Assembly: GCF_900636535.1 (NCBI RefSeq)
Contig: NZ_LR134289.1
Location: forward strand, 496,001 to 560,000
Length of the DNA stretch: 64,000 nucleotides
Reading direction: 5' to 3'
Source of the DNA: Chryseobacterium gleum
Lineage (GTDB): Bacteria; Bacteroidota; Bacteroidia; Flavobacteriales; Weeksellaceae
This document shows positions 1 to 64,000 of the stretch, piece after piece (positions within the stretch are counted from its first letter, which is position 1; each line of letters starts with the position of its first letter). A program made the position numbers and the translations under genes. The notes below the pieces were generated by a model, which saw nothing but the letters and a program-made list of their open reading frames with translations, made no database searches and was not told the DNA's origin.

Positions 1-441
1 GTTTGTGGTGTCCTTGCCAACAAAGAAAAATTTGATCAGGTTCCGAACAATGTTTTCAGAGAAAGCTCCAGAATCAATTCAACATTCGGAGGGAATTTTA
101 TTGACATGCTGCGTTTTCAGCTTGTTATGGAAGTGATCGAAAAAGAAAACCTTGTGGAGAATGCAAGGGTTGTTGGAGACTTCCTGTTGGAAAGTTTAAA
201 AGCTCTTGCTGAAAAATATCCAGAAAAAATTTCAAATGCAAGAGGAAGAGGATTGATGTGTGCGATCGATCTGCCAACGGCAGAACAAAGAAACCACCTG
301 ATGAACGAGCTTTTCAAAGATGGATTGATCATCCTTCCTTGTGGAGATCAGTCTCTTCGTTTCAGACCTCATCTGAATGTTACGAAAGAAGAAATCCAGC
401 TTGCTTTAGATAAAATTGAGAGCAATATTAATAAAATTTAA
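1..441 (+). CDS. lat: L-lysine 6-transaminase, C-terminal part
   Basis: The reading frame is open from the first base, so the gene begins upstream and only the last 146 residues are seen. They match class III PLP aminotransferases, in particular the lysine epsilon-aminotransferase branch, by the RINSTFGGN stretch near residue 30 and the C-terminal small domain with GRGLMCAIDLP and LRFRPHLNV. The family transfers the 6-amino group of lysine to 2-oxoglutarate in the cytoplasm, giving aminoadipate semialdehyde for lysine catabolism. The PLP-binding lysine lies outside the window. The branch assignment within class III rests on the substrate-pocket stretch and is fairly but not fully secure. Confidence 0.85.
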   Translation, partial: VCGVLANKEKFDQVPNNVFRESSRINSTFGGNFIDMLRFQLVMEVIEKENLVENARVVGDFLLESLKALAEKYPEKISNARGRGLMCAIDLPTAEQRNHLMNELFKDGLIILPCGDQSLRFRPHLNVTKEEIQLALDKIESNINKI

Positions 442-503
442 AACCTGGAATTTGTAATTTTAAAAAAAACGTTGTACATTTAGATACTCAAACATTTAGA
501 AAT

Positions 504-734
504 ATGGAAAGAAGTACGAGAGTATCAGTTTATGAAAGTGATAACCCTTCAGAAATTCAGTTGGTTAAATCTAAATTGGATGACGCACAGATTACAAATA
601 CGGTTGAAAACAACTATCTTACATTTACTACAACACCCACAGCAACTTCGCTGAAAGTAATGGTAGATCTGGAAGATGAATCCAAAGCATTTGAAATTAT
701 TGATGCTTACCTTCAACAAAGTGAAAATCAATAA
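504..734 (+). CDS. DUF2007-type small protein
   Basis: A 76-residue cytoplasmic protein with no signal or membrane segment. The alternating pattern (VSVYESDNPSEIQLVKSKL, then a beta hairpin, then an acidic C-terminal helix) fits the DUF2007 family of putative signal-transducing proteins, which have a small ferredoxin-like alpha/beta fold. No catalytic residues are known for the family and no partner can be read here. It lies 62 bases after the aminotransferase and is followed by a hairpin terminator, so it may be the last gene of that transcript. Confidence 0.75.
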   Translation: MERSTRVSVYESDNPSEIQLVKSKLDDAQITNTVENNYLTFTTTPTATSLKVMVDLEDESKAFEIIDAYLQQSENQ

Positions 735-766
735 ACAATTTCATAATTTTAAATTTTACTACTTCG

Positions 767-802
767 AACCGAAAATTAATTTTAATTAGTTTTCGGTTTT
801 TT
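767..802 (+). terminator. Rho-independent terminator
   Basis: AACCGAAAA (767-775) pairs with TTTTCGGTT (790-798) and is followed by a T run. It closes the 504-734 gene. Confidence 0.7.
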
Positions 803-870
803 AATTAAAATAAGACGACTTGAAGAACTGTTATTTTATATCAGAACCAGAAGTATTGGTCAGTTTTAAA

Positions 871-1040
871 TTTGACGCAAAGTTTTAGTAACTCTATATT
901 ATATTTTAAGAAAGCAAAGAAGGAATCAATTTCATTGATTCTCATTAAGCGAGCGGGTAGCCATTCGCTTATTCAACGACGGAGTTGCAATCTTTGCTCA
1001 CTTAAAATCTTAATTTTTTATAAATAAAGTCTTTGCGTTA
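871..1040. repeat. Structured intergenic repeat (REP/MITE-like)
   Basis: The interval holds nested inverted repeats and no credible ORF. The outer arms are ACGCAAAG (875-882) and CTTTGCGT (1031-1038). Inner pairs are AGCAAAGA (913-920) with TCTTTGCT (991-998), GAATCAAT with ATTGATTC around a 3-base loop (923-941), TAAGCGA with TCGCTTA (946-971), and CAAC/GTTG (974-987). This looks like the compact palindromic intergenic repeats seen in flavobacterial genomes. No second copy was found in this window, so the mobile nature is inferred. Confidence 0.45.
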
Positions 1041-1134
1041 ATAAAAATTAGGTTTTAGTTCATATAATCAAAGAGAAACAGTTCAGACTTTAGCCTTTTA
1101 ACTTTATACTTTTTAATCAATCAAAATCAACAAC

Positions 1135-1647
1135 ATGAATCCAGAAATTAAACTAAGACAAGCGGAAATTGAAGACAGGAACATTATTTGGGAAATCATC
1201 CAGCAATCTATTGAAAGAAGAAGACAGGACGGAAGCACCCAATGGCAGAACGGATACCCTAATCTTGGAACGGTAGAAAGTGATATTGCCAAAGGATTCG
1301 GACATGTTTTGACTGTAGATGGAGAGATTGCAGTGTATGCAGCCCTGATTCTGAATGATGAACCTGCCTATAGCACTATAGAAGGAGCCTGGCTGAGTGA
1401 TGGTGAATTTGTAGTCGTTCACAGAGTGGCAGTTGATGAAAAATTTGCAGGACAGGGTATGGTGAAAAAACTTTTTGACCATATCGAAGAGTTTACAAAA
1501 TCCCATGGCATTCAGAGTATTAAGGTTGATACGAACCATGACAATATCGCTATGCTGAAAATCCTTGAAGGGAGAGGATATTCTTATTGCGGAGAAGTTC
1601 TGTTACGAGATGGCATGAGAAAAGCTTTTGAGAAGATTATAATTTAG
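1135..1647 (+). CDS. GNAT family N-acetyltransferase
   Basis: A 170-residue GCN5-related acetyltransferase. The acetyl-CoA pyrophosphate-binding motif A is visible as VAVDEKFAGQGMVKKL near residues 100-117 (Q-G-x-G/A type loop), followed by the usual helix and a C-terminal strand (IKVDTNHDNIAMLKILEGRGY). The family moves acetyl from CoA to an amine; the substrate cannot be read from sequence. The gene stands alone behind the structured repeat and ends about 115 bases before the regulator of the efflux operon. Confidence 0.85.
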   Translation: MNPEIKLRQAEIEDRNIIWEIIQQSIERRRQDGSTQWQNGYPNLGTVESDIAKGFGHVLTVDGEIAVYAALILNDEPAYSTIEGAWLSDGEFVVVHRVAVDEKFAGQGMVKKLFDHIEEFTKSHGIQSIKVDTNHDNIAMLKILEGRGYSYCGEVLLRDGMRKAFEKIII

Positions 1648-1720
1648 GTAAAAAGTTAAATCAACTTTCATTGAATTTTTAAAAGAGCGTGTATTTATAA
1701 ACTCTATCAGGTTTGTTCGT

Positions 1721-1747
1721 TTGGTTCTGAACTAATTTCTACTTTTG
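1721..1747 (+). promoter_or_regulatory. Promoter and possible operator of the RND operon
   Basis: TTG (1721-1723), a 16-base spacer, then TACTTTTG (1740-1747), which matches the Bacteroidota -7 consensus TAnnTTTG. The start codon at 1764 is about ten bases beyond the expected transcription start. A short perfect dyad GTTC-T-GAAC (1724-1732) sits in the spacer, a natural place for the GbsR-like regulator to repress its own operon. Confidence 0.55.
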
Positions 1748-1763
1748 TTCAAATTTTTATATT

Positions 1764-2219
1764 ATGCACCAAAGTATAGAAATTGATGAGAAAATTTTTC
1801 AGGATGCCGTAAAATTTTATGGCACCGTGTTCAGCTTACCCCCTTTAGCATCAAAAATCTATTCCTACCTTCTTTTCGATTATGAGAAAGTAGGAATTAC
1901 TTTTGACGAATTTGTTGAAGTGCTCTCCGCAAGCAAAAGCTCTGTTTCCACCAGTATTTCATTACTGCTCAATGCTCAGCTTATCGTAGACCATAACAAA
2001 ATAGATGAGCGGAAACGGTATTTTTTCATCAATGATGAATACCAAAAAATACGATTCGAGAAAATTGTCCAGAAAATGCAGGACGAATTAAGACTATTAG
2101 AGGATTTAAACAATTTTAAAACAAGTAAAGACGATGGATACAACGAAAGAATAGAAGTTTACAAAGCACTCTTAAATAAAAACATAGAAAATATTCAGGA
2201 ATCTCTTAATAAACTATAA
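1764..2219 (+). CDS. GbsR/MarR-type transcriptional regulator
   Basis: A 151-residue winged-helix protein. Residues 20-80 form the HTH (PPLASKIYSYLLF, then FDEFVEVLSASKSSVSTSISLL and a wing with DERKRYFF), and residues 90-150 are a charged helical dimerisation tail. This is the GbsR subgroup of MarR-like regulators, which in Bacteroidota commonly precedes RND efflux operons. Its stop codon lies one base before the adaptor gene's ATG, so it is the first gene of the operon and probably autoregulates it. The ligand is unknown. Confidence 0.8.
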   Translation: MHQSIEIDEKIFQDAVKFYGTVFSLPPLASKIYSYLLFDYEKVGITFDEFVEVLSASKSSVSTSISLLLNAQLIVDHNKIDERKRYFFINDEYQKIRFEKIVQKMQDELRLLEDLNNFKTSKDDGYNERIEVYKALLNKNIENIQESLNKL

Positions 2220-2220
2220 A

Positions 2221-3408
2221 ATGAATAATAAGCTAGTTATACTTTCCATTGCAGCGCTTTCACTGACAGCGTGCAAAAAAGAAGCTCCGAAACAGGATGG
2301 TGCCAAGCCGTATCCTGTTATCTCAGTGGAGTCAAAAAATATAGTGGGTTATCAGACGTTTCCGGCTACCATTCAGGGTAGGGTAAACAATGATGTACGT
2401 GCAAAAATACAGGGATATATCACCCAAGTATTGGTAGATGAAGGGCAATATGTTACGAAAGGACAGCCACTGTTCCGTCTGGAGACCAATATCCTGAACG
2501 AAAATGCAGCGGCTTCCAAGGCAGGAATCGGTGCAGCAGCATCCAGTGTTGCAGCGGCTCAGGCTTCTGTAAATGCGGCTCAGGTTGAAGTAAACAAACT
2601 AAAACCTCTGGTTCAGAAAAATATCATCAGCAACGTACAGTTACAGACTGCGCAGGCTCAGTTAGCTCAGGCTCAGGCCCAGCTGCAGCAGGCCAATGCA
2701 GCCAAAAGACAGGCTGAAGCCAACTATAAAGGAGTAGAAGCCAACATCGAATATTCTATCATCCGTGCACCTATTTCGGGGGTAATCGGAAAGCTTCCAT
2801 TAAAAGTGGGAAGTTTGGTAGGCCCGTCTGATCAGACTCCTCTGACAACGATTTCTGATACATCTGAGATCTATGCTTACTTTGCCATGAATGAAAAAGA
2901 ATATTTTGATTTCCTTGAAAAATCTCCGGGAGCCTCTATGCCTGAGAAAATCAAAAACTTACCAATGGTTGAACTTCAGTTGGCTAATGGAAGTCTTTAT
3001 CCTGAAAAAGGAAAAATTGAAGCCATTACCGGTCAGATTGATCCTACAACCGGGACTATTCAGTTCAGAGTTGCGTTCTCCAATGCTCAGAAATTATTAA
3101 GTAATGGTAACAGCGGAACGATCAGATTCCCTCAGCATTATGATAATGTTCTTGTAGTTCCTGAAAGTGCTACTTACGAACAGCAGGGTATTGTCTACGT
3201 ATACAAAATAGATAAAGGAGATACTGCCAGAAATGTTGTTGTGAATGTTATTGACAGAATCGACAACTTAGCGCTGATCAAATCAGGAGTTAATAAAGGC
3301 GAAAAAGTTATTGCAGCTGGTATCGGAGGTTTGAAACCGGGAACAGCAGTGAAGCCGAAGCCCATCAAAATGGATAGTCTTGTTCAATCAATAAAACCGA
3401 AATTCTAA
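2221..3408 (+). CDS. RND efflux periplasmic adaptor lipoprotein (AcrA/MexA family)
   Basis: A 395-residue membrane fusion protein. The N-terminus has a lipobox ending at Cys18 (LSLTAC), so it is a lipid-anchored periplasmic protein. The lipoyl half-motifs (IQGYITQVLVDEGQYVTKGQPLF, and later APISGVIGKLPLKVGSLV) flank a long Ala/Gln-rich coiled-coil hairpin at about residues 100-180. Beta-barrel and membrane-proximal domains follow. It connects the inner-membrane pump encoded next with the outer-membrane channel. Its stop overlaps the pump's ATG by one base, which indicates translational coupling. Confidence 0.93.
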   Translation: MNNKLVILSIAALSLTACKKEAPKQDGAKPYPVISVESKNIVGYQTFPATIQGRVNNDVRAKIQGYITQVLVDEGQYVTKGQPLFRLETNILNENAAASKAGIGAAASSVAAAQASVNAAQVEVNKLKPLVQKNIISNVQLQTAQAQLAQAQAQLQQANAAKRQAEANYKGVEANIEYSIIRAPISGVIGKLPLKVGSLVGPSDQTPLTTISDTSEIYAYFAMNEKEYFDFLEKSPGASMPEKIKNLPMVELQLANGSLYPEKGKIEAITGQIDPTTGTIQFRVAFSNAQKLLSNGNSGTIRFPQHYDNVLVVPESATYEQQGIVYVYKIDKGDTARNVVVNVIDRIDNLALIKSGVNKGEKVIAAGIGGLKPGTAVKPKPIKMDSLVQSIKPKF

Positions 3409-6400
3409 TGATAAAAAACTTTATTAACAGACCGGTTTTATCCACCGTAATCTCAATCCTGATTGTGATTCTCGGTGTGCTGGGGCTGATCTCGTTACCG
3501 GTTACACAGTATCCGGATATTGCACCGCCTACGGTAAGTGTCTCCACAAACTATACGGGAGCCAACGCTGAGACGGTAATGAAAAGTGTTGTAGTACCTT
3601 TGGAAGAACAGATCAACGGGGTGGAAGGAATGGATTATATTACTTCCACTGCAGGAAACGACGGTTCTGCGCAAATCCAGGTTTTCTTCAAACAGGGAAT
3701 AGATCCGGATATTGCAGCGGTAAACGTACAGAACCGTGTAGCAAGAGCTACACCTTTACTTCCTGCTGAAGTAACGCGTTCAGGGGTGGTTACCCAGAAA
3801 CAGCAGACCAGTGCCCTGATGTATATGTCCTTCTATTCTGAAAATAAGGACCTGGATGATGTATACCTTCAGAACTTTTTGAATATCAATATTATTCCGA
3901 ACCTTAAAAGGGTAAATGGTGTTGGGGATGCGAACGTTTTCGGGGGTAAAAACTACTCAATGAGAATCTGGCTGGACCCTGCAAAAATGGCTGCTTATAG
4001 CGTAACACCTACTGATGTTACCAATGCCATCAATGAGCAGAGTAGAGAAGCCGCTGCAGGTTCTATCGGACAAAACAGCGGAAGCTCTTTTGAGTATATC
4101 ATCAAATATGTAGGTAAATTCAACGATAAAGAGCAGTACGACAATATCATCATCAAATCTCTTGCAAACGGACAAAACCTGATGCTAAAAGACGTTGCTA
4201 AAGTAGAACTGGCAGGACAGTCTTATACAGGAATCGGGGAGAACGGAAACAACCCTTCCATCAGTATGGGGATCTTCCAGACTCCGGGATCCAATGCACA
4301 GGAGATTATTAAAAATATCAAAGCCTATCTGAAATCAGCTGAGGGAACTTTCCCGCAGGGAATCAAATATACTTTCAACTTTGATACCAATGAATTCCTG
4401 GAAGCTTCTATTGATAAGGTAGTTCATACTTTGATTGAGGCCTTCATTCTGGTATTTATCGTAGTATATATTTTCCTTCAGGACTTCAGATCCACACTGA
4501 TCCCGGCTATTGCTGTTCCGGTATCTATTGTGGGAGCATTCTTCTTCCTGAACTTGTTTGGATATTCATTAAACCTCTTAACCTTATTTGCATTGGTACT
4601 GGCCATTGGTATTGTGGTGGATGATGCGATTGTCGTCGTCGAGGCGGTTCATGCTAAAATGGAGCACGGTATTTCTGATGCTAAGAAAGCTACGGTAGAA
4701 GCGATGGATGAAATTACAGGAGCTATTATTTCGATTACTTTGGTAATGGCAGCAGTATTTATCCCGGTAACGTTCATTACAGGACCTACAGGGGTATTCT
4801 ACCAGCAGTTTGGTATTACGCTGATTATAGCCATCATCATTTCTGCGATTAATGCATTAACGCTGAGTCCGGTTTTATGTTCATTATTCCTTAAACCTCA
4901 CGAAGCGCATCATGCAGAATATAAAAATCTAAACCTGTTACAGAAGTTTTTCTATAAGTTTAATATTGCTTTTAAAACAACTACTGAGCGTTACGGAAGA
5001 GGATTTGTATTCCTGTTAAGACATAAATGGGTTACCTTAATCATTTTTGCTGTTACCGGAGGTATCTTATTCTGGGCAAGCAGCAGTATGAAGAAAGGGT
5101 TTGTACCTACAGAAGACAGAGGGATTATCTTTACCGACGTACAGCTTCCTCCGGGAGCTTCCATGGAAAGAACTTATAATGCTTTAAAAACCCTTCAGGC
5201 GAAGGCATTGAAAGTTCCTGGCGTACAGAACGTAACGATTTCAACAGGTAGAGGATTCTTATCCGGAAACGGAAGTAACAACGGTCTTGCCTTTGTGAAA
5301 CTGAAACCATTCGAAGAAAGAAAAAAAGATGGACAGACTTCTGAAGATATCACTAAAAAGTTATTCGGAATTGTAGGATCTGTTCCTGATGCCAAAGTAG
5401 TATTCTTCCAGCCGCCAAGTGTACCGGGATTTGGTAACAGTGCCGGTTTTGAAATGGTATTGCTTGATAAATCCGGAGGAGAATATGCTGACCTGGATGC
5501 GAAAACCAATGAATTCATCGGTAAGCTGATGCAGAGACCGGAAATTCAGTTTGCACAGACTTCATTCAATACAAAATATCCTCAGTATCAGATGGAAATT
5601 AATGTTCCATTAGCAAAACAATTAGGAGTTTCTGTGAATGATATTCTAAGCACTATGCAAGGATACATCGGAGGAATTTATACTGCTGACTTTACCAAGT
5701 ATGGAAAACAGTTCAGAGTGATGGTTCAGGCTCTTCCTGAAAACAGAAAGAATATTGAAAATCTGAATCAGCTTTATGTAAGAACAGGATCTGGTATCAT
5801 GTCTCCGATTTCACAATTTGTGACATTGACAAAAGCATACGGGCCGCAATCTGTAAGCCGTTATAACCTGTTTACTTCAGTAAAAGTAACAGGAGCCAAC
5901 TCTGACGGATACAGCTCCGGGGATGCAATTGCCGCTGTACAGCAGGTAGCAGATGAAACCCTGAATCAAAACTATGCGGTAGAATTTACCGGGTTAACGA
6001 GAGAAGAATTAAATTCAGGATCTCAAACGCTTTTGATTTTCGGATTAAGCTTAATCTTCGTTTACTTTATCCTTTCTGCACAGTATGAAAGTTACATTCT
6101 TCCGCTGATCGTTATTATTTCCCTTCCTCTTGGGGTAATGGGAGCTTATTTCGGCCAGAAGATTATGGGACTGGAAAATAACATTTACTTCCAGATTGCC
6201 CTGATCATGCTTGTGGGACTACTGGCGAAGAATGCTATCCTTATTGTCGAGTTCGCTGTTCAGAGAAGGCATCACGGAGAAACGATTGTTATGTCAGCTA
6301 TCAATGCGGCGAAAGCAAGGGTAAGACCTATTCTGATGACCTCATTTGCTTTTATTTTCGGTTTATTACCGTTGGTTCTGGCAAGTGGAATCGGAGCAGT

Positions 6401-6554
6401 AGGTAACAGATCTATCGCTACGGGTGCGGCAATCGGATTATTGATAGGAACTGTTTTGGGATTATTCGTAATTCCGGTTCTGTATGTGATTTTTGAAACA
6501 CTGCAGGAAAAAATCAAACCTATCAAAAAAGAAGATATCAATTTAGCAGAATAA
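3408..6554 (+). CDS. RND multidrug efflux pump, inner membrane (AcrB/HAE1 family)
   Basis: A 1048-residue protein, the normal length for HAE1 pumps. It shows the N-terminal FINRPVLSTVISILIVILG segment, two large periplasmic loops, and TM4 with GIVVDDAIVVVEAV, carrying the two aspartates of the proton relay. The PAIAVPVSIVGAFFFL segment and the C-terminal half with SAQYESYILPLIVIISLPLG and the terminal TM bundle are also present. It exports drugs, dyes or bile-like compounds by proton antiport as a trimer with the adaptor and the outer-membrane factor encoded on either side. Confidence 0.95.
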   Translation: MIKNFINRPVLSTVISILIVILGVLGLISLPVTQYPDIAPPTVSVSTNYTGANAETVMKSVVVPLEEQINGVEGMDYITSTAGNDGSAQIQVFFKQGIDPDIAAVNVQNRVARATPLLPAEVTRSGVVTQKQQTSALMYMSFYSENKDLDDVYLQNFLNINIIPNLKRVNGVGDANVFGGKNYSMRIWLDPAKMAAYSVTPTDVTNAINEQSREAAAGSIGQNSGSSFEYIIKYVGKFNDKEQYDNIIIKSLANGQNLMLKDVAKVELAGQSYTGIGENGNNPSISMGIFQTPGSNAQEIIKNIKAYLKSAEGTFPQGIKYTFNFDTNEFLEASIDKVVHTLIEAFILVFIVVYIFLQDFRSTLIPAIAVPVSIVGAFFFLNLFGYSLNLLTLFALVLAIGIVVDDAIVVVEAVHAKMEHGISDAKKATVEAMDEITGAIISITLVMAAVFIPVTFITGPTGVFYQQFGITLIIAIIISAINALTLSPVLCSLFLKPHEAHHAEYKNLNLLQKFFYKFNIAFKTTTERYGRGFVFLLRHKWVTLIIFAVTGGILFWASSSMKKGFVPTEDRGIIFTDVQLPPGASMERTYNALKTLQAKALKVPGVQNVTISTGRGFLSGNGSNNGLAFVKLKPFEERKKDGQTSEDITKKLFGIVGSVPDAKVVFFQPPSVPGFGNSAGFEMVLLDKSGGEYADLDAKTNEFIGKLMQRPEIQFAQTSFNTKYPQYQMEINVPLAKQLGVSVNDILSTMQGYIGGIYTADFTKYGKQFRVMVQALPENRKNIENLNQLYVRTGSGIMSPISQFVTLTKAYGPQSVSRYNLFTSVKVTGANSDGYSSGDAIAAVQQVADETLNQNYAVEFTGLTREELNSGSQTLLIFGLSLIFVYFILSAQYESYILPLIVIISLPLGVMGAYFGQKIMGLENNIYFQIALIMLVGLLAKNAILIVEFAVQRRHHGETIVMSAINAAKARVRPILMTSFAFIFGLLPLVLASGIGAVGNRSIATGAAIGLLIGTVLGLFVIPVLYVIFETLQEKIKPIKKEDINLAE

Positions 6555-6559
6555 AATTA

Positions 6560-6645
6560 AGATTTAAGAAATTAGAAGTTAGCAATTAGGGATAAGTCTA
6601 AAAACTAACTTCTAACTTCTAAACTCTAACTTCTAATTAAAAATA
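6560..6645 (+). repeat. Inverted and direct repeat between pump and outer-membrane factor
   Basis: The 91-base gap contains TTAGAAGTTAG followed by several copies of CTAACTTCTAA-like units (around 6570-6638). These can fold back on the first unit. No promoter box is evident. It may be a hairpin that adjusts transcript stability or pump/channel stoichiometry inside the operon; that role is inference. Confidence 0.45.
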
Positions 6646-8061
6646 ATGAAGAGTTTATTAAACATCATAAAAGGAATCACTTTTTCAGTTTTCATACTCG
6701 GAGCCATTTCATCCTGTATGGCGAGAAAAGAATATGAAAGACCGAAGAACGTTGTGGACGAAAAGCTTTTCCGTACAGATATGCTTCCTTCGGACAGTAC
6801 GAATATTGCAGATATTTCCTGGAAAGAAATATTCACTGATCCGATATTGCAGGGGCATATTTCCAAGGCACTGGAGAACAACCTTGACATCAGGATTGCT
6901 TTGGAAAGTATTAATTCTGCGGAGGCCTATCTTAAACAGAGTAAAGCAGCCTATCAGCCGACACTTTCTATCGGGCCCAACTATACATTTCAGACGCAGT
7001 CTATCAACACCCAGTTTGGACAGATTATTGGAGAAAGGCGTTATGTAAACCAGTTTGACATTACGGCAAGTATCGGATGGGAAGCTGATATCTGGGGCAA
7101 ATTAAAAGCACAGGAGAAAGCACAGCTTGCGACTTATTTAGGAACTGTTGCCGCTCATAAAGCAGTTAAAAGCAGCTTGGTGTCTTCCATTGCTTCTGCG
7201 TATTATCAGTTGCTGACTTTTGATGCTCAGAAAAGAATCATTACAGAAACAATTGCCGTAAGGGAGAAAAATCTTGAAGCAACAAAAGCTTTAAAAGCTT
7301 CCGGAACTCTTACTGAAGTAGCCGTACAGCAAAGCGAAGCGCTTGTTTTCAATGCCAAATCATTACTGATTGATATTGATACACAGATCCAGCTGCTGGA
7401 AAATACCATGAGTCTTTTGATGGGAGAGCCCTCTCACTCAATTGAAAGATCTACATTGGAAGGACAAAAACTTCCGATTGATCTGAAACTCGGATATCCG
7501 ACTCAGCTTCTGGCCAACCGTCCGGATGTAATGAGAGCAGAATTTAATTTAATGAATGCTTTCCAACTGACGAATGCTGCCAAAGCTCAATTTTATCCTA
7601 CTTTAAAACTGACAGGAAGCGGCGGATTGCAGTCTGTGGATATAGACCATTTATTCAGTGTAAATTCATTGTTTGCAAATGTAGTGGCAGGATTGGCACA
7701 GCCGATTTTAAATAAAAGACAGATCCAGACCAACTATGACGTAAGTCTTGCCAATCAGGAAACGGCTTATCTGAACTTCAGAAAAACAGTTTTAACTGCA
7801 GGAAAAGAAGTTTCTGATGCCATCAGAGTATTTTCTGTACAGGATTCATTTATTGAATTGAAGCAAAAAGAACTGGATGCCTATAAAAAATCTGTTGACT
7901 ATTCCCAGGAATTGGTTAACTATGGTATGGCCAACTATCTTGAAGTGTTGAATGCAAGTGTGAATTCCTTGAATGCAGAGCTTAACATTTCCAATGCAAG
8001 ATACAGTAAAATGAAAGCAGCCGTAGAGCTTTATCAGGCTTTAGGCGGAGGTTGGAAATAA
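6646..8061 (+). CDS. RND efflux outer-membrane factor (OprM/CusC family lipoprotein)
   Basis: A 471-residue TolC-superfamily channel. The N-terminus has a lipobox ending at Cys24 (GAISSC), followed by the two tandem OEP repeats, with signature stretches FDITASIGWEADIWGKLKAQ (first half) and LLANRPDVMRAEFNL (second half). The trimer forms the outer-membrane barrel and periplasmic alpha tunnel for the adaptor/pump upstream. It is the last gene of the regulator-adaptor-pump-channel operon and is followed by a strong terminator. Confidence 0.93.
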   Translation: MKSLLNIIKGITFSVFILGAISSCMARKEYERPKNVVDEKLFRTDMLPSDSTNIADISWKEIFTDPILQGHISKALENNLDIRIALESINSAEAYLKQSKAAYQPTLSIGPNYTFQTQSINTQFGQIIGERRYVNQFDITASIGWEADIWGKLKAQEKAQLATYLGTVAAHKAVKSSLVSSIASAYYQLLTFDAQKRIITETIAVREKNLEATKALKASGTLTEVAVQQSEALVFNAKSLLIDIDTQIQLLENTMSLLMGEPSHSIERSTLEGQKLPIDLKLGYPTQLLANRPDVMRAEFNLMNAFQLTNAAKAQFYPTLKLTGSGGLQSVDIDHLFSVNSLFANVVAGLAQPILNKRQIQTNYDVSLANQETAYLNFRKTVLTAGKEVSDAIRVFSVQDSFIELKQKELDAYKKSVDYSQELVNYGMANYLEVLNASVNSLNAELNISNARYSKMKAAVELYQALGGGWK

Positions 8062-8085
8062 CCGTTTCAGCAATATAATATCATA

Positions 8086-8118
8086 AAAACGTATGTCAGC
8101 AATGGCATACGTTTTTTT
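8086..8118 (+). terminator. Rho-independent terminator of the efflux operon
   Basis: AAAACGTATG (8086-8095) pairs with CATACGTTTT and continues into a T run. The minus-strand gene at 8146-9126 converges on it. Confidence 0.85.
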
Positions 8119-8145
8119 ATGGTGAGGAAAGAATTAGTAAGACCC

Positions 8146-9126
8146 TTACAACATGGCCAATGTTTCCATAGCCTTTTTCTCTTTTTCAGAAAGTGTTTTT
8201 AAAATATCCGAAGCCTGATGAATATAGATCATTTCTTTTGTCTGGCTTACTTTTTCAAACAGTTGAGATACCTTTGTCCAAAGTTCAGCAATTTCTTTGA
8301 AGGCTTCATAACCAGCTTTTAACGGATCAAGTTGAAGCAGTTCATAACTTTCTTTCAAAAAATCACGGTATAAATTCCTGAATAAAGCTCCGCCTGTTCC
8401 TGCTTTTTCCATGAGTAAGGCTGCTTGCTTAAATTCTCCTTCAATATCTTTACTTGTATTGAACCATTTGACAATTTCAGTACTTGTTTTGAGGATTCCT
8501 TTATAAGAAATATTTGTGATAGGCGGGTTCAGATACTCCGCAGCATTATTTTTGATTGCAGTGATTACCGCTTTATTCAGATCGAATTTTCGCTCTGTTT
8601 TTCGGATAGTATAATACATATTTTTAGAAGACATCGGGCCTTTTTCAGCGCGGGCCATTGCCAGACTTTTTAATGAAGTTGTTACTTTACCGCCTTGTTG
8701 TCTGGTATCAACCAGGAATGCATTTTCGTGATCATAACCATAAATAGCAGCATAATGCCCGGCAAAATGGAAAGGATTTGAAAAATACTCCAGATGGTAA
8801 CAATCCATTTTTAATCCCACTGTCTGCCCGCTATCAAGAAGCGCTTTTACCTGATCCCATGCTTTTTGTTGTGAAGAGGTTTCTTTAACCGTTAGTTCAA
8901 GGTTAAGATTTTTGGCCAAATTTTGTGTGAGCAGATCAGGTTTTACTCGTCCTCCGATGAAAGGGAAGTCCATCGTTTTCATATTCCAATAGATAAAACC
9001 CAGACCTTCACCCAACCCGAAAAGCATTGGTTCAGAAAGTTCAATTCCAATTTGCCGAAGTAGAGTACCGGTTGCAGTAGTTTCGCAGTGCTGTCCGTCA
9101 AAGGCCTTTAGATTTTCTATTTTCAT
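8146..9126 (-). CDS. BtrH N-terminal / DUF4872 domain protein
   Basis: A 326-residue cytoplasmic protein. The N-terminal half resembles the BtrH N-terminal domain, a papain/C39-like fold. Cys14 lies in DGQHCETTATG, a His in FAGHYAAIYGYD (about residue 123), and an Asp in AFLVDTRQ, which together form a plausible Cys-His-Asp triad. The C-terminal half matches DUF4872 (helical, ending with LSEKEKKAMETLAML). BtrH of butirosin biosynthesis is an acyltransferase acting on carrier-protein thioesters. No biosynthetic genes are nearby, so a substrate cannot be given; a peptidase or acyl-hydrolase role is also possible. Confidence 0.7.
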   Translation of the reverse strand: MKIENLKAFDGQHCETTATGTLLRQIGIELSEPMLFGLGEGLGFIYWNMKTMDFPFIGGRVKPDLLTQNLAKNLNLELTVKETSSQQKAWDQVKALLDSGQTVGLKMDCYHLEYFSNPFHFAGHYAAIYGYDHENAFLVDTRQQGGKVTTSLKSLAMARAEKGPMSSKNMYYTIRKTERKFDLNKAVITAIKNNAAEYLNPPITNISYKGILKTSTEIVKWFNTSKDIEGEFKQAALLMEKAGTGGALFRNLYRDFLKESYELLQLDPLKAGYEAFKEIAELWTKVSQLFEKVSQTKEMIYIHQASDILKTLSEKEKKAMETLAML

Positions 9127-9258
9127 TTTTAAAGTGATGTTTTTGTGTGGTATTAATTCGATCAGAAAATTACATAAATATCATCAGATAAAAATTCACG
9201 TTTGCTCTTTTGTGTTAAATTTCTTTAAAGCATAAAATTAATTTGGAAATATGTATTT

Positions 9259-9270
9259 AACTACGTAGTT
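9259..9270. promoter_or_regulatory. 12-bp palindrome, candidate MarR operator
   Basis: AACTACGTAGTT is a perfect 12-base palindrome 23 bases before the GNAT start codon, in the divergent gap between the BtrH-like gene and the GNAT/MarR pair. Its position suits autorepression by the MarR protein encoded at 9785. Confidence 0.5.
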
Positions 9271-9293
9271 TTATACTTTAAAATACAAACACT

Positions 9294-9782
9294 ATGAAAT
9301 TGGAAATACAGCCCATAGGAAATTCTTATTCGGAACAAGCTATTGACCTGATTTTAACGATTCAGCAGAAAGAGTTTAATATTCCGATTACTATAGAAGA
9401 TCAGCCTGATCTTTTGCAGATAGAAAGTTTTTATGCGGAAGCCGGAGGTAACTTCTGGGGAGCTTTTGTAAACGGAGAACTGGTAGGTTCCATTGCCTTG
9501 GTTAAGTTTGACAAAAGGGCAGGAGCAATCAGGAAAATGTTTGTGAAAAAAGAATTCAGGGGAAAAGAACTCAATATTGCACAGGAATTACTGGAAGTTT
9601 TAATTACTTTCTGCCGTAAAAACGGAATTGATGATCTATATTTGGGAACCATAACGGTACTGAAAGCAGCCCAGCGTTTCTATGAAAGGAATCATTTTGT
9701 GAAGATTGAAAAAGGAAATCTACCAGGTAAATTTCCTCTGATGAGTGCTGATGATATTTTTTACCATTTACATATTGACTGA
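9294..9782 (+). CDS. GNAT family N-acetyltransferase
   Basis: A 162-residue acetyltransferase with motif A visible as IRKMFVKKEFRGKELNIAQELL (R-G-K loop, residues about 80-100) and a C-terminal region with AQRFYERNHFVKI. It ends two bases before the MarR gene, and the two are almost certainly cotranscribed. GNAT-MarR pairs are common, and some such acetyltransferases inactivate toxic amines sensed by the regulator. The substrate here is unknown. Confidence 0.85.
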   Translation: MKLEIQPIGNSYSEQAIDLILTIQQKEFNIPITIEDQPDLLQIESFYAEAGGNFWGAFVNGELVGSIALVKFDKRAGAIRKMFVKKEFRGKELNIAQELLEVLITFCRKNGIDDLYLGTITVLKAAQRFYERNHFVKIEKGNLPGKFPLMSADDIFYHLHID

Positions 9783-9784
9783 AC

Positions 9785-10264
9785 ATGAATGTAATCAACG
9801 AAGCAGGAATTCTTGCCATATCCACAAGGCTACACCGCCTCAGTGAACAATTGAGAAAGGATGGCGCATTGATCTATAAAGCATTCGGAATCGATTTTGA
9901 ATTGAAGTGGTTTCCGGTCATTTTTACCATTTACAAAAAAGAAATAGCAAGTGTGGTAGAGATAGCTAATGAAATCGGATATACACATCCATCAACCATA
10001 ACCCTCCTCAAAGAACTTGAAAAGCTGGAACTGATACAGTGGGAAAAAGATAAGCAGGACGAAAGAAAAAGACTGTTTAAGCTCACTTCAAAAGGGAATG
10101 AGCTTATTGAAAAAATGAAACCCGTTTGGGAACTGTTGTCCCGGGTTTTGGGAGATATCGCAGACAATAAAAATAATCTGCTGACTGCCATTGATGAAGC
10201 AGAAGAGAAAATTGCCAGTCAGTCTTTTTATCAAAGAGCGATGCAGGTGAAGAATGAGAAGTAA
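9785..10264 (+). CDS. MarR family transcriptional regulator
   Basis: A 159-residue winged-helix regulator. The HTH is at about residues 45-80 (IASVVEIANEIGYTHPSTITLLKELEKLELI) and the wing follows with KDKQDERKRLFKLTSKG, the DxRxR signature of MarR proteins. Terminal helices would form the dimer. The palindrome at 9259-9270 is a good candidate operator for the two-gene operon. The inducing ligand is unknown. Confidence 0.88.
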   Translation: MNVINEAGILAISTRLHRLSEQLRKDGALIYKAFGIDFELKWFPVIFTIYKKEIASVVEIANEIGYTHPSTITLLKELEKLELIQWEKDKQDERKRLFKLTSKGNELIEKMKPVWELLSRVLGDIADNKNNLLTAIDEAEEKIASQSFYQRAMQVKNEK

Positions 10265-10272
10265 GTAGATTT

Positions 10273-10902
10273 TTATTCCACTATTATGTCAAGCGGATCT
10301 CTGACAGGTGTGATACCTATTAAATATTCTTTATCTTCTGCAGTTAATTCAGCTATACCCAGTGCAATATCTTCCCATGCTTTTCCTCCTTTACGTGTAA
10401 GGGCAAATTCAATGGATTGAATTTTAGGCTTTTTATTGAGTCCCAATATTCTTAAATCTATTCTTTGTCCTTCTTTTATTTTACCTTCTGCAATTTGTCC
10501 TATTAAGAAAAAGTTTCTTCCGGTAAGTTGAAATGCATTATTAAGCTTAAATTGAGCAACCGTTAAATGATGCCAGCTATATCTGCAATATCTGCATTGC
10601 TTTGCTTGTGGAGTACGGGCTAATTTATTGCAATTTGGACAATAATTGAAAAAAACTTTTTCAGGAGTTTCTCTCATGATCCGTTTTACTGTATTTTGTT
10701 CAAAAGCTTCATATCCGTTCTCCAATAGCTTTATGATTTCAGGTTCAGTATTAATCCACCCTCGTTCAATCATTATATTCCTCAAATAAATACTATCAGA
10801 ACTTTTGTAAGTATACATATGATGATTCAATGCTAATATTTCATTCTCTGTCATTAACCTTCTGAAATACCTAATGATATAATCTATAGTTTCCCTATCC
10901 AT
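10273..10902 (-). CDS. Hypothetical zinc-ribbon protein
   Basis: A 209-residue cytoplasmic protein I cannot assign to a named family. A clear zinc ribbon is formed by Cys88/Cys91 (YCPNC) and Cys103/Cys106 (CRYC). Residues 1-80 are helical and charged. Residues 110-209 look like a beta-rich domain with EGQRIDLRILGLNKKPKIQSIEF. It is convergent with the MarR gene (8-base gap) and probably transcribed alone. A nucleic-acid or protein-binding role is only suggested by the ribbon. Confidence 0.65.
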   Translation of the reverse strand: MDRETIDYIIRYFRRLMTENEILALNHHMYTYKSSDSIYLRNIMIERGWINTEPEIIKLLENGYEAFEQNTVKRIMRETPEKVFFNYCPNCNKLARTPQAKQCRYCRYSWHHLTVAQFKLNNAFQLTGRNFFLIGQIAEGKIKEGQRIDLRILGLNKKPKIQSIEFALTRKGGKAWEDIALGIAELTAEDKEYLIGITPVRDPLDIIVE

Positions 10903-11027
10903 ATCTGACTGAACAAGATAAATATTTAATTATTTATTTTGGGCTAATTTATCATTTATTTCTTTAAAACAGACTTACATTATGGATTGTGATAATTAAG
11001 AAATAGAAATTTGCTACTGACAAACTG

Positions 11028-11052
11028 TTGTCGCCAAAGTATCCTAACTTTG
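11028..11052 (+). promoter_or_regulatory. Promoter of the YdeI-like gene
   Basis: TAACTTTG (11045-11052) is an exact TAnnTTTG -7 element, with TTG at 11028-11030 upstream. The spacer (14) is shorter than usual. The gene starts at 11081. Confidence 0.6.
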
Positions 11053-11080
11053 CATCATAGTAAAACTAAACTACTGGAAA

Positions 11081-11653
11081 ATGGATGAGAAAAAAACTTT
11101 TCATGTCAAAACAAGGAAGGACTGGCGGCAATGGCTGGAAGAGAATCATCATATAGAACAGTCTGTCTGGCTTATTTGCAATACCAAAAAATCCAATTTA
11201 CCCTCTGTTTCCTGGAGTGAACTGGTAGATGAAGCTCTTTGTTTTGGCTGGATTGACAGTACAAGAAAGACCCTTGATGAAGGATCCTTTATACAGTTAT
11301 TCAGCAGACGTAAGCCCGGCAGTACTTGGTCTAAAATCAATAAGGAGAAGGTTCAGAAGCTGATAGAAAATAATCTGATGATGAAAGCTGGATTTGAAAC
11401 CATCAGAATGGCAAAAGAAAATGGCTCCTGGAATATTTTAGACAGTGTGGAAGACCTTGTAATCCCGGAAGATCTGAATGAAGCTTTTAAAATTCATGAA
11501 GGCTCTGAAGCCTATTTTCAAAGTTTGAGCAAGTCCATAAAAAAAATGATGCTGCAATGGATTGTGCTTGCCAAAAGACCTGAAACCCGGAAAAATCGTA
11601 TTGATGAAATTGCAAGACAGGCTGCTCAGAACAGAAAACCTAAAAACTTTTAA
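11081..11653 (+). CDS. YdeI/OmpD-associated family protein
   Basis: A 190-residue protein of the YdeI/OmdA family (bacteriocin-protection type). The conserved N-terminal block WRQWLEENH...VWLICNTKK leads to the hallmark VDEALCFGWIDST and SRRKPGSTWSKINKEKV, and the C-terminal block has LQWIVLAKRPETRKNRIDEI. The family is cytoplasmic and associated with stress and peptide resistance, with no defined reaction. Its own promoter precedes it and it shares a terminator with the convergent TonB receptor. Confidence 0.85.
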   Translation: MDEKKTFHVKTRKDWRQWLEENHHIEQSVWLICNTKKSNLPSVSWSELVDEALCFGWIDSTRKTLDEGSFIQLFSRRKPGSTWSKINKEKVQKLIENNLMMKAGFETIRMAKENGSWNILDSVEDLVIPEDLNEAFKIHEGSEAYFQSLSKSIKKMMLQWIVLAKRPETRKNRIDEIARQAAQNRKPKNF

Positions 11654-11681
11654 GTTTCTTATTGCTGATTAATAAATAAAA

Positions 11682-11711
11682 CAGGCTGTTCCTTTTTGGA
11701 ACAGCCTGCTT
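11682..11711. terminator. Bidirectional terminator
   Basis: CAGGCTGTTCC (11682-11692) and GGAACAGCCTG (11698-11708) form an 11-bp stem. The T tract is on the minus-strand side (TTTTATTT), so it mainly ends the TonB receptor gene. Confidence 0.8.
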
Positions 11712-11739
11712 ATTACTTCATTGTTGAAATGATATTGTA

Positions 11740-14349
11740 TTAGAATCTCAAAGTTGCTGCAACAGACCAGGTTCTTCCAAAACCAAGGAATCCTGTATTA
11801 CCGTCTGCAACACCCTGATACACTCTGCCAGCTTCCTGATAAGTTTTTCCGGCATCCGGGCCATTGGCAATTTTATCGCCTGCGAAGATGTTGGAGCTTA
11901 ATTCAGAAATATAATATTTGTTGAATAAGTTATATACGTTCGCTCTCAATGTTAAAGACTTTTTCGCATCCAATGTGAATTTGTAAGAAGCCCCTACATC
12001 AAATAAATGATAGCTTGGTAACTTTACAATTCCTTTTTCTCTTGCGGCTTCTGTAAGGAAATTGATCGGGTTGAACTGTGCATAAAGCTTGTCATAATAT
12101 TCCCAGTTGGCATCAATACTGAAAGCTTTGGTAATATTATAATCAGCTCCGATGCTGGCTGTTGTTTGAGCTGCGTCCCCAACCTTCAGGTCTTTAATAT
12201 TGATCGTTCCCGTTGCACCTGCAATTTCCTGGTTGTTCTGAACATCAAGAATGTTGAAGTTGGCGTTTCCTTTATACTTCCAGTTCCCCAATGATACCAT
12301 TCCTCTTAATCTAAGATTAGTGAAAGGTCTTGCTTTTGCTTCCAATTCGATTCCCTGGTGTAATTGTCCTACGTTCAATGCATTATAGAAGTAAGCATTT
12401 CCAAGGGTTAACTGAGAGAATTTGGCAACATCTGCAGCCGTAGCATTGAATGTTCTTGAAATGAATCTGTCATCCCATTGCGTTCTGTAAGCGTTGATGT
12501 TCACATCCACATAACGGGATTTGAAACCGTAACCTAATTCTACAGAGAAGATTCTTTCATTCTTCGCATCATTGTAGATGTTCTGGTTTGAAGGGAATAA
12601 AGCGTTGAATAACGGCTGTCTTGAAATAACCCCTGTATTGAAAAATACATTGTGGTGATCGTCAATATTATAGTTGGCACCTCCTTTTACAATATAACCC
12701 GTTTTGTGGTACCATTTTGTTTCCTGGTTTCCAGGAGTGTACAGCATATAATCTCTTCTCTTGTAATATTGCTCGGAAACAGATCCCTGAACAGATGCAC
12801 TCAGCTTTTCAGAGCTGTATTCAACCATTCCGTAAATACCTGCCCATTTTACCAGACCTTCGTTGTGGATAGATACTTTCTGAGCATCTTTAAGCTTGGT
12901 AAGCGGCTCCGGCTTTACAGTTTGATTAATGTAATATCCTTTCGGAGCATTGGCTGTGGAAGGAACAAATAACGCATCAGATCCTAACATATCTGTTACA
13001 ATATCGTACAGCGCGCCTTTATAGGTCTTAAGATCAATACCTCCGTTGAAAGTCCAGTTATTTTTTTTGTAATTAAGGTCAGCAATCACTCCATACCAGT
13101 CATGAGCATTGATACTCTGTTTTCTTACGATACCGCTGGTTCCGTTCAGAGTAGAAACATATTGTCCGTTGTAATCACCGGGAGAACCTGCAGGTGCAGT
13201 AAAGGTAGACTTCTGGAAGGTATTTCCATTATAATCAGTTACCATACCACCTCTGTTGTAACGGTAAATCATATCCCAGTTGATCGTACCGTCTCCACCA
13301 GGACCATAATTCATGAAATTCATGGTTTGTCCGCTGGCGTTCTTGATAGAACCGTTAAGTCCGGTACCTCCACCGCCACGTCCCCAAGAACCATAAACAA
13401 CTGTAGATAACTTAAGATTATCATTCATTGTCCAGTCCCAGTTCAAAGATGCGATAGGCTTATGGTAGAAGTTAGGAGCTAGGTTGAATTGAGAACCGTT
13501 TAACATTCCTGTTTGCGGGTTGTATCTTCTTCCATAGGTTTCAAACTGCTGCAGTGTTGCTACGTTTGCTCCGGTGGCAGAAGATCTTCTTGTGTCGTGT
13601 ACCTGTGGTGCTCCGGTTGCAATTAAATTGAAAGCATGTTTTTCATTAGGCTTAAATCCTGTTGAGAAAAACCATGAGTAACCTTCTCCTTTCGTTCCGT
13701 TGATGTATCCGTCACCTTGCCAGCGGGAAAGCAATACGGTTGTTCCCCATTTGTTTTTTAACCCTGAGGAGTACATCGCAGAAATTCTGGAGTAGTTATC
13801 ATTTCCAACTTCACCTTTAATCATTGCTTTCTGCTCGGCATCGGTAGCTTTGGTTACAATATTGATCGTTCCTCCTACAGACGGAACTACAAATTTAGAA
13901 GCTCCCAAACCTCTCTGGATCTGAATATTGCTGGCAATATCCGCCAATCCCGTCCAGTTAGACCAATACACAGTACCTCCCTGCATGTCATTCACCGGCT
14001 GTCCGTTGATAATCACCGCAATGTTAGCACCATCAAAACCTCTCATGTTGATTCTGCTGTCTCCGAATCCTCCACCTACTTTAGTGACGTAAACGGATGG
14101 GGTAGACTTCATAATCTCAGGGAATTCTCTATTTCCCAGTTTCTCCTGAATTTCTGCTGCCTTGATGTTGGAAACTGCAACAGGAGTTTTTCTCTCTTTG
14201 GCTGTTTGGGAAAGGTTTCTACCCACCAACATCACCTCATCAATAGATTTGGATTTTTCTAATGAATCCTTCGTACTCTGCCCGTAATACAAGGCCGCCG
14301 TAGGTAATACAAGCGCTATAATTAGACGCTTTTTAAAAATAATGCTCAT
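11740..14349 (-). CDS. TonB-dependent outer-membrane receptor
   Basis: An 869-residue receptor with an N-terminal signal peptide (about residues 1-23). The plug domain (residues 50-175) carries TPVAVSNIKAAEIQEKLG, STPSVYV, RINMRGFDG, the GQPVNDMQGG stretch and the end motif GGTINIVTK. A 22-strand barrel follows, ending in the aromatic C-terminal LGFGRTWSVAATLRF. There is no CarboxypepD-like N-terminal extension and no SusD partner beside it, so it is an ordinary TonB receptor rather than a SusCD transporter. The ligand (siderophore, metal or other) cannot be deduced. Confidence 0.93.
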   Translation of the reverse strand: MSIIFKKRLIIALVLPTAALYYGQSTKDSLEKSKSIDEVMLVGRNLSQTAKERKTPVAVSNIKAAEIQEKLGNREFPEIMKSTPSVYVTKVGGGFGDSRINMRGFDGANIAVIINGQPVNDMQGGTVYWSNWTGLADIASNIQIQRGLGASKFVVPSVGGTINIVTKATDAEQKAMIKGEVGNDNYSRISAMYSSGLKNKWGTTVLLSRWQGDGYINGTKGEGYSWFFSTGFKPNEKHAFNLIATGAPQVHDTRRSSATGANVATLQQFETYGRRYNPQTGMLNGSQFNLAPNFYHKPIASLNWDWTMNDNLKLSTVVYGSWGRGGGGTGLNGSIKNASGQTMNFMNYGPGGDGTINWDMIYRYNRGGMVTDYNGNTFQKSTFTAPAGSPGDYNGQYVSTLNGTSGIVRKQSINAHDWYGVIADLNYKKNNWTFNGGIDLKTYKGALYDIVTDMLGSDALFVPSTANAPKGYYINQTVKPEPLTKLKDAQKVSIHNEGLVKWAGIYGMVEYSSEKLSASVQGSVSEQYYKRRDYMLYTPGNQETKWYHKTGYIVKGGANYNIDDHHNVFFNTGVISRQPLFNALFPSNQNIYNDAKNERIFSVELGYGFKSRYVDVNINAYRTQWDDRFISRTFNATAADVAKFSQLTLGNAYFYNALNVGQLHQGIELEAKARPFTNLRLRGMVSLGNWKYKGNANFNILDVQNNQEIAGATGTINIKDLKVGDAAQTTASIGADYNITKAFSIDANWEYYDKLYAQFNPINFLTEAAREKGIVKLPSYHLFDVGASYKFTLDAKKSLTLRANVYNLFNKYYISELSSNIFAGDKIANGPDAGKTYQEAGRVYQGVADGNTGFLGFGRTWSVAATLRF

Positions 14350-14721
14350 GAAATAAACTAGCGTGTTTGATTTTAAGGCTGCAAAGATGAATAATTATTT
14401 TTTAATTAAGTATTAAATCTTAACGAAGTGATTTTATTCAGTTTTTGAATCATGCTGTATTGCTCACTTTTTTGAATATGTTAATTGTTTTACCTCTTTC
14501 GTTTACAATTTGTTAAGACAGGAAATCATGGCAAAACCCGCTTGCTTTTAACGGATAAAAATAATTATGCGGTTCTTCACATTTTTAAATAAAACCAAAT
14601 ATTGTTGGAAAATATATTATAATAATAGCTAAGTAATAAAAGCCGTAGATGACTTGAATCATAATTATTATACTGTTGTTTCGATAACTTGTATCATCAT
14701 TTTATTCAAATCGTATTATTT
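14350..14721. other. Divergent intergenic region
   Basis: About 370 bases between the TonB receptor and the iron-permease-like gene. On the minus strand CATCTTTG (14382-14389) is one mismatch from the -7 box and would serve the receptor. Otherwise it is AT-rich. I found no Fur-like box I would defend and no RNA gene. Confidence 0.4.
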
Positions 14722-15120
14722 ATGAAAAAAAAATTTTTTGAAAGGTTTTCGGATCGTGTTGTTTGTATAACCGGAAGTCCAGGTGCTTTTATTACAGCAA
14801 GTTTACTGGTTATTGTCTGGGCTGTAAGTGGACCTCTTTTCAATTATTCTGAAACCTGGCAGCTTGTTATCAATACAGGTACCACAATTGTAACTTTTCT
14901 GATGGTATTTCTGATTCAAAAAACTCAGAACAAAGATTCCAAGGCGATTCAGATAAAGCTTAATGAACTGATTGCATCCTATGAAAAAGCCAGCAACCGG
15001 CTGGTTGATATTGAAGATCTGACGGAAGAAGAGCTGGACAAACTCCATAAATATTATGAGCAGCTTAGCAAGCAGTCCAAAGAACAACAAGATTCCAGGG
15101 ATTCTGCGAAAGATGAATAG
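14722..15120 (+). CDS. Low-affinity iron permease family membrane protein
   Basis: About 132 residues from the ATG at 14722; an upstream TTG at 14689 is in frame, but the MKKKFFERFSD start fits the family better. Two transmembrane helices are visible (AFITASLLVIVWAVSGPLF, and WQLVINTGTTIVTFLMVFLIQ), followed by QKTQNKDSKAIQIKLNEL, the family signature, and an acidic coiled-coil tail. Bacterial members are named after the yeast Fet4-type permease domain, but a transport role is weakly supported. It leads a run with CinA, SDR and amylase genes. Confidence 0.8.
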   Translation: MKKKFFERFSDRVVCITGSPGAFITASLLVIVWAVSGPLFNYSETWQLVINTGTTIVTFLMVFLIQKTQNKDSKAIQIKLNELIASYEKASNRLVDIEDLTEEELDKLHKYYEQLSKQSKEQQDSRDSAKDE

Positions 15121-15149
15121 TTGGGAAGTCCTGATATAAAATATAATTA

Positions 15150-15719
15150 ATGATTTTAAAATCTTCACAAATTGCTCACGCTGATTCGCTATCAGTGAAA
15201 TCCTTAGTGCATTTCGTTATAGAACTGGAAAAGCTGTTTAAGCGTATAGGAGAATATCTGCTTTCGGGAAATGAAACTGTTTCAACAGCCGAAAGTGTTA
15301 CTGCTGGCTTCCTGCAGTTTTCGTTTTCCCAGATGAAAGATGCTTCCCAATTCTTTAAAGGGGGAATGACCGCGTATACTTTAGAAGAAAAAGTAAATCT
15401 TCTTGATGTAGATGCTGCTGAAGCCAGGCAATTTAACAGTGTATCTCCTCATATTGCTGAAACTATGGCGCTACAGGCAGGTAAAATATACAAAACAGAC
15501 TGGTCTATCGGAGTAACGGGGTATGCTACTCCGGTGGAAGAATCACATGGAAAGCTTTTCGCTTACTTCGCCATTGCTTATAAAGGAAAGGTTGTTCTTT
15601 CTGAAAAATTAGATCTGCATTCCAGAACAAAGTCTGTTAATGCTCAGCTTTATTACAGTGAATTCATTCTGGGATGCTTTAAGCTGGAACTCGATAAACG
15701 CCATGAAAACAAAGAATAA
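15150..15719 (+). CDS. CinA C-terminal domain protein
   Basis: A 189-residue protein matching the stand-alone CinA C-terminal (PncC-like) domain. The core is VSTAESVTAGFLQFSF (about residues 47-62), then FFKGGMTAYTLEEKVNLL and the active-site region DWSIGVTGYATP. PncC deamidates nicotinamide mononucleotide. This copy keeps the TAES and GVTGYA features but has a 30-residue N-terminal extension, so activity is plausible rather than shown. It lies between the permease-like gene and an SDR gene, with short gaps that suggest one operon. Confidence 0.8.
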   Translation: MILKSSQIAHADSLSVKSLVHFVIELEKLFKRIGEYLLSGNETVSTAESVTAGFLQFSFSQMKDASQFFKGGMTAYTLEEKVNLLDVDAAEARQFNSVSPHIAETMALQAGKIYKTDWSIGVTGYATPVEESHGKLFAYFAIAYKGKVVLSEKLDLHSRTKSVNAQLYYSEFILGCFKLELDKRHENKE

Positions 15720-15751
15720 GCCTATTTCAATAATATACTATAATCACACTT

Positions 15752-16504
15752 ATGAAAGATTTACAACTGAAAAATAAATCGGTCCTTATTACAGGAGCAG
15801 ACAGCGGAATTGGTAAAGCCATCGCTCTTTTGTTTGCCAAGGAAGGAGCTGATATTGCATTTATACACTACCATGACGCCAAAGATGCTCAGAAAACAAG
15901 TCAGGAAATTGAAAAACTGGGACACAAAGTTCTCTCATTTGAAGGAGACATTAATGACAGTACATTCTGTAAAACTGTTGTTGATGAGGTCGTTTCCAAA
16001 TTCGGTGGAATAGATATCCTCATTAATAATGCCGGGACACAGGTTCCGTGCAATGCGATAGAGGATCTCAAAGAAGAAGATATCCGAAAGACTTTTGATT
16101 CAAACATTATTGGAATGATCCTGCTGACAAAATTTGTATTTCCCCATTTAAAAAAGGGTGGTGTTATTATTAATACAACCTCTGCCACCGCTTATATGGG
16201 ACATGAAGAACTATTGGATTATTCCGCAACCAAAGGAGCCATTGTTTCGTTCACACGCTCACTGGCGCTTCAGGCTAAACCGAAAGGAATACGTGTGAAT
16301 GCCGTAGCGCCAGGACCTGTAGCCACACCGCTTACGGAAAAAACATTCGGCGAAGAGGATGAGGATCAGGATAAACCGCCTTTAGAACGTAATGCCTCTA
16401 CTGAAGAAGTGGCAGCAAGCTTTTTATTTCTTGCTACAGAGGCCTCCGCACAGTTTACCGGGCAGGTTCTTCACCCGAATGGCGGCTTAATTGTTAACGG
16501 TTAA
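15752..16504 (+). CDS. SDR family oxidoreductase
   Basis: A 250-residue classical short-chain dehydrogenase. The Rossmann motif TGADSGIG is at residues 14-21, NNAG near residue 92, the catalytic YSATK near residue 160, and the PGPV segment after VNAVA. It resembles the YghA-like stress SDRs without the N-terminal extension seen in the paralogue at 38956. It would use NAD(P)H on an unknown carbonyl compound. The amylase gene follows after nine bases. Confidence 0.88.
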   Translation: MKDLQLKNKSVLITGADSGIGKAIALLFAKEGADIAFIHYHDAKDAQKTSQEIEKLGHKVLSFEGDINDSTFCKTVVDEVVSKFGGIDILINNAGTQVPCNAIEDLKEEDIRKTFDSNIIGMILLTKFVFPHLKKGGVIINTTSATAYMGHEELLDYSATKGAIVSFTRSLALQAKPKGIRVNAVAPGPVATPLTEKTFGEEDEDQDKPPLERNASTEEVAASFLFLATEASAQFTGQVLHPNGGLIVNG

Positions 16505-16513
16505 TCATAATAT

Positions 16514-17992
16514 ATGAACGGGGTTATGATTCAGTTTTTCCATTGGTACCATCCGGGAAACCTTTGGAATGAGTTTGCTGAAAAAGCAGAATATTTAAAA
16601 GATCTGGGGTTTACTGCCGTCTGGTTTCCTCCTGCCAATAAATGCAGTCTCAATATGGAAGGACGTGGCTATGATGTCTATGATCTTTACGATCTGGGAG
16701 AATTTAATCAGAAAGGAAGTATACCCACTCGTTACGGGACGAAAGCTGAATATTTAATGGCTATAGAGAAAGCGCATGAGGTGGGAATGTCTGTGTACGC
16801 AGATATTGTTTTAAACCATAGGATGGGAGGAGATGAAGAAGAAAAGATGGTGGTGCATCAGCTGAATGAAGAAAACCGTAATGAAAGAATCTCAGAAAAT
16901 ATGGAGGTTTCGGCCTATACGAAATTTACTTTTCCGGGAAGAAAAGGAGTGTATTCGGACTTTATATGGGATTATCATTGCTTCAGTGGTATTGATTATG
17001 TGATCAGAGAAGGAGAGGAGATGAAGGGTGTTTTTAAAATCCATAATGAATATGGTGAAGAGTGGACGGATGCGGTAAGCCACCAGTTTGGTAATTATGA
17101 TTATCTGATGGGCGCTGATATAGAATACCGTAATCCTTATGTTGTGCAGGAAATGAAAAACTGGATCAGATGGTATATGGAAACAACAAAGGTTGACGGG
17201 ATACGCCTGGATGCTTTAAAACACATTTCTTCAGACTTCCTGAAAGACTGGACCCAATATATAAAGACAGAAATTAACCCTGAATGCTATATTCTGGGAG
17301 AATTCTGGAAAGACGAAGCCGAGAAAATTGAATATTTTTCTGATCAGATGACTGGCCTCATTTCCTGTTTTGATGCGCCGCTGCATTACAATTTCTTCAG
17401 AGCCTCAGACGAAGGTAGAAATTATGATCTGAGTGGAATATTAAAAGGAAGTTTTCTGGAAAAGAAACCTGTTTTCTCGGTTTCCTTTGTGGAAAATCAT
17501 GATACGCAGCAGCTTCAGGCTCTTGAGTCTGCGGTGAAAGACTGGTTTAAGCCCTTGGCTTATGCTATTATTCTCCTTACTGATGAGGCTTATCCCTGTG
17601 TATTTTATCCTGACCTTTTTGGCGCAGAATATATTGATATAAAAGAAGATCAGGAAGTACATATTATTATGCCGAAGGTAGAAGAACTTCCCGGACTCCT
17701 TGAAGCAAGAAAGCTTTTTGCATATGGTAATCAGATTGATTATTTTGATCATCCCAACTGCATAGCTTTTGTTCGGACAGGAGATGAAAAGCATCCGGGC
17801 TGTGTTGTGATCATGTCCAACAGTGAAGAAGGCTATAAAGAAATAGAATTGGGAAAAGAACATGCAGATTCAGTCTATATTGATTTCTTAAAGAACCGCC
17901 ATGAAGAAATTGCTGCTGATCAGAACGGAAAAGCTGTATTCCGGGTAAATTCCGGCTCGGTAAGTGTATGGGTGAAAAAACAAACACCGTAA
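16514..17992 (+). CDS. Cytoplasmic alpha-amylase (GH13, subfamily 5 type)
   Basis: A 492-residue GH13 enzyme without a signal peptide, similar in plan to E. coli AmyA and Bacillus liquefying amylases. Conserved regions are all present: DIVLNHRMGGD (region I), VDGIRLDALKH with nucleophile Asp233 (II), ILGEFWK with acid/base Glu263 (III), and FVENHDTQ with Asp330 (IV). It would hydrolyse internal alpha-1,4 bonds of maltodextrin or glycogen in the cytoplasm. Its place beside stress-type genes suggests use of stored glycogen under starvation, an inference from context. Confidence 0.93.
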   Translation: MNGVMIQFFHWYHPGNLWNEFAEKAEYLKDLGFTAVWFPPANKCSLNMEGRGYDVYDLYDLGEFNQKGSIPTRYGTKAEYLMAIEKAHEVGMSVYADIVLNHRMGGDEEEKMVVHQLNEENRNERISENMEVSAYTKFTFPGRKGVYSDFIWDYHCFSGIDYVIREGEEMKGVFKIHNEYGEEWTDAVSHQFGNYDYLMGADIEYRNPYVVQEMKNWIRWYMETTKVDGIRLDALKHISSDFLKDWTQYIKTEINPECYILGEFWKDEAEKIEYFSDQMTGLISCFDAPLHYNFFRASDEGRNYDLSGILKGSFLEKKPVFSVSFVENHDTQQLQALESAVKDWFKPLAYAIILLTDEAYPCVFYPDLFGAEYIDIKEDQEVHIIMPKVEELPGLLEARKLFAYGNQIDYFDHPNCIAFVRTGDEKHPGCVVIMSNSEEGYKEIELGKEHADSVYIDFLKNRHEEIAADQNGKAVFRVNSGSVSVWVKKQTP

Positions 17993-18155
17993 TGGGTTAC
18001 GGATTTGCAGGTTTCTTATTCACTGCATACAGCTGTTCTTATTATATATTACAATAGTATCTCCGGAAGTTTTAGATACCACATCTTCTTATTTCAGGCA
18101 AAAATGGTCTTATAGTTGCAGATTTATCACCAATCAAACACTAAAATATTATATT

Positions 18156-18728
18156 ATGGAAACTAAAACGGCAACCAAAAAAGCAACAACAGGAAAAACA
18201 ACAACCGCAAAAACAACAGCCAAAACGCCGGCTAAAAAAAATGCAGCCAAGAGTCTGGAAGATCTTTTTGAAGATGCACTGAAAGACATTTACTGGGCTG
18301 AAAAAGCACTGTTGAAAGCGCTGCCGGTAATGATGAAGAATGCTACCGATGAAAAACTTAAAAAAGGCATTGACAAGCATATCACCGAAACAGAAGGTCA
18401 TGTGGAAAGACTGGAGGAATGTTTTAAAGCATTGGGTAAAAAAGCCCAGGCCAAGAAGTGTGATGCCATGCAGGGATTGCTGGATGAAGGGAAAAGCATC
18501 ATGGAAGAGACAGAACCGGGAGCAGTAAGAGACGCAGGAATTATTGCAGCTGCACAAAAAGTTGAACATTATGAAATTGCTACGTATGGTACACTGGCAG
18601 CATTCGCAAAAGTATTGAAGGAAGAAGAATGTCTTAAAAACTTTTTAAGCACATTGGAAGAAGAAAAAAAATGTGATGAACTGCTTACAAAAGTTGCTGA
18701 TACCAATCTCAACAGCAAAGCAATGTAA
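18156..18728 (+). CDS. DUF892 (YciE/YciF-type) ferritin-like protein
   Basis: A 190-residue protein. Residues 1-31 are a Lys/Thr/Ala-rich tail resembling a histone H1-like segment, which could bind DNA. The rest is the DUF892 four-helix bundle, with SLEDLFEDALKDIYWAEKALLKALP, the HITETEGHVERLEECF metal-site helix, and QKVEHYEIATYGTL near residue 130 giving Glu and His ligands. YciF-type proteins are induced by osmotic and other stress and may have ferroxidase-like sites. The basic tail is unusual and suggests nucleoid association. Confidence 0.85.
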   Translation: METKTATKKATTGKTTTAKTTAKTPAKKNAAKSLEDLFEDALKDIYWAEKALLKALPVMMKNATDEKLKKGIDKHITETEGHVERLEECFKALGKKAQAKKCDAMQGLLDEGKSIMEETEPGAVRDAGIIAAAQKVEHYEIATYGTLAAFAKVLKEEECLKNFLSTLEEEKKCDELLTKVADTNLNSKAM

Positions 18729-18744
18729 ACATACAATCTTTATA

Positions 18745-18784
18745 AAAAAGGAGACCTGAACAAAAACCAGGTCTCCTTTTTCTT
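18745..18784 (+). terminator. Rho-independent terminator
   Basis: AAAGGAGACCTG and CAGGTCTCCTTT (18747-18758 and 18768-18779) form a 12-bp stem followed by a T run, 20 bases after the DUF892 gene. Confidence 0.88.
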
Positions 18785-18877
18785 TTTATTGGTCTCCTGT
18801 GCTTGCTTCTTAAATAGCGGCTATTCTGCGAAGTAATAATTAAATAGAGCTGTTGTTCATTTATGTATCATATTTAA

Positions 18878-18885
18878 TATATTTG
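18878..18885 (+). promoter_or_regulatory. -7 promoter element for alkB
   Basis: TATATTTG matches TAnnTTTG, 63 bases before the alkB start. A TTG lies 22 bases upstream (18853-18855). Confidence 0.5.
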
Positions 18886-18948
18886 CAGATATATTTTGTA
18901 TCAATATGTGGAAAGGATTATATGTTTTGACTGAAAATAATAACAACA

Positions 18949-19560
18949 ATGGAGCAGCTTAGTTTATTTAATACAGAAGATCTGTACGAATTTCCGAAAG
19001 ATCTTCTGGAGTACAGAGAGCATTTCCTGAGCAGGGAAGAAGCTGACCAGCTTAGGGCTCATCTGCTTGAAACGGTTTCCTGGAAACAAAGAACCCAGAA
19101 AATGTACGATAAGACTGTCTTAACGCCGCGGTTAACCGCATGGTATGGAGATGATGAAACAGCCTATCCTTCGGGTAACGGCGAACTGGAAACCTGTTAC
19201 TGGACACCTGAGCTGTTTTCTTTGAAACAAAAAATAGAGGAGACATTCGGGTATCGGTTCAATTCTGTATTGCTCAATCTGTATAGAGATCATAATGATT
19301 CTGTTGCCTGGCACAGGGACAAAGAAAGCAGATATGGCAAACGTCCCGTGATTGCATCAGTAAGTTTAGGACAGACCAGAAATTTTGATTTCAGGAAAAA
19401 AGATCATCATCAGAGTAAATACAGTCTCCCGCTTCCACATGGATCATTATTGATTATGAAAGGAGATTTGCAGGAGCATTGGGAGCACCGTATTGCCAAA
19501 TCTGTAACTGCTATGAAAGAGCGTATTAATCTGACATTTCGATTGGTTAATCAGTCTTAA
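18949..19560 (+). CDS. alkB: AlkB-type 2-oxoglutarate/Fe(II) dioxygenase
   Basis: A 203-residue nucleic-acid demethylase homologue. The iron ligands are His122 and Asp124 in AWHRDKES and a distal His in EHWEHRI (about residue 180). The 2-oxoglutarate-binding arginines are in KERINLTFR at the C-terminus. YRDHNDSVAWH and SVSLGQTRNFDFR match the AlkB core. The family repairs 1-methyladenine and 3-methylcytosine by oxidative demethylation. It sits among general-stress genes and has its own promoter; no Ada-type regulator is adjacent. Confidence 0.9.
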   Translation: MEQLSLFNTEDLYEFPKDLLEYREHFLSREEADQLRAHLLETVSWKQRTQKMYDKTVLTPRLTAWYGDDETAYPSGNGELETCYWTPELFSLKQKIEETFGYRFNSVLLNLYRDHNDSVAWHRDKESRYGKRPVIASVSLGQTRNFDFRKKDHHQSKYSLPLPHGSLLIMKGDLQEHWEHRIAKSVTAMKERINLTFRLVNQS

Positions 19561-19677
19561 AATATTCATTCATAAAGTTTTATGGTAAGGTTTGTTCTTT
19601 TTTTGGCAGATAAATTGTTGCTTGTATAAATAAGTCATTACAGACTTTATTGATAACACCATTTAAAATTTATTATT

Positions 19678-20289
19678 ATGAAAAATTTTGTAGTAACAAT
19701 TTTTGCAGCTGCTGCTTTGATGGCCTGCAAAAAAAACGAATCGACATCAAGTACCCAATCGCATGAAAGTACATCAATGTCTGCCCCTGCAGAATCGGGT
19801 ACGACCGTAACTGACTCCACTAAAATGCCTGAAACAAAGAGTGACATCGGTACTCTGAATGATCAGGACAAAAAATTTGCAGATGCTGCAGCCATAGGAG
19901 GCCTGATGGAAGTGATGATGGGAAAACTGGCCGCAACCAATGCAGAGAATTCAGCTGTGAAGTCCCTGGGTGTAATGATGGTTACAGATCATAGCAAAGC
20001 AAATGATGAACTTAAGAAATGGGCTTCAGGAGCTGGCTATACCTTGCCTGCAGCCTTGGATGCCGAAAAGCAGAAGATGTATGATGATCTGAAAGCCAAA
20101 AAAGGAAAAGACTTTGACAAAAAGTATACAGATCTTATGGTGAGTGATCACAAAGAAGATATTGAAGCATTCCGAAAAGAATCCTCAGAAGGAAAAGAAT
20201 CTTCTCTTAAAACGTTTGCCAGTAAGACCCTTCCTACATTAGAACATCACTTGCACGAATCTGAAAAAGCAAAAAATGCAGTGAAATAA
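19678..20289 (+). CDS. DUF4142 lipoprotein
   Basis: A 203-residue lipoprotein with lipobox ending at Cys17 (AALMAC). A Ser/Thr-rich linker to about residue 55 leads to a DUF4142 ferritin-like bundle (DKKFADAAAIGGLMEVMMGKLAA, VMMVTDHSKANDELKKWA, LMVSDHKEDIEAFRKES, LPTLEHHLHESEKA). The His and Glu residues in these helices could bind metal. DUF4142 proteins are envelope proteins linked with stress; no reaction is established. It stands alone and a terminator follows. Confidence 0.88.
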   Translation: MKNFVVTIFAAAALMACKKNESTSSTQSHESTSMSAPAESGTTVTDSTKMPETKSDIGTLNDQDKKFADAAAIGGLMEVMMGKLAATNAENSAVKSLGVMMVTDHSKANDELKKWASGAGYTLPAALDAEKQKMYDDLKAKKGKDFDKKYTDLMVSDHKEDIEAFRKESSEGKESSLKTFASKTLPTLEHHLHESEKAKNAVK

Positions 20290-20382
20290 TGATTTGCAGA
20301 TCTTATGACCTGCATCATAAAAAGAGCACCATATATTTGATATTTTTGAAAGGATTAAATATTATTTTGTTCTTGATTAATA

Positions 20383-20411
20383 AGCTCCTCTTTTTTAAGA
20401 GGGGTTTTTTT
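20383..20411 (+). terminator. Rho-independent terminator
   Basis: A short stem CTCCTCTT/AAGAGGGG with a T7 run, between the DUF4142 gene and the convergent PA2169-type gene. Confidence 0.65.
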
Positions 20412-20417
20412 ATGGAT

Positions 20418-20879
20418 TTACTCTTTCTTTTTATATTCTTCAATTTTCCTGAACTGGTTGTAGGAATTTTTTAGGCTGCGAAGCTGTTCGGATACTATTT
20501 TATTACTCTTTTCACTAAGTTTACCGCTGGTCAGAGCGTTCTGATAGGTTTCTATAGCTGCTTTTTCTCCAAACACTACATTTTCCAGGGTAGACTCTAC
20601 CAGATTCCCCATGGTAAATGAATTTTTAATATCAATCCATGTTCTGTGAAGGGCTCCGGCCACGGAAGTGGAGTCATCAGGAACACCTTGTTTTTCTGTG
20701 ATGAGGTTAATCAGTTCATTTTTCATAATTTTCGATTGTGAAATCATATGGTCATACTCATCTTTTACATCGGGATACATTTCCCATACTTTTCCTTCAA
20801 CTTTTTCAAAGCCTTCCCTTCTGTCGTTGGTAATATGAAGTAGGTCATTTAATACTGCGATTTCTTCCTGATTGTTCAT
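20418..20879 (-). CDS. PA2169 family four-helix-bundle protein
   Basis: A 153-residue helical protein (DUF2383 / PA2169 type). The segments LNDLLHITNDRREGFEKV, MISQSKIMKNELINLI, VAGALHRTWIDIKNSF and VFGEKAAIETYQNAL match the ferritin-like bundle of this family, and Glu/His/Asp positions could hold metal. Members are stress-induced and of unknown activity. It is convergent with the DUF4142 gene, another ferritin-like protein, and belongs by content to the stress group from 14722 on. Confidence 0.85.
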   Translation of the reverse strand: MNNQEEIAVLNDLLHITNDRREGFEKVEGKVWEMYPDVKDEYDHMISQSKIMKNELINLITEKQGVPDDSTSVAGALHRTWIDIKNSFTMGNLVESTLENVVFGEKAAIETYQNALTSGKLSEKSNKIVSEQLRSLKNSYNQFRKIEEYKKKE

Positions 20880-21011
20880 AATATATTTTTTTTAGACTAA
20901 GCATAAAATTATAATTTGCCTGACGGATTCTTTATAATCCTAGTCATATAATTCTAAAATAAAGGATGATGTATTTTCTTTTTCCGAAAAAAAACAGCAA
21001 CTTTGCTTCAA

Positions 21012-21098
21012 CAATGGGGTGCTACAAATTAACGGTGGCTGAGATGATACCCAGGATATATTCCACACCTGATCCGGATAATGCCGGCGTAGGGATTG
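21012..21098 (+). ncRNA. TPP riboswitch (THI element)
   Basis: The thiamine-pyrophosphate aptamer is visible by its conserved core: GGGGTGCT (21016-21023), GGCTGAGATGATACCC (21037-21052) and ACCTGATCCGGATAATGCCGGCGTAGGGA (about 21067-21095). CAAT (21012-21015) and ATTG (21095-21098) close P1. A CAACTTTG box (20998-21005), one mismatch from the -7 consensus, lies just upstream as promoter. It controls the PnuT-type gene that begins 39 bases later. Confidence 0.95.
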
Positions 21099-21105
21099 CT
21101 TACTG

Positions 21106-21142
21106 ATCATCTCATCATTTGATTTTCAAAATTAACATGATG
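21106..21142 (+). promoter_or_regulatory. Candidate riboswitch expression platform (start-codon sequestor)
   Basis: CATCATTTGATT (21113-21124) can pair with AATTAACATGATG (21130-21142) as a 12-bp stem with one bulged C and one G-U pair, burying both tandem AUG codons. Just upstream, ATCATCTCA (21106-21114) is perfectly complementary to TGAGATGAT (21040-21048) in the TPP aptamer core. The two pairings share bases 21113-21114 only. This suggests translational control, from pairing alone. Confidence 0.55.
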
Positions 21143-21733
21143 CAGGACATTTTAAATCAAATTACCTGGCCTGAATGGTTCGGGGTTTTATTTTCGGTAA
21201 TTCAGGTCTTACTGGCCCGTAAAAACAATTCTAACAATTATCTTTTCGGAATTGCAGGCATTCTGCTTACGCTATATGTGATGCTGACTTCCAGGCTTTA
21301 TGCTGAATTTACATTAAACCTTTATTATCTGATCATGAGCATCTATGGATGGCTTTACTGGAAATTCGGAAAGCAGAAATCTGAAATGGAAATCTCAGTT
21401 ACTTCCACGACAGAAAAATGGATTGCGGGAGGAATTGTTCTGGGAACATTCATTTTGTTCTGGTCTTTTCTCACTCATTTTACCGACTCGGATGTTCCTG
21501 TCTGGGATTCTCTGGTAAGCGCTTTTGCATGGGCTGGCATGTGGCTTATGGCAAGAAGAAAAATTGAGAACTGGGTAATCCTCAATATCAGCAATATAAT
21601 TTCTATACCTCTGTTACTGCATAAAGAATTATATCTATATGCTGTTTTAACCTCATTTTTATTCATAGTGGCCATCTCCGGTTATATAGAATGGCAGAAA
21701 GTTATGAGGGCTAAAGCTGATACTCACTATTAA
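21140..21733 (+). CDS. pnuT: PnuC-family thiamine transporter (PnuT)
   Basis: About 198 residues from the second of two tandem in-frame ATGs (21137 and 21140); a TTG at 21119 is less likely. About seven membrane helices are predicted, with PnuC-family features ITWPEWFGVLFSVIQVLLARK, NNYLFGIAGILLTLYVM, LNLYYLIMSIYGWLYW and VLNISNIISIPLLLHKELYLYAVL. PnuC proteins carry nicotinamide riboside, but members under a TPP riboswitch are the PnuT subgroup importing thiamine by facilitated diffusion. The riboswitch directly upstream decides the assignment here. No thiamine kinase gene is adjacent. Confidence 0.88.
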   Translation: MQDILNQITWPEWFGVLFSVIQVLLARKNNSNNYLFGIAGILLTLYVMLTSRLYAEFTLNLYYLIMSIYGWLYWKFGKQKSEMEISVTSTTEKWIAGGIVLGTFILFWSFLTHFTDSDVPVWDSLVSAFAWAGMWLMARRKIENWVILNISNIISIPLLLHKELYLYAVLTSFLFIVAISGYIEWQKVMRAKADTHY

Positions 21734-22118
21734 AGTTAACCTCATTTTTGGGATAAAGTTAATATAGATTTAATACCATTGAATTTGCTTTTAGATATTT
21801 TTGTGGTACTATTCCTTTAAAATTCAGGGAAGCATGATGAATAAAACTCTGATTTGAAATCTGTTTCAGCAGGGTATCTCCTCAATAAATTGAGCATCTT
21901 CCAAAGTAATAGGAAAAAGAGGTGGTTTTTCATTAGAAGATACGGATCCGGAATTTCATCTTTACGATTTAAAGGAATATTCTAAAATTACTGTTAAAAT
22001 TATTAAAATCAAACAACTGTATAGTATAATTTCAACTATTTCACTATATTTGGAATAATAAAACTAATCCATGGAATGCGCTGTCATAAAAGCTTGTTAA
22101 AATAAATTATCAGAGATT
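21734..22118. other. AT-rich intergenic region with one inverted-repeat arm
   Basis: No convincing gene. ATATTTTTGTGGTACT (21795-21810) is an exact inverted copy of 22397-22412. It contains TATTTTTG, a -7-like box pointing toward the small ORF at 22119. Confidence 0.4.
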
Positions 22119-22343
22119 ATGCAAGACTTATTTTCGTTAAACGGTAAGAATAGGGATTATGTTATTATGCATTTTAAAAAAGAAATGTATCAATGGAAAG
22201 AAAAGGATGGCTGGATTACTGTTATCACTAAGAAGTGGTGCAGAACAATGGTTGTATCCTATATGATATGTAATGATATGGTTACTTTAATGATTGTAAA
22301 GACAAAAATCACTCCGTTTTACGAAAGATATACAGTAATCTAG
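22119..22343 (+). CDS. Small hypothetical protein
   Basis: A 74-residue ORF of no recognised family: mixed, aromatic-rich (MYQWKEKDGWITVITKKWC) with no signal peptide. It is the only reading frame between two arms of a 16-bp inverted repeat (21795-21810 and 22397-22412) and is followed by a hairpin terminator at 22517. That context supports a transcribed unit, but the protein could be spurious because codon bias is weak over this length. Confidence 0.4.
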   Translation: MQDLFSLNGKNRDYVIMHFKKEMYQWKEKDGWITVITKKWCRTMVVSYMICNDMVTLMIVKTKITPFYERYTVI

Positions 22344-22396
22344 TAATTGCCTGTTTTTCACTCACTGATTTTTATCTGCAGGATTTTTCGTAAAAA

Positions 22397-22412
22397 AGTA
22401 CCACAAAAATAT
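22397..22412 (-). repeat. Second arm of a 16-bp inverted repeat
   Basis: AGTACCACAAAAATAT is the exact reverse complement of 21795-21810. The arms are 586 bases apart and bracket the small ORF. No target-site duplication is visible at the outer edges. Confidence 0.6.
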
Positions 22413-22516
22413 ATTATTCAATATTAAGTGAGTAATTTGGCATGCTCGTTGATGTGTTGAGAAAAGCTTTATCAGACACCACTTCACATAACTTATAATT
22501 CATTTTACACTTTTTC

Positions 22517-22548
22517 ACCTCCTGATCATTCAGGAGGTTTTATTTTTG
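22517..22548 (+). terminator. Rho-independent terminator
   Basis: ACCTCCTGA (22517-22525) and TCAGGAGGT (22530-22538) with loop TCAT, then TTTATTTTT. It faces the plus strand and so would end a transcript through the 22119 ORF. Confidence 0.8.
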
Positions 22549-22600
22549 CTTTTTAATGCCGGTTACTAAAAAAGTCGCTCTTGAAATTGAAGTATACTAT

Positions 22601-23137
22601 CTATTTTGCGGGCCACTCTTCACGTAGAACAGCATAAATAACATCATCTACCCAATTGTTTTTCCAAAAGAGACTTTTCACAAAATGCCCCTCTTTTCTC
22701 AGCCCGATTCTTTCCAGTAACTGAATAGAAGCTGTATTATCAGGATCAACAGAAGCAGTAATTCTGTGCTTATGCAAATCATTAAAAAGGAAACCGATAA
22801 TACCTTTTAAAGCTTCGGATGCGTAGCCTTTGCCTTGGAAAGCTGTACTTAAAGTAATTCCTAATTCCGTCTGTACATTTTCATGTCCGAAGAAATGAAC
22901 TCCGATATCTCCAATAACTGTTTTTGTTTCTTTATCAGTAATTAACAGTTGGTACCAGCTTTCGGGCTGATTGAACTCTGTACTGTTTCTTTGGATAAAA
23001 CTTTCCACATCTTCCGGGGTTTCAGGAATCCAGCTTTGAAATTTATTGGCTTCTGCATCCGAACGGTAATCGAAAATGTCATGTTTATCATCAATAGTAA
23101 TATCTCTCAGAAGTAATCTTTCTGTATAAAGCTGCAT
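22601..23137 (-). CDS. GNAT family N-acetyltransferase (RimJ/RimL type)
   Basis: A 178-residue acetyltransferase. The start LYTERLLLRDITIDDKHDIFDYRSD and LGITLSTAFQGKGYASEALKGIIGFLF (motif A, Q-G-K-G-Y-A) are the RimJ/RimL layout, and the C-terminal HRITASVDPDNTASIQLLERIGLRKEG is motif B. Such enzymes acetylate protein N-termini or antibiotics and small amines; the substrate is unknown. A TAAATTTG -7 box lies at 23187-23194 on the same strand, about 50 bases upstream of the start. Confidence 0.9.
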   Translation of the reverse strand: MQLYTERLLLRDITIDDKHDIFDYRSDAEANKFQSWIPETPEDVESFIQRNSTEFNQPESWYQLLITDKETKTVIGDIGVHFFGHENVQTELGITLSTAFQGKGYASEALKGIIGFLFNDLHKHRITASVDPDNTASIQLLERIGLRKEGHFVKSLFWKNNWVDDVIYAVLREEWPAK

Positions 23138-23226
23138 GTATTGTAATTTTAGTTAAAAATATTATCACAATTAATCAAAATTCTTACAAATTTATTTGAA
23201 CAATCTGCAATTGAAAGACAAAAAAA

Positions 23227-23368
23227 TCCTGCAATATTCTAAAAATTGCAGGACATATTAAGTTAATGTATATTATCCATATTTCCACCTTGAAGAACAA
23301 CCATGTTTTCGTCACAGTCTTTTGTTACTTATCTGGCAGGAAATAATATTTGATCCTTGTAATTATAT
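23227..23368 (-). ncRNA. Candidate small RNA or short-peptide transcript
   Basis: On the minus strand a promoter (TTG, 19-base spacer, TATCTTTG at 23375-23382) predicts a start near 23368. A terminator stem TCCTGCAAT/ATTGCAGGA (23227-23253) followed by T7 ends it, giving a transcript of about 140 bases without an annotated gene. It contains a 13-codon frame MVVLQGGNMDNIH (23263-23304). It could be a trans-acting sRNA, a peptide gene, or a leader that attenuates transcription into the GNAT gene 90 bases downstream. Confidence 0.5.
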
Positions 23369-23374
23369 TCTTTT

Positions 23375-23404
23375 CAAAGATAAAAAAATCTCATAATTCT
23401 TCAA
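23375..23404 (-). promoter_or_regulatory. Orphan minus-strand promoter
   Basis: Read on the minus strand: TTG, 19 bases, TATCTTTG. This is close to the ideal flavobacterial promoter, with no annotated gene directly behind it. Confidence 0.55.
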
Positions 23405-23674
23405 AATCAGCAAATGAGTACACAATATCTCTATTTTGTATTTACTACAATACCAGGTCCATTGTCAAAATAGATTTTTTAAGTAAAGTTTCCGGGCGTT
23501 AACAATTCCCTTAAACACCCTGATAATGGCAATCTGGTTAATTAACTGTAAATTTTATGATGATAATACACACAATGATGAAAAAAATCTTGCTAATGTC
23601 AGATAATGTTATTAGCTTTATAATGAGTTCCTGAGTGACAATATTTTATTACACCTTTTTAAAATTTATTAATC

Positions 23675-24217
23675 ATGAAAAACCAAATCTTTATCGCTGC
23701 ACTGTCTCTGGGAGCAATCGCCCTGGGAACCAAATGGGTTAAGGCACAAAATTCGGAGCAGTTGAGTACAACGGTCAATATTATTTTATCGGATGTTATT
23801 GCAATGGATATTGGCTCTGTTGCTTCAGAAGGTGCTGTAGATTTTAACTATGGGAGCACAAAAGATTATAATTCTTCTAAAAATATAACCGTTCCCAATA
23901 GTTTAGTCATTATTTCCTCTAAAAATTTTGATGTTAAAGTAAAATCTGAAGGTGCACACTTTGTAAGTGGCGCAAATGTAATCCCTGTAGATGTATTGCA
24001 GGTAAAAGCAGTACCAGGAGGAAGTCTTATGGGAACTCTGAATGAGGTCACTTTATCTACAATGGACCAGGTGCTGGTGAGTAATGCAAGTTTAGGCTCC
24101 AAACAGTCTTTAAATATTGCCTATTCTATTTCGGCGGAAAAAGCATCCAAGGTACTTCTTGGAAAACCGCAGGGAACTTACACTCAAAAAATAACGTATA
24201 CCGCGACTGCTTTATAA
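23675..24217 (+). CDS. Secreted fimbrial-type subunit, divergent paralogue (subunit 1)
   Basis: A 180-residue exported protein (signal peptide about residues 1-25, ending KAQ). The mature part is beta-rich and has no cysteines. It shares the whole plan of the five subunits downstream: an N-terminal alternating strand STTVNIILSDVIAMDIGS, VDFNYGSTKDYN, SSKNFDVKVKS, and the C-terminal GKPQGTYTQKITYTATAL. It differs at roughly half its positions from the others. I recognise no named family. By context with the chaperone and barrel genes it is a candidate pilus subunit, perhaps a minor or adaptor one. Confidence 0.7.
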   Translation: MKNQIFIAALSLGAIALGTKWVKAQNSEQLSTTVNIILSDVIAMDIGSVASEGAVDFNYGSTKDYNSSKNITVPNSLVIISSKNFDVKVKSEGAHFVSGANVIPVDVLQVKAVPGGSLMGTLNEVTLSTMDQVLVSNASLGSKQSLNIAYSISAEKASKVLLGKPQGTYTQKITYTATAL

Positions 24218-24240
24218 TAAAACGAAAAGCAATTGTATAT

Positions 24241-24280
24241 AAGCCCTCAGTACTTCCACAGTACTGAGGGCTTTTCTTTT
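24241..24280 (+). terminator. Terminator after subunit 1
   Basis: AAGCCCTCAGTAC (24241-24253) with GTACTGAGGGCTT (24261-24273), followed by T-rich sequence. Near-identical stems recur at 25127 and 26016. Confidence 0.88.
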
Positions 24281-24300
24281 TAAATCAGATGAACCAACCG

Positions 24301-24374
24301 TGTAGTGATTTTACTACATGAACTTCCTTTTTCCACTACAAAGAAACTTTTATCACCGCTGTAGATTTGTAGTG
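24301..24374 (+). promoter_or_regulatory. Subunit 2 promoter with nested inverted repeats
   Basis: TGTAGT/ACTACA (24301-24306, 24313-24318) forms a first dyad. CACTACAAA (24334-24342) and TTTGTAGTG (24366-24374) form a perfect 9-bp inverted repeat overlapping the -7 box TAGATTTG (24362-24369). The arrangement suggests an operator controlling the promoter. Confidence 0.7.
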
Positions 24375-24425
24375 TTCAAAAGGAACAATTAAATAAAATA
24401 AAAATAACAATTAAATATTACAGCC

Positions 24426-24971
24426 ATGACAAAGCAAATCTTAATCTCAGCCTTAACTTTTGGAGCAATTATATTTGGAACTAATAATGTTCAAGCTCAA
24501 AATACCACTGCAACCACAACGGTAAACATTACCCTGAACGATGTAATCTCTATTGACGCAGGAAGTACTGCAATAGGTAATACAGTTGATTTTAACTATG
24601 TTACTGCAGCAGACTATAATTCTGACCAAACAGTTACTAAAGCCAATTCTTTAAAAGTTACTTCTACAAAGAACTTTAATGTAAAGGTAAAAGCAGGAGG
24701 TGCTAATTTTATGAATGGAACGAACCTGATTCCTGTGAATGTTTTAACAATCAAACCTTCTACTGCTGCTGGAAGTATGGGAGGAACAAAGACCGCTGTA
24801 GTGTTATCTGCAACAGATCAGACTTTGGTATCCAATGCTCCGCTTGGAAGTGCCTTAACACTGAATTTAGATTATACAATTCCAGCGGCAAAATCATCAT
24901 CATCTGATATTTTAGGTAAGCCAGCCGGAACGTATACGCAGACAGTAACTTATACTGCAACAGCTTTATAA
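24426..24971 (+). CDS. Secreted fimbrial-type subunit (subunit 2)
   Basis: A 181-residue exported protein: signal peptide 1-25 (ending VQAQ), then a 156-residue cysteine-free beta protein. The mature N-terminus TTATTTVNITLNDVISID alternates polar and hydrophobic residues like a donor strand, and the C-terminus TYTQTVTYTATAL looks like a final edge strand. The protein is identical to subunit 6 and differs by one residue from subunit 3. It has its own promoter, operator and terminators, typical of a very highly expressed structural protein. The family is unnamed to me; the pilin role is inferred from the neighbouring chaperone, barrel and tip genes. Confidence 0.75.
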   Translation: MTKQILISALTFGAIIFGTNNVQAQNTTATTTVNITLNDVISIDAGSTAIGNTVDFNYVTAADYNSDQTVTKANSLKVTSTKNFNVKVKAGGANFMNGTNLIPVNVLTIKPSTAAGSMGGTKTAVVLSATDQTLVSNAPLGSALTLNLDYTIPAAKSSSSDILGKPAGTYTQTVTYTATAL

Positions 24972-25011
24972 ATAAATTTTTCATATTAATATTTTGTGAT
25001 TTGGTGTTTCG

Positions 25012-25040
25012 AAGGCTTCCTACGGGAGGCCTTTGATTTT
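25012..25040 (+). terminator. First terminator after subunit 2
   Basis: AAGGCTTCC (25012-25020), loop TACG, GGAGGCCTT (25025-25033), then TTTGATTTTT. It is duplicated after subunit 3. Confidence 0.75.
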
Positions 25041-25126
25041 TATGTATTGATATCGTTATAGAGAAATTCAAAATTCGGGAATAGATATTTGTCAGCTGTG
25101 AGGTAGAATCAGGAATTTATATAAGC

Positions 25127-25164
25127 CCTCAGTACTTCCAAAGTACTGAGGACTTTTCTTTTTA
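25127..25164 (+). terminator. Second terminator after subunit 2
   Basis: CCTCAGTACTT and AAGTACTGAGG (25127-25137, 25141-25151) followed by a T-rich run. Tandem terminators separate subunits 2 and 3. Confidence 0.75.
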
Positions 25165-25182
25165 AATCAGATGAACCGGCCG

Positions 25183-25256
25183 TGTAGTGATTTTACTACA
25201 TGAACTTCCTTTTTCCACTACAAAGAAACTTTTATCACCGCTGTAGATTTGTAGTG
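25183..25256 (+). promoter_or_regulatory. Subunit 3 promoter with nested inverted repeats
   Basis: The same block as before subunit 2: CACTACAAA (25216-25224), TTTGTAGTG (25248-25256), -7 box TAGATTTG (25244-25251), preceded by the TGTAGT/ACTACA dyad. Confidence 0.7.
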
Positions 25257-25307
25257 TTCAAAGAGAACAATTAAATAAAATAAAAATAACAATTAAATAT
25301 TACAGCC

Positions 25308-25853
25308 ATGACAAAGCAAATCTTAATTTCAGCCTTAACTTTTGGAGCAATCATATTTGGAACTAATAATGTTCAAGCTCAAAATACCACTGCAACCACA
25401 ACGGTAAACATCACCCTGAATGATGTAATCTCTATTGATGCAGGAAGTACAGCAATAGGTAATACAGTTGACTTTAACTACGTTACTGCAGCAGACTATA
25501 ATTCTGACCAAACGGTTACTAAAGCCAACTCTTTAAAAGTTACTTCCACAAAGAACTTTAATGTGAAAGTAAAAGCAGGAGGTGCTAATTTTATGAATGG
25601 AACCAACCTGATTCCTGTGAATGTTTTAACAATCAAACCTTCTACCGTTGCCGGAAGTATGGGAGGAACAAAAACTGCTGTAGTATTATCTGCAACAGAT
25701 CAGACTTTAGTATCCAATGCTCCGCTTGGAAGTGCATTAACACTGAATTTAGACTATACTATTCCAGCAGCGAAATCATCATCTTCTGATATTTTAGGTA
25801 AGCCAGCCGGAACGTATACGCAGACAGTAACTTATACCGCAACAGCTTTATAA
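25308..25853 (+). CDS. Secreted fimbrial-type subunit (subunit 3)
   Basis: A 181-residue paralogue differing from subunits 2 and 6 only by Ala114 to Val in the protein, while the DNA carries many silent differences. This pattern indicates strong purifying selection or repeated gene conversion rather than a duplication made yesterday. Signal peptide 1-25, no cysteines, the same putative donor strand and C-terminal strand. The 3' flank duplicates that of subunit 2, including both terminators, so the repeat unit is about 0.88 kb. Confidence 0.75.
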   Translation: MTKQILISALTFGAIIFGTNNVQAQNTTATTTVNITLNDVISIDAGSTAIGNTVDFNYVTAADYNSDQTVTKANSLKVTSTKNFNVKVKAGGANFMNGTNLIPVNVLTIKPSTVAGSMGGTKTAVVLSATDQTLVSNAPLGSALTLNLDYTIPAAKSSSSDILGKPAGTYTQTVTYTATAL

Positions 25854-25893
25854 ATAAATTTTTCATATTAATATTTTGTGATTTGGTGTTTCG

Positions 25894-25922
25894 AAGGCTT
25901 CCTACGGGAGGCCTTTGATTTT
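25894..25922 (+). terminator. First terminator after subunit 3
   Basis: A copy of the 25012 terminator: AAGGCTTCC, TACG loop, GGAGGCCTT. Confidence 0.75.
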
Positions 25923-26015
25923 GTATGTATTGATATCGTTATAGAGAAATTCAAAATCCGGGAATAAGTATCTGTCAGCTGTGAGGTAGAATCTATGTTG
26001 TACAGGAATTTATAT

Positions 26016-26056
26016 AAGCCCTCAGTAGTTCCAAAGTACTGAGGGCTTTTCTTTTT
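26016..26056 (+). terminator. Second terminator after subunit 3
   Basis: AAGCCCTCAGTA (26016-26027) with TACTGAGGGCTT (26037-26048) and a T-rich tail. Confidence 0.8.
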
Positions 26057-26075
26057 AAATCAGATGAACCGACCG

Positions 26076-26149
26076 TGTAGTGATTTTACTACATGAACTT
26101 CCTTTTTCCACTACAAAGAAACTTTTATCACCGCTGTAGATTTGTAGTG
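26076..26149 (+). promoter_or_regulatory. Subunit 4 promoter with nested inverted repeats
   Basis: CACTACAAA (26109-26117), TTTGTAGTG (26141-26149) and -7 box TAGATTTG (26137-26144), preceded by the TGTAGT/ACTACA dyad as for subunits 2 and 3. Confidence 0.7.
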
Positions 26150-26200
26150 TTCAAAAGGAACAATTAAATAAAATAAAAATAACAATTAAATATTACAGCC

Positions 26201-26746
26201 ATGACAAAGCAAATCTTAATCTCAGTCTTAACTTTTGGAGCAATCATATTAGGAACTAATAATGTTCAAGCTCAAAACACCACTGCAACCACAACGGTAA
26301 ACATCACTCTGAATGATGTAATCTCTATTGATGCAGGAAGTACTGCAATAGGTAATACAGTTGACTTTAACTATGTTACTGCAGCAGACTATAATTCTGA
26401 TCAAACAGTTACTAAAGCCAACTCTTTAAAAGTTACTTCTACAAAGAACTTTAATGTAAAGGTAAAAGCAGGGGGTGCTAATTTCATGAATGGAACGAAC
26501 CTGATTCCTGTGAATGTTTTAACAATCAAACCTTCTACTGCTGCCGGAAGCATGGGTGGAACAAAAACCGCTGTAGTATTATCTGCAACAGATCAGACTT
26601 TGGTAGCTAATGCTCCACTTGGAAGTGCATTAACACTGAATTTAGACTATACTATTCCAGCAGCGAAATCATCATCATCTGATATTTTGGGTAAGCCAGC
26701 CGGAACTTATACGCAGACAGTAACTTATACCGCGACGGCTTTGTAG
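26201..26746 (+). CDS. Secreted fimbrial-type subunit (subunit 4)
   Basis: A 181-residue paralogue with three substitutions against subunit 2 (Ala9Val and Phe17Leu in the signal peptide, Ser136Ala in the mature part). The mature protein is therefore almost the same building block. It has the full operator/promoter block upstream but no terminator after it: subunit 5 starts only 64 bases later, so subunits 4 and 5 may share a transcript. Confidence 0.75.
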   Translation: MTKQILISVLTFGAIILGTNNVQAQNTTATTTVNITLNDVISIDAGSTAIGNTVDFNYVTAADYNSDQTVTKANSLKVTSTKNFNVKVKAGGANFMNGTNLIPVNVLTIKPSTAAGSMGGTKTAVVLSATDQTLVANAPLGSALTLNLDYTIPAAKSSSSDILGKPAGTYTQTVTYTATAL

Positions 26747-26752
26747 TAGCTG

Positions 26753-26760
26753 TAGATTTG
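26753..26760 (+). promoter_or_regulatory. -7 element before subunit 5
   Basis: TAGATTTG followed by TAATG. The upstream dyads present at subunits 2-4 are missing because the subunit 4 stop codon lies directly before it. Confidence 0.5.
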
Positions 26761-26810
26761 TAATGTTCAAAAGAGAACATTAAATAGAATAACAATTAAA
26801 TAGTACTATC

Positions 26811-27356
26811 ATGATAAAACAAATCGCAATCTCAGCCTTAACTATTGGAGCAATCATAGTAGGAACCAATAATGTTAAAGCCCAAAATACCACCGCAACC
26901 ACAAACGTAAATATTACCCTGAATGATGTAATATCTATCGACGCAGGAAGTGCTGCAATTGGTGGTACAGTTGCCTTTAACTATGTTACAGCCGCAGACT
27001 ATAATTCTGATCAAACGGTTACTAAAGCCAACTCTTTAAAAGTTACTTCCACAAAGAACTTTAATGTGAAAGTAAAAGCAGGGGGACCGAATTTCATCAA
27101 TGGTTCAAACTCAATCCCTGTAGATGTTTTGACAATCAAAGCTGCAGAAGCTCCTGGAAGTATGGGAGGAACAAAGACGGCTGTAGTGTTATCTGCAACA
27201 GATCAAACTTTGGTATCCAATGCTCCGCTTGGAAGTGCATTAACACTGAATTTAGACTACACCATTCCAGCAGCGAGATCATCATCATCTGATATTTTAG
27301 GAAAGCCGGCCGGAACGTATACACAAACAGTAACTTATACTGCCACTGCTTTATAA
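26811..27356 (+). CDS. Secreted fimbrial-type subunit, variant (subunit 5)
   Basis: A 181-residue paralogue more distant than subunits 2, 3, 4 and 6: changes include Lys23, Asn32, a G-T-V-A for N-T-V-D block near residue 52, PNFINGSNSIPVD, and KAAEAPG in place of KPSTAAG. The putative donor strand VNITLNDVISID and the C-terminal strand are unchanged, so assembly surfaces seem conserved while the middle loops vary. It probably provides an alternative or minor subunit. It may be read through from subunit 4. Confidence 0.72.
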   Translation: MIKQIAISALTIGAIIVGTNNVKAQNTTATTNVNITLNDVISIDAGSAAIGGTVAFNYVTAADYNSDQTVTKANSLKVTSTKNFNVKVKAGGPNFINGSNSIPVDVLTIKAAEAPGSMGGTKTAVVLSATDQTLVSNAPLGSALTLNLDYTIPAARSSSSDILGKPAGTYTQTVTYTATAL

Positions 27357-27380
27357 TAAAAAAACACATCAATATATCTG

Positions 27381-27413
27381 CCCTCAAGACTTCCAGGTAT
27401 TGAGGGTTTTTCT
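27381..27413 (+). terminator. Terminator after subunit 5
   Basis: CCCTCAA (27381-27387) and TTGAGGG (27400-27406) followed by TTTTTCT; a degenerate version of the other subunit terminators. Confidence 0.65.
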
Positions 27414-27433
27414 ATGTAAGCCGATGAGCAATC

Positions 27434-27508
27434 CTGTAGTGATTTTACTACATGAACTTCCTTTTTTCACTACAAAGAAACTTTGATCGCCACTATAAAT
27501 TTGCAGTA
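27434..27508 (+). promoter_or_regulatory. Subunit 6 promoter, degenerate operator
   Basis: The TGTAGT/ACTACA dyad and CACTACAAA arm are kept, but the second arm is TTTGCAGTA instead of TTTGTAGTG. The -7 box is TAAATTTG (27496-27503). Regulation of this copy may therefore differ. Confidence 0.6.
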
Positions 27509-27555
27509 TACAAAAGAGAATAATTAAATAAAAATAACAATTAAATATTACAGCC

Positions 27556-28101
27556 ATGACAAAGCAAATCTTAATCTCAGCCTTAACTTTTGGAGCAATC
27601 ATATTTGGAACTAATAATGTTCAAGCTCAAAATACCACTGCAACTACAACGGTAAACATTACCCTGAACGATGTAATTTCTATTGATGCAGGAAGTACTG
27701 CAATAGGTAATACAGTTGACTTTAACTACGTTACTGCAGCAGACTATAATTCTGATCAAACGGTTACTAAAGCCAACTCTTTAAAAGTTACTTCTACAAA
27801 GAACTTTAATGTAAAGGTAAAAGCAGGAGGTGCTAATTTTATGAATGGAACCAACCTGATTCCTGTGAATGTTTTAACAATCAAACCTTCTACTGCTGCC
27901 GGAAGTATGGGAGGAACAAAGACCGCTGTAGTGCTATCTGCAACAGATCAGACTTTAGTATCTAATGCTCCACTTGGAAGTGCATTAACATTGAATTTAG
28001 ACTATACTATTCCAGCAGCGAAATCATCATCTTCTGATATTTTAGGAAAACCGGCCGGAACGTATACGCAGACAGTAACTTATACCGCGACGGCTTTATA
28101 A
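27556..28101 (+). CDS. Secreted fimbrial-type subunit (subunit 6)
   Basis: A 181-residue protein identical in sequence to subunit 2 although the DNA differs at silent sites and the two genes are 3 kb apart. That identity is best explained by selection or gene conversion. It is the last subunit and lies 80 bases before the chaperone gene. The hairpin in that gap has no T tract, so some transcripts may continue into the chaperone, barrel and tip genes. Confidence 0.75.
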   Translation: MTKQILISALTFGAIIFGTNNVQAQNTTATTTVNITLNDVISIDAGSTAIGNTVDFNYVTAADYNSDQTVTKANSLKVTSTKNFNVKVKAGGANFMNGTNLIPVNVLTIKPSTAAGSMGGTKTAVVLSATDQTLVSNAPLGSALTLNLDYTIPAAKSSSSDILGKPAGTYTQTVTYTATAL

Positions 28102-28114
28102 TAAAATTTTTAGT

Positions 28115-28135
28115 TTGTAAAGGTTCCTTTTACAA
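28115..28135 (+). other. Hairpin without T tract between subunit 6 and chaperone gene
   Basis: TTGTAAA(G) pairs with (T)TTTACAA (28115-28122 with 28128-28135) but no run of T follows. It could act as a leaky terminator or mRNA-processing hairpin, setting a high subunit to low assembly-machinery ratio. Confidence 0.45.
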
Positions 28136-28181
28136 TGTTTTCAGTAGTTTTGGGAATCTTTATTATTAAACTATTTACACC

Positions 28182-28982
28182 ATGCACAAGTTTATTCACC
28201 TTTTCATTTTCTTTATTCTCACAGGATCTTCTTCACTTCTGGCACAAAGCATCTCTATGTCGCCTACACGCTTGTTTTTTACAGGTAATCCGGGAGAAAA
28301 AGTAACAAAGACAGTCACGCTTCAAAACAGCTCAGATAAGGATTATGTTTTTAATCTCAACTATAAAGACTGGTATAGAGAAGAAGACGGAAATAAGGTT
28401 TATCTTGAGGCAGGCAGTTCAAAAACTTCCAATGCTTCCTGGGTATCCACCTTAGAAAATACTGTAACTGTTCCTGCAAAAAGTACAAAGGAGATTGCAG
28501 TAACCATGCAGATTCCTGCAAATGCATCACCATCTGCCGTTACAAACAGCATGCTGTTTTTTACCCAGCTTCCTCAGCAGGCAGATAAGGCACGTGTTCA
28601 GAATGGAATTGGTATTATCACCTTATTTGAAGTGGGACTTCATATCTTTTACACTCCACCGGGGAACCATGTGAAAAGTCTGGATATTACCAATATTGCA
28701 GAGGTAAGTAATCAGAATGCAGCGAACAGAAAAGTCGCAGTAAGCATCCATAATGATGGAAACACAATCAATGATGCCACTGTTGAGGTTGAACTTACCA
28801 ACACAGACAATGGGAAGGAAATAAAATTACCCGCAATTTCAATCTCTATGTTTCCGGATACCAATCAGGTTGTTCAATTTTCTTTACCAGAGAATATTTC
28901 AGGAAACTTCCTGGGTGTGGCTATTATTAAAATGGCAGAATCCAATGATTTACGTGTAGGAGAAAAAAACTTTAAATTTTAA
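28182..28982 (+). CDS. PapD-like periplasmic chaperone of the fimbrial-type locus
   Basis: A 266-residue exported protein (signal peptide about 1-22, ending LLAQ). Residues 23-145 look like PapD domain 1: SISMSPTRLFFTGNPGEKVTKTVTLQNSS, with an Arg in the position of the pilin-binding Arg8, then VPAKSTKEIAVTMQIP and a parallel G1-like strand SMLFFTQLPQQ. Residues 150-266 form a second Ig-like domain. Similar proteins accompany fimbrial ushers and also unrelated surface systems. Eight bases separate it from the barrel gene. By inference it folds the tandem subunits and delivers them to the barrel. Confidence 0.7.
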   Translation: MHKFIHLFIFFILTGSSSLLAQSISMSPTRLFFTGNPGEKVTKTVTLQNSSDKDYVFNLNYKDWYREEDGNKVYLEAGSSKTSNASWVSTLENTVTVPAKSTKEIAVTMQIPANASPSAVTNSMLFFTQLPQQADKARVQNGIGIITLFEVGLHIFYTPPGNHVKSLDITNIAEVSNQNAANRKVAVSIHNDGNTINDATVEVELTNTDNGKEIKLPAISISMFPDTNQVVQFSLPENISGNFLGVAIIKMAESNDLRVGEKNFKF

Positions 28983-28991
28983 AATTAAGCC

Positions 28992-31796
28992 TTGAAACCA
29001 CAGAATGGAATATCGATATCAGTGCTAAGAAGAACAATCTTATTTTTTGTATTTGTTCTTCTGCACTTTTCGTTGGCCTTTGCGCAGGAAAATAAGAATA
29101 TCAGCATCCATTTTGAAAATGACAGCGTAGCTGTTGAAAAAGGTTCAACATTTACTAATTTCCTGGTCGTTGAGAATAAAAGTTCTGAAGAGATTACCAT
29201 TCAGAATATCATACCTCAGGAAAACTATCCGGGATTGCTTTTCTATCCCAAAAATGAATTAACCTTAGGCGCAGGTCAGTCTAAAACTCTTCCGGTAAAA
29301 CTGATTGCCAATGTGGATTTTATGAAACTGAAATCCAATAAGATCCAATTCCAGGTTTCTTACGTTACCCCAACCGTCACCAGAAGTGAAAACGCCTCGT
29401 TCTTCGTTGCTAAAGGAGACAACAAAAACATCGCAATTTATACAGCGACATACGAAAATTTCATTAACCCCGCTTTACCACAGTCCTCCATTCTGCTTAC
29501 TGTAGAAAACCAGGGTTACAGTAAACGAACCGTTAAGATTGATTTGCAATCCATTCCGGATGGTTTGGAAGTAATGCCAAAACAACAGACTGTATCTCTG
29601 GAAGGTTTAGAAAAACAAACGTTGGAAATCAAAATTGCGGTCAGAAAACAGAATACACTTTATCCGGAATTTAATATTAACGCGATCGTAACAGACCTGC
29701 TGGATAATAAAATCGTGGGTAGCAACACGCTTTACTTGGTCGTTTTATCACATAACAGACAAATTGCCCGTGGAAACGAAGCGGTGAGCGGAAGTAATTT
29801 TGCTGAAATGAGCTATAATGAAAACAGCTCAGGTTTCAATTATCTTCAATTGAGAGGAAATACAGCGTTCCGGATAACTGATAACCTTAAATCACGCTTC
29901 AATATTGGTGCAGATTACTATCATGAGGACGGCCGTTATAACTTATATGATACCTGGCTGGAGTTGGAGAGAAAAAATACAGTATTACGGGTGGGTAATG
30001 TTAATAGCAGCGATTACGATTATCCGGTTTTCGGAAGAGGTGGGAAAATTTCTACTAAATTCGGAAATAATAATCAGGTTGAAATTCTTGCGCTTGAAAA
30101 TAATTATAATCTGTATGGTACATATTTCCAGCAAACAGAAGGATCTACCATGGCGGGTGCAAAATATTCTTTTGGCAATGCAAAATCTTTCAATGGGAAA
30201 GTATCCTATATATTTGAGCATGATCCGCGGTTTAATGTAGATACACAGATAGCGGACGCAGTTACATCATTGTTAATTAACGATAAAAACGCAATCCGCA
30301 CAGAGTTAGGCGTAAGTCACGAAAAAGGACTTTTGAATCATGATGAAAACGCCGGAGCTTCAATGGGAGCCAATTACGAAGGGAAAATAGGAAAATGGGA
30401 TCTACAGTCTGTTAATTCCTTTGCCACCAAAAGTTATGCAGGGATCAAACGGGGATCGTTTTTCTCAAATCAGCGTATTGGCCGTCAGTTTTCTGCCTCT
30501 CAGCGTGCTTTTATACAATACCAGAATTCGCAGGTAAATCCTGAGTTCCTGAGCTACCAGGGCGCTCCTGTCCAATCTGGGAATACTGCAGATTTACGCT
30601 ATTATTTCAACAGTACAGAATCTTTGGGATTAGGGTATCAGTTTTCTTTAAAGAAATGGAATTTTCTACTGTCTCCAAAAGTTGAGAAACAAAAAACAGC
30701 TAATTTTTATACCTCACAGGAACTTTTCTCTTACCGGTTGGAAGCCAATATCAGTACTACTTTAGGAGCCCATGGATTGAACCTGACGGCGGAATATTCT
30801 TATTCTAAAGAGAATAATAACCCGGACTGGTTCAACAGTCTGAAAACTACTTTATCTTACAGATATAAGTCATTCTCTCTCAACGGAACAGCCCAATGGA
30901 ATGCAACCAGTGTCTTTGATTTGAATTCTTATTATGATGTAAGCCGTAATTTCGCCAATTACAATGTATACGCTTCTTATAATTTCCAGATGTTTAATCA
31001 TAATCTTACTGGATCTTTTTCAGCAGGAACCTTCTATTCGGAGCTTTATAAAAATTTAAACAGCAATATCACCGGTAATCTGGAGTATAAGATTTCACCT
31101 TCCTGGTCCACCACAGGGTATTTTAATCTTTCTGGCTATAAATCTACAGCTGAATATTCAACAAGTGGCAGTTATTACCAGTTCAGAGTGGGGATTAAAA
31201 AATATTTTACCCCGGCTACTGCTTTCGGAAATCATAAAGTGGCATTCCAGTTCTTTGAAGATAAAAATTCTGATGGACTTCTGGAGTCCGGTGAACCGGT
31301 ACTTGCTAATGAAATTATAAAACTGGACAATTATGTAGCGATGACTGATAAGAATGGAAAAGTGGTTTTTCAGAATGTGCCTGAAGGTACTTACACTCTG
31401 AAGGTGAATGAAAGTGCGGGTGCCCGGTTGATGATGGATCCTGTCATTATGGTCCATAACAATATTAACCGCAAAGTGGGCTTGGTAAAAAACATCAGGG
31501 TAAGCGGAAAATTAACAGAGATCAAACAAGCCTATGATGTTTTGGAAACGGATGTGACAGGAATAGTGGTGTATGCAAAAAGTGAAGATGGCACAATCTA
31601 TACTGCCGTGGTTAACCAGAAAAATGAGTTTGAATTTTTCCTGAAAGCCGGAAAGTATAACCTCTATATTGAAAATGACAAATACAGCTATACACAGCCG
31701 AGCCAAACTATTCAGGTAACAAAAGAAGGTTACTCAAAAACCGTGGTTTTTGAATATAAGAAGAAAGACACCACCATTAAGGTGAAAAAGTTTTAA
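28992..31796 (+). CDS. Usher-like outer-membrane barrel protein
   Basis: A 934-residue protein with a signal peptide (about 1-32, ending AFAQ). Residues 33-265 hold two Ig-like modules (VEKGSTFTNFLVVENKSSEE; SILLTVENQGYSKRTVKI). Residues 270-745 are a long series of amphipathic aromatic strands typical of an outer-membrane barrel. Residues 750-840 are an SdrD-B/CarboxypepD-like domain (FFEDKNSDGLLESGEPV, VVFQNVPEGTYTLKV), and 845-934 another such domain. N-terminal domain, barrel and two C-terminal Ig-like domains parallel the usher plan, but I see no classical usher signature. A secretion-pore role is inferred. Confidence 0.65.
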   Translation: MKPQNGISISVLRRTILFFVFVLLHFSLAFAQENKNISIHFENDSVAVEKGSTFTNFLVVENKSSEEITIQNIIPQENYPGLLFYPKNELTLGAGQSKTLPVKLIANVDFMKLKSNKIQFQVSYVTPTVTRSENASFFVAKGDNKNIAIYTATYENFINPALPQSSILLTVENQGYSKRTVKIDLQSIPDGLEVMPKQQTVSLEGLEKQTLEIKIAVRKQNTLYPEFNINAIVTDLLDNKIVGSNTLYLVVLSHNRQIARGNEAVSGSNFAEMSYNENSSGFNYLQLRGNTAFRITDNLKSRFNIGADYYHEDGRYNLYDTWLELERKNTVLRVGNVNSSDYDYPVFGRGGKISTKFGNNNQVEILALENNYNLYGTYFQQTEGSTMAGAKYSFGNAKSFNGKVSYIFEHDPRFNVDTQIADAVTSLLINDKNAIRTELGVSHEKGLLNHDENAGASMGANYEGKIGKWDLQSVNSFATKSYAGIKRGSFFSNQRIGRQFSASQRAFIQYQNSQVNPEFLSYQGAPVQSGNTADLRYYFNSTESLGLGYQFSLKKWNFLLSPKVEKQKTANFYTSQELFSYRLEANISTTLGAHGLNLTAEYSYSKENNNPDWFNSLKTTLSYRYKSFSLNGTAQWNATSVFDLNSYYDVSRNFANYNVYASYNFQMFNHNLTGSFSAGTFYSELYKNLNSNITGNLEYKISPSWSTTGYFNLSGYKSTAEYSTSGSYYQFRVGIKKYFTPATAFGNHKVAFQFFEDKNSDGLLESGEPVLANEIIKLDNYVAMTDKNGKVVFQNVPEGTYTLKVNESAGARLMMDPVIMVHNNINRKVGLVKNIRVSGKLTEIKQAYDVLETDVTGIVVYAKSEDGTIYTAVVNQKNEFEFFLKAGKYNLYIENDKYSYTQPSQTIQVTKEGYSKTVVFEYKKKDTTIKVKKF

Positions 31797-31806
31797 ATTT
31801 AAAAGT

Positions 31807-33240
31807 ATGAAAAAGATGAGGGTTTTTCTAATAGGAATTTTTACCGTGTTCTGCGGGTCTGCATTCATGAAAGCTCAGGATGTGTACCTGTCTGTTCCTG
31901 AAAATAATATTTTTAACAGGAGCGAATTTACCTCAGTACCTACAAGGGTAATGACTAATGCCAACAGAACAAACTGGGATTATGCCTTTTTGGGATTACT
32001 GCCCACAGCTCCTACATTTACCTCTGTTTCCGGATCAACTTTTACTCACTCTTCTTCCTCATCTACTTTACCCGGATCCACTCTTCTGTGGCAGTTGGAA
32101 AGTATGGGCGGGCAGCTTCCATCTACCGGACTTTCCGGGTATTTGCCAGGTTTTCAATCATTCAGTACAAGCGCTATAAAATGGTTTGAACCGCCATCCA
32201 TCAGTATCGGGGGAGGATTCAACCGCGGAAATATCAATTTTACATTTAAAATTCCTGCCGCACAATTTACTGCCAATGCTTTCCGGGCCGGGAATTATTC
32301 TATGGACATTACTCAGAATTATAATGATTTCACTCCCCGTAATTTTAAAACAATTTTAGTGATTCCTTCATCGATACGATGGATTACAAGCTCTTTAACA
32401 AAATACATAGAAATATCTTCTTTGAATGACTACCGCAATACAAACATGAAGGTATGGGATTTGGGGAATACAGAAATCGCGAATACGGTTGATTTTAATT
32501 TTTTAGCCAAAGCTGCTTCCGCAAACATTCAGTTCACTTCCTCTAAAGGGGTTGCAGGAACCAGAAATATAGCAAGCATTAAACTGGGTAGCAATGGATC
32601 TGCACTCACAACCAAAGCTTTATCTGCCGATTTTCAGAATTTTTCTGCTGCTAATTTCAGTGTTACAGCAGGAAACAGAAACAGCTTCATTCCGCAGCTT
32701 TATGTATCTGCGGAAGATTTTAAAAACTTTTTTTTTGAAGCCGGAACTTATACTTTTGAATTGAACTTCAATGCAGGAAGTACAGATAACTCTATTAACA
32801 GTTTGCAGAATACGGCTGTTCAGTTGAAGGTGCTTCCTCTGTCGGAAATTACCATTCCAAGTTCTGGACGCACTGTCAACTTCAATTTTAATACCGCATC
32901 CCAATACACCGATGGACAGTCGCAAATGATTCCCAACCAGATTATGCTGTCCAACAATGAAAATTTTGAGCTGTATGTAAAATCGGACGAAAATTATTTT
33001 AAGAAAGGCGGCCTGCAGACCGACATCAATTCGAACATTTTACAAATTGGAGTGGATGGAGGTTCTGTAAATGTACCCTTATCCAAAACTCCCCAAAAAA
33101 TACTTTTTAACGGAGCACCGGTTCTGGACCGTGGACTGAATATAAGATACACCATACCACCTGCAGGCGCCCAAAGTTTGGTAGGGAAGGAGAATACCAC
33201 TTACTCTGTCAATGTGTATTATAGCTTTACGGCAATTTAA
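31807..33240 (+). CDS. Candidate tip adhesin with C-terminal subunit-like domain
   Basis: A 477-residue exported protein (signal peptide about 1-23). Residues 24-185 are Ser/Thr/Pro/Gly-rich and unlike the subunits. Residues 190-335 include IANTVDFNFL, recalling the subunit IGNTVDFNYV. Residues 340-477 align with the subunits along their length: VNFNFNTASQYTDGQ, MLSNNENFELYVKSD, LNIRYTIPPAGAQSLVGKENTTYSVNVYYSFTAI. A pilin-like domain behind an adhesive N-terminal region is how two-domain tip adhesins are built. It is the last gene of the chaperone-barrel-tip run (10-base gap). Confidence 0.65.
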   Translation: MKKMRVFLIGIFTVFCGSAFMKAQDVYLSVPENNIFNRSEFTSVPTRVMTNANRTNWDYAFLGLLPTAPTFTSVSGSTFTHSSSSSTLPGSTLLWQLESMGGQLPSTGLSGYLPGFQSFSTSAIKWFEPPSISIGGGFNRGNINFTFKIPAAQFTANAFRAGNYSMDITQNYNDFTPRNFKTILVIPSSIRWITSSLTKYIEISSLNDYRNTNMKVWDLGNTEIANTVDFNFLAKAASANIQFTSSKGVAGTRNIASIKLGSNGSALTTKALSADFQNFSAANFSVTAGNRNSFIPQLYVSAEDFKNFFFEAGTYTFELNFNAGSTDNSINSLQNTAVQLKVLPLSEITIPSSGRTVNFNFNTASQYTDGQSQMIPNQIMLSNNENFELYVKSDENYFKKGGLQTDINSNILQIGVDGGSVNVPLSKTPQKILFNGAPVLDRGLNIRYTIPPAGAQSLVGKENTTYSVNVYYSFTAI

Positions 33241-33383
33241 TGATGCCTTCTGAAATAGCTTTTACTTTCTTTTTATAGCTGTGATTCCGTCATAGCAATT
33301 GGCTGAAACTACAGAACTTTCCAAAAGATTTCTGACGTATTTCTATATACAAACGTTTCTTACTGGATGATTTTTGGTCTATC

Positions 33384-33418
33384 AACCTCTATATTGGCAT
33401 TACCTGTAGAGGTTTTTT
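33384..33418 (+). terminator. Terminator of the fimbrial-type operon
   Basis: AACCTCTA (33384-33391) pairs with TAGAGGTT (33407-33414), followed by TTTT, about 140 bases after the tip gene. Confidence 0.75.
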
Positions 33419-33813
33419 GGGTAGTTTATCTATCAGGTATTGCTGTTTTAGCTTGTTATTTTTTATTCTATATCATTCGGATTTTTACGATCAATACTCT
33501 CTTGATATTGTCTCAAATTTCACCTTTTTTCCATTTTTCGTAAGGCAAGTAACAGTTTTTCAGGGTGAAAGCCTGTCGGAATATTATGCCGTACAAAGTC
33601 ATTTTTAGTTGAAAAAAGTAGGAGAATTATTGCTTCAGGTAAATTCTATTTGATTTTTCTTTTTACTAATATGATATTTTTTATAACTTGGCAGTTCCCG
33701 GAAGAAAGGTCTGAACGATATGTTTTTATTCACATTTAAACAATATAACCCTTTCTGCCTTTTTTCAAAAAAAATAATTTCAAACAGCTTCTAAAACCTT
33801 TGAAACGGATTTT
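33419..33813. other. Intergenic region upstream of the two-component genes
   Basis: AT-rich with no credible gene; short open frames here begin at TTG and have no coding bias. TAACTTGG near 33691 is one mismatch from the -7 box and could start the kinase transcript. Confidence 0.35.
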
Positions 33814-34548
33814 ATGAATGATTTTATCAACGAACTACAATTAAAAATTGAAAGACTGGAAAATGAGATCAATTTCAAGAACGGACTGATTTCGATATTG
33901 TCTCATGACTCAAAAGAACTGTTTGGAACTTTTCTGTGGCTTATAGAAGAACTAGAGCAGAAAAACATAAGTGAGGAAGATTTTTTTAAGCTGTTGCCGC
34001 AGATAAAAAAAGATGCCCGCAAGAATCTGCAAACTATCCAGGACAGCGTTGCATGGCTGAAAACGCAATACGGGGAATTTAAGATTAAACCCGTTACCAT
34101 TATGGTAATAGATCTTTTTCATTATTTAGAAGAAAAATACGCTGTTAAATTAAAAGAAAAAAACATTCAATTTTATTTTAAAGGAGACCACAATGCCTTT
34201 CTCACAAGTGACCGACTGTTGCTTGAATATGTTCTGGACAAGATTTTTAACAATGCGGTAAAATATTCTTTTCCGGGGCAGGAGGTTTGTTTACAGGTAA
34301 TTACGGAGGGTGACCAGGTTGTGCTTTCTGTAATTGATTCCGGAACAGGAATAAATGAAAAGTACTTACCTATGATCTACACGTATGGTAACCCTGTATT
34401 TCTGGGAACTGCAGGCGAGAAAGGAGTGGGATTAAGTTTGAAAATTGTAAAAAATTTTATATCCTTGCTGCATGGAAACATCCAAATCATTTCCGATGAA
34501 GATAAAGGTACTACGGTTTCCCTTTTTTTACATAAATTTTTAGAATAA
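33814..34548 (+). CDS. Cytoplasmic sensor histidine kinase
   Basis: A 244-residue kinase without membrane segments or a recognisable sensor domain. A coiled-coil start (residues 1-25) leads to the H-box LISILSHDSKELFG with the phospho-accepting His near residue 31. The N-box is DKIFNNAVKYS, G1 is VIDSGTGI, and G2 is GEKGVGLSLKIVKNF. It is short, so it must sense a cytoplasmic signal or partner. It overlaps the response regulator by one base (TAATG) and lies directly behind the fimbrial-type operon, which makes that operon a likely target. Confidence 0.85.
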   Translation: MNDFINELQLKIERLENEINFKNGLISILSHDSKELFGTFLWLIEELEQKNISEEDFFKLLPQIKKDARKNLQTIQDSVAWLKTQYGEFKIKPVTIMVIDLFHYLEEKYAVKLKEKNIQFYFKGDHNAFLTSDRLLLEYVLDKIFNNAVKYSFPGQEVCLQVITEGDQVVLSVIDSGTGINEKYLPMIYTYGNPVFLGTAGEKGVGLSLKIVKNFISLLHGNIQIISDEDKGTTVSLFLHKFLE

Positions 34549-35192
34549 TGGGTTTAAAAGCAGACATTCGTATTGTAGTAGCAGATGATCATGGTATCGT
34601 CCGGATGGGTTTAATACAAACAATCAAACGATTAATGCCCGATGCCATCATTTCAGAAGTAGAGGACTATAAATCGTTGTACAAATTAATTCTGAATGAA
34701 AAACCGGATCTGGCCATTATGGATGTTAATATGCCTAATGGTACTGTTCAGGAAGCAATAGATTACATAAAGGTTCACCAACCTGAATTAAAAATTTTAA
34801 TATTTTCTTCACAGGATGAAGAGTTATATGGGATGCGTTATCTCAAAATGGGCGCTGGCGGCTATTTGAGCAAGCTAAGCTCTACTGAAGTCATTGAGAC
34901 TGCTTTAACGTCCATGCTCAATAAAGGGCGATATGTCAGTGATAATATAAAAGATGCTATTTTTTTAGAATCATTAACTGGTGCAGCAAAAAATTCTCCC
35001 CTTGAAGCGCTATCAGACCGCGAATTGCAAATTGCGAATAAGCTTGCAGAAGGTCTTCCGCTTAAAGAAATTTCTAATCTGCTGAATCTTCATTCATCAA
35101 CGATAAGCACTTACAAAAACAGGTTGTTTGAGAAACTTAAAATACGGTCTATACCTGAATTGGTAGAGATTCTCAGGCTGTATAATCATTAA
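34548..35192 (+). CDS. LuxR-family (NarL-type) response regulator
   Basis: A 214-residue regulator: receiver at residues 5-125 with phospho-acceptor Asp in LAIMDVNMP (about residue 60), and a C-terminal LuxR HTH (LSDRELQIANKLAEGLPLKEISNLLNLHSSTISTYKNRLFEKL). It is translationally coupled to the kinase. The repeated TGTAGTG/CACTACA dyads before the fimbrial-type subunit genes are plausible binding sites, since NarL-type regulators bind short inverted repeats; this link is inferred from position only. Confidence 0.9.
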   Translation: MGLKADIRIVVADDHGIVRMGLIQTIKRLMPDAIISEVEDYKSLYKLILNEKPDLAIMDVNMPNGTVQEAIDYIKVHQPELKILIFSSQDEELYGMRYLKMGAGGYLSKLSSTEVIETALTSMLNKGRYVSDNIKDAIFLESLTGAAKNSPLEALSDRELQIANKLAEGLPLKEISNLLNLHSSTISTYKNRLFEKLKIRSIPELVEILRLYNH

Positions 35193-35248
35193 ATATTCTA
35201 CTACATAATCTGATTGTGATTTAATAGAATTATCTAATCCGATGCTTT

Positions 35249-35466
35249 TTGCAACAGGACGTTTTCAGAGTTCTTAATGAGCGTTTTGACGTTGTGAAGA
35301 TTGATCCAAATGATTTGCTGCAAGCTCAAAATTTCATTCTGTATGTTCAAAACCTGGAGTTTGTGCAAGGTTTCAGGAATTGTAGACAAAATAATACCGA
35401 CACTTTCTGTTGGGTCAGATCCTCAATTCATTTATTTCCGGCGGCTTGGTTTTTGTAACATGATCA
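35249..35466 (+). pseudogene. Possible frameshifted gene remnant
   Basis: One frame reads QQDVFRVLNERFDVVKIDPN then LLQAQNFILYVQNLEF, and after about 35370 another frame reads KVSGIVDKIIPTLSVGSDP then QFIYFRRLGFCNMIK. Both pieces look protein-like and there is no good start codon. I cannot name the family. A chance open frame is not excluded. Confidence 0.3.
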
Positions 35467-35637
35467 AATAGGAAAACTAAAATACAGATCAAATTTAAGT
35501 TTTAAGAATGCCGGATTTTGTTGTGAAATGAAAACAACAAATGCAGCAAGTCCAATGGCAATTAATATGAAAATCAATTGCTAATACTACGAAAGCAGGC
35601 TTTAGAAAAAATCTTTTCATATCTATAAAAGTAATTT

Positions 35638-36531
35638 ATGAACAATAATCAGAAGTCCATTTATAGTGCTCTTGCTGCAAATCTGTTAATTGCGCTGACA
35701 AAGTTTGTTGCTGGAAGCTTTACAAACAGTTCTTCCATGATTTCTGAGGGAATTCATTCAACAGTTGATACCGCTAACCAACTGCTTATACTTTATGGGA
35801 TAAAAAGGAGTAAAAAAGCACCAGATCAATCGCATCCGTTCGGATATGGCAAGGAACTTTATTTTTGGTCTTTTGTAGTTTCTATTTTAATATTTGGCCT
35901 TGGTGGGGCATTATCAATCTATCAGGGAATAGCACACATAATGGAACCTGAAATAATGAAAGATCCTTTCTGGAACTATATTGTGCTGTTTCTTTCACTT
36001 ATTTTTGAGGGAACTTCTTTTATTATTGCAATAAAAGCATTTAACCAAACCCGTAACGGAATGGGATGGTGGGATGCAATTGTCAAAAGTAAAGATCCAT
36101 CCAGCTTTCTTGTTGTTTTCGAGGACGGCGCTGCGGTTGCCGGGCTTATTATTGTAATGATTCTGATGTGGTTCAGCCATTCGATGCAAATTCCTGAACT
36201 GGATGGATTGGCGTCAGTAATTGTAGGATTATTACTGGTTTTTGTTTCCTTTATTTTAGCACGGGAGAGCAGAAGTTTACTTATGGGAGAAGGAATCGCT
36301 TCAGAGACAAGAGACAAAATTACCAGACTTGCAGAAAAGGATGCTGCTGTCGTAAAAGTAAAAAATATATTATCCACTTACCAGTCGCCGGAAGAGGTAA
36401 TATTGATGCTGATCATCGATTTGGAAGAACACCTTGATACTGAAGAGATCACCGAAGCCATACAACGTATACGAACAGATATTAAAAATGAATTTAAATT
36501 CGTTCGGTTTGTAATTATCCAGCCGGAATGA
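35638..36531 (+). CDS. Cation diffusion facilitator (CDF) transporter
   Basis: A 297-residue inner-membrane CDF protein with about six helices. TM2 carries SEGIHSTVDTANQ (the HxxxD metal site) and TM5 carries ELDGLASVIVGLLLV. The loop KAPDQSHPFGYGKELYFWS is the family signature, and residues 215-297 form the cytoplasmic dimerisation domain. CDF proteins export Zn, Fe, Mn or Co by proton antiport; the cation cannot be fixed from sequence alone. It is convergent with the M13 peptidase gene, with stops two bases apart. Confidence 0.9.
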   Translation: MNNNQKSIYSALAANLLIALTKFVAGSFTNSSSMISEGIHSTVDTANQLLILYGIKRSKKAPDQSHPFGYGKELYFWSFVVSILIFGLGGALSIYQGIAHIMEPEIMKDPFWNYIVLFLSLIFEGTSFIIAIKAFNQTRNGMGWWDAIVKSKDPSSFLVVFEDGAAVAGLIIVMILMWFSHSMQIPELDGLASVIVGLLLVFVSFILARESRSLLMGEGIASETRDKITRLAEKDAAVVKVKNILSTYQSPEEVILMLIIDLEEHLDTEEITEAIQRIRTDIKNEFKFVRFVIIQPE

Positions 36532-36533
36532 GG

Positions 36534-38573
36534 TTACCAAATTTCTATCCCTTTGCTATTCAAACTGGCTGAACCTTTTTTATCACAATTCCATGCTTGT
36601 TTAAATTCCCTCAATTGTGCCAGTGGACCGTTGATCCTAAATCTGAAAGGTACATGAGGGTTGGTCAGCAGTTCATTACGTAAAGCTTCAGGACTGATGT
36701 TGCCATGCCACATTTGAGCCCATCCTAAAAAGAAACGTTGCTGCCAGGTGAAACCGTTAATGGGGGAAGGCTGCTTCTTTTTATCGTAACTTTTTTCAAG
36801 TGCATGATAAGCCAGTGTAAGTCCTCCAAGATCTGCTATATTTTCACTTATTGTAAGCTCTCCGTTAATATGTAAACCTGGCTGACCCTCCATTTGGTTA
36901 AAATAATCAATGTACTGCTTGGTGAGGTTTTCAAAATTATGTCTGTCTATTGATGTCCACCAGTTATTTAAATTTCCCGACGCATCGAATTTCGAGCCTC
37001 TGTCATCAAAAGCATGGGTTATTTCATGTCCTATCGCTGCGATGATAGCACCATAATTTATAGCATCATCTGCTTTGTGGCTATAAAAAGGTGGCTGCAG
37101 GATCCCCGCAGGAAAACAAGCACTGTTGGTATATTGATCGTAAAAGGCATCAACGGTTTGCGGTGTTGCGTGCCATTCGCCTTTATCTACCGGCTTATCA
37201 ATTTTCCTGATATTTTCATTATGATGGAAAACTGCCACAGAAATAACATTGTCTATCAAACGAGATGGTTGTATGGAGATCCCGTAATAGTCGGGCCATT
37301 TGTCCGGGTATCCGATCTTGAAAGTCATTGTGCTTAGTTTTTTATGTGCGGAAGCTTTGGTGCTGTTACTCATCCAGCGTAAGCTGTCTATACGTTGATG
37401 ATAGACCTGGCGCACATTTTCAATCATTTCACCTATCTTTTGTTTATCCTGTTCTAGAAAATATCTTTGAACAAAAAGCTTACCCAGAGGCATGCCCAGT
37501 GCTTGCTCTAACTCTTTAATTGCTGTATCTATACGGCTTTTTTGTTCCTTTTTCCCAGCCATTACCGTTCCGAAGAAAGCGAAGTGAGGGTTGCTGTATT
37601 TCTGTGGCAGATAAGGTGCAAAATGAGATAAAAGCTGCCACCGGGTATATAATTTCAATACAGCTAATGGTGTTTTATACAGAAGAGCTGTTAAATTGCT
37701 CATATAAGCCCGGTCTTCAATAATAACAGTCTGTGTATTAATTCCCTGCGCTTTTAAAAAAACGTTCCAATTAAATTGTGGTGCAATGCGGATGAGTTCC
37801 GGGACAGACATCTTATTATAGGTTTTTATCTGATCTCGCAACATCAGACTGGATAGCTGCAAACCGGCCACGTCTTGCTCCAATTGGTAAATTTTAGAAC
37901 CGGGGGAGAGCTCTTTAATACCTGCCATTTTATACATATTGTCGATGTGCCGGATCATTGTGTTTTTTAGGTTAGCATTTTTAGATTCTTTTAGGGTATA
38001 ATAGCTTTTATCACCCAAAGTGAGTCCGCCTTGCCCTAACGAAAGAATATTCATCTGATTATTATGAGCATCGGCTTCTACCTTATAACTGATGAAAGTG
38101 GGTACGCCAATCTTTTGAAGTTCCCCGGAGAAATTTATCCAATCGGTATAATCTTTAAGATGGTCAATTCGCTCAAAATAGCTTTGAAGTGGTGAAAGTC
38201 CTAACTTTTCTATAGTAGCAGTATCCATGTAAGATCTGTAAAAATCAGCTATCTGCTGAGATTCTGAACCTGGTTTGAGGTCAGGCAGTTTACTTATGCT
38301 GTCTACAATATTTTTCAGTTTCACTTTGTTGTCGCGGTCAAGAATTTCGAAGGCACCCCATCTGCTTTCAGTAGCAGGAAGCAGGTTTTTCTTCTTCCAG
38401 TTTCCATTGGCAAAGCCATCAAAATCAGTACAGGGATTTTTAGTAGAATCAATATTGCTGTTATCAAAACCTGAATTATCAGAAACCGGATGAATGTCCG
38501 ATTTCTTTTCATTTTTGCAGGAAAATAGTATTGTTATGATAATTAAAAGTGCTGTTAACTTATGATTTTTCAT
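36534..38573 (-). CDS. M13 family metallopeptidase lipoprotein (PepO/neprilysin type)
   Basis: A 679-residue zinc peptidase with lipobox ending at Cys19 (ITILFSC), so it is anchored in the envelope. Zinc and catalysis residues are in IGHEITHAFDD (HExxH, about residue 515) and ENIADLGG (downstream Glu and Asp). The substrate-binding NAAY-like region reads DAFYDQYTNSACFPAG, and the C-terminus ends with CxxW-type ...EIW. The N-terminal M13 domain (residues 45-430) is of full length. It would cleave short peptides in the periplasm. Confidence 0.93.
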   Translation of the reverse strand: MKNHKLTALLIIITILFSCKNEKKSDIHPVSDNSGFDNSNIDSTKNPCTDFDGFANGNWKKKNLLPATESRWGAFEILDRDNKVKLKNIVDSISKLPDLKPGSESQQIADFYRSYMDTATIEKLGLSPLQSYFERIDHLKDYTDWINFSGELQKIGVPTFISYKVEADAHNNQMNILSLGQGGLTLGDKSYYTLKESKNANLKNTMIRHIDNMYKMAGIKELSPGSKIYQLEQDVAGLQLSSLMLRDQIKTYNKMSVPELIRIAPQFNWNVFLKAQGINTQTVIIEDRAYMSNLTALLYKTPLAVLKLYTRWQLLSHFAPYLPQKYSNPHFAFFGTVMAGKKEQKSRIDTAIKELEQALGMPLGKLFVQRYFLEQDKQKIGEMIENVRQVYHQRIDSLRWMSNSTKASAHKKLSTMTFKIGYPDKWPDYYGISIQPSRLIDNVISVAVFHHNENIRKIDKPVDKGEWHATPQTVDAFYDQYTNSACFPAGILQPPFYSHKADDAINYGAIIAAIGHEITHAFDDRGSKFDASGNLNNWWTSIDRHNFENLTKQYIDYFNQMEGQPGLHINGELTISENIADLGGLTLAYHALEKSYDKKKQPSPINGFTWQQRFFLGWAQMWHGNISPEALRNELLTNPHVPFRFRINGPLAQLREFKQAWNCDKKGSASLNSKGIEIW

Positions 38574-38955
38574 ACTAATAGATATATAATCTTCAGATAT
38601 TTAGTTAAACGGTTTAAGGTAGCGAGAAATTTTGTTATGGTATATTTTTTTTACCGTTTAATGATGTACTTGTTCTATTGTTTGCACCATATTTGTCAAA
38701 CGCAGATAAATTTATGATTTGTCTCATAAAACTTTTGTTATTCAATCCATTACATTTACAGACGTTACTTCACTTATAATTATTACGTCAGATCAATTAC
38801 ATCTTTATTCATCATTGGTAAGTGAGATAGCAGTTTAGCTTTAGTCCCTAACAGTTGCCGGTCAGTATCCGGAAGACAATGGGCTTTAAATATCGTGGAT
38901 CTTACTGATCTTTTATCATTACAGAATTCTTAAACACCAAATAATTTATATTGAT
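38574..38955. other. Divergent intergenic region
   Basis: About 380 bases between the M13 peptidase and the Tat-type SDR. AT-rich; I see no ORF, RNA or clear -7 box that I would defend. Confidence 0.35.
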
Positions 38956-39960
38956 ATGGAAAGTAAAATAACAAGAAGAGACGCTATCGGGAAAATAGCC
39001 GCAACCGTTGCCGTTGCTGCGGTTGCCCCAGGTGCTTTGGCACAGTCAGAGAGTAGCAACACAAGAAAAACGAATGCTAAAGAGCTCACTGACCCTCGAA
39101 ACAAATACCCTAAACCGCCTTTTAATAAACAGTCGCAACCTTTTCCCGGATTGGCAGGTAAAATGACACCGGTGCCGGATTACGGAGAAAAGAGCTATGT
39201 GGGCTCAGGAAGATTGGAAGGAAGAAAAGCATTGATCACGGGCGGTGATTCCGGTATTGGCAGGGCTGCGGCCCTTGCTTATGCAAGAGAAGGAGCGGAT
39301 GTAGCCATTAATTACCTGCCTGCAGAAGAGGATGATGCCAGGCAGGTGGTGGAGCTCATCAGAAAGGAAGGACGTAAAGGGATTGCCATTCCTGGGGATA
39401 TTCGTAGTGAAGACTTCTGTAAACAATTGGTCAGTCAGGCAGTACAGCAACTTGGAGGGCTGGATATTCTGATCAATAATGCAGGACATCAGAAAGCCAA
39501 TGAATCTATACTGGATCTTAGTTCTGAAGATTTTGACTGGACCATGAAAACGAATATTTATGCACCTTTTTGGATAATAAAGGCTGCTTTACCCCATATG
39601 AAACCGGGTTCTTCTATTATTGGGCTATCGTCTATTCAAGCCTATGATCCGTCCGCAGATCTTTATGATTATGCGCAAACCAAGGCAGCAACAACCAACT
39701 ATGTGAAATCTCTTGCCAAGCAGCTGGGTCCGAAAGGTATAAGGGTTAATGGCGTGGCTCCCGGGCCTGTCTGGACTCCTCTTCAGGTAAGCGGAGGGCA
39801 GACTCAGGAAAATCTGGTGAAATTTGGTGGTGATACACCTCTCGGAAGGCCGGGACAACCCGTAGAGCTGGCTTCTATATTTGTTCAGCTAGCAGCAGAT
39901 GATGCCAGTTTTGCGACAGGGCAGATCTATGGAGCAGCAGGGGGAAAAGGCCAGCCGTAG
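38956..39960 (+). CDS. SDR oxidoreductase with N-terminal Tat-like signal (YghA type)
   Basis: A 334-residue SDR. The N-terminus SKITRRDAIGKIAATVAVAAVAPGALAQS carries twin arginines, a hydrophobic stretch and an AxA-like site, as in a Tat signal. A linker with DPRNKYPKPPF and PVPDYGEKSYVGSG, typical of YghA/YhdF-type SDRs, leads to the Rossmann motif TGGDSGIG (residues 97-104), NNAG, the catalytic YAQTK, and a C-terminal GAAGG. Tat export would suit a folded NAD(P)-loaded enzyme. It resembles the SDR at 15752, which lacks the export extension. Confidence 0.85.
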   Translation: MESKITRRDAIGKIAATVAVAAVAPGALAQSESSNTRKTNAKELTDPRNKYPKPPFNKQSQPFPGLAGKMTPVPDYGEKSYVGSGRLEGRKALITGGDSGIGRAAALAYAREGADVAINYLPAEEDDARQVVELIRKEGRKGIAIPGDIRSEDFCKQLVSQAVQQLGGLDILINNAGHQKANESILDLSSEDFDWTMKTNIYAPFWIIKAALPHMKPGSSIIGLSSIQAYDPSADLYDYAQTKAATTNYVKSLAKQLGPKGIRVNGVAPGPVWTPLQVSGGQTQENLVKFGGDTPLGRPGQPVELASIFVQLAADDASFATGQIYGAAGGKGQP

Positions 39961-40021
39961 ACCTTACCAACAAATATAAAAGAGAACTTTTCAATTCCTC
40001 ACTCGGAAAGAAGCTGAAAAT

Positions 40022-40057
40022 AAAGCCCCTTTTACAACAATTGTAAAAGGGGCTTTT
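40022..40057 (+). terminator. Rho-independent terminator
   Basis: AAAGCCCCTTTTACAA and TTGTAAAAGGGGCTTT form a long stem followed by TAAT, after the Tat-type SDR gene. Confidence 0.8.
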
Positions 40058-40182
40058 AATATGGAAAATGCCACTTTTATTTTTAGTGGCGCATGTGAGT
40101 GTTTTATTCTTATTTTCAGTAATTTAGATCATCTAAAATGGTTTGTTTTAAAAAATAATGAAACCAATTTTCAAGTAATATC

Positions 40183-41451
40183 ATGGGTATAAAAATTATT
40201 ATTTTCATTTTTACATTCTCCATACTTTCTGCACAGCCAGAGAAAGAGTATCAGGTGCTCATTTCCAAAGCCTCATTATATCATCTACAGAAGAACCCGG
40301 ACAGAGCTATTCCATTATATGAAAAAGCTTTTCAGATTCAAGAACCTGATGCTTTAAATGCATATAAGGCAGCCGGTGTTTATGCGTTGAAGGATAACCA
40401 TATAAAAGCTTTTTATTTTCTGAAGCTGGCCCTGTCAAAAGGATGGACAGAAGCCCAGAAGTTGTCTGAAGATCCATATTTTAAACTTCTCAAAATTCAT
40501 AATTCTCAAAAGTGGAAACAACTACAAGATCAGGCTTTCACTAAAGAAAGTCAATTTATAACATCGCTTACACTCCCGGACTTACGGGAAGAAATTAATC
40601 ACCTGGCTAATGTCGAGCAAAATCTGAGATATAAACGTGCACAAGCTAATGCGGATTCTGAGAATATAAAAAAAGTTGACAATCAGATTCGTATAACTGA
40701 TTCGATGAACTATCAAAAGGCTAAAGAGATCATCCAAAAGTATGGCTGGCCCAAAAAAACAGAAATTGGGAATGACGGACAAAATAATTTATGGTTAATT
40801 ATCCAACACGCAGATCATGATGTTCTTTTTCAAAAGAAAGTATTAAAAGAGATGGAAAAAATAAAAGGAACCAATGAACTGAACCTTGAAAACTACGCAT
40901 TTTTATATGATCGCGTAAGAATCAATCTTAATTATAAACAACTTTATGGTACTTAGGTTAACTGGACTGTAAACGGTGAAGCATCTTCTTTCAAACCTAT
41001 AGAAAAAGAAGGGCAGGTTGATAGTCGAAGAACCAGCATGGGACTACCTTTATTGGGCAGTTATGCATTGTCTTATGGCTTTACTTATGATAATATTACA
41101 GTTGAGAAATCACAGCAAAATGAATATGAAGAACATCAATACGTATATGATCTTATTATGAAGGCTAAAAATGCATATCAGGCGGGAAAATTTCAGGATG
41201 TCTATGACTTTTATAATCAGGCTTCTATGGTATTGGGAGGCATGAGTAATGAACAAAATTATGACGCTGCAAGGGTATTTTCTACAATAGCTTTAAAAAC
41301 GAATGAGCAGAAATATAAGGAGATCGCACTTGATTTTTTAAATTTATTATATGTAAGAGAAATGCTGAATAAAGATATGCTACTTAAATGTAATGACTTT
41401 AAAATATTATATAATGAAGAAAGATGGAAGAATTTATTCAACAAACTTTAA
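40183..41451 (+). pseudogene. DUF6624-like secreted protein interrupted by an in-frame amber codon
   Basis: Residues 1-257 (40183-40953) start with a signal peptide (ending ILSAQ) and TPR-like helices (YEKAFQIQEPDALNAYKAAGVYALK), then a DUF6624-like block with YGWPKKTEIGNDGQNNLWLIIQHAD and NYKQLYGT. TAG follows at 40954-40956, after which the same frame continues VNWTVNGEASSF...DSRRTSMGLPLLGSYALSYGF to 41451 without another stop. Family members usually have YGTQ here, so a CAG-to-TAG change is the simplest cause. The protein could be truncated, or the gene a very recent pseudogene or sequencing error. Confidence 0.75.
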
Positions 41452-41635
41452 GAATTGGCTACCTAAATTATAATGATCTTAGGTATTATAGCCGGCATTC
41501 TTTTATGTAAGCCCTCGCAGATACATGATGAACATACAATGTCAGAAAATTAACAATTTTATAATGATGTAAATTTCCCATAAAAAGAATAAAGTTTTTG
41601 AGAATTTAATATATTTAAATATCTAAAATTTACAT

Positions 41636-43213
41636 ATGCTTAAAGACTTTGAATTTTATCTCTTCCTGGTTTTCTTAATTACCATGCTCATCATGCTGGC
41701 CAATAAAATTAAAGTTGCATATCCTATTCTGTTGGTGTTAGCAGGACTTCTAATAAGTTTTATTCCAGGTGTGCCACCTATAAAAGTAGAACCCGAATTA
41801 TTATTTGTAATTTTTTTGCCTCCTTTACTGTATGAAGCGGCATGGTCAACCTCATGGAAAGAGCTTTGGCGTTGGCGCCGGATTATCTTCAGCTTTGCTT
41901 TCGTAGTCGTTTTCTTTACTGCGCTCTCGGTAGCTGTATTTGCCAATTATTTTATTCCCGGATTTTCTCTGGCTCTTGGCTTTTTGCTGGGAGGTATTGT
42001 TTCGCCGCCGGATGCTGTGAGTGCGGGAGCCATTCTGAAATTTGTAAAAGTTCCGAAAAGGCTGGCCTCTATATTGGAGGGTGAAAGTTTGCTGAATGAT
42101 GCTTCTTCTTTGATTATTTTCCGGTTTGCGATGATTGCCGCTGCCACCGGGCAGTTTGTGTGGCATGAAGCGGCAGGAAGTTTTATCTGGATGTGTTTCG
42201 GTGGGGTCGGAATCGGACTTGTTATTGCGTATATCTTTCTGAAACTGCATAAAATGTTGCCAACCGATTCAAATATAGATATTCTGCTGACCTTTATTGC
42301 ACCGTTTTCTATGTACCTGGCAGCAGAACAAGCTCATGCTTCCGGAGTTTTGGCAGTGGTAACAGGCGGACTATTTCTTTCTTATCGCAGTCATGATTTT
42401 TTAAGCAGTGCATCCCGAATACGTACGGTCACAGTTTGGGAAAGTCTTTGCTTTCTCTTAAACGGGGTAGTGTTTATACTTATCGGTTTGGATCTGCCGG
42501 AAATTGTTTCTGGCTTAGGTGATACAGATATTTATACAGCCATTGGTTACGGAATTGCAGTCACCGTAGTATTGATTATTGTCAGGATTTTAGCAGGCTA
42601 CGGAGCGTTGGTGACGACTTTAATTATGAGAAATTTTATCACGGTTGCCGATCCTCAGTCACCAGGCTGGAAAACTCCTCTTATTATAGGATGGACCGGA
42701 ATGCGGGGAGTAGTTTCCCTGGCAGCAGCGCTTTCTATTCCCTTGACTTTAGATGATGGGTCTCCGTTCCCGCAAAGAAATATGATTCTGTTTATTACAT
42801 TTATCGTGATTTTGCTAACGCTGCTTTTACAAGGGCTTACCCTTCCGTTTTTACTGAGAAAATTTCCTCCGGTAGACCGGGATTTCGTAAGAAGTGTAAA
42901 AGAGATAGATTACGATATCCAGAACAGTCTGGCTAAAGTAGCGATTGATAAAATCAAAAGTGATTATGCTGATAAAATAGATAGCTTTCCGGCGTTGAAA
43001 GATCAGTTACAGAAATATGAAAATCTGCTGAACAGTTCTGAAATTATTCTAAACTATGAGGAATACAGACGTATTTATATTGATATTCTCGACACCCAAA
43101 GAAACTGGCTTATCGCTAAAAACCGTGAAGAACTGTTACTGGATGAAAATATCATCAGAAAACACTTACGGCTATTGGATTTGCAGGAGGAAAGACTGAA
43201 TATGAAAGGCTGA
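41636..43213 (+). CDS. CPA1-type Na+/H+ antiporter
   Basis: A 525-residue inner-membrane antiporter with about 12 helices followed by a cytoplasmic tail of about 110 residues (EIDYDIQNSLAKVAIDKI...). The ion-site motifs are GIVSPPDAVSAGAIL and LEGESLLNDASSLI, and GWTGMRGVVSLAAALSIP is the family arginine region. NhaP-type proteins exchange sodium or potassium for protons to control cytoplasmic pH. The gene is flanked by an AT-rich gap upstream and ends in a bidirectional terminator. Confidence 0.92.
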   Translation: MLKDFEFYLFLVFLITMLIMLANKIKVAYPILLVLAGLLISFIPGVPPIKVEPELLFVIFLPPLLYEAAWSTSWKELWRWRRIIFSFAFVVVFFTALSVAVFANYFIPGFSLALGFLLGGIVSPPDAVSAGAILKFVKVPKRLASILEGESLLNDASSLIIFRFAMIAAATGQFVWHEAAGSFIWMCFGGVGIGLVIAYIFLKLHKMLPTDSNIDILLTFIAPFSMYLAAEQAHASGVLAVVTGGLFLSYRSHDFLSSASRIRTVTVWESLCFLLNGVVFILIGLDLPEIVSGLGDTDIYTAIGYGIAVTVVLIIVRILAGYGALVTTLIMRNFITVADPQSPGWKTPLIIGWTGMRGVVSLAAALSIPLTLDDGSPFPQRNMILFITFIVILLTLLLQGLTLPFLLRKFPPVDRDFVRSVKEIDYDIQNSLAKVAIDKIKSDYADKIDSFPALKDQLQKYENLLNSSEIILNYEEYRRIYIDILDTQRNWLIAKNREELLLDENIIRKHLRLLDLQEERLNMKG

Positions 43214-43265
43214 AACTGTTCTCAGATCTTTGATGATTCAATACGGCATACCCTCAAAATTATAA

Positions 43266-43299
43266 AAAACCCTGCAAATAATTATTTTGCAGGGTTTTT
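43266..43299. terminator. Bidirectional terminator
   Basis: AAAACCCTGCAAA and TTTGCAGGGTTTT flank a 7-base loop, with T runs on both strands. It ends the antiporter gene and, on the other strand, the 53-residue gene. Confidence 0.88.
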
Positions 43300-43349
43300 G
43301 TTTACAGCAATTGCTGCTGTTTTCAAAACATTCTTTCAGGAATATTGTT

Positions 43350-43511
43350 TTATTCTTCATTTTTCGGTTTAAAATTCCTCCCGACTCCCTGACGGAGAAA
43401 TGTTATTTTTCCTTGTACTTTTTTAGCCTGTTCAAGAACTTCCAAAGCTTTTGTCCGTTCGTTAATTTTGCCAGCGTGTGTTATACTATCCTGACCTTTA
43501 TTTTTTTTCAT
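43350..43511 (-). CDS. Small basic hypothetical protein (53 aa)
   Basis: A 53-residue frame starting ATG at 43511 (MKKNKGQDSITHAGKINERT) and ending ITFLRQGVGRNFKPKNEE. It is basic, soluble and probably helical in the middle (ALEVLEQAKKVQGK). It has good codon usage, a nearly fitting -7 box (TATCTTGT) and a terminator 50 bases after its stop. I do not recognise the family. The longer frame on the opposite strand is Phe/Leu-rich and starts at TTG, so this one is the more credible gene. Confidence 0.6.
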   Translation of the reverse strand: MKKNKGQDSITHAGKINERTKALEVLEQAKKVQGKITFLRQGVGRNFKPKNEE

Positions 43512-43715
43512 ACTTACAAGATAGTGAATATATTTGAGAAAAACAACTTATTGATTATTAGGGTTAATGATATTGGTCTGTCTAAAAAGACTGGGTCATG
43601 TCTAAACATATATTCAGCCCGGGACAGCGCGTTTTTGCTCTGATAGAATTAATATTAAATTTTGGGTGTAATTTTTCCTTTTTTTATTTTCCTGTCAGGC
43701 ATAATCTTGGAGTAT

Positions 43716-44630
43716 TCAATATAATCCGGCTGTTTTACAATAAGTATCTTCAAGAACCTTCAATCGGCCTTTATGTATAGCGATTTTTGCAACAAGTCTT
43801 AAAAATGGTTCTGCTATTTTCATTATTCCTGTCATCCTGGAATTGTTCAAATGAATAAACAAAGCTAAGTCTGAAAACCTTTTTGGTATTCCGCTGCTAT
43901 TGGTAAAACCATCCTTCGCGAGACCCAATAGAATTAATGAAGCCTGCTCAAATGGAATATTTCCCGGGTCTATGGTTGTCCGTATGCGACACACGCTCCC
44001 GGATCTGTTATGAAAAAGATGTGTTTCGTTGGCCAATATAACAATCTCATCGCCGGGCTTGAGTTGATAACGTTTACCAGCTTTTCCAACTTCCAGTTCG
44101 CCTTTCAGGATTTCAAACTTTTCCGAAAATAAAGTATGGTAATGCCAGGGAGTTTTTGCACCGGGGAGCAGATCACACTCTGTTACTGTAGGCCCGCCAT
44201 CAGCTGCTGAATGAATTAAATTGAAGGACATTTGTTCGCCGGAACTGCTCTTTTTAGATTTTTGCCATAACAGTGCCGGGCCCGTAATAATACAGATTGC
44301 TATAGCGATCAAATGAGCTATTGCATGCTGCCAATCGCTTCCATTTTTGCCCATTACGATCATGAAATCTCCCAAGGGCACCACAGTTGCTGAGAGAAGC
44401 ACTATTCCCAGAGCCTTTTTTTGCTTTGCCAATACCAGAAGTAGAAGCAGAATACCAGAAAAGATATCTCTGGTCCCTTTGATATAGTGGAAGGAATAAT
44501 CTTTATGGGTATTGGTGAAAATACCAAAATCGAATTCGGCTTTAACCGGTGAAATCAAAAATCTCAGACCTATAAATAACAATCCTATCCCGGTCAAAAA
44601 TGAAATGATGTTACAAATTCTTGTTGTCAT
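43716..44630 (-). CDS. DUF4267-cupin fusion protein
   Basis: A 304-residue protein. Residues 1-125 hold four membrane helices of DUF4267 type (FLTGIGLLFIGLRFLISP, YIKGTRDIFSGILLLLLVL, GDFMIVMGKNG, AHLIAIAICIITGPALLW). Residues 133-225 form a cupin with GAKTPWHYHTLFSEKFEILKGELEVG and LKPGDEIVILANETHLFHN, which give His and Glu metal ligands. The C-terminal 75 residues are helical and unassigned. A -7 box TAACTTTG on the minus strand (44655-44662) lies directly upstream. It follows the Crp/Fnr gene, which may regulate it. Confidence 0.75.
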   Translation of the reverse strand: MTTRICNIISFLTGIGLLFIGLRFLISPVKAEFDFGIFTNTHKDYSFHYIKGTRDIFSGILLLLLVLAKQKKALGIVLLSATVVPLGDFMIVMGKNGSDWQHAIAHLIAIAICIITGPALLWQKSKKSSSGEQMSFNLIHSAADGGPTVTECDLLPGAKTPWHYHTLFSEKFEILKGELEVGKAGKRYQLKPGDEIVILANETHLFHNRSGSVCRIRTTIDPGNIPFEQASLILLGLAKDGFTNSSGIPKRFSDLALFIHLNNSRMTGIMKIAEPFLRLVAKIAIHKGRLKVLEDTYCKTAGLY

Positions 44631-44654
44631 ACTATTTGTTTTTTAAGTTGACAA

Positions 44655-44662
44655 CAAAGTTA
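44655..44662 (-). promoter_or_regulatory. -7 element of the DUF4267-cupin gene
   Basis: On the minus strand this reads TAACTTTG, an exact TAnnTTTG match, 25 bases before the start codon at 44630. Confidence 0.6.
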
Positions 44663-44702
44663 TCTGCATCCTTTTCAACTTTCATGCACCTGGGTTAACA
44701 AA

Positions 44703-45281
44703 TCATTTTCTGCGGATATTTCTGCTTCGGATGCGGCTCAGCGACTGTGGTTTAACTCCGACATAGGAAGCAATATAATATTGCGGAATGCGTTGAAGCA
44801 GCTCAGGATATTCTTTTACAAATTTCTCATAGCGAAGCTCAGGTGAATCTGTATAGAAAGAATTCAGTCCCTGTAAAGTCTTAACAAAAACCTGTTCAAT
44901 AACAAGCCGCCCGAAACGCTCACCGCTTTTGATGGAAGTATAAAATTCTTGAAGATCATCATATCCGATAACTAGTAAAGTACAGTCTTCCAACGCCTGG
45001 ATAATTTGCCTGGATGGCTGCTGGGGCAGAAAACTTTCATTGTTGCAAACGAAATCAGATCCTTCGGCAAAGCCGTAAGTTTTCTCTTCTCCATCATCGT
45101 TAATATAATATCGCATGACACCGTTTATAATAAATCCAACATTTCGACATACATCACCTTCCTTCAGAAAATATTCTCCTTTCGCGTATTTTTTTTCATG
45201 GAAAAGCCTGGCAATGAGTTCTTTTTCATCCTGATCTACATCGACTGCTTTTTCAATCGTCTGTAACAATTTATTTATCAT
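44703..45281 (-). CDS. Crp/Fnr family transcriptional regulator
   Basis: About 192 residues from the ATG at 45281, which is preferred over the in-frame ATG at 45329 because MINKLLQTIEKAV aligns with the family start. Residues 10-120 are a cyclic-nucleotide-like domain (KYAKGEYFLKEGDVCRNVGFIINGVMRYY). The C-terminus has IPQYYIASYVGVKPQSLSRIRSRN as a recognition HTH. It has no cysteine cluster, so it is not an oxygen-sensing Fnr. Such regulators are common in Bacteroidota and often control an adjacent gene, here probably the DUF4267-cupin gene. Confidence 0.88.
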   Translation of the reverse strand: MINKLLQTIEKAVDVDQDEKELIARLFHEKKYAKGEYFLKEGDVCRNVGFIINGVMRYYINDDGEEKTYGFAEGSDFVCNNESFLPQQPSRQIIQALEDCTLLVIGYDDLQEFYTSIKSGERFGRLVIEQVFVKTLQGLNSFYTDSPELRYEKFVKEYPELLQRIPQYYIASYVGVKPQSLSRIRSRNIRRK

Positions 45282-45481
45282 AACATTCCCAATTTGGTCA
45301 TTTAAAGGTCGTAAAAAATTAATATTCATCAGCTCTTATTTAGCAAATTAAAAGATCCAGATCTTTTTATCCCAATGAACTTAATGAAATAGGCTTATTT
45401 CGGTTCAATTAGAAAACTATAAAATTTAAAGAATTAAATAATAGAAGTTGTTGATAGTTATGGTGCATCTTTTCATTAATT

Positions 45482-45688
45482 TTATACAACCAAATTAGCT
45501 GGATGCTGAATACTGATAATGGCAAAAGATATATCTACCATGATGGCAATACCAAAATCGGATTCAACACTTTATGTACTTTATATCCTGATGATAAATT
45601 AGGAATTATAATTATAGCTAATGATACAGTAGACCAGAAAAGAGTAGGAGAGATTGAGAATAGCATCAAACAATTAATTTTACAATAG
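45482..45688 (+). pseudogene. C-terminal fragment of a serine hydrolase (beta-lactamase fold)
   Basis: The frame reads YNQISWMLNTDNGKRYIYHDG then NTKIGFNTLCTLYPDDKLGIIIIANDT. This matches the end of class C beta-lactamase-like hydrolases, whose HxG box and LGIVVLSN strand are typical, with Asp in place of the middle Gly. The upstream frame closes at 45475-45477 and no SxxK or YxN part exists, so about 80% of the gene is missing. It ends five bases before the phosphofructokinase gene. A stand-alone 61-residue protein is unlikely to be functional. Confidence 0.65.
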
Positions 45689-45693
45689 GAATA

Positions 45694-46629
45694 ATGAAAA
45701 AATCTGTTTTAACAATTACGTTAAACCCATCAGTTGACAAAAGCAGCAGCGTTGAAAACATAATTCCTGAAAAGAAATTACGTTGTCATTCTCCTAAATA
45801 TGAAGCGGGAGGTGGCGGAATCAATGTTTCCAGAGCGTTAAAAAGATTGGGAATAGTATCGGATACTTTTTTTACTTCCGGTGGACGAACCGGAAAATTA
45901 CTGGAAGATTTGCTTACACAGGAAAATCTGAATACACAGCCTTTATATGTTACCGGGGAAACAAGAGAAAATTTCGTTGTTCTGGATACATCCAATAATA
46001 ATCAGTATCGCTTTGGCTTTCCCGGGGAGAAGTTAACAATGGAAGAGCAGGAGAGTGTTTTGAATAGCATCAATGCAATGAGTTCTTCTCCGGATTTTGT
46101 AGTGATCAGCGGAAGTCTTCCACCAGATACAAATACGGATTTTATGAAAAAAATTGTTCGCATTTGTAAAGCAAACGGAAGTAAAATAATCATTGATACT
46201 TCTGGAGAACCATTAAAAATGGCCGTGGAAGAAGGCGTTTTCCTATTAAAACCTAATCTGGGAGAATTAGCTTCTTTGGTCGGAAAAGAAAGGCTGCAGG
46301 ATGAAGATATAGATCAGGCTGCCCGGCTTATAATCTCAAATGGCAATGCTCAGATTGTGGTCGTATCATTGGGAGAGAAGGGAGCCGTTTTATTCTCAGC
46401 AACCGAAAAAATTCAAATGAATGCACCTGCTGTGAATGTGAAAAGTACAGTGGGTGCAGGAGATAGTATGGTTGCCGGTATGCTTTCCGTCCTGGTAAAA
46501 GGTGGGGATTATAAAGAAGTTTTGTCCATGGGAATTGCATGTGGGTCTGCCACTGCAATGGCTGAAGGAACAGGACTTTTTACGAAGGAGAATGTAGAAA
46601 TATTATTTAATCGCATAGTTGAAAACTAA
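45694..46629 (+). CDS. pfkB: 1-phosphofructokinase family hexose kinase (PfkB type)
   Basis: A 311-residue ribokinase-fold kinase. The N-terminal TLNPSVDKSSSV and the GGGGINVSRALKRLG substrate block are those of the PfkB/LacC/FruK branch. The C-terminal STVGAGDSMVAGML holds the anion hole and the catalytic Asp (about residue 254). It would phosphorylate fructose 6-phosphate or a related sugar phosphate. There is no PTS or other sugar operon beside it. It is the only intact gene between two decayed gene fragments, which suggests insertion or rearrangement. PfkB-type kinases also occur in low-oxygen regulons with Usp genes, which fits the island that follows. Confidence 0.88.
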   Translation: MKKSVLTITLNPSVDKSSSVENIIPEKKLRCHSPKYEAGGGGINVSRALKRLGIVSDTFFTSGGRTGKLLEDLLTQENLNTQPLYVTGETRENFVVLDTSNNNQYRFGFPGEKLTMEEQESVLNSINAMSSSPDFVVISGSLPPDTNTDFMKKIVRICKANGSKIIIDTSGEPLKMAVEEGVFLLKPNLGELASLVGKERLQDEDIDQAARLIISNGNAQIVVVSLGEKGAVLFSATEKIQMNAPAVNVKSTVGAGDSMVAGMLSVLVKGGDYKEVLSMGIACGSATAMAEGTGLFTKENVEILFNRIVEN

Positions 46630-46634
46630 GATAA

Positions 46635-47061
46635 TTAATTTTTATTGTTTTTGTTGACTTTTTTCTTTTTATTAAAATAACCTCTCAATAAAAAGTTGTT
46701 TTTTGCTGCAGCCTCTAATTCTCTGAGGTCATCAACTCCCTTACCGATATTATTGATGGTGGAGTCTACAGATCTACCTAATCTTGGATTATCAACTAAT
46801 ATTGAAACCATATTTTCCTCATTATTGATTTTTGAAGTGAAAGTTCTTAGGTCTTCAGAAGATGTTTCCAGGTTAGCCTGTATTTTTCCAACAAAATAGC
46901 TAAAGTGTCATTTGATGATATTTGGGAGAGTATATTCTTCTTATCATTCAGTTTCGCAGCAAAAAGACTAATCTGCTTTGAGCTGTTTTTTAAATCAAGA
47001 ATATTACTTCCAATATTCTCACTCAGATCTTTATCGGTAAATTGATCAAAACAGATTTACT
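46635..47061 (-). pseudogene. mlaD: MlaD/MCE-family C-terminal remnant with a frameshift
   Basis: On the minus strand a frame reads FTDKDLSENIGSNILDLKN...LAAKLNDKKNILSQISSNDTLAILLEK, then shifts by one base in an A-run near 46888. It continues IQANLETSSEDLRTF...DNPRLGRSVDSTINNIGKGV...AAKNNFLLRGYFNKKKK to TAA at 46635-46637. The helical tail ending in NNFLLRGYFNKKKK is the typical C-terminus of Bacteroidota MlaD lipid-transport proteins. The MCE domain and start are missing, so this is a truncated, frameshifted relic. Confidence 0.72.
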
Positions 47062-47166
47062 TATATAAGAAAACTCTACTAAAGGATTATATCATTTTTT
47101 TATGTGATAAGGATCATTATTTATGATGTGATGAAATGGGAACTTTACATCACTAAATTCAGGATT

Positions 47167-48537
47167 ATGAAAACTTTATTGAATTGGATCGTAATTGTTT
47201 TCAGTGTTGCAATGCTTCGCGGACAAGATGTAAATGCTGCCAGTCAAATAGCACTTGTACTGAATAATAAAGATGATCTTCCGGAACTGCATTTTCCAAA
47301 ATCGGTAAAGCAGTTTTATAGCCAGCATGGGTTTGAATATGTTTGGATCAATCCCTCAGTTAAACGAAATCTGCTTCAGGATGCAGTTCTTTTACTGAAA
47401 GATACCGGTAAAAGGGGATTGTCTTCCAAAGATTACCATGAGCAGAGCCTTACCCCGGAAATTTTAAATACTGTTGCAGACCGAACTAAATATACAGATT
47501 CTAAAGAAAATGCTGTAACTGATATTTTAATGACAGATGCACTTATCACTTATATCAATTACTTACACTTTGGAAAGTACAATCCTTTTTACAGTCCGTC
47601 TTTTATTGATGGTAATGATGTAGAAGGTTTTAAAGCCGGCGAGATATTGTATCAGGCATTACAGAAAAATGATTTGCCAAAAGTTGCCTTTGATGTGCAA
47701 CCTAAAATCCAGGAGTATACTGATTTTCAGAATTATCTGAATACAATTTACAGCAATGGTACTGAAAATCGAGAAGCAGAAATCAAAAAGGTAGCTATTA
47801 ATATGGAGCGCCTGCGCTGGATGGGTATAAGCAGTGATGCTTATCTGTTGGTGAATATTCCTGCTTATTCTCTGGATTTTGTTCAGAAAGACAAAACACT
47901 CCATTATAAGGTGATTGTTGGAAAGCCCTCTACGCCAAGTCCTGTTTTAAAGAGTAGGGTTGATTATTTTACAACTGCTCCTGACTGGAAGGTTCCTCAG
48001 AATATCTTCATCAAAGAGATGCTTCCTAAAATAATAAAAAACAGCCAGTATCTTGAGGAACATCATTATTCGTTGTATGACAGGTCAGGGAAGATAGTAC
48101 CTGTTACATCAGCAAAATTGAAACAAGCCTACAGAAAACCTTATCAATATAGTATAAGACAGTCTTCCGGCTGTGATAATGCGCTTGGAGCAGTTGTTTT
48201 CAGATTTTCAAATTCCTATGGGGTATACCTTCATGATACCTCTCAGAAACAGTTATTTGAAAAGACTCAGAGAGCCTTAAGCCATGGATGCATCCGTGTA
48301 GAAAATGCCGGAGATCTGGCAGCACAGTTGCTTAAACATGATGGAACTGAAGATGAGATCCCGCTGATGAAATCTTTTATGGATCGATACGAAAGAAAAG
48401 ATTTTGTTTTAAAACAGCCGGTTCCTATCATGATTACATACCTTACCTGCCTTGTAAAAAACGGAAAGATGGTGTTTTATAATGATATTTATAATCTTGA
48501 TCCTGTTTTGGAAAATAAATTCAATTTTAATAACTAA
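47167..48537 (+). CDS. L,D-transpeptidase (YkuD domain, YcbB-like)
   Basis: About 456 residues from the ATG at 47167, chosen because MKTLLNWIVIVFSVAMLRGQD is a signal peptide; a GTG at 47104 in frame is less likely. Residues 20-230 are a helical substrate/PG-binding region of the YcbB type (FYSQHGFEYVWINPS, KRGLSSKDY). Residues 240-400 are the YkuD domain with YGVYLHDT and SHGCIRVEN, catalytic Cys at about residue 375. It forms 3-3 crosslinks in peptidoglycan, a change associated with stationary phase or stress. The Usp gene follows four bases later. Confidence 0.9.
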   Translation: MKTLLNWIVIVFSVAMLRGQDVNAASQIALVLNNKDDLPELHFPKSVKQFYSQHGFEYVWINPSVKRNLLQDAVLLLKDTGKRGLSSKDYHEQSLTPEILNTVADRTKYTDSKENAVTDILMTDALITYINYLHFGKYNPFYSPSFIDGNDVEGFKAGEILYQALQKNDLPKVAFDVQPKIQEYTDFQNYLNTIYSNGTENREAEIKKVAINMERLRWMGISSDAYLLVNIPAYSLDFVQKDKTLHYKVIVGKPSTPSPVLKSRVDYFTTAPDWKVPQNIFIKEMLPKIIKNSQYLEEHHYSLYDRSGKIVPVTSAKLKQAYRKPYQYSIRQSSGCDNALGAVVFRFSNSYGVYLHDTSQKQLFEKTQRALSHGCIRVENAGDLAAQLLKHDGTEDEIPLMKSFMDRYERKDFVLKQPVPIMITYLTCLVKNGKMVFYNDIYNLDPVLENKFNFNN

Positions 48538-48541
48538 AATA

Positions 48542-49417
48542 ATGAGAACAATTGTAGTACCCACAGATTTTTCAGAGCCAGCCAGAACTGCAGCTGAATA
48601 TGCCCTGCATTTGGCACATACATTAAAAAGCAATATAGAGCTCTGCCATGCCTTCAGGATTCCTATAGAAGAACCTATGCTCGGGCAGACCGCATGGGCT
48701 TTGTATGAATATCCCGTATTAAAGAAAGAATACGAGGATGAAATGAAGAAAGAAGTTAAAAATATAGAATATAAAGAAAAACAATTGTGGGGGAATGATT
48801 CCTTTCCTTTTCATCCTTCCATCTATTACACCTGCGAAACAGGAGATACCATCCGGCTGATCAATGATACAGCGGCCGGAAACAGAACATTACTGGTCGT
48901 AATGGGAATGAAGGGAGCAAGTAATCTTGCACGATTTCTTCTGGGAAGCAACAGTATCAAAATGATTGAGCATACTGAATACCCATTACTTCTCATACCA
49001 TCAGGATATCAATATAAACAACTGAAAAAGATTGCTTTTGCTACAGATCTGAATAAGATGGATATCAAAATATCACATGCACTGATCAAATTTGCGAAGT
49101 ATTTCAATGCTGAACTGCTTATTACTCATATCACTGACACTGCTGTTGATCTTATTGAAAATACATCCTATCAACAGAAGAAAGATGCTTTCTTTAAAGA
49201 CCTTGAGGGAAAAATCTGCTACAATTATATCGAAAGCGAGAATATTGATACAGGATTGAATATTTTAAAAGAGAAAGATATAGATATGCTCGTTATGGGG
49301 CATCAGCAGAAAGGTTTTATAGGCAGGCTCATTGCAGGCAGCCACGCAGCAAGACAGGCTCAGGATTTACAGATCCCTTTATTGATTATTCCTGAAGGAG
49401 GTCATATTTATTTTTAG
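48542..49417 (+). CDS. Tandem-domain universal stress protein (UspA family)
   Basis: 291 residues from the ATG at 48542, four bases after the transpeptidase stop; the longer frame from 48482 would overlap that gene and is not preferred. Domain 1 (MRTIVVPTDFSEPARTAAEYAL) and domain 2 (IAFATDLNKMDIKISHALIKFA, ending MLVMGHQQKGFIGRLIAGSHAARQ) each have the Usp alpha/beta fold. The ATP-type motif G-x2-G-x9-G is clearest in domain 2. Tandem Usps are commonly controlled by oxygen-limitation regulators, and the FixL-like kinase is the next gene. Confidence 0.9.
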   Translation: MRTIVVPTDFSEPARTAAEYALHLAHTLKSNIELCHAFRIPIEEPMLGQTAWALYEYPVLKKEYEDEMKKEVKNIEYKEKQLWGNDSFPFHPSIYYTCETGDTIRLINDTAAGNRTLLVVMGMKGASNLARFLLGSNSIKMIEHTEYPLLLIPSGYQYKQLKKIAFATDLNKMDIKISHALIKFAKYFNAELLITHITDTAVDLIENTSYQQKKDAFFKDLEGKICYNYIESENIDTGLNILKEKDIDMLVMGHQQKGFIGRLIAGSHAARQAQDLQIPLLIIPEGGHIYF

Positions 49418-49500
49418 AGTTAAAAAATATTGATGAAAACACCCTTTTAAAAATGCTGTTTTACTAACATATTACAGTATTTCGTAGAAAGTTGATTTAA

Positions 49501-49529
49501 AATACTTATCTTTAATAAGGGTAAGTATT
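49501..49529 (+). promoter_or_regulatory. Inverted repeat before the FixL-like kinase gene
   Basis: AATACTTA (49501-49508) and TAAGTATT (49522-49529) are a perfect 8-bp inverted repeat with 13 bases between, ending nine bases before the kinase ATG. A -7-like TATCTTTA lies inside. It could be an operator for autoregulation or an mRNA hairpin. Confidence 0.45.
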
Positions 49530-49537
49530 TATTTTTT

Positions 49538-50725
49538 ATGGAAAGTTCCAGACTCTTACATGCAATCATAGAAACAGCTATTGACGGTATTATTACCATT
49601 GACAGCCGGGGCAGGATTGAAAACTTAAACCCTTCTGCATTAAAGATTTTCGGATACACAGAAGAAGAATTAATCGGTAAAAATATTTCTATGTTAATGC
49701 CGGAACCTGATCATAGCAGACATGACAGTTATCTGCTTCGCTATCAGAATACAGGAGAGAAAAAAATAATTGGTAAAGGCAGAGAAGTGAAGGGACTTAG
49801 AAAAGATGGTTCCCAATTTCCATTCAGGCTTGCGGTAAGTGAAGTTCAGCTTAATGACAGGGTGATCTATACCGGATTTATTCATGATCTTTCGAAAGAA
49901 AAAGAAGCCGAAGAGTTTCTTAAAAAGTATACCATTGAGCTGGAAGACCTGGTTGAAAAGAGAACAAAATCTCTTCAGGAGATGCTAAGTGCTTTGGAAA
50001 AGGCAAAAGAAGAAGCGAACATTTCCCTTGAAAAAGAAAAGGAACTTAACCGGATGAAAAGTCGTTTTGTATCCATGGCTTCGCATGAATTCCGTACCCC
50101 TTTAAGCTCCATGCAGCTTTCCGTAGTTCTTATAGAAAAATACCTTCAGCTTGCTGATCATTCCCAGATTCAGAAACACCTTCATAAAATAAAAAATGCA
50201 ATCACGGGTCTTAACGGAATTCTTAACGACTTTCTTTCTTTGGAGAAACTGGAAGCAGGTATTGTAACCCCGGATTATCATGAGTTTGACATTATACGAT
50301 TCTCTGAAGAGCTAGTGGAAGAAATGCAGCTGATTACCAAAGACAATCAAATCATAATTTATCAGCATACCGGAGTAGAAAACAGAGTATTTCTGGATCA
50401 GAATTTATTAAGGAACTGTCTTATGAACCTCATCAGTAATGCCATCAAATATTCCGGAGAAAATACACTCATTGAGTTTTGTACGGAAATAAATAAAGAA
50501 TATTATCTGATGACAGTAAAAGACAATGGAATAGGAATTCCTGAAGAAGATCATTCAGCGCTTTTCCAGCCTTTTTTCAGGGCTCATAATATTGGTAATA
50601 TTCCGGGAACCGGTCTGGGATTAAATATTGTTCTCCGATATGTTAATCTGATGAACGGTCATATAGATTTTAACAGCGCATCTGGCCAAGGAACTCAGTT
50701 TACATTGTCTTTTAAGCGAAAATAA
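49538..50725 (+). CDS. FixL-like heme-PAS sensor histidine kinase
   Basis: A 395-residue soluble kinase. Residues 5-125 form a PAS domain nearly superimposable on rhizobial FixL (MLMPEPDHSRHDSYLLRY then IIGKGREVKGLRKDGSQFPF). His62 corresponds to the proximal heme ligand, Arg68 and Arg82 to the signalling arginines, Ile77/Ile78 to the distal pocket. HisKA follows with SHEFRTP (His about 183), then the N-box NLISNAIKYSG, G1 DNGIGIP and G2 GTGLGLNI. It should sense oxygen through heme and phosphorylate the regulator encoded 13 bases downstream. Heme binding is inferred from the residue match. Confidence 0.85.
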   Translation: MESSRLLHAIIETAIDGIITIDSRGRIENLNPSALKIFGYTEEELIGKNISMLMPEPDHSRHDSYLLRYQNTGEKKIIGKGREVKGLRKDGSQFPFRLAVSEVQLNDRVIYTGFIHDLSKEKEAEEFLKKYTIELEDLVEKRTKSLQEMLSALEKAKEEANISLEKEKELNRMKSRFVSMASHEFRTPLSSMQLSVVLIEKYLQLADHSQIQKHLHKIKNAITGLNGILNDFLSLEKLEAGIVTPDYHEFDIIRFSEELVEEMQLITKDNQIIIYQHTGVENRVFLDQNLLRNCLMNLISNAIKYSGENTLIEFCTEINKEYYLMTVKDNGIGIPEEDHSALFQPFFRAHNIGNIPGTGLGLNIVLRYVNLMNGHIDFNSASGQGTQFTLSFKRK

Positions 50726-50738
50726 AAGTTTATTATTC

Positions 50739-51791
50739 ATGACAAAAACAAAAATACTAATCATTGAGGATCATGATGACATCCGGGAAAGCACCTCAGA
50801 AATTCTGGAGCTGGCTGACTATGAGGTTTTGCAGGCGAAAAACGGTAAACAAGGCGTGGAACTGGCCATCAGACACATACCAGATATTATATTGTGCGAT
50901 ATTATGATGCCTGAACTCGATGGATATGGAGTGCTCTATCTGTTAAGTAAGAGAGAAGAAACCTCATTAATTCCTTTTATTTTTATTACAGCAAAAGCAG
51001 ACAGGGCAGAAGTACGGAAGGGGATAGAAATGGGAGCAGATGATTATCTGACAAAACCATTTGATGATATCGAACTTTTAAATGCCATTGAGAGCAGGCT
51101 CAGGAAAAAAGAACATCAGAAAAAGTTTTACAGCAGTAAGTATGACCAGATGAATCATCTGTTTCAATCTGTAAATGGCCTGGAAGAACTGAAAAAATCT
51201 TTTGATGAACGTAAAATCAAAACACTCAAAAAGAAGCAGGTTATCTATAATGAAGGTGATACGGCGAGTGCTGTATACCTGATCCTTTCCGGATCAGTAA
51301 AAACCACAAAAATGACTGAAGAAGGGAAAGAGCTGATGACCCATGTATATTACCCTGAAGAATATTTCGGAATCACCTCATTGTTTACAGGAAGAGAATA
51401 TAAAGAGACCGCCGAAGTGCTTGAAGATGCTGCCTTATGTTCCATTCCAAGGGAGGTAATGGATCAGTTGGTCTGCAAATATCCTGATGTGGCAGAAAAA
51501 TTTATTAAAATTCTTGCGCAGAATGTTATCAGCCATGAAGAACAGCTTTTACAGCTTGCTTACTTTTCGGTCAGAAAAAGAATGGCAGAAGTCCTTAGTA
51601 AATTATACAAGGCTCATTCCGGAACAGGAAATTTCGAAATTTCCAGAGAGAACCTTGCTTCTATGGCAGGTATGGCTATAGAAACAGTGAGCAGGATACT
51701 CGGAGACTTTAAAGAAGAGGGGCTTATTGACAGAAATGCTGGCAGAATTACAATTTTGGACATTACCCGACTACAGAAAATGAAAAATTAA
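50739..51791 (+). CDS. Response regulator fused to a Crp/Fnr-type DNA-binding module
   Basis: A 350-residue protein. Residues 4-120 are a receiver (IIEDHDD, phospho-acceptor Asp54 in ILCDIMMP, Lys near 107 in DDYLTKPF). Residues 155-255 are a cNMP-binding-like domain (KKKQVIYNEGDTASAVYLILSGSVKT), and residues 270-345 a Crp HTH (ISRENLASMAGMAIETVSRILGDFKEEGLI). The fusion puts the FixJ and FixK roles into one polypeptide. It is cotranscribed with the FixL-like kinase and probably controls the surrounding Usp, Hsp20 and nuclease genes. Confidence 0.9.
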   Translation: MTKTKILIIEDHDDIRESTSEILELADYEVLQAKNGKQGVELAIRHIPDIILCDIMMPELDGYGVLYLLSKREETSLIPFIFITAKADRAEVRKGIEMGADDYLTKPFDDIELLNAIESRLRKKEHQKKFYSSKYDQMNHLFQSVNGLEELKKSFDERKIKTLKKKQVIYNEGDTASAVYLILSGSVKTTKMTEEGKELMTHVYYPEEYFGITSLFTGREYKETAEVLEDAALCSIPREVMDQLVCKYPDVAEKFIKILAQNVISHEEQLLQLAYFSVRKRMAEVLSKLYKAHSGTGNFEISRENLASMAGMAIETVSRILGDFKEEGLIDRNAGRITILDITRLQKMKN

Positions 51792-51872
51792 AATACAGAT
51801 CATCTTTAATAATGATTTTGCACACGGTTAGCTTTTTTCATCTTCAATACATTTGATGTATGAACAGAAGCT

Positions 51873-52244
51873 ATGAAAGTGATCGTATACCAGATAAGCC
51901 AGATTGATAAACAATTCCTTGCTTTAGCCAATCATAAAAGACATAAAATTACCATCATCAATGTTCCGTTAGATGAAACAACAGTGTATTTTGCCCATTC
52001 AAAAGATGTTGTTATCATTACTGGTGATGGATGTTCTGTTTCGTGTTCTATTCTTGAAAAACTTGTTTCATCAGGAGTCAGATATATAATCACATGGCTT
52101 AAAGATTCTTTTACAGGTGATCTGCCTGAAATAAAGCATGACAGGTTACAATGGACACATATCAGAAACACTGATCCTTCCGATGCTTATGAAGTTATCA
52201 GCGTCATCAACAGATGGCAGAAAGATGATGACGATCACAATTAA
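51873..52244 (+). CDS. Stand-alone N-terminal half-domain of D-lactate dehydrogenase type
   Basis: A 123-residue protein whose start MKVIVYQISQIDKQFLALANHKRH, and then TVYFAHSKDVVIITGDGCSVSCSILEKLVSSGVRYIITW, follow the first catalytic-domain segment of LdhA-type 2-hydroxyacid dehydrogenases. The NAD-binding domain and the catalytic Arg/Glu/His are absent, and no downstream continuation exists before the Hsp20 gene. It could be a binding or regulatory protein derived from Ldh, or a decayed gene; the intact frame and clean spacing favour a retained function. The family link is moderately sure. Confidence 0.6.
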   Translation: MKVIVYQISQIDKQFLALANHKRHKITIINVPLDETTVYFAHSKDVVIITGDGCSVSCSILEKLVSSGVRYIITWLKDSFTGDLPEIKHDRLQWTHIRNTDPSDAYEVISVINRWQKDDDDHN

Positions 52245-52282
52245 ATACGATCATTGTCATGGTTTCCAAATACGTCTTAGGG

Positions 52283-52290
52283 TACCTTTG
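52283..52290 (+). promoter_or_regulatory. -7 promoter element of the Hsp20 gene
   Basis: TACCTTTG matches TAnnTTTG, 25 bases before the ATG at 52315. This supports the shorter Hsp20 start. Confidence 0.5.
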
Positions 52291-52314
52291 ATATCTAATC
52301 CAAAAATGGTTATT

Positions 52315-52731
52315 ATGAAAACTTCAGTCCCAAAACAAACTCCGGTAAAACTATTAACAGAAGAATTCTGGAGTAAAAACGAAATTCTTAACCAACCTGG
52401 TAAAATAGAACATTCCGTAAATATCATTGATAAAAACGGGAATTATAGGATACAGGTGAACGCTCCCGGCTTTAAAAAAGAAGATTTTAAGATAAGAGTA
52501 GAAAATGGTGTTTTGAACATTCAGGCTTACGCAACAGATGAAAAAGAAGAAATTAAAAAAAATTATGTGAGAAAAGAATTTTTAACGTCTTCCCTTGCAA
52601 GGAGTTTCAGGCTTCCGGAAGGAATTGATGTAAGTGATATTAAAGCACGGTACAAAAACGGACGGCTTTACATAAAGATGGGTAAGGCAAATACAGTAAA
52701 GAAGATGAATAAAAAAATAAAAGTCCAATAA
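52315..52731 (+). CDS. Hsp20/alpha-crystallin family small heat-shock protein
   Basis: 138 residues from the ATG at 52315 (MKTSVPKQTPVKLL); an in-frame ATG at 52306 is possible, and the frame open from 52138 overlaps the upstream gene and is rejected. The alpha-crystallin domain covers residues 40-135: NYRIQVNAPGFKKEDFKIRVENGVLNI, RKEFLTSSLARSFRLPEGIDVSDIKARYKNGRLYIKMGK, with the A-x-x-x-N-G-x-L motif. It holds unfolding proteins as an oligomer. Hsp20 is a typical member of low-oxygen and dormancy regulons, matching the FixL-like neighbours. Confidence 0.9.
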   Translation: MKTSVPKQTPVKLLTEEFWSKNEILNQPGKIEHSVNIIDKNGNYRIQVNAPGFKKEDFKIRVENGVLNIQAYATDEKEEIKKNYVRKEFLTSSLARSFRLPEGIDVSDIKARYKNGRLYIKMGKANTVKKMNKKIKVQ

Positions 52732-52742
52732 ATTGTATTAAA

Positions 52743-54137
52743 ATGGAAACGATTACTCTCAAGTCACTTGGTGGCGCAGAAACAGTTACCGGATCAAAGC
52801 ATTTATTAAAAACTCCTGAACTTACTATTTTAATTGATTGTGGTTTATTTCAGGGGATAAAATACCTTAGAGAGCAAAACTGGCTGCCCCTGAATACTGA
52901 TGTTTCTAAAATAGATGCCATTATTCTTACCCATGCCCATCTTGACCATTGCGGATATATTCCGCTTATTGTAAAGAATGGGTTTAAAGGCAAAATTTAC
53001 ATGACCGGTCCTACCAAGGAACTAACAAAACTGATATTACTTGACAGTGCCAAGCTTCAGGAAGAAGATGCAGAAAAAGCCAACCGGCATCATTATACAA
53101 GGCACCATCCGGCAAAACCTCTGTATACGGTAAATGATGCAGAAAGATCTTTTAAACAGTTTTTTGTCATTGATGAAAATGTGGAAATTAAGCTGGGCGA
53201 TCATATAAGCTGTATCTTTAAGCCCTGCGGACATATTATCGGGGCCTGTTCTGTAAAAATTACCTGCTTTGGAAAAACAATAGTTTTCTCAGGAGATATC
53301 GGACGAAACCACAGTGCTGTTCTGGCTCCTCCTGATTTTTTTACACAGTCTGATTTTCTGGTGATGGAATCTACCTATGGCGACAGGCTTCATGATCAAA
53401 AAGATTTGTCTAATCAGTTGGAGCATTGGATTAATCTGACCATAAAAGCAGGCGGAAATATTATTATACCCTGTTTTGCTGTCGGACGCGCTCAGGAAAT
53501 CCTTTATATCCTTCAGGAACTGAAAGACAGTAATAAAATACCGGCCGGCGTCCCGGTGATTCTGGATAGTCCAATGGCAGCTTCCGCTACCGAAATTATG
53601 GTCAGGTATTCAGATTATACATTAGTTGACAGACAGAAGTGGAATGATATTATTGGAAAGATTTACATTACAAAAGATTATACTGAAACTCAGGAAATAA
53701 TTGCACAAAAACAATCTAAAATTGTTATTGCAGGAAGCGGTATGATAACAGGAGGAAGAGTGCTGGAATATTTGAAACACTATATCGGAGACAGTAGAAA
53801 TACAGTCCTGATTGTTGGATTTCAGGCTGAAGGTACAAGAGGCAGGGCATTGCTCAACCAGTCTCATGAACTCAAAATGCATGGAAAATACTATGATGTA
53901 AGAGCCCATATTGCAGAAATTACAGGACTATCTGCCCATGCAGACCAGTCTGAATTAATAGATTGGGTTAAAAAATATGAAATTCCTCCCAAGCAGATCA
54001 TGCTTGTTCATGGGGAACCTTCTGCGTTGGAAGCACTCAGGGTAAAAATTCAGACAGAGCTTCAGATACCTGTTAACATTCCTAAAAAAGATGAAGAAAT
54101 AATCTTAGCACAGGTGGAACAGGGAATTGTTATTTAA
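52743..54137 (+). CDS. MBL-fold beta-CASP ribonuclease-like protein
   Basis: A 464-residue metallo-hydrolase. The zinc motif HAHLDH is at residues 64-69, a second His in PCGHIIGACSV, and the Asp in VFSGDIGR. The beta-CASP part has VMESTYGDRLH, IIPCFAVGRAQEIL and SGMITGGRVLEYL, and the RMBL motif reads ISGLSAHADQSELIDWV. These are the features of CPSF73-like RNA nucleases. It begins 11 bases after Hsp20. Related enzymes appear in oxygen-limitation gene sets, perhaps for RNA turnover. Its end overlaps the convergent Nramp gene by four bases. Confidence 0.9.
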   Translation: METITLKSLGGAETVTGSKHLLKTPELTILIDCGLFQGIKYLREQNWLPLNTDVSKIDAIILTHAHLDHCGYIPLIVKNGFKGKIYMTGPTKELTKLILLDSAKLQEEDAEKANRHHYTRHHPAKPLYTVNDAERSFKQFFVIDENVEIKLGDHISCIFKPCGHIIGACSVKITCFGKTIVFSGDIGRNHSAVLAPPDFFTQSDFLVMESTYGDRLHDQKDLSNQLEHWINLTIKAGGNIIIPCFAVGRAQEILYILQELKDSNKIPAGVPVILDSPMAASATEIMVRYSDYTLVDRQKWNDIIGKIYITKDYTETQEIIAQKQSKIVIAGSGMITGGRVLEYLKHYIGDSRNTVLIVGFQAEGTRGRALLNQSHELKMHGKYYDVRAHIAEITGLSAHADQSELIDWVKKYEIPPKQIMLVHGEPSALEALRVKIQTELQIPVNIPKKDEEIILAQVEQGIVI

Positions 54138-55429
54138 ATGGTAAACAGCATTGCCACAGAAGCGGTGGCCATAAAGAAAAAAGTGGCCCACAATAAGCTT
54201 TTGGAAAGCCATCTGCTTTTAAACTCTCCCATAATGCGTTCGCTTGCCGATATGCGGATAATCAGAAACAAGAGCGGTACGGCTGCTACACCATTGAGAA
54301 CTGCGGTATATACAAGGGCTTTCACCGGATTAATGCCGATAAAATTAATACAAAGACCAATAAGGGTAGAAATGATAATAACCATATAAAAGCCTTTTGC
54401 CTTTCTGAATTTCAGGTCTAAGCTTGCATTCCAGTTGAGAGCTTCTGAAACAGCATAAGATGCCGATCCTGAAAGCACCGGAACAGCAAGCAGTCCTAAG
54501 CCGATAATACCAATAGCAAAGATGATTTTTGATATTAATCCGGAATCTGGGAATGACTGAACCAACGGTTCTAATGCCTTTGCTGCATCAGCTGCAGTAT
54601 TAATATCTGTTATATTAGCGTTGTGCAAAACGGTTCCGCCAACCAGGATGATACACCATGTAGTAAATTCAGAGATGACCATGCCTATATTATTATCTTT
54701 TCTCATCGCATGAATATGATACCATCCGATTTTGGGTTTTCCATCTTGAATCAATCCTTTTTTATTTTCTTCTTCCACTTCCTGAGAGGCCTGCCAGAAG
54801 AACATATAAGGAGTAATAGTTGTTCCGAACACTCCGGTTATAATGAAAAGAAAGTTGAAAGACAATTCGAAGTGGGGAACAATAGAGGCCTTCAGTATTT
54901 CTTTCCAGGGCTGATCTATAATGAATACAGTAAGAGGATAGGCCAGAAGGGATAATGCCAGCCACTTCAGAACTTTTGAATACACCCTGTAACTGGTGAA
55001 TATCTCCAATGTTAATATGCTTATGGTAAAAACAAGCATCAGTATGACAATATCAGCAGGAATAATTAATTGTGCGGCAGCGGCCATTGCTCCGATATCC
55101 GCTCCGATATTAATAGTATTAGCAATCACAACCAATCCTACTGAACCATATAGTATTTTTTTACTGTAATGATCTTTAATTACTCCTGTCAGCCCCTTAC
55201 CGGTAACCATTCCTATTCTTGCACAGGCTTCCTGCACTGCGATCATAAACGGGAGCATATAGAGTGCGGTCCATAGCTGCCCATAACCGAATTGAGCCCC
55301 TGTCTGAGAGTATGTCGCAATTCCGGAAGGATCATCATCAGCAGCACCGGTCGTTAGTCCCGGACCTAATAATCCAAAGAATTTTCTGATTTTCCTGGCT
55401 CGGGTTTGAACGTAACGTTTGGCAGACAT
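54134..55429 (-). CDS. Nramp-related divalent metal transporter with non-canonical metal site
   Basis: A 431-residue membrane protein with 11 to 12 helices of the LeuT-like Nramp fold (GLLGPGLTTGAADDDPSGIATYSQTGAQFGY at TM1). Canonical Nramps have DPGN in TM1 and MPH in TM6. Here TM1 reads DPSG and TM6 reads ITPYMFFWQASQEVEEE, without the metal-selecting Met. It therefore belongs to the Nramp-related group; some of these carry Mg2+ or other ions rather than Mn2+/Fe2+. The substrate is not predictable. It is transcribed toward the nuclease gene. Confidence 0.85.
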   Translation of the reverse strand: MSAKRYVQTRARKIRKFFGLLGPGLTTGAADDDPSGIATYSQTGAQFGYGQLWTALYMLPFMIAVQEACARIGMVTGKGLTGVIKDHYSKKILYGSVGLVVIANTINIGADIGAMAAAAQLIIPADIVILMLVFTISILTLEIFTSYRVYSKVLKWLALSLLAYPLTVFIIDQPWKEILKASIVPHFELSFNFLFIITGVFGTTITPYMFFWQASQEVEEENKKGLIQDGKPKIGWYHIHAMRKDNNIGMVISEFTTWCIILVGGTVLHNANITDINTAADAAKALEPLVQSFPDSGLISKIIFAIGIIGLGLLAVPVLSGSASYAVSEALNWNASLDLKFRKAKGFYMVIIISTLIGLCINFIGINPVKALVYTAVLNGVAAVPLLFLIIRISASERIMGEFKSRWLSKSLLWATFFFMATASVAMLFTI

Positions 55430-55671
55430 ATAATAATGCAGATTTGTTTTACAATATACTATTAAATGAGTAATAATTAATATTTTTTTTGGTTGCTGGA
55501 ATAAGAAATTAAAAACTGCTTTTTATCTTTCATTTTCAATTATACTAGTTTATTTCGAAGAACTGTTTCCGCATTTGAACGGATATTTATTACCTTTTTT
55601 CTTTGAAAAATTTGATTAAAAACAGACTAAAAGAAATTTTTATTTAAAATCATTCTTAATGAAATATTTTC

Positions 55672-55679
55672 TAATTTTG
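55672..55679 (+). promoter_or_regulatory. -7 element directly before a GTG start
   Basis: TAATTTTG matches TAnnTTTG; with the usual distance to the start of transcription, the mRNA would begin at or next to the GTG at 55685. Confidence 0.4.
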
Positions 55680-55684
55680 ATAGA

Positions 55685-56074
55685 GTGAAAAAGTTGATTT
55701 CCATATTGTTGCTGTCACTCTATTTGGTTTCTACAACCGAAGTGTATCAACTGTTAAAAATTCCGACTTTGATAGAACATTACTGGGAACACAAAAAGCT
55801 GAATCCTGAGATGTCTCTCACTGCATTTCTGAAAACACACTATGATCATCCCGTTAAAGATGGTGATTATGGTAAAGATCAGAAATTACCCTTTGTTATT
55901 CACAGCACACCCCTGGCATTGATTTTTATTATTGGAGATACTTTTCAGTTTGAAATAAAGAACGATCATTTTAAACAAATAAAATCCCGGAAAATGCCAT
56001 CAAGAAATGATAATTTCTGCTACAGAGGCTTTCTTAGAACCGCCTGGGAACCACCAAAGTATTTATTTTCCTGA
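55685..56074 (+). CDS. Small exported hypothetical protein
   Basis: A 129-residue protein starting with GTG. Residues 1-20 (KKLISILLLSLYLVSTTEVY) look like a signal peptide or anchor. The rest contains LIEHYWEHKKLNPEMSLTAFLKTHYDHPVKDGDYGKDQKLPF, a block I associate with short envelope proteins common in Bacteroidota, often near metal-efflux genes, without known function. A TAATTTTG -7 box ends only five bases before the GTG, so the mRNA may be leaderless. The C-terminus is Arg/Trp/Pro-rich. Confidence 0.65.
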   Translation: MKKLISILLLSLYLVSTTEVYQLLKIPTLIEHYWEHKKLNPEMSLTAFLKTHYDHPVKDGDYGKDQKLPFVIHSTPLALIFIIGDTFQFEIKNDHFKQIKSRKMPSRNDNFCYRGFLRTAWEPPKYLFS

Positions 56075-56185
56075 TATTTTAAACAAAAAAGGCTGTCAGC
56101 CACTGTCAGCCAATATATACTGTATATCATAAGCTGATATACAGCGTTCAAACGTATTATATTAATCATTATCCATTTTAAAATA

Positions 56186-56629
56186 ATGAAAACACTATTT
56201 TTATCCCTGATCATGGGGATGTTTTCTATTGGCATCACGGCACAGAACCGCTTTGAAAATGCCAAAAAAGAAGCTGCAGCCAAAAATGAACTTATTTTAC
56301 TTAATTTCTCCGGATCTGACTGGTGCATTCCCTGTATCAAGCTTCATAAGAATATTATAGAGACAGAAGATTTCAAAAAGCTGGAGACAGAAAATGTTAT
56401 TGTCTATGTTAACGCTGACTTTCCAAGAAATAAAAAGAACCAGCTTTCCGCAGAAATGAAAAAGGAAAATGTTGCACTTGCCGATAGGTACAATTCAAAA
56501 GGACTTTTTCCTTATACTCTTTTGCTGGATCAGGACGGAAAAGTTCTGAAAAGCTGGGAAGGCCTGCCTTCTGAAAGCGCACTGGCTTTTAGTAAAGAAA
56601 TAAGAGATATCCAACAGCAAAGAAAATAA
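56186..56629 (+). CDS. Secreted thioredoxin-like protein
   Basis: A 147-residue exported thioredoxin-fold protein (signal peptide about 1-19, ending ITAQ). The redox motif is WCIPC in NFSGSDWCIPCIKLHKNI (about residues 50-54), and FPYTLLLDQDGKVLKSWEG supplies the cis-Pro region. It resembles DsbD-gamma/SoxW-type periplasmic thiol proteins. It is the first gene of a four-gene operon with ApbE, DUF4266 and DUF3570 genes (six bases before ApbE), and may reduce the Cys-rich DUF4266 tail. Confidence 0.88.
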   Translation: MKTLFLSLIMGMFSIGITAQNRFENAKKEAAAKNELILLNFSGSDWCIPCIKLHKNIIETEDFKKLETENVIVYVNADFPRNKKNQLSAEMKKENVALADRYNSKGLFPYTLLLDQDGKVLKSWEGLPSESALAFSKEIRDIQQQRK

Positions 56630-56635
56630 GAACAG

Positions 56636-57562
56636 ATGCTCAGAGAATTCAGAAAGCCTCAGAAGCTGATGGGAAACGCTTTTGAAATAACGGTAGTAGA
56701 TAATCATGAAAATACGGCTTATCAGCATATAGAAGCTGCAGTGACCGAAATTCAGAGAATTGAAAAACTGCTCACTACTTTCAGTGAAAACAGCCAGACC
56801 AGCCTGATCAATCATTACGCAGGAATACAACCTGTAAAGGTAGACCGGGAAGTTTTTGATCTGATTGAAAGAAGTCTTCGCATCAGCCGGATTACTGACG
56901 GATATTTTGATATTTCCTATGGAGGAATAGATAAAAGTTTCTGGAATTTTGACCGTAATATGAAGCAGCTTCCGGATCCAAAGCTTATCAAGGATCATTT
57001 AAAACTGGTGAATTATGAGAATATTCTTCTCAATCCTGAAGATCAGACTGTTTTTCTTAAAGAAAAAGGAATGAGAATCGGTTTTGGAGGAATAGGAAAA
57101 GGTTATGCTGCTGAAATGGCAAAAAGGCTGCTTCAGAAAAGAGGAGTACAATCAGGAATTGTAAATGCTTCCGGTGATCTTACCACATGGGGAATGCAAA
57201 GCAACGGAAAACCATGGACAGTAGGAATTGCAGATCCCGATCACGTAAAACAGCCGTTTTCTTACATGAACATTACAGATATGGCTGTAGCAACTTCAGG
57301 AAATTATGAAAAATTTGTCATGATCAACGGCAAAAAGTATTCTCACACCATCAATCCCAAAACCGGAATGCCTGTCTCAGGAGTTAAAAGCGTCACTATT
57401 TTCTGCCCGAATGCAGAAATAGCGGATGCCATGGCAACTCCTGTCGGTATTATGGGAATAAAAGCAGCGCTGGATCTGGTGAATCAGATTCATCAGCTGG
57501 AATGTATCATTATCGATGATGACAATACAGTCTATTCATCTCAAAACATTAATTTACAATGA
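56636..57562 (+). CDS. apbE: FAD:protein FMN transferase
   Basis: A 308-residue ApbE protein. Family blocks are MGNAFEITVVDN, IQRIEKLLTTFSENSQTSLIN, FDISYGGIDKSFW, IGFGGIGKGYAAEMAKRLL, VNASGDLTTWG, SHTINPKTGMPVSG and ADAMATPVGIMG, with the Mg/FAD-site Asp and Thr in the last. It attaches FMN from FAD to a Ser/Thr of an exported target. No Nqr/Rnf subunit or FMN-binding-domain protein is adjacent. It lacks an obvious signal peptide. It overlaps the DUF4266 gene by four bases (ATGA). Confidence 0.92.
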   Translation: MLREFRKPQKLMGNAFEITVVDNHENTAYQHIEAAVTEIQRIEKLLTTFSENSQTSLINHYAGIQPVKVDREVFDLIERSLRISRITDGYFDISYGGIDKSFWNFDRNMKQLPDPKLIKDHLKLVNYENILLNPEDQTVFLKEKGMRIGFGGIGKGYAAEMAKRLLQKRGVQSGIVNASGDLTTWGMQSNGKPWTVGIADPDHVKQPFSYMNITDMAVATSGNYEKFVMINGKKYSHTINPKTGMPVSGVKSVTIFCPNAEIADAMATPVGIMGIKAALDLVNQIHQLECIIIDDDNTVYSSQNINLQ

Positions 57563-57789
57563 AAAACAATATAAAAAAATTAGGAATCGGTCTGGTGGCC
57601 GCAGGTATTATAATGCTTACCCACTCCTGTACCGCTTTGAAAGAATATGAAAAAGGAAAGCTCAATGATGCTGAAATGGCATTGGGCAACAGGACTATAG
57701 AAAAAGCAGAGTTAAGTTTCCAGTCTTACAGAGAAGGCTCCTCAGGCGCTAATTCCGGAAAAGTAGGAGGTGGATGCGGGTGTAATTGA
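57559..57789 (+). CDS. DUF4266 lipoprotein
   Basis: A 76-residue lipoprotein with lipobox ending at Cys24 (MLTHSC). After ALKEYEKGKLNDAEMAL (the DUF4266 core) it ends in a flexible Gly/Ser-rich tail with GGGCGCN, giving two cysteines two residues apart. The stretch EGSSGANS before it faintly resembles the ApbE target pattern D-x-x-S/T-G-A-T but has Asn at the flavin-bearing position. Its strict clustering with ApbE and a thioredoxin suggests an extracytoplasmic redox role, which is inference. Confidence 0.85.
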   Translation: MKNNIKKLGIGLVAAGIIMLTHSCTALKEYEKGKLNDAEMALGNRTIEKAELSFQSYREGSSGANSGKVGGGCGCN

Positions 57790-57821
57790 GTGTATTACAA
57801 TATATAAGATAAAAATCAGAA

Positions 57822-59012
57822 ATGAAAAAAATTGTAATAAGCATATGGACCCTCTTTGGGTTCCTAAGCGCTAATGCACAGGAAAATACCAATACAGCAC
57901 CGTCCAAAAAACTAAGTTTTGATGAAGCCAACCTTGTATCCAGCTATTACCATCAGGATGGAAATAATTCTGCGGTGACTGGAGGAACGGGTTCGGAGAA
58001 GCTTACTGATCTTTCCAATACGATTGATGTTACGATGGTGAAATATGATAGTAAACAGCGTAAAAATAAATTCAATCTGAGTGTTGGTGTAGATCATTAT
58101 ACCTCAGCTTCATCAGATATGATTGATCTTAAAGCCAATTCTTCGGCCTCTCATGCAGATACCAGAATATATCCGTCACTTCAGTGGAGCCGTGAGAATG
58201 AAAGTAAAGGAAGTACCATCTTCGGAGGGCTCTCTTTTTCTACAGAATTTGACTATCAGTCTTACGGGGTTAATATTGGTTTTGCCCAGAAAACTGCCAA
58301 CCGGATGGGGGAGTTTACTGCAAAGTTTCAGACCTATCTTGATCAGGTAAAACTGATAGCACCTATAGAATTGCGTACAGGAAATTCAACAGGAAGAGAG
58401 CACGAAAACTATGGAACGAGCGGACGAAATACCTTTGCATTGTCTTTAGCATATTCCCAGATTATCAATCAGAATTTTCAGGTTGAGCTTCTGACGGATG
58501 CTGTACAGCAGACAGGTTTTCTAAGTCTGCCTTTCCATAGGGTATATTTCACAGATGGTTCTGTGCACCAGGAAACACTCCCGGATAAAAGATTCAAACT
58601 GCCATTGGGAGTGCGCGCCAATTATTTTCTGGGGGACCGGTTTATATTCAGGACGTATTACCGGTATTATACAGACAGCTGGGGCATAAGATCCAATACC
58701 TTCAATATTGAAACTCCGGTAAAAATATCACCTTTCGTTTCTGTAAGCCCGTTCTATAGGTATTATTCACAAAAAGGGACAAAATATTTTGCACCTTATG
58801 AACAGCACACAGCTTTTGATGATTATTATACAAGCAATTATGATCTGTCTACTTTTAACAGTAATTTTTATGGAGCTGGAATCAGGCTGAGCCCTAAAAA
58901 CGGATTGTTTGGAGTAGAACGTCTGAATATGCTGGAGATCAGGTATGGTCATTATACAAAATCTGTAGGAATGAGTTCAGATATTATTTCTCTGAATCTT
59001 AGATTCAAATAA
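57822..59012 (+). CDS. DUF3570 outer-membrane-type beta protein
   Basis: A 396-residue exported protein (signal peptide about 1-19, ending ANAQ). DUF3570 features include LVSSYYHQDGNNSAVTGGTGSEKL, the KYDSKQRKNKFNLSVGVDHYTSAS repeat and SDIISLNLRFK at the C-terminus, an aromatic-ended barrel signal. Repeated amphipathic strands (YFLGDRFIFRTYYRYYTDSWG, FVSVSPFYRYYSQKG) support an outer-membrane barrel. It always seems to travel with DUF4266 and ApbE; its cargo or function is unknown. A terminator follows. Confidence 0.85.
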   Translation: MKKIVISIWTLFGFLSANAQENTNTAPSKKLSFDEANLVSSYYHQDGNNSAVTGGTGSEKLTDLSNTIDVTMVKYDSKQRKNKFNLSVGVDHYTSASSDMIDLKANSSASHADTRIYPSLQWSRENESKGSTIFGGLSFSTEFDYQSYGVNIGFAQKTANRMGEFTAKFQTYLDQVKLIAPIELRTGNSTGREHENYGTSGRNTFALSLAYSQIINQNFQVELLTDAVQQTGFLSLPFHRVYFTDGSVHQETLPDKRFKLPLGVRANYFLGDRFIFRTYYRYYTDSWGIRSNTFNIETPVKISPFVSVSPFYRYYSQKGTKYFAPYEQHTAFDDYYTSNYDLSTFNSNFYGAGIRLSPKNGLFGVERLNMLEIRYGHYTKSVGMSSDIISLNLRFK

Positions 59013-59035
59013 CAGAGGAGTGTAGTAATAAATGT

Positions 59036-59078
59036 AAACTGTTTGAGTTCTTTTTATTGGATTCAAACAGTTTTTCTT
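59036..59078 (+). terminator. Rho-independent terminator
   Basis: AAACTGTTTGA (59036-59046) and TCAAACAGTTT (59063-59073) followed by TTTTC, closing the thioredoxin-ApbE-DUF4266-DUF3570 operon. Confidence 0.85.
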
Positions 59079-59210
59079 TAGATATCATGGGAAATCCTTT
59101 TTATCCGTAGAGTTCGCGTTTCTTCGTTTTGGTTAGGAAAATCCTTGTTTTAGCAACGTAAGTACGTCTATTTAGAACCAAATTTGCTGTAATATTAATA
59201 CAATTAAAAA

Positions 59211-60047
59211 ATGGAAAATAGACAGAAAGAAAAAGTTTGGTTCATTACCGGATCTTCAAGAGGTTTTGGAAAAATATGGACAGAGGCAGCGTTGAAACGA
59301 GGAGACAAGGTAGCTGCCACAGCACGTGATATCAGGAGTATTGCCACATTAAAAGAAACGTATGGCGATCAGGTCCTGATTCTTGAATTGGATGTAACCA
59401 ATGTTACCCAAGTACAAAATGCTATTACCAGGGCCAACGAATATTTTGGAAGATTAGATATTGTATTCAATAATGCAGGATATTCATTGGTAGGAACAAT
59501 TGAAGAGAGTGGCACCGATGAGGTAAAAGCCTTGTATGAAACCAATATTATAGGACCGGTTCATGTAATTCAGGCAGCTTTACCTATACTTCGGGCGCAG
59601 GGTTATGGCCATATTTTGGGAACGTCCAGCGCCGTTGGCATTTACAGTAATCCTCTCATTGGCTATTATTGTTCTTCAAAGTTTGCCTTTGAAGCGATTC
59701 ATGATAGTTTAGCTAAAGAAGTTGCAGCATTTGGTATCAAAGTAACGCTGATTGAACCGGGGGCATATAATACTGAATTTGGCAGTACCGAATCATTAAA
59801 AATCGCCAGCAAAAAACTATCGGATTATGATGATTTGAAAAATCAGCTGATGAAAAATTTACAAAAGCTGGAACGGGGAAATCCTCTGGCCACAACTAAC
59901 GCTATATTTGCTGTTGTAGATGCTGAAAACCCACCACTTAGATTGCTGTTGGGTAAAAATGATTTGCCACATATCCAACAGATCTATTCAGAAAGAATTC
60001 AGGAATGGGAAACCTGGAAACCTATTTCAGTAGCGGCACAAGGTTAA
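59211..60047 (+). CDS. SDR family oxidoreductase
   Basis: A 278-residue SDR of the classical type: TGSSRGFG (residues 13-20), NNAGYSLVG, the catalytic YYCSSKFAFE, and EPGAYNTEF. This layout is frequent in SDRs that sit beside AraC-family regulators and act on small ketones or aldehydes. The substrate is unknown. The AraC gene follows after 99 bases with a hairpin between. Confidence 0.88.
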   Translation: MENRQKEKVWFITGSSRGFGKIWTEAALKRGDKVAATARDIRSIATLKETYGDQVLILELDVTNVTQVQNAITRANEYFGRLDIVFNNAGYSLVGTIEESGTDEVKALYETNIIGPVHVIQAALPILRAQGYGHILGTSSAVGIYSNPLIGYYCSSKFAFEAIHDSLAKEVAAFGIKVTLIEPGAYNTEFGSTESLKIASKKLSDYDDLKNQLMKNLQKLERGNPLATTNAIFAVVDAENPPLRLLLGKNDLPHIQQIYSERIQEWETWKPISVAAQG

Positions 60048-60081
60048 TGATCTATGCCGTTTTTAGCAATCTTTCCGTTCT

Positions 60082-60113
60082 ATTCGCTTTTCTTTTTGTA
60101 GGGAAAAGCGAAT
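60082..60113 (+). other. Hairpin between SDR and AraC genes
   Basis: ATTCGCTTTT (60082-60091) and AAAAGCGAAT (60104-60113) form a perfect 10-bp stem but no T run follows. It may be a weak terminator or mRNA-stabilising hairpin. Confidence 0.45.
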
Positions 60114-60146
60114 ATTGCTTAACTTGTAATCTAGAATTTTTATACC

Positions 60147-61097
60147 ATGGCTTCAAAAAAATCAAATCATTCCGTAAAAAGATTTAATTCGCTGGCCGAT
60201 GTTATGGAGGCCTCTGGTTTTCCGCCTCCGAAGCACCCTTTAATTGTTTTGTTAAATGGCGTAGACAAGTCGCTGACAGGCCGTGCACCTAATAAATCGC
60301 ATGTATTGAATTATTATAAAATAGCTTTTAAACCAGATGCCGGGGGAGAGTTAATGTATGGACAGACTAAATTTGATTTTAAAGAGGGTGGTTTGTTTTT
60401 TGTAGCTCCTCAGCAGATTCTTTCTTCAATAGAAGAGAAGGACAAAGAGGAAACTGCGGAACAAAAAATACTCAGTCCGCAGATCACATTGCTTATAGAT
60501 CCCGATTTTTTACTGCAATATCCATTGGCACAAAAGATCCATCAGTACCACTTTTTTTCATATGCTGCCAATGAAGCGCTGCACCTTTCGGCCAAAGAAA
60601 AAGAAACCATTCTGTCGCTATTCAGAGATATAGAAGAAGAGCTGGAAAATCGTATAGATGACATGAGTCATAATGTGATCATTTCCCAGATTGAACTGTT
60701 GCTAAATTATGCCCAGCGATTTTATAACAGGCAGTTTCTGACCCGAAAACAAAACTACCCTAGTTTTACCGATCGTATTGATCAGTTGTTGGAAGATTAT
60801 TTTAACAGTGATAAAGTCCTGAATGCCGGAATTCCAACTGTGAACTATTTAGCTGACCAGCTGCATATGTCACCTGGGTATTTAAGTGATTTATTAAGAA
60901 ATCTTACAGGTCAAAACACTCAGCAATTTATTCACGATAAAATGATTTATAGAGCAAAGAACATGTTATCTGCCACAGATCTTAGTATTTCTGAAATTGC
61001 CTTCGAATTAGGTTTTGAACAGCCTCAATCCTTTAGCCGATTGTTTAAATTAAAAACCCGGCAAAGTCCTCAACAATATAGAGCTCAGTTCAATTAA
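60147..61097 (+). CDS. AraC family transcriptional regulator
   Basis: A 316-residue regulator. The N-terminal 190 residues are a cupin-like sensing region (FKPDAGGELMYGQTKFDFKEGGLFFVAPQQIL). The C-terminal 100 residues are the AraC double HTH (TVNYLADQLHMSPGYLSDLLRNLTGQNTQQFIHDKM; DLSISEIAFELGFEQPQSFSRLFKLKTRQSPQQYR). It probably activates the SDR gene just upstream in the same direction. The inducer is unknown. Confidence 0.9.
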   Translation: MASKKSNHSVKRFNSLADVMEASGFPPPKHPLIVLLNGVDKSLTGRAPNKSHVLNYYKIAFKPDAGGELMYGQTKFDFKEGGLFFVAPQQILSSIEEKDKEETAEQKILSPQITLLIDPDFLLQYPLAQKIHQYHFFSYAANEALHLSAKEKETILSLFRDIEEELENRIDDMSHNVIISQIELLLNYAQRFYNRQFLTRKQNYPSFTDRIDQLLEDYFNSDKVLNAGIPTVNYLADQLHMSPGYLSDLLRNLTGQNTQQFIHDKMIYRAKNMLSATDLSISEIAFELGFEQPQSFSRLFKLKTRQSPQQYRAQFN

Positions 61098-61159
61098 TTT
61101 TCCTGCACAATCTAACCTGACAAATCATATCATAAAGAAAATAAATTTCAGAACCCTTT

Positions 61160-61807
61160 CTATTTAAAATACTTCAGTAATTCATCAATGCTGGAGTTTT
61201 TATATTGAAAGTAAAGATTGGCATGAAAATCATTCAGCTTTCTGAGCAATTCCAGAAGCTCTTTTTTTTCATTATTGTCAAGCTTTCCGGTAAGAACTTT
61301 TGAAGTCATATTCACTTTTTCTATAGAGCGATGGAAATAATCTTCTCCTTTTTTTGTAATATTAAGACGTTTGCTTCTTTTGTCTTCGATGTCATTTTTT
61401 TCTTCAATCAAATTGTATTCTAATAAACGTTTGATGATTTGGGTACCGGTCTGTTTTTCATGTCCGTTTCTTTCTATAAGCTGGATTTTAGTCAGATTGG
61501 GCTCGTCTTTCAGTCGATATAGGTATGTGAATTCTTCGTTGGCTAATTCCGGAAAATCATTCAATCCTTTTCTGACGAGCTGCTTTGAATATCTTGCTAA
61601 GAGCAGGACCTGTTTGCAGATTTCATTTTCGGTAAAGGATACCGTATGCTGTTCATTTTTGAAAAGCTTGGTCGGACTTTCTTTTCTATATTTTTGATCA
61701 TTTATCCAAAGCCGGAAATCCTCAACGGTTGGATGGGATGTACAGCCCTCAGAGCTTTCAAATTCTTTTACCTGGTGAAGCAGATCAATGAAAAAATCAG
61801 TATTCAT
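61160..61807 (-). CDS. MarR family transcriptional regulator
   Basis: A 215-residue winged-helix regulator with an N-terminal extension of about 60 residues. The HTH region reads FTYLYRLKDEPNLTKIQLIERNGHEKQTGTQIIKRLLEYNLIEEK and the wing NDIEDKRSKRLNITKKGEDYF. It is the last gene of a minus-strand run with photolyase, TIGR03643 protein and SDR, 36 bases after the SDR stop, and may control that run. Confidence 0.85.
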   Translation of the reverse strand: MNTDFFIDLLHQVKEFESSEGCTSHPTVEDFRLWINDQKYRKESPTKLFKNEQHTVSFTENEICKQVLLLARYSKQLVRKGLNDFPELANEEFTYLYRLKDEPNLTKIQLIERNGHEKQTGTQIIKRLLEYNLIEEKNDIEDKRSKRLNITKKGEDYFHRSIEKVNMTSKVLTGKLDNNEKKELLELLRKLNDFHANLYFQYKNSSIDELLKYFK

Positions 61808-61843
61808 GGCACAAATTTACTCTAAAAAATATATCTTTTTATC

Positions 61844-62542
61844 TTAAAGTTTTATACTTCCCATACCACCGTCTATTCCAAAAATCTGTCCGGTAATCCA
61901 GGAAGATCTATCCGATACCAAAAATGCAGTCATTTCCGCTATTTCTTCCGCAGTTCCAACTCTTTGAAGAGGATGTCTTTTAGCCGCTGCTTCTTTTTTT
62001 TCAGGAGTAGATAAGAGGTTTGAGGCGAGCGGAGTATCAGTTAAAGAAGGAGCTATGGCATTGACCCTGATTTTCTGAGCTGCAAATTCCGCTGCTAAAC
62101 TTTTGGTAAGGCCTTCCACTGCATTTTTGCTGGCTGCAATGGAAGTATGAAATGGCATTCCCAGTTTCGCCGCCACAGAACTGAAGAGTACCACAGAAGC
62201 ACTCTCAGATTTTTTAAGATTCGGCAAAAGTTTTTGAATAATTTTCACGGCTCCTGCAACATTAATTTCAAAATCATTCCTGAAATCATCTATGGAGAGC
62301 CTGTTAAACGGTTTAAGATTAATACTTCCGGGAGCGTAAACCAATCCATCTACCACTTCAGGAAAAGTAATTTCATCTAAATTTCCGGAAAGAATATCCA
62401 TCTGATGGAACTCTATATTAGGATGATTCAGTTCAGGGTTTTCCGTTCTGGAAATTCCTATGATTTTATTTTGTTCGGAGAGGATTTTTGCCGTTGCCAG
62501 CCCAATTCCCTTTCCGGATCCTACGATGATTATATTTTTCAT
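61844..62542 (-). CDS. SDR family oxidoreductase
   Basis: A 232-residue SDR. The nucleotide motif is GSGKGIG (residues 8-14). The usual NNAG is replaced by YAPGS, the Ser is in VVLFSSVAAKLG, and the active-site Tyr position is taken by Ile in SIAASKNAVEG: no Tyr is present at the YxxxK site, though the Lys is kept. Catalysis may therefore be altered. It ends in GQIFGIDGGMGSIKL. SDRs of this kind are regular companions of photolyase genes; the role there is not established. Confidence 0.82.
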   Translation of the reverse strand: MKNIIIVGSGKGIGLATAKILSEQNKIIGISRTENPELNHPNIEFHQMDILSGNLDEITFPEVVDGLVYAPGSINLKPFNRLSIDDFRNDFEINVAGAVKIIQKLLPNLKKSESASVVLFSSVAAKLGMPFHTSIAASKNAVEGLTKSLAAEFAAQKIRVNAIAPSLTDTPLASNLLSTPEKKEAAAKRHPLQRVGTAEEIAEMTAFLVSDRSSWITGQIFGIDGGMGSIKL

Positions 62543-62552
62543 GATTATTATA

Positions 62553-62834
62553 TTATCTTTTAGAAATTTTATTATTGCTGATGCTCCTTTGTCTGCTGCA
62601 TTTAAAGCGGTTGATTTCCTGGTTTCGTTTTTTCAGGTGTTTTTGGCTCACTCCGGAATTCACTCTCTTTCTCCAAAGTTTATAACTCGATTCTTTTAAT
62701 TCAGTACGCATCAGTTCAATCACTTCGGATTCGCTGATATCAAACTGAAATGCTATAGCTTCAAACGGAGTACGGTCTTCCCAGGCCATCTCAATAATCC
62801 GGTCTGTTTCCTGTATGTTGAATTTTTTTTTCAT
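62553..62834 (-). CDS. TIGR03643 / DUF2805 family protein
   Basis: A 93-residue basic protein matching TIGR03643: the core DRIIEMAWEDRTPFEAIAFQFDISESEVIELMRTELKESSYKLWRKRV, an HTH-like helical domain ending in WRKRV. The C-terminal tail is Lys/Arg/Ser-rich (KHLKKRNQEINRFKCSRQRS). The family is small, of unknown function, and regularly neighbours photolyase/cryptochrome genes, as here: its start coincides with the photolyase stop codon (one-base overlap). Confidence 0.88.
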   Translation of the reverse strand: MKKKFNIQETDRIIEMAWEDRTPFEAIAFQFDISESEVIELMRTELKESSYKLWRKRVNSGVSQKHLKKRNQEINRFKCSRQRSISNNKISKR

Positions 62835-64000
62835 TATTTCAGATTTTTAATAACTTCCTTTGCTGTTTTTATATGCTGTTGCCGTTTTTCTTCAGGCATT
62901 TTTTCGAACGTTCTCAGCATCATTCCCAATCTTGGATTTTTAGCAAAAAACTCCTTGTTATCATTGATGAAGTTCCAGAAAAGTGCATCCCATTGGCCGG
63001 CCCATTCCCCATCGGGATAATCGCTCATTTTTTTGATGTAATGGCTGCCGCTGATGTAGGGTTTTGTACTCATTTTGCCTCCGTCTGAAAAACTGCTCAT
63101 ACCATACACATTCGGAACCATTACCCAATCGTAAGCATCAATGAACATTTCCATGAACCATTGGTATATTTCATCAGGATCAATTTGACAAAGGTTCATC
63201 AGATTAGCAAAAATCATCAGTCTTTCGATGTGATGTGCATAACCAGTTTTCAGAATTTTCTGAATTGAACTGTCAACCGGCCTGATTCCTGTTTGGGCGG
63301 TATAAAAGGACTCCGGGAGTTTCTGCTTGTGTTGCCAGTAATTTTTATTCCGCTGATATACACCCTGATAAAGATAAACACCGCGAACGAATTCTCGCCA
63401 TCCTAAAATCTGTCTCACAAAACCTTCCACCGAATTCACCGGAATATCATTTTCCCTGGCGAATGAAATGGCTTTTTCCAAAACATGCTCTGCTGTTAAA
63501 AGTCCCACGTTCATCATAGGAGAAAGAACACTATGGTGCAGAAAATATTCTTTTTCTACGATGCTGTCTTCGTAAATGCCAAATTCAGGAAAACGCATTT
63601 CCAGAAATTGCTCCAGCCATTGCTCAGCTTCTTTGAAAGTGGTAGGGTAGAGCTGTTCATCAGTAAGGGTGCCGTAATTTGTGGAGAAATATTTTTCCGT
63701 ATATGCTTTCGCTTCCTGATAATACTCATTGTTTTTCGGGAAATGTATGAAAGGTGCTTTTTTATTTTTCGGATACTTCTTTCGGTTTTCCGTATCATAG
63801 GTCCATTTTCCACCCAGAGGTTTTCCTCCTTTCATCAGAATGTTCCGGGTGATTCTCTGTTGCTTGTAAAAGTCGGTCTGGTGATACAAATTCTTTCCTT
63901 CAAAATAATCTTTCAGGTCTTCTTGAGTGTTTATAAAAAGAGGACTGTTCGGCATTTCGAGGTTCAGTTTTGTTTCCTTCAGTCTTTTTTCCAGCCAATG
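62834..64000 (-). CDS. FeS-BCP-family photolyase/cryptochrome, cluster cysteines apparently lost (partial)
   Basis: The frame is open to the window edge, so the N-terminal alpha/beta domain is missing; the 388 residues seen are the FAD-binding helical domain. GWREFVRGVYLYQGVYQRN, HHIERLMIFANLMNLCQIDPDEIYQWFMEMFIDAYDWVMVPNVYGMSSF and GGKMSTKPYISGSHYIKKMSDY match the PhrB-like bacterial cryptochromes/(6-4) photolyases. In that family the next segment has three Cys of a [4Fe-4S] cluster; here it reads PDGEWAGQWDALFWNF with none. Only the first ligand (Cys in NLCQI) remains. FAD-binding parts look intact. Confidence 0.88.
   Translation of the reverse strand, partial: HWLEKRLKETKLNLEMPNSPLFINTQEDLKDYFEGKNLYHQTDFYKQQRITRNILMKGGKPLGGKWTYDTENRKKYPKNKKAPFIHFPKNNEYYQEAKAYTEKYFSTNYGTLTDEQLYPTTFKEAEQWLEQFLEMRFPEFGIYEDSIVEKEYFLHHSVLSPMMNVGLLTAEHVLEKAISFARENDIPVNSVEGFVRQILGWREFVRGVYLYQGVYQRNKNYWQHKQKLPESFYTAQTGIRPVDSSIQKILKTGYAHHIERLMIFANLMNLCQIDPDEIYQWFMEMFIDAYDWVMVPNVYGMSSFSDGGKMSTKPYISGSHYIKKMSDYPDGEWAGQWDALFWNFINDNKEFFAKNPRLGMMLRTFEKMPEEKRQQHIKTAKEVIKNLK

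Follow-up and report, generated by a model that had tools for sequence, protein, structure and literature searches.

A putative divergent chaperone-usher locus of Chryseobacterium gleum and the homology of its chaperone to PapD-type and WxLIP proteins

Background

Chaperone-usher pili of the Fim/Pap type, represented here by the loci of E. coli K-12, combine pilins, a PapD-type chaperone of two Ig-like domains, an usher whose barrel has 24 strands and a two-domain tip protein. In Bacteroidota, surface fibres are known as type V (Mfa/FimA) pili, and these pili together with the products of T9SS are the usual surface systems of the phylum.

A third group to be considered are the Gram-positive WxL/WxLIP clusters (PF06030, PF11797; PDB IDs 9i25, which is listed as a WxLIP-WxL complex, and 9i1y). 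In those portions of the source that are drawn on here, WxLIP is described as a pair of Ig-like domains set perpendicular to each other, together with a strand that, by AlphaFold prediction, fits into a gap of WxL; strand insertion into WxL is a prediction. The clusters comprise WxLIP, a small WxL protein and a large one that has a WxL domain at its end, and the term "donor strand" is absent from the same portions (PMC10599100).

The locus described in this work lies in a stretch of 64,000 nucleotides of the Chryseobacterium gleum genome (NZ_LR134289.1, positions 496,001 to 560,000), hereafter the window. It resembles Fim/Pap loci in gene types and gene order, in a two-Ig chaperone that is PapD-type by profile, and in a two-domain tip protein. 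We propose that it probably encodes a divergent chaperone-usher pathway of Bacteroidota that makes donor-strand fibres.

Results

Gene content and extent of the locus

All genes of the locus are open at the following window positions and all lie on the + strand:

23675..24217, +, subunit 1, divergent copy, 180 aa
24241..24273, +, terminator-like hairpin 3' of subunit 1 (pattern match only)
24426..24971, +, subunit 2, 181 aa
25308..25853, +, subunit 3, 181 aa
26201..26746, +, subunit 4, 181 aa
26811..27356, +, subunit 5, 181 aa
27556..28101, +, subunit 6, 181 aa, protein identical to subunit 2
28182..28982, +, two-Ig periplasmic chaperone, by profile homologous to WxLIP and PapD-type chaperones
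28992..31796, +, outer-membrane barrel protein, usher-like; 934 aa, start codon TTG
29100..29762, +, barrel protein residues 37-257, two beta-sandwich domains, chaperone/WxLIP-like
29793..31205, +, barrel protein residues 268-738, 26 predicted strands, without plug insert
31230..31760, +, barrel protein residues 747-923, C-terminal domain pair, by profile homologous to that of the bridging ushers (see below)
31807..33240, +, tip-like protein, 477 aa
32857..33237, +, C-terminal domain of that protein, subunit-like, approximate limits
33814..34548, +, histidine kinase (HATPase_c), usual companion of the locus
34548..35192, +, LuxR-type response regulator, usual companion of the locus

Six secreted subunit paralogues, a two-Ig chaperone, a 934-residue barrel and a protein with a subunit-like end had been noticed as one single-strand locus in a previous, sequence-only reading, and this observation is confirmed. 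The gap of 10 bases which it gave between barrel and tip genes is correct as well; that between chaperone and barrel genes measures 9 bases, not 8.

The locus probably extends beyond the limits set at that time, up to the two-component pair at 33814-35192, because relatives of the kinase and of the response regulator recur (in 48 and 50 stored stretches, respectively) among 51 loci selected by barrel similarity. The next window gene (35638) is found in none of the 51, of which 50 stretches reach far enough. The kinase starts 5-3940 bases 3' of the tip gene (n=47), within 0.8 kb in 31 loci and at 2.0-3.9 kb in 16, so in the latter something is inserted between the two genes.

Besides the hairpin listed above, pattern matches resembling terminators follow subunits 2 and 3, and one was seen by eye after subunit 5; the pattern search listed no such site in the interval from the last subunit to the chaperone. 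The region holds 16 terminator-like sites, compared with 7.0 (sd 2.5) in shuffled sequences.

Conservation and gene linkage

Within the genus, 73 of 148 genomes contain a barrel match at E<=1e-10; in 7 of the 73 it is only a weak paralogue (22-24% identity). The 51 barrel-selected loci come from Chryseobacterium (44), Flavobacterium (2), Weeksellaceae MAGs (2), Kaistella, Paenimyroides and a Myroides MAG (1 each); since most are close relatives, they are not independent events. An upstream subunit, chaperone, barrel and downstream subunit-like gene stand together in 48 of them, and the other three (L063, L096, L097) end upstream at a contig end. As the barrel recurs in the genus and the gene set stays together, the locus is more than a chance arrangement. 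Small subunits precede the chaperone in tandem, mostly three to five copies (33 of the 37 loci whose stored flanks are long; range 1-7). In two Chryseobacterium loci (L102, L106) the barrel gene is split over several frames, possibly by sequencing error or decay.

Two further loci of this type are present in the same genome. One consists of a subunit, a chaperone, a tip-like gene and a barrel of 22% identity, adjoined by an AraC-like regulator (named by eye); the other of a subunit, a chaperone, a barrel and two more subunits. The stretch around the second locus of the genome (L006) also encodes, at 26-3397, a long protein of RHS-repeat-like type whose C-terminus may be deaminase-like; the small genes behind it are possible immunity genes (both by eye).

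At the level of the phylum, chaperone and subunit-like genes were detected (E<0.1) in 17 of 20 barrel-selected regions, which were hand-picked from the matches and include second loci of one genome. The co-occurrence of gene types on which the sequence-only reading had depended is therefore seen in close relatives and beyond them. Barrel and chaperone lie on opposite strands in L052 and L053, unlike in the other 15 regions with both genes.

A search with the chaperone (E<=1e-6) reached 88 of 395 genomes of the phylum, 12 of which had contributed rows to the search profile, and 37 of 170 genera. Twenty further regions were selected by chaperone: 15 have a same-strand gene of more than 900 codons after it (gap up to 348 bases; one gene intervenes in L176), four have no such gene on that strand, and one ends at a contig end. 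The barrel profile matches 13 of these 15 long genes at E<=0.01, in some cases weakly. Chaperone-like proteins of family f18 (L172, L173), which match mostly over the first domain and have no same-strand barrel gene nearby, possibly represent another use of the fold.

Homology of the chaperone to WxLIP and PapD-type proteins

The strongest new claim of this work concerns the chaperone, which by profile comparison is homologous to both WxLIP and PapD-type chaperones. Fifteen chaperones of the window type aligned with nine PapD-type chaperones of K-12 over 214 columns and both domains (hhalign E 7.4e-8; best of 20 column shuffles 0.13, reversed 0.18). In this alignment the G1/linker segment of the family coincides with that of FimC. 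The position of the FimC cleft Arg is Arg in 8 of 15 proteins and that of the cleft Lys is Lys in five, all of which also have the Arg; in reading these positions we assume the roles that the two residues have in FimC. The Pfam family PF00345 (PapD_N) matches two of the 15, weakly (best 0.0025).

Similarity to WxLIP is closer. The window chaperone matches PF06030 (WxLIP_PGBD) with 29.1 bits, above the cut-off of 27.3, and PF11797 (WxLIP_HBD) is not listed in its Pfam scan; over all 15 proteins, PF06030 was found in six and PF11797 in three. When the chaperone profile was compared with all PDB sequences, EfmWxLIP1 was the only significant match, along both domains (9i25 and 9i1y, E 7e-9 and 8e-9; next 0.26). 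Five WxLIP-type proteins from Streptomyces, Cohnella and Paenibacillus gave 8.9e-18 in hhalign, which places the window-type chaperone, as judged by profiles, nearer to WxLIP than to PapD-type chaperones. A direct comparison of WxLIP with K-12 chaperones was not significant (0.02), so it is the window-type family, matching both, that links them.

The locus shares with WxL/WxLIP clusters a chaperone homologous along both domains, and the combination of a small subunit with a large protein carrying a C-terminal subunit-like domain. It differs from them in the absence of Trp from the mature subunits, in the additional outer-membrane barrel, and in a chaperone without C-terminal transmembrane helix: the window protein ends in ...GEKNFKF with no hydrophobic helix, and the model of a relative's chaperone ends in a strand. 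A Paenibacillus plasmid (L180, 3884-8804) encodes WxLIP, a large protein and a small WxL protein whose ending, GTYKSVFTYTATSGI, resembles GTYTQTVTYTATAL of the window subunits.

Bridging loci and Deinococcus plasmids

Eleven loci of other Bacteroidota, namely L158-L166 (family f24), L174 (f27) and L175 (f43), form what we call the bridging set. In each of them a homologous chaperone (hhalign with window-type chaperones E 3.7e-23, shuffles 0.044; 2.6e-22 in a second comparison) lies directly 5' of a long usher-like protein. Matches to the usher family PF00577, all below cut-off, occur in 4 of the 395 genomes, all of family f24; the chaperone match adjoins in three, and for the fourth (L161) the region analysis located the chaperone gene. 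Bridging ushers align with seven K-12 ushers over 339 columns (E 2.3e-8; best of 20 shuffles 0.17), across what we take to be the FimD plug region. Their chaperones compare more weakly with K-12 chaperones directly (4.9e-5, first domain only). DUF4402 matches 6 of 10 bridging subunits, and 8 of 10 have a penultimate Tyr or Phe, as do 9 of 10 K-12 pilins. Owing to these homologies, the chaperone family appears to serve FimD-related ushers in other Bacteroidota families.

Bridging loci and the window share the chaperone, the C-terminal usher domains (as a profile) and gene order. The bridging ushers differ in their FimD match in barrel and plug region and in having no match to the N-terminal module of the window barrel, and the bridging subunits are of DUF4402 type, mostly with the penultimate aromatic residue. 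Upstream of L162, L163, L164 and L166 there is a recurring set of small proteins (about 130-210 and 340-490 aa) in which a hydrophobic stretch lies at the N-terminus, perhaps pseudopilin-like (by eye).

Deinococcus plasmids carry related loci (L119, L120, L123), with a chaperone of 118-119 bits (family comparison 4.9e-32) and, as the next or next-but-one large gene, a protein matching the usher profile at N- and C-terminal domains (35-72 bits); the subunits are different and the barrel itself is unmatched by sequence. The chaperone of Deinococcus deserti (L123, 6899-7669) is annotated as FimB/Mfa2 and reaches 21.7 bits with PF08842 (cut-off 21.2), which is likely a mislabel.

With WxLIP as the nearest relative of the chaperone and its only significant match among PDB sequences, and with WxL clusters of comparable composition, the locus might alternatively be a Gram-negative WxL-like system, in which surface proteins are stabilised through a strand inserted by the WxLIP-type protein and the barrel exports adhesins, alone or in pairs, that remain attached, no polymer being formed. 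We regard this as unlikely: several small subunit genes in tandem are more in keeping with a polymer than with a monomer, the single WxL protein compared with the subunits gave no significant similarity (hhalign Prob 9.3), and bridging loci carry FimD-like ushers together with DUF4402-type subunits.

The barrel protein

In the AlphaFold model, the barrel protein forms a large barrel of 26 strands (DSSP) that may serve as an usher pore; there is no plug, the model showing no domain-sized insert between strands (longest gap 23 residues). The top eight Foldseek matches of the model are FimD chains (best E 1.6e-16, 870 columns), with low TM-scores, and the first unrelated row follows at 1.1e-11; in VIA-align, FimD and porins tie. 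By Foldseek, the Fim/Pap usher is the best fold match, from which the window barrel differs in its unrelated sequence, in strand number, in the missing plug and in its N-terminal two-Ig module, which resembles the chaperone itself. The kinship to PapD-type chaperones suggested earlier has its counterpart in the profiles given above; PF00577 has no match in the window barrel. As a family, the barrel is unrelated in sequence to known ushers, apart from the C-terminal domains, which are usher-like in the model: this pair aligns with that of the bridging ushers at hhalign E 2.9e-13 (shuffles 0.07). One barrel relative (P0108) is already named "fimbria/pilus outer membrane usher protein" by NCBI.

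The unrelated barrel sequence, the tie with porins and the low TM-scores to FimD would also suit an unrelated transporter that, as a large barrel with Ig-like ends, came to resemble ushers by convergence, in a cluster making for example a biofilm matrix protein; the window chaperone does match the BsaA matrix family TIGR04090 weakly (18.6 bits, cut-off 60). The C-terminal pair common to FimD-related ushers, the similar gene position and the occurrence of one chaperone family in both window and bridging loci argue against it, and we consider such convergence distinctly improbable.

Subunits and tip-like protein

Five of the six subunit genes are near-identical: subunits 2-6 share 86-96% of DNA and 88-100% of protein sequence (DNA identity 94-96% among 2, 3, 4 and 6; 86-87% between 5 and these). 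Subunit 1 is 56% identical to subunit 2 in protein, and 29% to the C-terminal piece of the tip-like protein. The subunit profile matches the tip at 3.8e-46, with this C-terminal piece as one of the profile's own eight rows.

No match to a known pilin family was found for the window subunits, which thereby lie outside the families of Fim/Pap pilins, and PF13731 (WxL) is not listed for them; outside the signal sequence, the six contain no Trp. Position -14 is Gly in 139 of the 140 subunits from the clade of the window, in 8 of 18 diverse subunits and in 10 of 10 K-12 pilins, whereas none of the 18 diverse subunits has the penultimate aromatic residue. In the subunit model, an N-terminal strand (8-13, pLDDT about 48) is set apart from a more confident core (about 30-150). 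The model of chaperone with subunit gave a good subunit core and a poorly modelled chaperone domain 1.

A misread type V (FimA/Mfa) pilus or T9SS cargo locus, to which the prevalence of these systems in Bacteroidota, the Deinococcus annotation and two f24 chaperones matching Por_Secre_tail below cut-off (E 0.003-0.004) might point, is very improbable: the window proteins scanned (three of six subunits, chaperone, barrel, tip) have no listed match at E<=1 to a fimbrillin (FimA/Mfa), Mfa2 or Por secretion-tail family, the mature subunits have no Cys and therefore no lipobox, and the locus has its own dedicated chaperone and barrel.

Discussion

Gene content, linkage across genomes, chaperone homology and the architecture of the modelled barrel were all obtained by computation, and taken together they make it most likely that the locus works like a chaperone-usher pathway. 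In such a pathway, Sec would carry subunits and tip protein into the periplasm, where the two-Ig chaperone (28182-28982) would hold each folded subunit and lend a strand of its domain 1 to the subunit groove. This strand would be the segment G..I...[RE].G[IL].[IL][FY], located ahead of the domain linker in the sequence; strand donation is argued from homology. The barrel protein (28992-31796) would take up the complexes and secrete the tip first, and the N-terminal strand of each incoming subunit (TTTVNITLNDVISID) would displace that of the chaperone. The expected product is a linear fibre in which near-identical subunits follow one another, with the 477-aa tip protein as its cap. In the plug-less barrel, the chaperone-like N-terminal module and the C-terminal domains may recruit the complex and gate the pore, and the two-component pair may control the system. 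This proposal includes the complementation and exchange of donor strands, passage through the barrel and formation of the fibre itself.

The sequence-only reading spoke of an "independent or very divergent" pathway. "Independent" is not supported for the chaperone, because of its profile homology to PapD-type chaperones; "very divergent" describes the barrel well, with no PF00577 match, 26 strands, no plug and a chaperone-like N-terminus. The central idea, a chaperone-usher-type pathway in Bacteroidota, is upheld by chaperone homology, by linkage in distant genomes and by bridging loci with FimD-related ushers. What had been overlooked are WxLIP as the nearest relative of the chaperone, the two further loci of the same genome and the two-component pair. 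As the barrel lacks two usher features, a PF00577 match and, in the model, the plug, "divergent branch" is the best name for the system, of which no description was found in the literature searched.

A broader reading, which we put forward tentatively and at somewhat less than even confidence, would derive WxLIP and PapD-type chaperones from one two-Ig chaperone, with the Bacteroidota and Deinococcus loci as an intermediate form. WxLIP, on this view, would serve WxL proteins as a chaperone tethered to the membrane instead of being a host-membrane anchor, and the window barrel would be a new class of usher, in which a fused copy of the chaperone replaces the usher N-domain and plug.

Conclusions

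If our interpretation is true, this branch of chaperone-usher systems adds a missed class of adhesive fibres to Bacteroidota, with a gene set that is common in Chryseobacterium and occurs in several families and on Deinococcus plasmids. Its chaperone connects PapD-type pilus chaperones with the WxLIP of enterococci and lactobacilli, two systems that have been regarded as unrelated, and by this link the origin of donor-strand complementation becomes testable.
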